In this document: in pieces, positions 1 through 10,695 of the stretch
Numbering within the stretch: position 1 is the stretch's first letter
Layout: every line of letters starts with the position of its first letter
Assembly: GCA_023132075.1 (NCBI GenBank)
Contig: JAGLYT010000026.1
Coordinates: 1-10,695, forward strand
Origin: JAGLHV01 sp023132075 [NCBI: bacterium]
GTDB lineage: Bacteria; CBDUZB01; JAGLHV01
Direction of reading: 5' to 3'
Length of the DNA stretch: 10,695 nucleotides
The notes under the pieces: model-generated
Told to the model about the DNA's origin: nothing
The model's database searches: none
Seen by the model: only the letters and a program-made list of their open reading frames with translations
Translations under genes and position numbers: made by a program

Positions 1-1
1 T

Positions 2-1198
2 AATGAATTATTTCCCAAACCGGTGGGAATGGAAATCATAGATTCTGATTTAAGTAATGTGATTATTGAATTTGCAAATGATTCACCATATTATTTAAGT
101 CCGGGTACTCCAGGATGTACTGCCAATATTATCAATACAAAAACCGGTACAATTAGTTATTTAGATACTATTATTAGAGTTAAATATTATCTGGATGTCA
201 AAGTAATAGATTCCAATGGTAACGTTGTATCGGGTGCATCTGTTAATGTGGTGAATGAAAAAGATGAAATTAATTATCCTTCAGAAAATATTCTAAGAGG
301 TAAAAAATATTTTCAATTGCAAAGTCAATTTTTGACTATATTAGAACCTTATTTTACGGGTCAAACAACAAACTGGATTAAAGGGTGGGCGGATGTAAAT
401 GACCATTCTAACAGCGATACAAATGTTAATGGACACACTGCTTTACCTATCGATGAAAATAATACGTTTGTAATTACAGATTATGTAAAAAATGTTAGCG
501 GAAATACGGAATATACCTATACTATAAAAGCAAGTAAAGATGGAGCGACCGGAGAAATAAACGGAATAGATCCTGATGAAACATGGTATCGTCCGGACCC
601 AAATGTTCCTGCAAAAACAGTGGTCATTGTATTAGGGGGGCAATCTTATGTGACTGATGATGCAGTAGAACCTGCGCTTTCTATAATTACTCCCCAAAAT
701 GGGACAAATGTATTTAGTAAAATGCCGGTGAAAGTAAATGCTTCAGATAATTACGGCGTTGTAAAGGTAGAATTTTATGTAGATGACGTACTAATGTCCG
801 TGGATACAGAAGGACCTTATGAATGGATATGGGATGCAAAAGATGCATCAGAGGGAGAACATTCATTGAAAGTAGTTGCCTACGATACCAATGGTAATAG
901 TGCCCAACAAGTAGTAATTATAAAAGTGATAAAAGTGGAAGGGATAGTAACTTATCCCAATCCTTACATAAAAGGAAAAAGTTTAAATGAAATAATAAAT
1001 TTTAGTAATTTACCAAAAGAAGCGGCGATAAGAATATATACAATTTCAGGTGAGCTAGTTAAAACAATAAAACACAAAGATATAGCAGATGGCGGAAGTG
1101 AGGAATGGGATATATCAGGGGTAGCCGGTGGAATATATATCTATACGATTATATCTTCGGAAGGTAAAAAAACAGGAAAGGTGAGTATAGTAAAATAA
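2..1198 (+). CDS. Secreted multidomain protein with Ig-like domain and C-terminal sorting-type tail (5' partial)
   Basis: The reading frame is open to the left edge (codons Asn-Glu-Leu-Phe-Pro-Lys-Pro precede the GTG at 23), so this is the 3' part of a longer gene and the GTG is not a credible start: no ribosome-binding site stands before it. The first part (to about nt 640) has beta-strand-rich text, including a carboxypeptidase-regulatory-like stretch (YYLDVKVIDSNGNVVSGASV), as is often seen after beta-helix domains. Nt about 671-935 encode a bacterial Ig-like domain (Big_9 type: SIITPQNGTNV, VEFYVDDVLM, AYDTNGNSA). Nt about 945-1195 encode a tail of the T9SS type A sorting/FlgD-Ig kind, with YPNPY, RIYTISGELV, WDISG and GIYIYTI. 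It probably acts at the cell surface or outside. No catalytic motif is visible in the part present. It lies upstream of a PorV-like gene, which fits an exported-cargo role; that link is inference. Confidence 0.8.
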   Translation, partial: NELFPKPVGMEIIDSDLSNVIIEFANDSPYYLSPGTPGCTANIINTKTGTISYLDTIIRVKYYLDVKVIDSNGNVVSGASVNVVNEKDEINYPSENILRGKKYFQLQSQFLTILEPYFTGQTTNWIKGWADVNDHSNSDTNVNGHTALPIDENNTFVITDYVKNVSGNTEYTYTIKASKDGATGEINGIDPDETWYRPDPNVPAKTVVIVLGGQSYVTDDAVEPALSIITPQNGTNVFSKMPVKVNASDNYGVVKVEFYVDDVLMSVDTEGPYEWIWDAKDASEGEHSLKVVAYDTNGNSAQQVVIIKVIKVEGIVTYPNPYIKGKSLNEIINFSNLPKEAAIRIYTISGELVKTIKHKDIADGGSEEWDISGVAGGIYIYTIISSEGKKTGKVSIVK

Positions 1199-1348
1199 TT
1201 GATAAAGAGTTAATACTAGGAAAATACAGAAAAAAAAGATAAGAATGGAGATAAACTTTATTAAGATTGTGTTATGTTTTTTTGTTTTGTCTAAATGACT
1301 TATTCGATATCTGGGAAATTAATAAAAAGGTGCTTTGTTAAAAAAAAC

Positions 1349-1377
1349 TTGTGTTATGTTTGAAAAAAAGATACAAT
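1349..1377 (+). promoter_or_regulatory. Possible sigma70-type promoter within repeat copy A
   Basis: TTGTGT at 1349-1354 and TACAAT at 1372-1377 are separated by 17 bases. The first hexamer is part of the box repeated at 1267, 1349 and 1464. The -35 match is only moderate, and no transcript evidence exists here. It would produce a leader of about 260 bases before the PorV-like gene. Confidence 0.33.
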
Positions 1378-1431
1378 AATTGCAAAAAATAATTGGCTGT
1401 AGCATCATTTGAAATGCTGAAAAACAGAGAA

Positions 1432-1445
1432 GTGACCAAAATCAC
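1432..1445. promoter_or_regulatory. CRP/FNR-superfamily-like operator (copy A)
   Basis: The sequence GTGACCAAAATCAC has the arms GTGA and TCAC separated by six bases, the spacing used by CRP-type regulators (TGTGA-N6-TCACA). It sits near the end of repeat copy A. The palindrome is visible; the regulator is not in the window and its identity is inference. Confidence 0.4.
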
Positions 1446-1544
1446 CTACCTAAAATAAAAAATCTGTGTTATGCTTAAAAAGGGAATGTAACAATAATAA
1501 TTTTTTTTGATTACAGAGATACTAAGGTGTTAAAAAACAAAGAA

Positions 1545-1558
1545 GTGATTAAAATCAC
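1545..1558. promoter_or_regulatory. CRP/FNR-superfamily-like operator (copy B)
   Basis: GTGATTAAAATCAC is an inverted repeat with six-base arms (GTGATT/AATCAC) around AA. It stands 113 bp after the equivalent site of copy A, close to eleven helical turns, and 85 bases before the ATG of the PorV-like gene. Conservation of the palindrome between diverged copies suggests it is the functional part of the repeat. Confidence 0.42.
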
Positions 1559-1643
1559 ATAGACAAAATAAAATGATTGTTGTAGATTTCGAGAGAGCAG
1601 AATTAAAGTTGTATTTAAGAAAGTTTAAATGTAAGGCAAAAAA

Positions 1644-3209
1644 ATGAAAAAGATCATAAAAAAACAAAAACAGGCAAAAGAAACGAACCGGACATTAATA
1701 TGGAAGGGGTTTTTTATTGCATCCCTTATGTTTTATATATTTCAGAATGTATTTTGTTTTGCCGGTGAAGGTGCCGGGACAACAGCTTTCAACTTTTTAA
1801 AAATAGGTGCGGGAGCACGGCCGGTTGGTATGGGAGAAGCATATAGTGCATTAGCAGATGATATTAACGCTATTTATTGGAATCCGGCAGGATTAGGACA
1901 TATAACCGAGCGTGAGGTTACCGCCTCTTATCTGAGTTATGTAGCAGGCATTAATTCAGGATATTTTGGTTATGCGTTACCTTTAGTGAAGGGTAGTTTA
2001 GGCGTAGGTGTCGTTTATTTGGATTATGGACAGATACAGGAAACTACACTGGATGACCCTGATGGGGTAAATTTGGGTTGTTACCGTCCCTATGACCTGG
2101 CAGTAATAGCTGCGTATGGTTGTGAGGTTGCCGGAGGGTTAAATGTAGGTATAAACATGAAGGGAGTACATGAAGATATACAGGGTTATACCGCCAATGC
2201 CATTGCTTTTGACATAGGGACATTGTATGATTTGCCGGCAAATGATTTAACTCTGGCCTGTTCAGTAAAAAATTTTGGATTACAAACAAAAGCTTTTATT
2301 AAAGAGAAACACGATTTACCCTTAATGCTTGATATTGGTTTGGGATATAGTTTGTTAGCTGATGCTCTTAAAATAGGTTTAAATTTATATCAACCACAAG
2401 GAGGGGATTTTAATTTTAATATCGGAGGGGAATATTGCTGGAATAAATTAGTTTCTCTTCGAATGGGGTACAAAAGTATTGGGAAGGATCTGAAAACAGG
2501 TTCGGATAAGGATAGTTTTACCGGGTTATCTGTTGGGTTAGGGGTAAATATGAAAATGTATCAGTTAGATTATGCTTTTGTTCCGTTTAATGAATTAGGA
2601 AATACTCACCGCTTGTCTTTTGGATTAAAATGGGGAAAAAATGATGTAGCGTTTGGAAAAGAAAAGCGAAAGGTCAGTAAACAAAAGGTTAGTAAAAAGA
2701 AAAAAGTTGTTAAAAAACAGAAGATTAATAAGAAGAAGAGAACTGTTAAAAAAGAAACGGTTAGTAAAAAGAAAAAAATTGTTAGAAAAAAGAAGATTAA
2801 TAAGAAGAAAGAATCTGTTAAAAAACAAATGGTTAGTAAAAAGAAAAAAGTTGTCAAAAAACAGAAAATAAAAAACAAAAAAGTGAGCAAAAAAAATAAG
2901 AACAAAAAAGAAATAGGGGTAGAATTTTATCAAAATGGTAAGAAATATGCTAAACAAAAGAAATACCAAATAGCAATTAAAGAGTATAGAGGGGCATTAA
3001 AACGAGGGCACAAAACTGCTGAATTATATGCCGGCATGGGGTATTGTTACTATAAATTAGGAAATAAGAAAGCAGCAAAAAGTTTATATAAGCGGGCATT
3101 AGCTATGGATCCGGATAATAAAAGAATAAAGAAAAACCTGAAAAAAATGAGTAAAAAAGGAAAAATAAAAAATAATAAAAAAGTGGTTGACAAATGGCGA
3201 AACCTGTGA
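1644..3209 (+). CDS. PorV/PorQ-family outer-membrane barrel fused to Lys-rich repeat and TPR domain
   Basis: The 521-residue protein begins with a long positive n-region and a hydrophobic signal segment (about 21-40, cleavage probably after CFA). Residues about 45-332 resemble the PorV/PorQ (UPF0164) family of FadL-like outer-membrane barrels: the hallmark FLKIGAGARPVGMGEAYSA is followed by WNPAGL, and the region ends in a barrel-type strand (HRLSFGLKWG). In Bacteroidota, PorV is the outer-membrane shuttle that receives type IX secretion substrates. Residues about 337-423 are a highly basic linker dominated by Lys, containing three copies of a 24-residue unit from Val349. Residues about 424-490 form two TPR motifs (AIKEYRGALKRG, then AAKSLYKRALAMDPDN). 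The linker and TPR would lie in the periplasm after the last strand. The start is supported only by a weak TAAGG. Proteins on both sides carry sorting-type tails, consistent with a cargo-export role (inference). Confidence 0.82.
   Translation: MKKIIKKQKQAKETNRTLIWKGFFIASLMFYIFQNVFCFAGEGAGTTAFNFLKIGAGARPVGMGEAYSALADDINAIYWNPAGLGHITEREVTASYLSYVAGINSGYFGYALPLVKGSLGVGVVYLDYGQIQETTLDDPDGVNLGCYRPYDLAVIAAYGCEVAGGLNVGINMKGVHEDIQGYTANAIAFDIGTLYDLPANDLTLACSVKNFGLQTKAFIKEKHDLPLMLDIGLGYSLLADALKIGLNLYQPQGGDFNFNIGGEYCWNKLVSLRMGYKSIGKDLKTGSDKDSFTGLSVGLGVNMKMYQLDYAFVPFNELGNTHRLSFGLKWGKNDVAFGKEKRKVSKQKVSKKKKVVKKQKINKKKRTVKKETVSKKKKIVRKKKINKKKESVKKQMVSKKKKVVKKQKIKNKKVSKKNKNKKEIGVEFYQNGKKYAKQKKYQIAIKEYRGALKRGHKTAELYAGMGYCYYKLGNKKAAKSLYKRALAMDPDNKRIKKNLKKMSKKGKIKNNKKVVDKWRNL
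2688..2903 (+). repeat. 72-bp in-frame tandem repeat encoding lysine-rich 24-residue units
   Basis: Three copies start at 2688, 2760 and 2832, each with GTTAGTAAAAAG (Val-Ser-Lys-Lys). The encoded units run VSKKKKVVKKQKINKKK, VSKKKKIVRKKKINKKK and VSKKKKVVKKQKIKNKK, the third with a diverged end. The DNA is almost pure A/G with T at regular places. The period is a multiple of three, so copy-number change would keep the frame. Confidence 0.75.
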
Positions 3210-3215
3210 TATATT
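3187..3215 (+). promoter_or_regulatory. Consensus sigma70-type promoter for the riboswitch transcript
   Basis: TTGACA at 3187-3192 and TATATT at 3210-3215 are separated by exactly 17 bases. The -35 is a perfect match and the -10 a five-of-six match. The promoter overlaps the last codons of the PorV-like gene (stop at 3207-3209), so the start point near 3222 gives a leader of about 205 bases that contains the riboswitch and terminator. Confidence 0.7.
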
Positions 3216-3261
3216 TCAATTAAGTGGAGATAAAGGGATTTTAGGAAGAAATCTTTGTTGT

Positions 3262-3348
3262 TTTGCTTGATAAAAGCAAAGTACAAGAAATTGTATGACG
3301 CAAAACCACGGGGTTCGTTTTTGACGAGTTAGCCGGGTTGCCAAGCTG
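3262..3348 (+). promoter_or_regulatory. GEMM-I (c-di-GMP-I class) riboswitch aptamer, possible cGAMP subtype
   Basis: The class hallmarks are in order: GCAAA (3276-3280); a stem capped by a GAAA tetraloop (TACAA-GAAA-TTGTA, 3282-3295); GACGCAAA (3297-3304); ACCACGGGG; a second stem (GTTCGT/ACGAGT around TTTTG); and AGCCGGGTTGCC (3331-3342). A closing P1 helix is formed by GCTTG (3265-3269) and CAAGC (3342-3346). GEMM-I RNAs bind c-di-GMP, and a subclass with A instead of G at Vc2 position 20 binds 3',3'-cGAMP. Here the base before GCAAA, which I equate with position 20, is A (3275). The aptamer precedes a protein with MshEN-type motifs, a plausible target for this signal. Confidence 0.85.
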
Positions 3349-3370
3349 GAGAGGCAATCGGGCTTTTTTT
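3331..3370 (+). terminator. Riboswitch expression-platform intrinsic terminator
   Basis: AGCCGGGTTGCC (3331-3342) pairs with GGCAATCGGGCT (3353-3364) around a ten-base loop, with one G-G mismatch and one G-T pair, and runs into seven T's (3364-3370). The 5' arm is also the 3' strand of the aptamer P2/P1 region, so the two folds exclude each other. Ligand binding is therefore predicted to prevent termination and switch the downstream gene on. Confidence 0.82.
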
Positions 3371-3427
3371 ATAGGTGAATGTTTGTCTGCAAGGGGGGGT
3401 ATTTCATAGTGGTAAAAGGAGGATAAA

Positions 3428-3679
3428 ATGTCAAGATTAGGTGAAATGTTAAGGAAAGAGAAAGTAATAACAAAAAAACAATTAGAAGCAGTGCTTGAAG
3501 AGCAAAAAAAGAAAAAAAATCATAAGCGGCTGGGTAAAATGTTAGTTTCCAGTGGATACACTGATAAGGAAGTAATTATCAGCCTTTTGGATCAACAGCA
3601 AAATAGTCCTTATTGGGAAATATTTAAAAAGACAGGTTCTCTGGAAGCATATTTAAAAATTAAAAAGATTAAATTATAA
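3428..3679 (+). CDS. Stand-alone MshEN/GspE-N-like protein (putative cyclic-dinucleotide receptor)
   Basis: The 83-residue protein has no signal peptide and is probably cytosolic. It carries two half-motifs of the MshEN (T2SSE_N) kind. The first is RLGEML at 3-8, then V13-I14, L19 and LEEQ at 23-26. The second is RLGKML at 34-39, then G43, V49-I50 and LLDQQ at 53-57. In MshE-type ATPases of pili and type II secretion, two such 24-residue motifs together bind c-di-GMP. The spacer here is only seven residues, and the Gly usual at position 10 of the first motif is Lys12. The ATPase domain that normally follows is absent: residues 58-83 are a short basic tail (SPYWEIFKKTG...). The ATG has a strong AAGGAGG five bases upstream. 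The gene is the only one between the riboswitch terminator and the terminator at 3784, so it appears monocistronic. Action as a receptor or adaptor for a pilus/secretion ATPase is inference. Confidence 0.75.
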   Translation: MSRLGEMLRKEKVITKKQLEAVLEEQKKKKNHKRLGKMLVSSGYTDKEVIISLLDQQQNSPYWEIFKKTGSLEAYLKIKKIKL

Positions 3680-3703
3680 ATGCGGGAATGCTGATAATTT
3701 TTG

Positions 3704-3730
3704 CAATAATAAACAATTATTGTTCTTTTT
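3704..3730 (+). terminator. Weak AT-rich hairpin with T-rich tail
   Basis: CAATAAT (3704-3710) pairs with ATTATTG (3716-3722) around a five-base loop and is followed by TTCTTTTT. The stem has only two G-C pairs, so it would be inefficient. It may be a first stop ahead of the strong terminator at 3784. Confidence 0.35.
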
Positions 3731-3783
3731 AATGATTTTTAAATAGTTGTTTTTTGTTGTTTTTTTTGTTGGGTAAGAATGAT

Positions 3784-3816
3784 AATCCGCCATTATTTCA
3801 TGGCGGATTTTTTATT
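3784..3816 (+). terminator. Strong intrinsic terminator
   Basis: AATCCGCCAT (3784-3793) and ATGGCGGATT (3800-3809) form a perfect ten-base-pair stem with a six-base loop, followed by TTTTTATTT. It ends the riboswitch-controlled transcript and separates it from the next transcription unit. Confidence 0.85.
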
Positions 3817-3844
3817 TGACTTTAATAAGAAATTTTTGTATAGT
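3816..3844 (+). promoter_or_regulatory. Sigma70-type promoter for the secreted protein gene at 3917
   Basis: TTGACT at 3816-3821 and TATAGT at 3839-3844 are separated by 17 bases, directly after the strong terminator. The predicted start near 3851 leaves a leader of about 65 bases. With no clear terminator or promoter between 5467 and 8161, this promoter could also serve the pilus genes from 5505 onward (inference). Confidence 0.65.
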
Positions 3845-3916
3845 CTGCTTAGAGAAAATAGAAGTTTTGTAATCGGGAAAGAGTGAAACTATTTAACAAA
3901 AAACAAAGGGGGTAAT

Positions 3917-5467
3917 ATGATCAGGAAAATAATCGCAATGGTGGTTGTTTTCTTTATTTTTTTGGGGTGTTCTCAAGCAATAGCTATTGTTGTTGATGGA
4001 GATGCCAGTGACTGGAGCGTTATAGCAGCTACAGACACAGATATAAATTCTGCAATAGTACGTAATGGAGAGTGGATTTGGAGAGATACTACTAACGATG
4101 AAAGAAGAAATACCACCTATTATGAAACAGGCGGGGTGACTCCTTCCTGTGATATTACCGAGGTGCGTATTACTGCGGATACGAATGCGTTATATTTTCT
4201 GGTAAAGTTTAAAGACTTAGATTTGGGAACAACAGGGGTTTCCTATCCTTTTGTTCAGGTAGCTATAGATTATGATAAATCCGGTGGTTTGAATTTGTTG
4301 CCCATATCGGGGGATGAAAATGATTTAGCCCAAATAAGTGATAATGCCGGTTGGGAATATTTAGTTTATGCTTACCAGAATAATGTTGCTGTGCTTGTTG
4401 ATGACATAATACCTGGTGGTTCAACGGTTGGTTCGGTTAATTATAGTCAATACACATCTACTAATAGTATTACCGGCCCTTATTTTATGGAATTTAGCGT
4501 GCCTTTTACTGACCCGGGTTTGGGTAGTTCAACACATTATTTAGATAAAACAGTTACTTTTAGCCTTGTTTGTTTTTTTCATTCTGCCGCCTGGACAGGG
4601 GGAGCCTCACACGAAGTAAGGCCTTTTGAGACGGGTTTTTCCCATATTATTGATTGTATTTCCTTGATTGATAATCCTCAAACTACCGGGGAGAGTGACG
4701 GTTCTAGCCATAGCGGTACAGCAGGAACATGGGAGGAGGTAGGTGATAATATCGTTGATACATATTTTGATATTAAATTTGATGCCGTAGGAAATGTGGT
4801 AGCTAACAGTACACCGACAATTACCGTACCTGTTTTTGAAGTAGATGATGTTCAAAATAATAATGAAGTTGTGGTAGAAGGCCGAGGCCCTGTTTTTTCC
4901 TGGTCATGGGTATTTGCAGATGCTGATACAGGGGATATTCAAAAAGCTGCTCAGATACAAATAGACGTGGATACTACAACTGCAAATGGGAATATCTGGA
5001 CATGTTCTCCGTTATTAACAGCAACTAGCGTACAATATACAGGACTGGATGCTTTACAAACCGATCAAACATATTGTTGGCGCGCAAGGGTAATGGATAA
5101 TCATGGTACATGGAGTGATTGGACTGATGCCGGAACGTTTACTACTATAAAACAAGCCCGGCCGTTTAATATTGCTAAAAATAACCTTTCTATTGACTGG
5201 AATAATCCGTTTAATCCGGCAAAAGGAGATTATACTAAAATACGATATGTAACAGAAAAGGATGAACGTGTAGTAATTAGAATTTATGATATGAGCGGAA
5301 AATTAATAAAAACTTTAGTAGATAGTGACAAATTAAGTGATGTCGTTTATACCCAAATATGGGATGGCCGGAATGAAGATGGTAAACTGGCAGCCAGCGG
5401 GGTATATTTTGTTAATATAAAAGCCGGTAATTTTACTAAAACGGAAAAAATAGTAGTAATAAAGTAA
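3917..5467 (+). CDS. Secreted protein with CBM9/DOMON-like, FN3-like and C-terminal sorting-type domains
   Basis: The 516-residue protein starts with a signal peptide (residues 1-23), cleaved probably after AIA. Residues about 25-250 resemble CBM9/DOMON-like beta-sandwich modules, opening with VDGDASDW and continuing with EVRITADTNALYFLVKFKD and VQVAIDYDKSGG; such modules bind carbohydrate or act as surface/redox modules. Residues about 300-412 look like a fibronectin type III-like domain (QTYCWRARVMDNHGTWSDW). Residues about 425-516 are a T9SS type A sorting/FlgD-Ig-like tail (WNNPFNPAKGDYTKIRYV, RIYDMSGKLIKTL, WDGRNEDGKLAASGVYFV). The ATG has AAAGGGGG just upstream. No enzyme active site is visible, so the ligand and role are unknown; export to the cell surface is inferred from the tail and the PorV-like barrel nearby. 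Confidence 0.8.
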   Translation: MIRKIIAMVVVFFIFLGCSQAIAIVVDGDASDWSVIAATDTDINSAIVRNGEWIWRDTTNDERRNTTYYETGGVTPSCDITEVRITADTNALYFLVKFKDLDLGTTGVSYPFVQVAIDYDKSGGLNLLPISGDENDLAQISDNAGWEYLVYAYQNNVAVLVDDIIPGGSTVGSVNYSQYTSTNSITGPYFMEFSVPFTDPGLGSSTHYLDKTVTFSLVCFFHSAAWTGGASHEVRPFETGFSHIIDCISLIDNPQTTGESDGSSHSGTAGTWEEVGDNIVDTYFDIKFDAVGNVVANSTPTITVPVFEVDDVQNNNEVVVEGRGPVFSWSWVFADADTGDIQKAAQIQIDVDTTTANGNIWTCSPLLTATSVQYTGLDALQTDQTYCWRARVMDNHGTWSDWTDAGTFTTIKQARPFNIAKNNLSIDWNNPFNPAKGDYTKIRYVTEKDERVVIRIYDMSGKLIKTLVDSDKLSDVVYTQIWDGRNEDGKLAASGVYFVNIKAGNFTKTEKIVVIK

Positions 5468-5504
5468 TATTTTTCTGTTTATTCAGGTAAAAAAGGAGCG
5501 AAAT

Positions 5505-6053
5505 ATGTCTTTTCGTCGATTAAAGGAAAAAATAAAATCAGTGGAAAAAGGGAAATTGTTATTTCGTATTATATGTGTGCTAATCTTGGGTTTTTTTATA
5601 ATAACTGTTTTTAAAGTAGTTTGGTTTCTAAAAAACCGACAGGCGATAAGAGAGTATGTGGAAAAAGGGAAAGAGCAAAAACAATTGATAGTTGCTCAAA
5701 TGCAGGAAGGAAAAACGGGGAAAAATAAGGGAAAAGATGTTCTTGGCAAGGATATTCCGGGGATAACCCGTTATATAGGAATGGTTAGAATTTTCTATGT
5801 AGGGGATGAAAATTCTCGAATGGTAGTTTATGAAGTAAAGGCTGATAAAGCGGAAGTGTTGAAATTTTACAGAAAAGAAATGAGTTCCGGAGGATGGAAA
5901 AAAGATGAAAAACTTTCTCTAAAAAAGAAGGCACTTACTTACGTTAAAGGAGATAGAGAAGTTCAGATAATGGTTAATAGTGGTTATTTTAGCAAAGATA
6001 AAATTACCACGGTTACTTTTTTAAGCCAAAATATAGAAAGACAACAGGAATGA
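5505..6053 (+). CDS. Single-pass membrane protein of the Tad locus, function unknown
   Basis: The 182-residue protein has a basic N-terminus, one transmembrane segment at about 20-42 (LFRIICVLILGFFIITVFKV) and a charged, Lys-rich stretch. The C-terminal domain (about 85-180) shows the pattern DIPGITRYIGMVRIFY, VVYEVKADKAEVLKFYRKEM and GGWKKDE. I recall similar patterns (a Pro-Gly-containing opening followed by a FYRxEM...GW block) in uncharacterised exported or lipoprotein domains, but I cannot name the family with certainty. The domain is probably on the outer face of the inner membrane. An AAGGAG precedes the ATG, and the stop overlaps the start of the Flp pilin gene (ATGA), indicating translational coupling and a shared operon. 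A role in pilus assembly is inferred from position only. Confidence 0.7.
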   Translation: MSFRRLKEKIKSVEKGKLLFRIICVLILGFFIITVFKVVWFLKNRQAIREYVEKGKEQKQLIVAQMQEGKTGKNKGKDVLGKDIPGITRYIGMVRIFYVGDENSRMVVYEVKADKAEVLKFYRKEMSSGGWKKDEKLSLKKKALTYVKGDREVQIMVNSGYFSKDKITTVTFLSQNIERQQE

Positions 6054-6220
6054 AAAAAAAAATAAATCGTCAGGGACAGGCAACAACGGAGTATATTTTA
6101 TTAAGTCTGGTTTTAATTGTGGCGGCTATGGGTGTGAATAAACTTTTTGCAAAATCGATTGCAAAATATTTTAATCATGTAGCTTCTCTGAGAACAGGTG
6201 GGTTGGGAATGTTACCTTGA
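6050..6220 (+). CDS. flp: Flp-family type IVb pilin (first copy, 56 residues)
   Basis: The small gene starts at the ATG overlapping the preceding stop (ATGA) and encodes 56 residues. The N-terminus is basic (MKKKINRQG), followed by QATTEYILLSLVLIVAAMGV. This is a class III (Flp-type) prepilin signal: cleavage is expected after Gly9, leaving Glu at position 5 of the mature protein and a hydrophobic helix that forms the pilus core. The C-terminal part (KLFAKSIAKYFNHVASLR) is amphipathic, as in Flp pilins. Length and layout match Flp/Fap pilins (about 50-80 residues). It could be a major or minor pilin. A second, different Flp-like pilin is encoded at 8472. Confidence 0.8.
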   Translation: MKKKINRQGQATTEYILLSLVLIVAAMGVNKLFAKSIAKYFNHVASLRTGGLGMLP

Positions 6221-6237
6221 GAGTGAGATTGTTTTAA

Positions 6238-6789
6238 ATGTGCAATGGTCAATCAGGACAGGCAATGTTAGAGTCGATGGTTGTTGTTTTAATTGTATGT
6301 GTCTTTATTTTTGGTTTGATGCAGTTGTCTTTGATTGCGACTACCTATATGTCCGGTTATGATGCTGTGCAATCGGCAATACGTTCGAGAATAGTAAATG
6401 GGGGAGGGGGAAATCCCGAGGAAGTTTCTTGTTGGGTAGGACGGGTTGTATTATTAGGTACACAATTTAAAAAACTTGTTTTATTAGGCCCGGGAGGGAT
6501 TTATCCCCTGGTTGATTTTTTTTATAAAGATGTAGTTAACAATAAAAAAGATTATGGGAATAAGCCTATAAAAATTGTAACTGTCAAATTGACTTATCTG
6601 GAAAAGTTAATCTTTGCTTTTCTTTTTCGTCCTGCCAATTCTTCTACGCAAGGTACATTTTTTTATGATAGATATAATACAAGTTCACTTCCTGCCTTTA
6701 TGACTCCGAGAGTTACTTTTTCAAGAATGGTTATTTCTCCGGACGAAAAATTTTACTATAAAGCATATCCCGGAGCACATAATGATTAA
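6238..6789 (+). CDS. TadE-like minor pseudopilin
   Basis: The 183-residue protein has a very short leader and a class III-like processing site: Gly7 is followed by QAMLE, placing Glu at mature position 5. A hydrophobic helix follows (SMVVVLIVCVFIFGLMQLSLIA). This is the TadE/TadF arrangement; TadE-type proteins are processed by the prepilin peptidase and act in Flp pilus assembly. The rest (about 55-183) is not recognisable and includes a glycine run (NGGGGN) and a second hydrophobic stretch (LIFAFLF). The ATG is preceded by a weak GAGAGTGAG. It lies 17 bases after the Flp gene and overlaps the next gene by eight bases. Confidence 0.72.
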   Translation: MCNGQSGQAMLESMVVVLIVCVFIFGLMQLSLIATTYMSGYDAVQSAIRSRIVNGGGGNPEEVSCWVGRVVLLGTQFKKLVLLGPGGIYPLVDFFYKDVVNNKKDYGNKPIKIVTVKLTYLEKLIFAFLFRPANSSTQGTFFYDRYNTSSLPAFMTPRVTFSRMVISPDEKFYYKAYPGAHND

Positions 6790-7657
6790 ATCGAAATTGA
6801 AAAACAATAACGGCCAAACATTGCCTTTTATGTGTTTGACAGTGTTGGCTTTAGTGATGTTTTGGATGCTGGTAGTGAATATGGGGGTAATGCTCAGGGA
6901 TAGAATTATTGTTCAAAATGCGGCTGATTGTGCGGCACAAACAGCTGCGTGTTATCGCGCGAGGGCTCTGAATTTGGCAGGTCTTTACAATTCTATTTTG
7001 GGAAGTTATATTGTTTATGAAGGGTCTAAAATTTTGCCTCCCCAAGGAGCATGGATTCCTTTTAATAATCCTTATTATACTTATCAACTTACTAAAAACT
7101 TAAATCGGATGATAAGCGGGATTATTCGTTCTTACGGAGGAGGATGGGCTTATTTGAAGGCAAATGAAGTGGCTAAAAAATCGGGTGCGGATGGGATAAA
7201 ATCTCTTCCGATTCCAGGGATGTATTCCCTGGGGCTTAAAGTCGATAAAGTTAAGATTAGATTTTGGAGTACAGCAGTGGTTTACGGTTTACCGGCTCCT
7301 GCCCCTCCTTTTTTTACAAAGAGAGTGAATACCTGGTATTATTTAAAAGATAAATATGGGCCCAGGAAGAATATTGCTATAGCATATAAGCGTCCTCAGT
7401 CAAATTTTTTTCCTATGGGGAAAAATTTCTTTGGTATAACGGAAATTCCTGAAATACTGGCAATAGCTGCAGCTCGTCCGTATAATGCAAAAGGTTCAAT
7501 GTTTCCAAAAAAGAAAACAAAATGGGGATTGAAAGTTATTTTTAAATGGCTTCAAGCTGTTTCCGGTGGATGGGAAGCGCATCTTGTACCGGTAGGAGAT
7601 ATTTCTTTGATTCCGGGGTTGCCCGGAATACCTGCGGGTAAAGCAATAAAACATTGA
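6782..7657 (+). CDS. TadG-like protein (Tad domain, putative Flp pilus-assembly protein)
   Basis: The 291-residue protein opens with KNNNGQTLPFM and a transmembrane segment (about 16-36), followed by MLRDRIIVQNAADCAAQTAACYRARALN. This is the signature of the Pfam Tad/TadG-like N-terminal domain, in which a Gly-Gln precedes the helix and an xxQNAADAAA block follows. Unlike the neighbouring pilins there is no Glu at position 5 after the Gly (Phe16 instead), so prepilin processing is doubtful. Residues about 75-291 are not recognisable, with many aromatic and Pro-Gly residues. TadG proteins are thought to sit in the periplasm attached to the inner membrane. The start overlaps the preceding gene by eight bases, suggesting coupling. 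Confidence 0.72.
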   Translation: MIKSKLKNNNGQTLPFMCLTVLALVMFWMLVVNMGVMLRDRIIVQNAADCAAQTAACYRARALNLAGLYNSILGSYIVYEGSKILPPQGAWIPFNNPYYTYQLTKNLNRMISGIIRSYGGGWAYLKANEVAKKSGADGIKSLPIPGMYSLGLKVDKVKIRFWSTAVVYGLPAPAPPFFTKRVNTWYYLKDKYGPRKNIAIAYKRPQSNFFPMGKNFFGITEIPEILAIAAARPYNAKGSMFPKKKTKWGLKVIFKWLQAVSGGWEAHLVPVGDISLIPGLPGIPAGKAIKH

Positions 7658-7711
7658 ATTACATACTTTTTTTTAAGAATTTTTAAGTTGTGAAAAGGTA
7701 TTATAAATTAA

Positions 7712-8161
7712 ATGCATAAGAAAATTGGGTTTAAAAATAAAAAAGGGCAGGCATTATTGGAAACACTTTTTATTGTTCCTATTGTTGCCGCTTTAATAGC
7801 CGGAATCTGGTTTTTTGCGGCTATTTTTATTACCCAGATACGTTTAAATATGGCCTGTCGGCATGGGGTGTTTCTTATTGTTCATGCCAATTATAATACA
7901 GAACAGGTGATGGGAGAGGTAAAAGATTTTTTGAGGGAAAATAAATTGGCCGAGAGTAAGATAAGGATAAATCATTCCGATATAGACACAAGTTGCGGTA
8001 GGAGGCCGGCCAGGGTCAGTGTAAAATATGAATTAAAGCCGCCGGTATTATTGAGGAAAATTCCCGGGTTTCCTGATCCGATGGTGTTGAAAGGATGTTG
8101 TGAGTGTGCCAATGATACGTGGATGTTTGGTATTCCCGGAAGTAATTTGTCCCATTCATAA
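7712..8161 (+). CDS. TadE-like minor pseudopilin with Cys cluster
   Basis: The 149-residue protein has a basic leader (MHKKIGFKNKKG), a class III-like processing site after Gly12 with Glu at mature position 5 (QALLE), and a hydrophobic helix (TLFIVPIVAALIAGIWFFAAIFI), the layout of the TadE-like family. The next block, RLNMACRHGVFLIVH, matches the usual region after the TadE helix. The C-terminal part carries Cys95 and a CCEC cluster at 129-132, which is unusual. No strong ribosome-binding site is visible (AAAAGG about 14 bases upstream), so the start is supported mainly by the leader. It is the last gene before a 310-base non-coding stretch. Confidence 0.75.
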   Translation: MHKKIGFKNKKGQALLETLFIVPIVAALIAGIWFFAAIFITQIRLNMACRHGVFLIVHANYNTEQVMGEVKDFLRENKLAESKIRINHSDIDTSCGRRPARVSVKYELKPPVLLRKIPGFPDPMVLKGCCECANDTWMFGIPGSNLSHS

Positions 8162-8279
8162 AAAGTTTCATTGATACTGAGCACTTTGCTTTGTTCAGCA
8201 TAAACTCCCTTGAAGGGAATCGAAGGATCTCGGGTTGATTTGGATTTGCGGATTTTCATTTTGTGTTTTTATATTGTCC

Positions 8280-8297
8280 GCCAATTAGTAAAGCGGA
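8280..8297 (+). repeat. 18-bp dispersed element, copy 1
   Basis: GCCAATTAGTAAAGCGGA is repeated at 8390-8407 as GCCAGTCAGTAAGGCGGG. The two copies match at 14 of 18 bases and all four differences are transitions. Both have partly complementary ends (CCGCC before or within, GCGG after), so each could form a short hairpin. Confidence 0.45.
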
Positions 8298-8389
8298 TCT
8301 TTAGTCTTTTGTTTGTAACTTTGCGCCTTTGTGCCTGTTTTTTTCTTTGTCCTTTGTTTTGAATTTAGGATTTTGAATTTTGCTTGTTT

Positions 8390-8407
8390 GCCAGTCAGTA
8401 AGGCGGG
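8390..8407 (+). repeat. 18-bp dispersed element, copy 2
   Basis: GCCAGTCAGTAAGGCGGG is the second copy, 110 bp after the first. It lies shortly before the GGATTTCGTATTT run and the start of the second Flp pilin gene. Confidence 0.45.
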
Positions 8408-8471
8408 AATTTGTTTAGGATTTCGTATTTCGGATTTAGTATTTATTTTAAAAAAAGGGGGGTGAAATAAG

Positions 8472-8639
8472 ATGATAAATTTAAGAAAAAATCGGCAGGG
8501 ACAGGGATTGACTGAATATGTTTTACTGGTGCTTTTGATAGCAATTGCCGTTTTTGGGGCAATAAAAATTTTTGGCGGGAAGGTTAAGGGTGGATTTGAA
8601 AAAGCCTCTGAGAAAATTGAGGAAGCACAAGAGGAATAA
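8472..8639 (+). CDS. flp: Flp-family type IVb pilin (second copy, 55 residues)
   Basis: The 55-residue protein starts MINLRKNRQG, then QGLTEYVLLVLLIAIAVFGA. The Flp processing motif is textbook: cleavage after Gly10 leaves Glu at mature position 5, followed by Tyr and a hydrophobic helix. The remainder (KIFGGKVKGGFEKASEKIEE) is charged and helical. A strong AGGGGGGTG lies about eight bases before the ATG. The gene is 20 bases upstream of cpaB, the classic position of the major pilin gene in Tad loci, so this copy is the better candidate for the main subunit. It is closer to the Flp consensus (GLTEY) than the copy at 6050 (ATTEY). Confidence 0.87.
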   Translation: MINLRKNRQGQGLTEYVLLVLLIAIAVFGAIKIFGGKVKGGFEKASEKIEEAQEE

Positions 8640-8659
8640 GGGGGAAGAGGGGGAGGATA

Positions 8660-9502
8660 GTGAAAAATAAAAAATTGTTAATAGCATCATTAGGTATTGC
8701 TTTTATAACCGTAGTCTTGGTAGGAGGATATCTTAATAGTTTGGAAGAAGCATATTTGGCCGGAGGTAAAAAAGTAGAAGTTTTAGTGGCTAAAGATTAT
8801 ATCCCTTCTGCTACTTTTATTGGAAAAGAAATGGTAAAAGTGGCTAAAATTCCTTTACAGTTTCGACAGCCGGGAGCTCTTACATCGTTGGAAGAGCTTA
8901 TGGGCAAAAGAGGAAGAAATATTTATTCAACGATTGTTCCCATTATGATTGGGGAACAGATCGTTGCTACTAAACTTTCTTCTCTTGAAAAAGGAACAAG
9001 ATTGTCTTTTGTTATTCCGGAAGGAAAAGGGGCAATTTCTTTAGGTGTGGATAAAGTTAGTGGTGTATCGGGGTTGATTAAAGCCGGTGACCGGGTTAAT
9101 TTAATTACTACTTTTGAATACGAAAAGAAGAACAAATTGGAAGCAAAAACAATTACTTTAATGCAGAATTTATTGGTTTTAGCAGTGAACAAACAACTTG
9201 TCGGGACAATTATTCCTAAAAGAAAAAAAGGAAAATACGAAACCGCTGTTCCGGAAGAAGAATTGCGCACGGTAACTTTAAGTGTAACTCCCCAGGAAGC
9301 GGAAAGAATTATTTTTGCCGCTCATCAGGGAGAATTGATGCTTTATTTAAAAGCACAGGGAAATATAGAAACGGTCCCTGTTTGCGGAACAAATTTATCT
9401 TCTTTGCTGAACGAGAAAAATATAACCCCTTCATCCCGAAATAAATTGGATATGCCTCCTATCATTAAAGGGATTAAAGAAATGATGCCCAGCGAGTACT
9501 AA
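8660..9502 (+). CDS. cpaB: CpaB/RcpC family Flp pilus assembly protein
   Basis: The 280-residue protein has an N-terminal membrane anchor (about 5-25, LLIASLGIAFITVVLVGGYL). An SAF domain follows at about 38-105: VEVLVAKDYIPSATFIGKEMV, then a Pro-Gly-Ala block and GRNIYSTIVPIMIGEQIVATKL. The RcpC/CpaB C-terminal domain (about 112-240) includes GKGAISLGVDKVSGVSGLIK, AGDRVNLI and LSVTPQEAERIIFAA. The length is typical of the family. CpaB sits in the periplasm, anchored in the inner membrane, and supports secretin assembly or function in Tad pili. The start is GTG, chosen because GGGAGGAT stands just before it and the anchor begins directly. It lies between the second Flp gene and the secretin gene, the usual cpaB-cpaC order. 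Confidence 0.93.
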   Translation: MKNKKLLIASLGIAFITVVLVGGYLNSLEEAYLAGGKKVEVLVAKDYIPSATFIGKEMVKVAKIPLQFRQPGALTSLEELMGKRGRNIYSTIVPIMIGEQIVATKLSSLEKGTRLSFVIPEGKGAISLGVDKVSGVSGLIKAGDRVNLITTFEYEKKNKLEAKTITLMQNLLVLAVNKQLVGTIIPKRKKGKYETAVPEEELRTVTLSVTPQEAERIIFAAHQGELMLYLKAQGNIETVPVCGTNLSSLLNEKNITPSSRNKLDMPPIIKGIKEMMPSEY

Positions 9503-9523
9503 TAAAGACTCAAGGAGTAAATA

Positions 9524-10501
9524 ATGTGGAACAGAATGATATTTAGAAAATTAATAGGTGTTTTTTTCTTTTTATTTTTGTTGTCGGGTTACATTTCCGC
9601 AAAAGACAAAGTTTTAAAGCTGATGGTCGGAGAATCCAGAGTCATCAACATTGCCTATTCTATAAAAAAGATAGCTATAGGCAATCCTATGGTGGCAGAT
9701 GTTACTATGGTTTCTAAAAAAGAAATATTAATTAACGGGACAGGTAGCGGGACTACTTCTTTACTGGTGTGGAATAATAATGGTGGACGGGAAAAATATT
9801 ATTTACAGGTATCACACTCTTTACTTCCTGAACCATTGATTCAACTGCAGGTTCAGATAATAGAGGTGAAGGTGGGTTCACTTAAAAAAATGGGTATTCA
9901 ATGGGCGGATAATATCTCTTTCGAAGAGGAAACCATTCCCGGTATTTTTGATTTAGGAACTATTGCTCGAATGACCAAACTTACGACTACTTTGAATATG
10001 TTACTGCAGGAAGGGGAAGCACGCATTTTAGCTAAGCCCAATCTGGTATCTGTAAGTGGTGGAAAAGCTGATTTTCATGTAGGAGGGGAGATCCCTTTTA
10101 TTGTTCCTCAGGATGAAGGTAGAACGAGTGTAGAATGGAAAAAATATGGAATAACTCTGGAAATCAGTCCTACCGGTGATGAGGCAAAGAAAATTATTGC
10201 TACGGGAATCACGGTTAGTTTAAGTTTGTTGGATTATGACAACGCTGTAAAAATGGAGGGGTATTTAATCCCGGCCATTACCGAAAGAAGAGCAAGTACT
10301 CAGGTACAAGTTCCCGCCGGATCTACTATTGTAATTGCCGGATTAAAACAAACGATAGAACAGAAAAGTGACCAAAAGGTGCCTATTTTAGGGGACATTC
10401 CTCTATTAAAATATTTTTTTAGAGTGCGGGATTCAGATAAAGGGGACACGGAAGTAACGGTGTTTATTACTCCGACTTTTATAAAATCAAATAAAAAGTG
10501 A
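9524..10501 (+). CDS. cpaC: CpaC/RcpA-type secretin of the Tad pilus
   Basis: The 325-residue protein has a signal peptide (1-26, cleavage probably after YISA). A pilus-formation N-terminal domain spans about 28-96 (VGESRVINIAYSIKKIAIGNP, VADVTMVSKKEILINGTGSGTTSLLVW). The secretin core lies at about 105-320: LIQLQVQIIEVK, a transmembrane-strand region, ILAKPNLVSVSGGKADFHVGG, and the signature VPILGDIPLLKYFF at 286-299, ending VTVFITPTFI. It forms the outer-membrane channel through which the pilus passes. It is shorter than typical CpaC proteins because no BON domain is visible between the N-terminal domain and the core. AAGGAG stands six bases before the ATG. Confidence 0.93.
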   Translation: MWNRMIFRKLIGVFFFLFLLSGYISAKDKVLKLMVGESRVINIAYSIKKIAIGNPMVADVTMVSKKEILINGTGSGTTSLLVWNNNGGREKYYLQVSHSLLPEPLIQLQVQIIEVKVGSLKKMGIQWADNISFEEETIPGIFDLGTIARMTKLTTTLNMLLQEGEARILAKPNLVSVSGGKADFHVGGEIPFIVPQDEGRTSVEWKKYGITLEISPTGDEAKKIIATGITVSLSLLDYDNAVKMEGYLIPAITERRASTQVQVPAGSTIVIAGLKQTIEQKSDQKVPILGDIPLLKYFFRVRDSDKGDTEVTVFITPTFIKSNKK

Positions 10502-10511
10502 GAAAATATTT

Positions 10512-10695
10512 ATGTCGGGAAAAATTATTTCTATTTTAGATATAGGAAGCCGGACAAGTGCTTTACTTACAGCCGCTTTATCTGTCAGTTTAAAGCAGGA
10601 AACCAAAAGAAAGATTGCTTTATTTGATTTCAGTATTTTTCCGGTTAAAGGGAAAATGAAAATTCTATTTAATCTTTCCCGGGAAAAGAATTTTA
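10512..10695 (+). CDS. CpaE/TadZ-like ParA/MinD-family protein, 3' truncated by window edge
   Basis: Sixty-one residues are visible, beginning MSGKIISILDIGSRTSALLTAALSVSL by frame. The beta-strand, loop, helix and second-strand pattern (KIISIL, loop, helix, RKIALFDFSIF) matches the start of the CpaE/TadZ ATPase domain, where one expects a KGGxGKT/S loop and a LxDxD strand. The Gly-Lys-Ser/Thr core is missing here: the loop reads DIGSRTSA. TadZ-type proteins localise the Tad machine to a cell pole or site, and some have atypical Walker A boxes. The gene follows the secretin by ten bases, the usual position of cpaE/tadZ. The ribosome-binding site is weak (AAGTGAG spanning the preceding stop). 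CpaE usually has an N-terminal receiver-like domain; here the ATPase-like fold starts at once. Confidence 0.65.
   Translation, partial: MSGKIISILDIGSRTSALLTAALSVSLKQETKRKIALFDFSIFPVKGKMKILFNLSREKNF

Follow-up and report, generated by a model that had tools for sequence, protein, structure and literature searches.

Can a receptor domain of the MshEN type work apart from a motor, and does a cyclic dinucleotide control the supply of a receptor for itself or for a sister messenger? This question is raised by a small gene on a bacterial contig of 10,695 nucleotides (JAGLYT010000026.1, assembly GCA_023132075.1), which was analyzed over its whole length and is called the window here. A preliminary description of this DNA proposed that a stand-alone MshEN-like protein is transcribed alone under a cyclic-dinucleotide riboswitch beside a Tad pilus locus. 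The following features were located in the window.

3187-3215, plus strand: sigma-70-like promoter, TTGACA-17-TATATT, 11 of 12 consensus positions matched, TG preceding the second hexamer
3266-3346, plus strand: GEMM-I (c-di-GMP-I clan) riboswitch aptamer, Rfam RF03168, 70.2 bits (gathering score 65.9)
3331-3371, plus strand: expression platform with intrinsic terminator, stem 3331-3364, loop of 10, then a U run
3417-3422, plus strand: Shine-Dalgarno sequence AGGAGG
3428-3679, plus strand: open reading frame of 83 aa with ATG start, encoding the MshEN_N protein (motif 1, residues 3-26; 7-residue spacer; motif 2, residues 34-57; tail, residues 58-83)
3784-3809, plus strand: intrinsic terminator after the gene (z -5.4; the same stem also scores on the minus strand)
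5505-10695, plus strand: Tad/Flp pilus locus with Flp-like pilins, TadE/TadG-like proteins, CpaB/RcpC, the CpaC secretin and the start of an ATPase

The small gene encodes a single MshEN_N domain

Judged from its sequence, the 83-aa protein is essentially one MshEN_N domain. It matches NF053729, the NCBIfam model of an MshE-related c-di-GMP-binding domain, over residues 3-57 with 52 bits (curated cut-off 38, E 4.4e-14), and in the search of the whole genome the small gene scores 51.9 bits. Pfam gave nothing above its cut-off for this protein. Among relatives in the PDB, found by sequence, PilB chains are the best (E 1e-7), and VcMshE (5htl) was found with E 3.5e-5. Compared by HHalign, the small family (2 rows) matches 27 MshEN domains of long proteins with a probability of 99.05 and E 2.2e-18. 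As these 27 had been retrieved by a search with the same protein, the support is not independent.

For each motif, six contact residues (R, L, G, L, L, Q) were chosen by our own reading of PMC5013675. In the small protein these places are occupied by R3, L4, G5, L19, L23 and Q26 and by R34, L35, G36, I50, L54 and Q57. Eleven of the 12 are identical, the exception being an exchange of L to I at residue 50. The place of the turn glycine is taken by K12 in motif 1 and by G43 in motif 2, and the spacer between the motifs has 7 residues, compared to the 5 typical of VcMshEN. Both features vary in other members: the spacer has 7 residues in Geobacter PilB (5tsg) and is longer in two further loci (L025 and L046), several aligned MshEN rows carry other residues at the glycine place, and the family model demands neither the glycine nor a 5-residue spacer.

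The known MshEN domains of MshE, PilB, PilF and NfrB (5htl, 5tsg, 8pfa) share the two 24-residue RLG...L...L..Q motifs with the small protein. In contrast to them, the small protein has neither an ATPase nor a glycosyltransferase attached and no room for the MshEN_C subdomain, in the place of which it carries its 26-residue tail. Residues 63-81 of this tail (window 3614-3676) resemble YqzL weakly, with 16-17 bits below the Pfam cut-off of 27, which was not taken as homology. The preliminary description was thus right in assigning both half-motifs to a protein without an ATPase, given the profile score over its cut-off and the 11 matching contact residues.

As regards the four-helix fold of MshEN domains, a single-sequence AlphaFold2 model of low confidence (pLDDT 58.9) shows helices at residues 3-10, 16-28, 34-41 and 46-56. 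The three best Foldseek matches of this low-confidence model are c-di-GMP-bound GSPII-B domains of PilF, at non-significant E values of 1.5-2.5. PMC5013675 reports that isolated VcMshEN_N (residues 1-62) binds c-di-GMP at 0.35 uM, so that a lone domain can suffice as a receptor. From such close homologues we infer that the small protein most likely has a cyclic dinucleotide as its ligand, probably c-di-GMP.

Gene and riboswitch are kept in a second species

Three genomes of the genus were compared, that of the window (G000) and two others (G001 and G002). The second species is represented by a locus on record JAUVLC010000099.1 (L100), apparently from the same assembly as G002. The title of this record, "Clostridia bacterium", is doubtful, because a secretin and PorV-like proteins of the outer membrane are encoded in the genus. 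The order of this locus is that of the window: PorV-TPR gene, riboswitch, small MshEN gene, secreted-protein gene and Tad genes. Parts and order are shown by the sequence of both species. The small protein is 95% identical between them, and 77 of the 81 aptamer bases agree. For the small gene, dN/dS is 0.089 (dS 0.28, dN 0.025), and a ratio of about 0.09 indicates that the frame is under protein-level constraint and did not arise by chance. Tail residues 58-83 are identical in both species despite the dS of 0.28. The Shine-Dalgarno sequence is kept as well. The arms of the attenuator stem and its U run are identical, with diverged loop and flanks, and the stem of the terminator at 3784-3809 is preserved with one C-G pair changed to U-G.

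A loss of the gene in G001 was considered and rejected. Contig C168 stops at the equivalent of window position 2012 and contig C37 resumes at 4721, leaving an assembly gap at the gene, so this genome cannot be judged. The pair of gene and riboswitch is therefore present in two of the two genus genomes in which the region is assembled, all within one genus; beyond the genus itself, the comparison set of 60 relatives contains no member of its family or order. The synteny with the Tad locus, named in the preliminary description as a point to be checked in relatives, is conserved in both assessable genomes.

Relatives were also sought more widely. A full-length profile (E 1e-6) gave 78 matches in 66 of 386 genomes. 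The two genus copies lie in short frames (84 and 87 aa) and the other 76 in frames of at least 190 aa, so no further short-frame relative was found in this set, where divergent small MshEN proteins could be missed owing to the query of two near-identical rows and the E limit. NF053729 matched 241 of 290 genomes, and short proteins are not countable among the strongest matches listed. In the scan of genome contigs the second species alone was confirmed among the matches listed. A plasmid search gave one match, in Geobacillus, annotated as glycosyltransferase. In phages no relative of the small protein was detected at E 0.01, and in viral contigs scanned for PilB relatives 4 stretches matched, none of which was confirmed.

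The transcription unit and its riboswitch

The promoter-like site overlaps the end of the upstream gene and is identical in the second species, an identity that may partly reflect the overlapping coding end. In the scanned region 4 promoter-like sites were found against 2.3 expected by shuffling, and the promoter call is therefore suggestive only. The attenuator hairpin (-17.8 kcal/mol, z -2.36) takes up the 3' strand of the aptamer including C3341. It is missing from a terminator scan with a loop limit of 8, its own loop having 10 bases. Folded by energy on its own, the aptamer does not stand out (z -0.66), and the minimum-energy fold of the whole leader is the terminator and not the GEMM fold (z -1.77). 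With RF03168 above its gathering score, a promoter-like site and the terminator at 3784-3809, the predicted layout agrees with a lone transcript under a cyclic-dinucleotide riboswitch, as had been proposed.

The nearest described riboswitches seem to be those of the GEMM-Ib type, upstream of G. metallireducens pilM and G. sulfurreducens pgcA. They share with the window the aptamer core, an A at position 20 and a terminator that takes the aptamer 3' strand. The differences are that the best Rfam model of the window aptamer is c-di-GMP-I-UAU, although its bases read A-A-C, that it precedes a receptor domain and not pilus or cytochrome genes, and that its organism was not placed near Geobacter in our analysis. 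The letters UAU in the model name presumably stand for the three ligand-contact bases. For the pilM riboswitch, PMC9262584 describes a switch of the ON type, in which the terminator captures C75, the base that pairs with the ligand. By analogy with this terminator layout, we infer that the window riboswitch would be switched ON by its ligand.

On balance we consider it probable that a GEMM-I riboswitch acting as a transcriptional ON switch governs a transcript of one gene, which encodes a soluble stand-alone MshEN_N receptor. In the unbound state, the closing strand of the aptamer, with C3341 as the base expected to pair with the ligand, would fold into the intrinsic terminator. With ligand, the aptamer would keep this strand and RNA polymerase would read through. 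The product would be an MshEN domain without a motor, its most likely ligand being a cyclic dinucleotide and probably c-di-GMP. It may then serve as a small adaptor that works in trans on the machinery of surface filaments, for example the motor of a Tad or type IV pilus.

The ligand of the riboswitch

The ligand-contact bases of the window aptamer are A3275, A3302 and C3341, corresponding to positions 20, 47 and 92. These positions were set by alignment to the family consensus together with the Vc2 numbering. In the three genus genomes (G000, G001 and G002) 12, 12 and 19 RF03168 sites were found, 43 in total, 42 of them with a fetched locus. This regulon is large for genomes of 1.8-2.6 Mb, and some of the sites lie close together (e.g., 4005-4084 and 5900-5983 on contig C336 of G000). 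Position 20 is G in 38 of the 42 sites and A in 4. An A is found in both copies of the riboswitch studied here: the window site is the sole one with A20 among the 12 of its own genome, and its counterpart the sole one among the 18 read in G002. The other two A20 sites belong to G001, and both have counterparts with G20 before related genes in other genomes. One precedes a subtilase gene (L054, with G20 in L005 and L062), the other a gene for a prepilin-like protein (L063, with G20 in L078 and L079). This suggests that ligand specificity flips within one genus.

PMC6456294 reports that in Geobacter the choice of 3',3'-cGAMP depends on an A at position 20, and that its exchange for G switches Gmet_0970 from cGAMP to c-di-GMP. 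From this one base a cGAMP-type ligand would be expected for the window RNA. MshEN domains in turn prefer c-di-GMP, VcMshEN binding it at 0.5 uM compared to 330 uM for cGAMP, which is about 660-fold weaker (PMC5013675). Given A20 in the aptamer, RNA and protein may thus read different signals.

A possible source of cGAMP was sought among the GGDEF domains of the genus; DncV-like CD-NTases are another kind of cGAMP synthase. The three genomes hold 7, 8 and 9 GGDEF hits, 24 in total, and the specificity residue (position of PleD D344) is readable in 23 of them, with 18 Asp and 5 Asn; one protein (L098) does not contain that stretch. No Hypr GGDEF domain with Ser or Thr was found among the 23 readable ones in the three genomes, of which that of the window is 86.7% complete. 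A CHASE2-GGDEF protein in which Asn replaces the guanine-reading Asp (GHKTGN) while the GGDEF motif is intact occurs in each of the three genomes (L020 in G000, L090 in G001, L093 in G002), the CHASE2 domain being shown for L020. From its sequence this variant is a candidate promiscuous cyclase. Asn at the specificity residue was also seen in L085 and in the degenerate L096.

The preliminary description proposed a feed-forward circuit with a receptor for the same or a related signal. Its two parts, the riboswitch and the receptor domain, are supported; A20 makes the sameness of the signal uncertain, and a circuit that crosses two signals is about as likely. It is quite possible that the RNA reads c-di-GMP in the cell despite A20, so that c-di-GMP raises its own receptor in a feed-forward manner. 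This would fit the G20 of 38 of the 42 genus sites, the lack of a Ser/Thr Hypr enzyme among the 23 of 24 GGDEF domains that are readable, and the G20 counterparts of the G001 sites, which indicate that position 20 drifts or that specificity is mixed. A Geobacter riboswitch sensitive to both ligands has also been reported (PMC6456294). Against this reading, A20 was kept in both species at this very site, and an A-to-G exchange at position 20 is what turns Gmet_0970 from cGAMP to c-di-GMP.

The other circuit, in which a cGAMP-sensing RNA induces a c-di-GMP-binding protein and one messenger sets the sensitivity to, or the buffering of, the other, is conceivable, if rather doubtful. It is in line with A20, A47 and C92 in both copies and with the preference of VcMshEN for c-di-GMP, and the Asn-variant CHASE2-GGDEF protein of all three genomes would offer a candidate promiscuous cyclase. 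Against it, the Hypr enzymes described in PMC9140294 carry Ser or Thr and not Asn at the specificity residue, and the genome of the window is incomplete at the level given above.

Possible partners of the small protein

The Tad locus downstream of the small gene, which the preliminary description had named, is confirmed by CpaB (TIGR03177, 130 bits, cut-off 71) and the secretin (PF00263, 128 bits, cut-off 27.5). All TadE/TadG-like and Flp-like matches in the locus are below their cut-offs; Flp_Fap gave 19.5 bits (cut-off 32.2) for 8472-8636 and no match for 6050-6217. The small gene is set apart from this locus by the terminator and by about 1.8 kb of DNA that includes a gene for a secreted protein. 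With this terminator in between, adjacency to the Tad genes is weak evidence for an action on the pilus.

Of the ATPase at the end of the window only the start is present, recognized by its likeness to two proteins that are whole in G002 (L170) and G001 (L171). These match T2SSE over its cut-off and the TadA family TIGR03819 with 313 bits, under its cut-off of 373, and have an N-terminal half of about 340-370 residues. In another Tad-type ATPase of the window genome (L169), the N-terminal half matches a ParA/MinD-type domain over the cut-off. On account of this match we name the Tad-type ATPases TadZ-TadA fusions, which they apparently are, L170, L171 and a further one (L173) by reading. The last 52 bases of the window (10644-10695) overlap with positions 1-52 of contig C2 of G000 within the ATPase gene at 88% identity. 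Contig C2, which starts inside this gene, probably continues the Tad locus, and the deviation is perhaps due to strain variation at the assembly break.

NF053729 has three matches in the window genome, namely the small gene, PilB (both over the cut-off) and a DUF4388 protein (below it); in G002 the model has a fourth match. PilB has its own MshEN domain (63 bits) and so needs no extra sensor. The whole-genome search of G000 gave no NF053729 match in the Tad-type ATPases, nor is the model among the best 25 NCBIfam matches listed for L169, L170, L171 and L173, which leaves room for a sensor in trans. A detachable sensor for the Tad motor is an attractive conjecture. PilB, another partner or a function as a sink are alternatives, and partner and physiological role alike are conjecture. 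That all of this holds at once, with a cGAMP riboswitch inducing a detachable c-di-GMP sensor for a TadA-type fusion ATPase without its own sensor, outside Geobacter and its relatives, is unlikely.

Another reading, that a pilus ATPase recently lost its motor and left the small protein behind without a function of its own, is very improbable and largely refuted: its tail begins with NSPYWEI, comparable to the NIPYVSL-type sequence of several ATPases, but the gene has a dN/dS of 0.09, its own promoter-like site, riboswitch, Shine-Dalgarno sequence and terminator, and an unchanged tail in two species.

Comparison with known systems

Some riboswitch-controlled type IV pilus operons include an MshEN-bearing PilB. 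In these operons a cyclic dinucleotide induces pilus genes and with them, in principle, an MshEN protein, which is the point in common with the probable circuit of the window; the difference is that MshEN is part of the motor there and stands alone here. PilZ, of about 120 aa, and FimX, of about 700 aa, are described in PMC11656802 as separate cytoplasmic proteins of the c-di-GMP pathway which bind the motor PilB. They have other folds, PilZ itself does not bind c-di-GMP, and the partner of the small protein is conjectural.

Literature searches on stand-alone, small or single-domain MshEN proteins, on MshEN with a riboswitch and on feed-forward circuits of riboswitch and PilZ showed no such arrangement among the papers listed; the one paper retrieved on stand-alone or small MshEN proteins concerns a small MshEN-like domain inside NfrB. 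This agrees with the earlier view that no system of this exact form has been described. The anatomy of the locus is well supported and the circuit is plausible; its parts are known, and their arrangement is without precedent in the searches made.

The locus offers a compact, testable case in which one messenger would control how much receptor is made for itself or for a sister messenger, and in which an RNA receptor and a protein receptor share one predicted transcript of about 0.6 kb. If this is true, MshEN domains can work as free subunits, and Tad pili, whose motor lacks such a domain in the genes read, would have a route to read cyclic dinucleotides. If the RNA is selective for cGAMP, signalling by this messenger would extend to a lineage in which no recognized Hypr synthase was found, and the Asn-variant CHASE2-GGDEF protein would become a candidate enzyme.

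Other GEMM sites and neighbouring genes

Downstream of the 11 other GEMM sites of the window genome, 7 proteins were analyzed, 3 with a Pfam match and 4 without. The matches are 2 DUF7305 proteins, prepilin-like by reading, and 1 subtilase. Flp-like pilins, below the Pfam cut-off, follow another GEMM site of this genome. With prepilin-like proteins, a subtilase and Flp-like pilins behind GEMM sites, cyclic dinucleotides seem to control surface structures in this organism.

The gene upstream of the riboswitch (window 1644-3209; 468-2045 in L100) encodes a PorV-like protein that carries a TPR at its C-terminus and has a linker of lysine-rich repeats, which is not the same in the two species. Near it, the products of 3917-5467 and 2-1198 have Por_Secre_tail C-termini, which resemble type IX sorting signals. 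Together with the PorV-like protein, these sequences hint at a T9SS-like export route.
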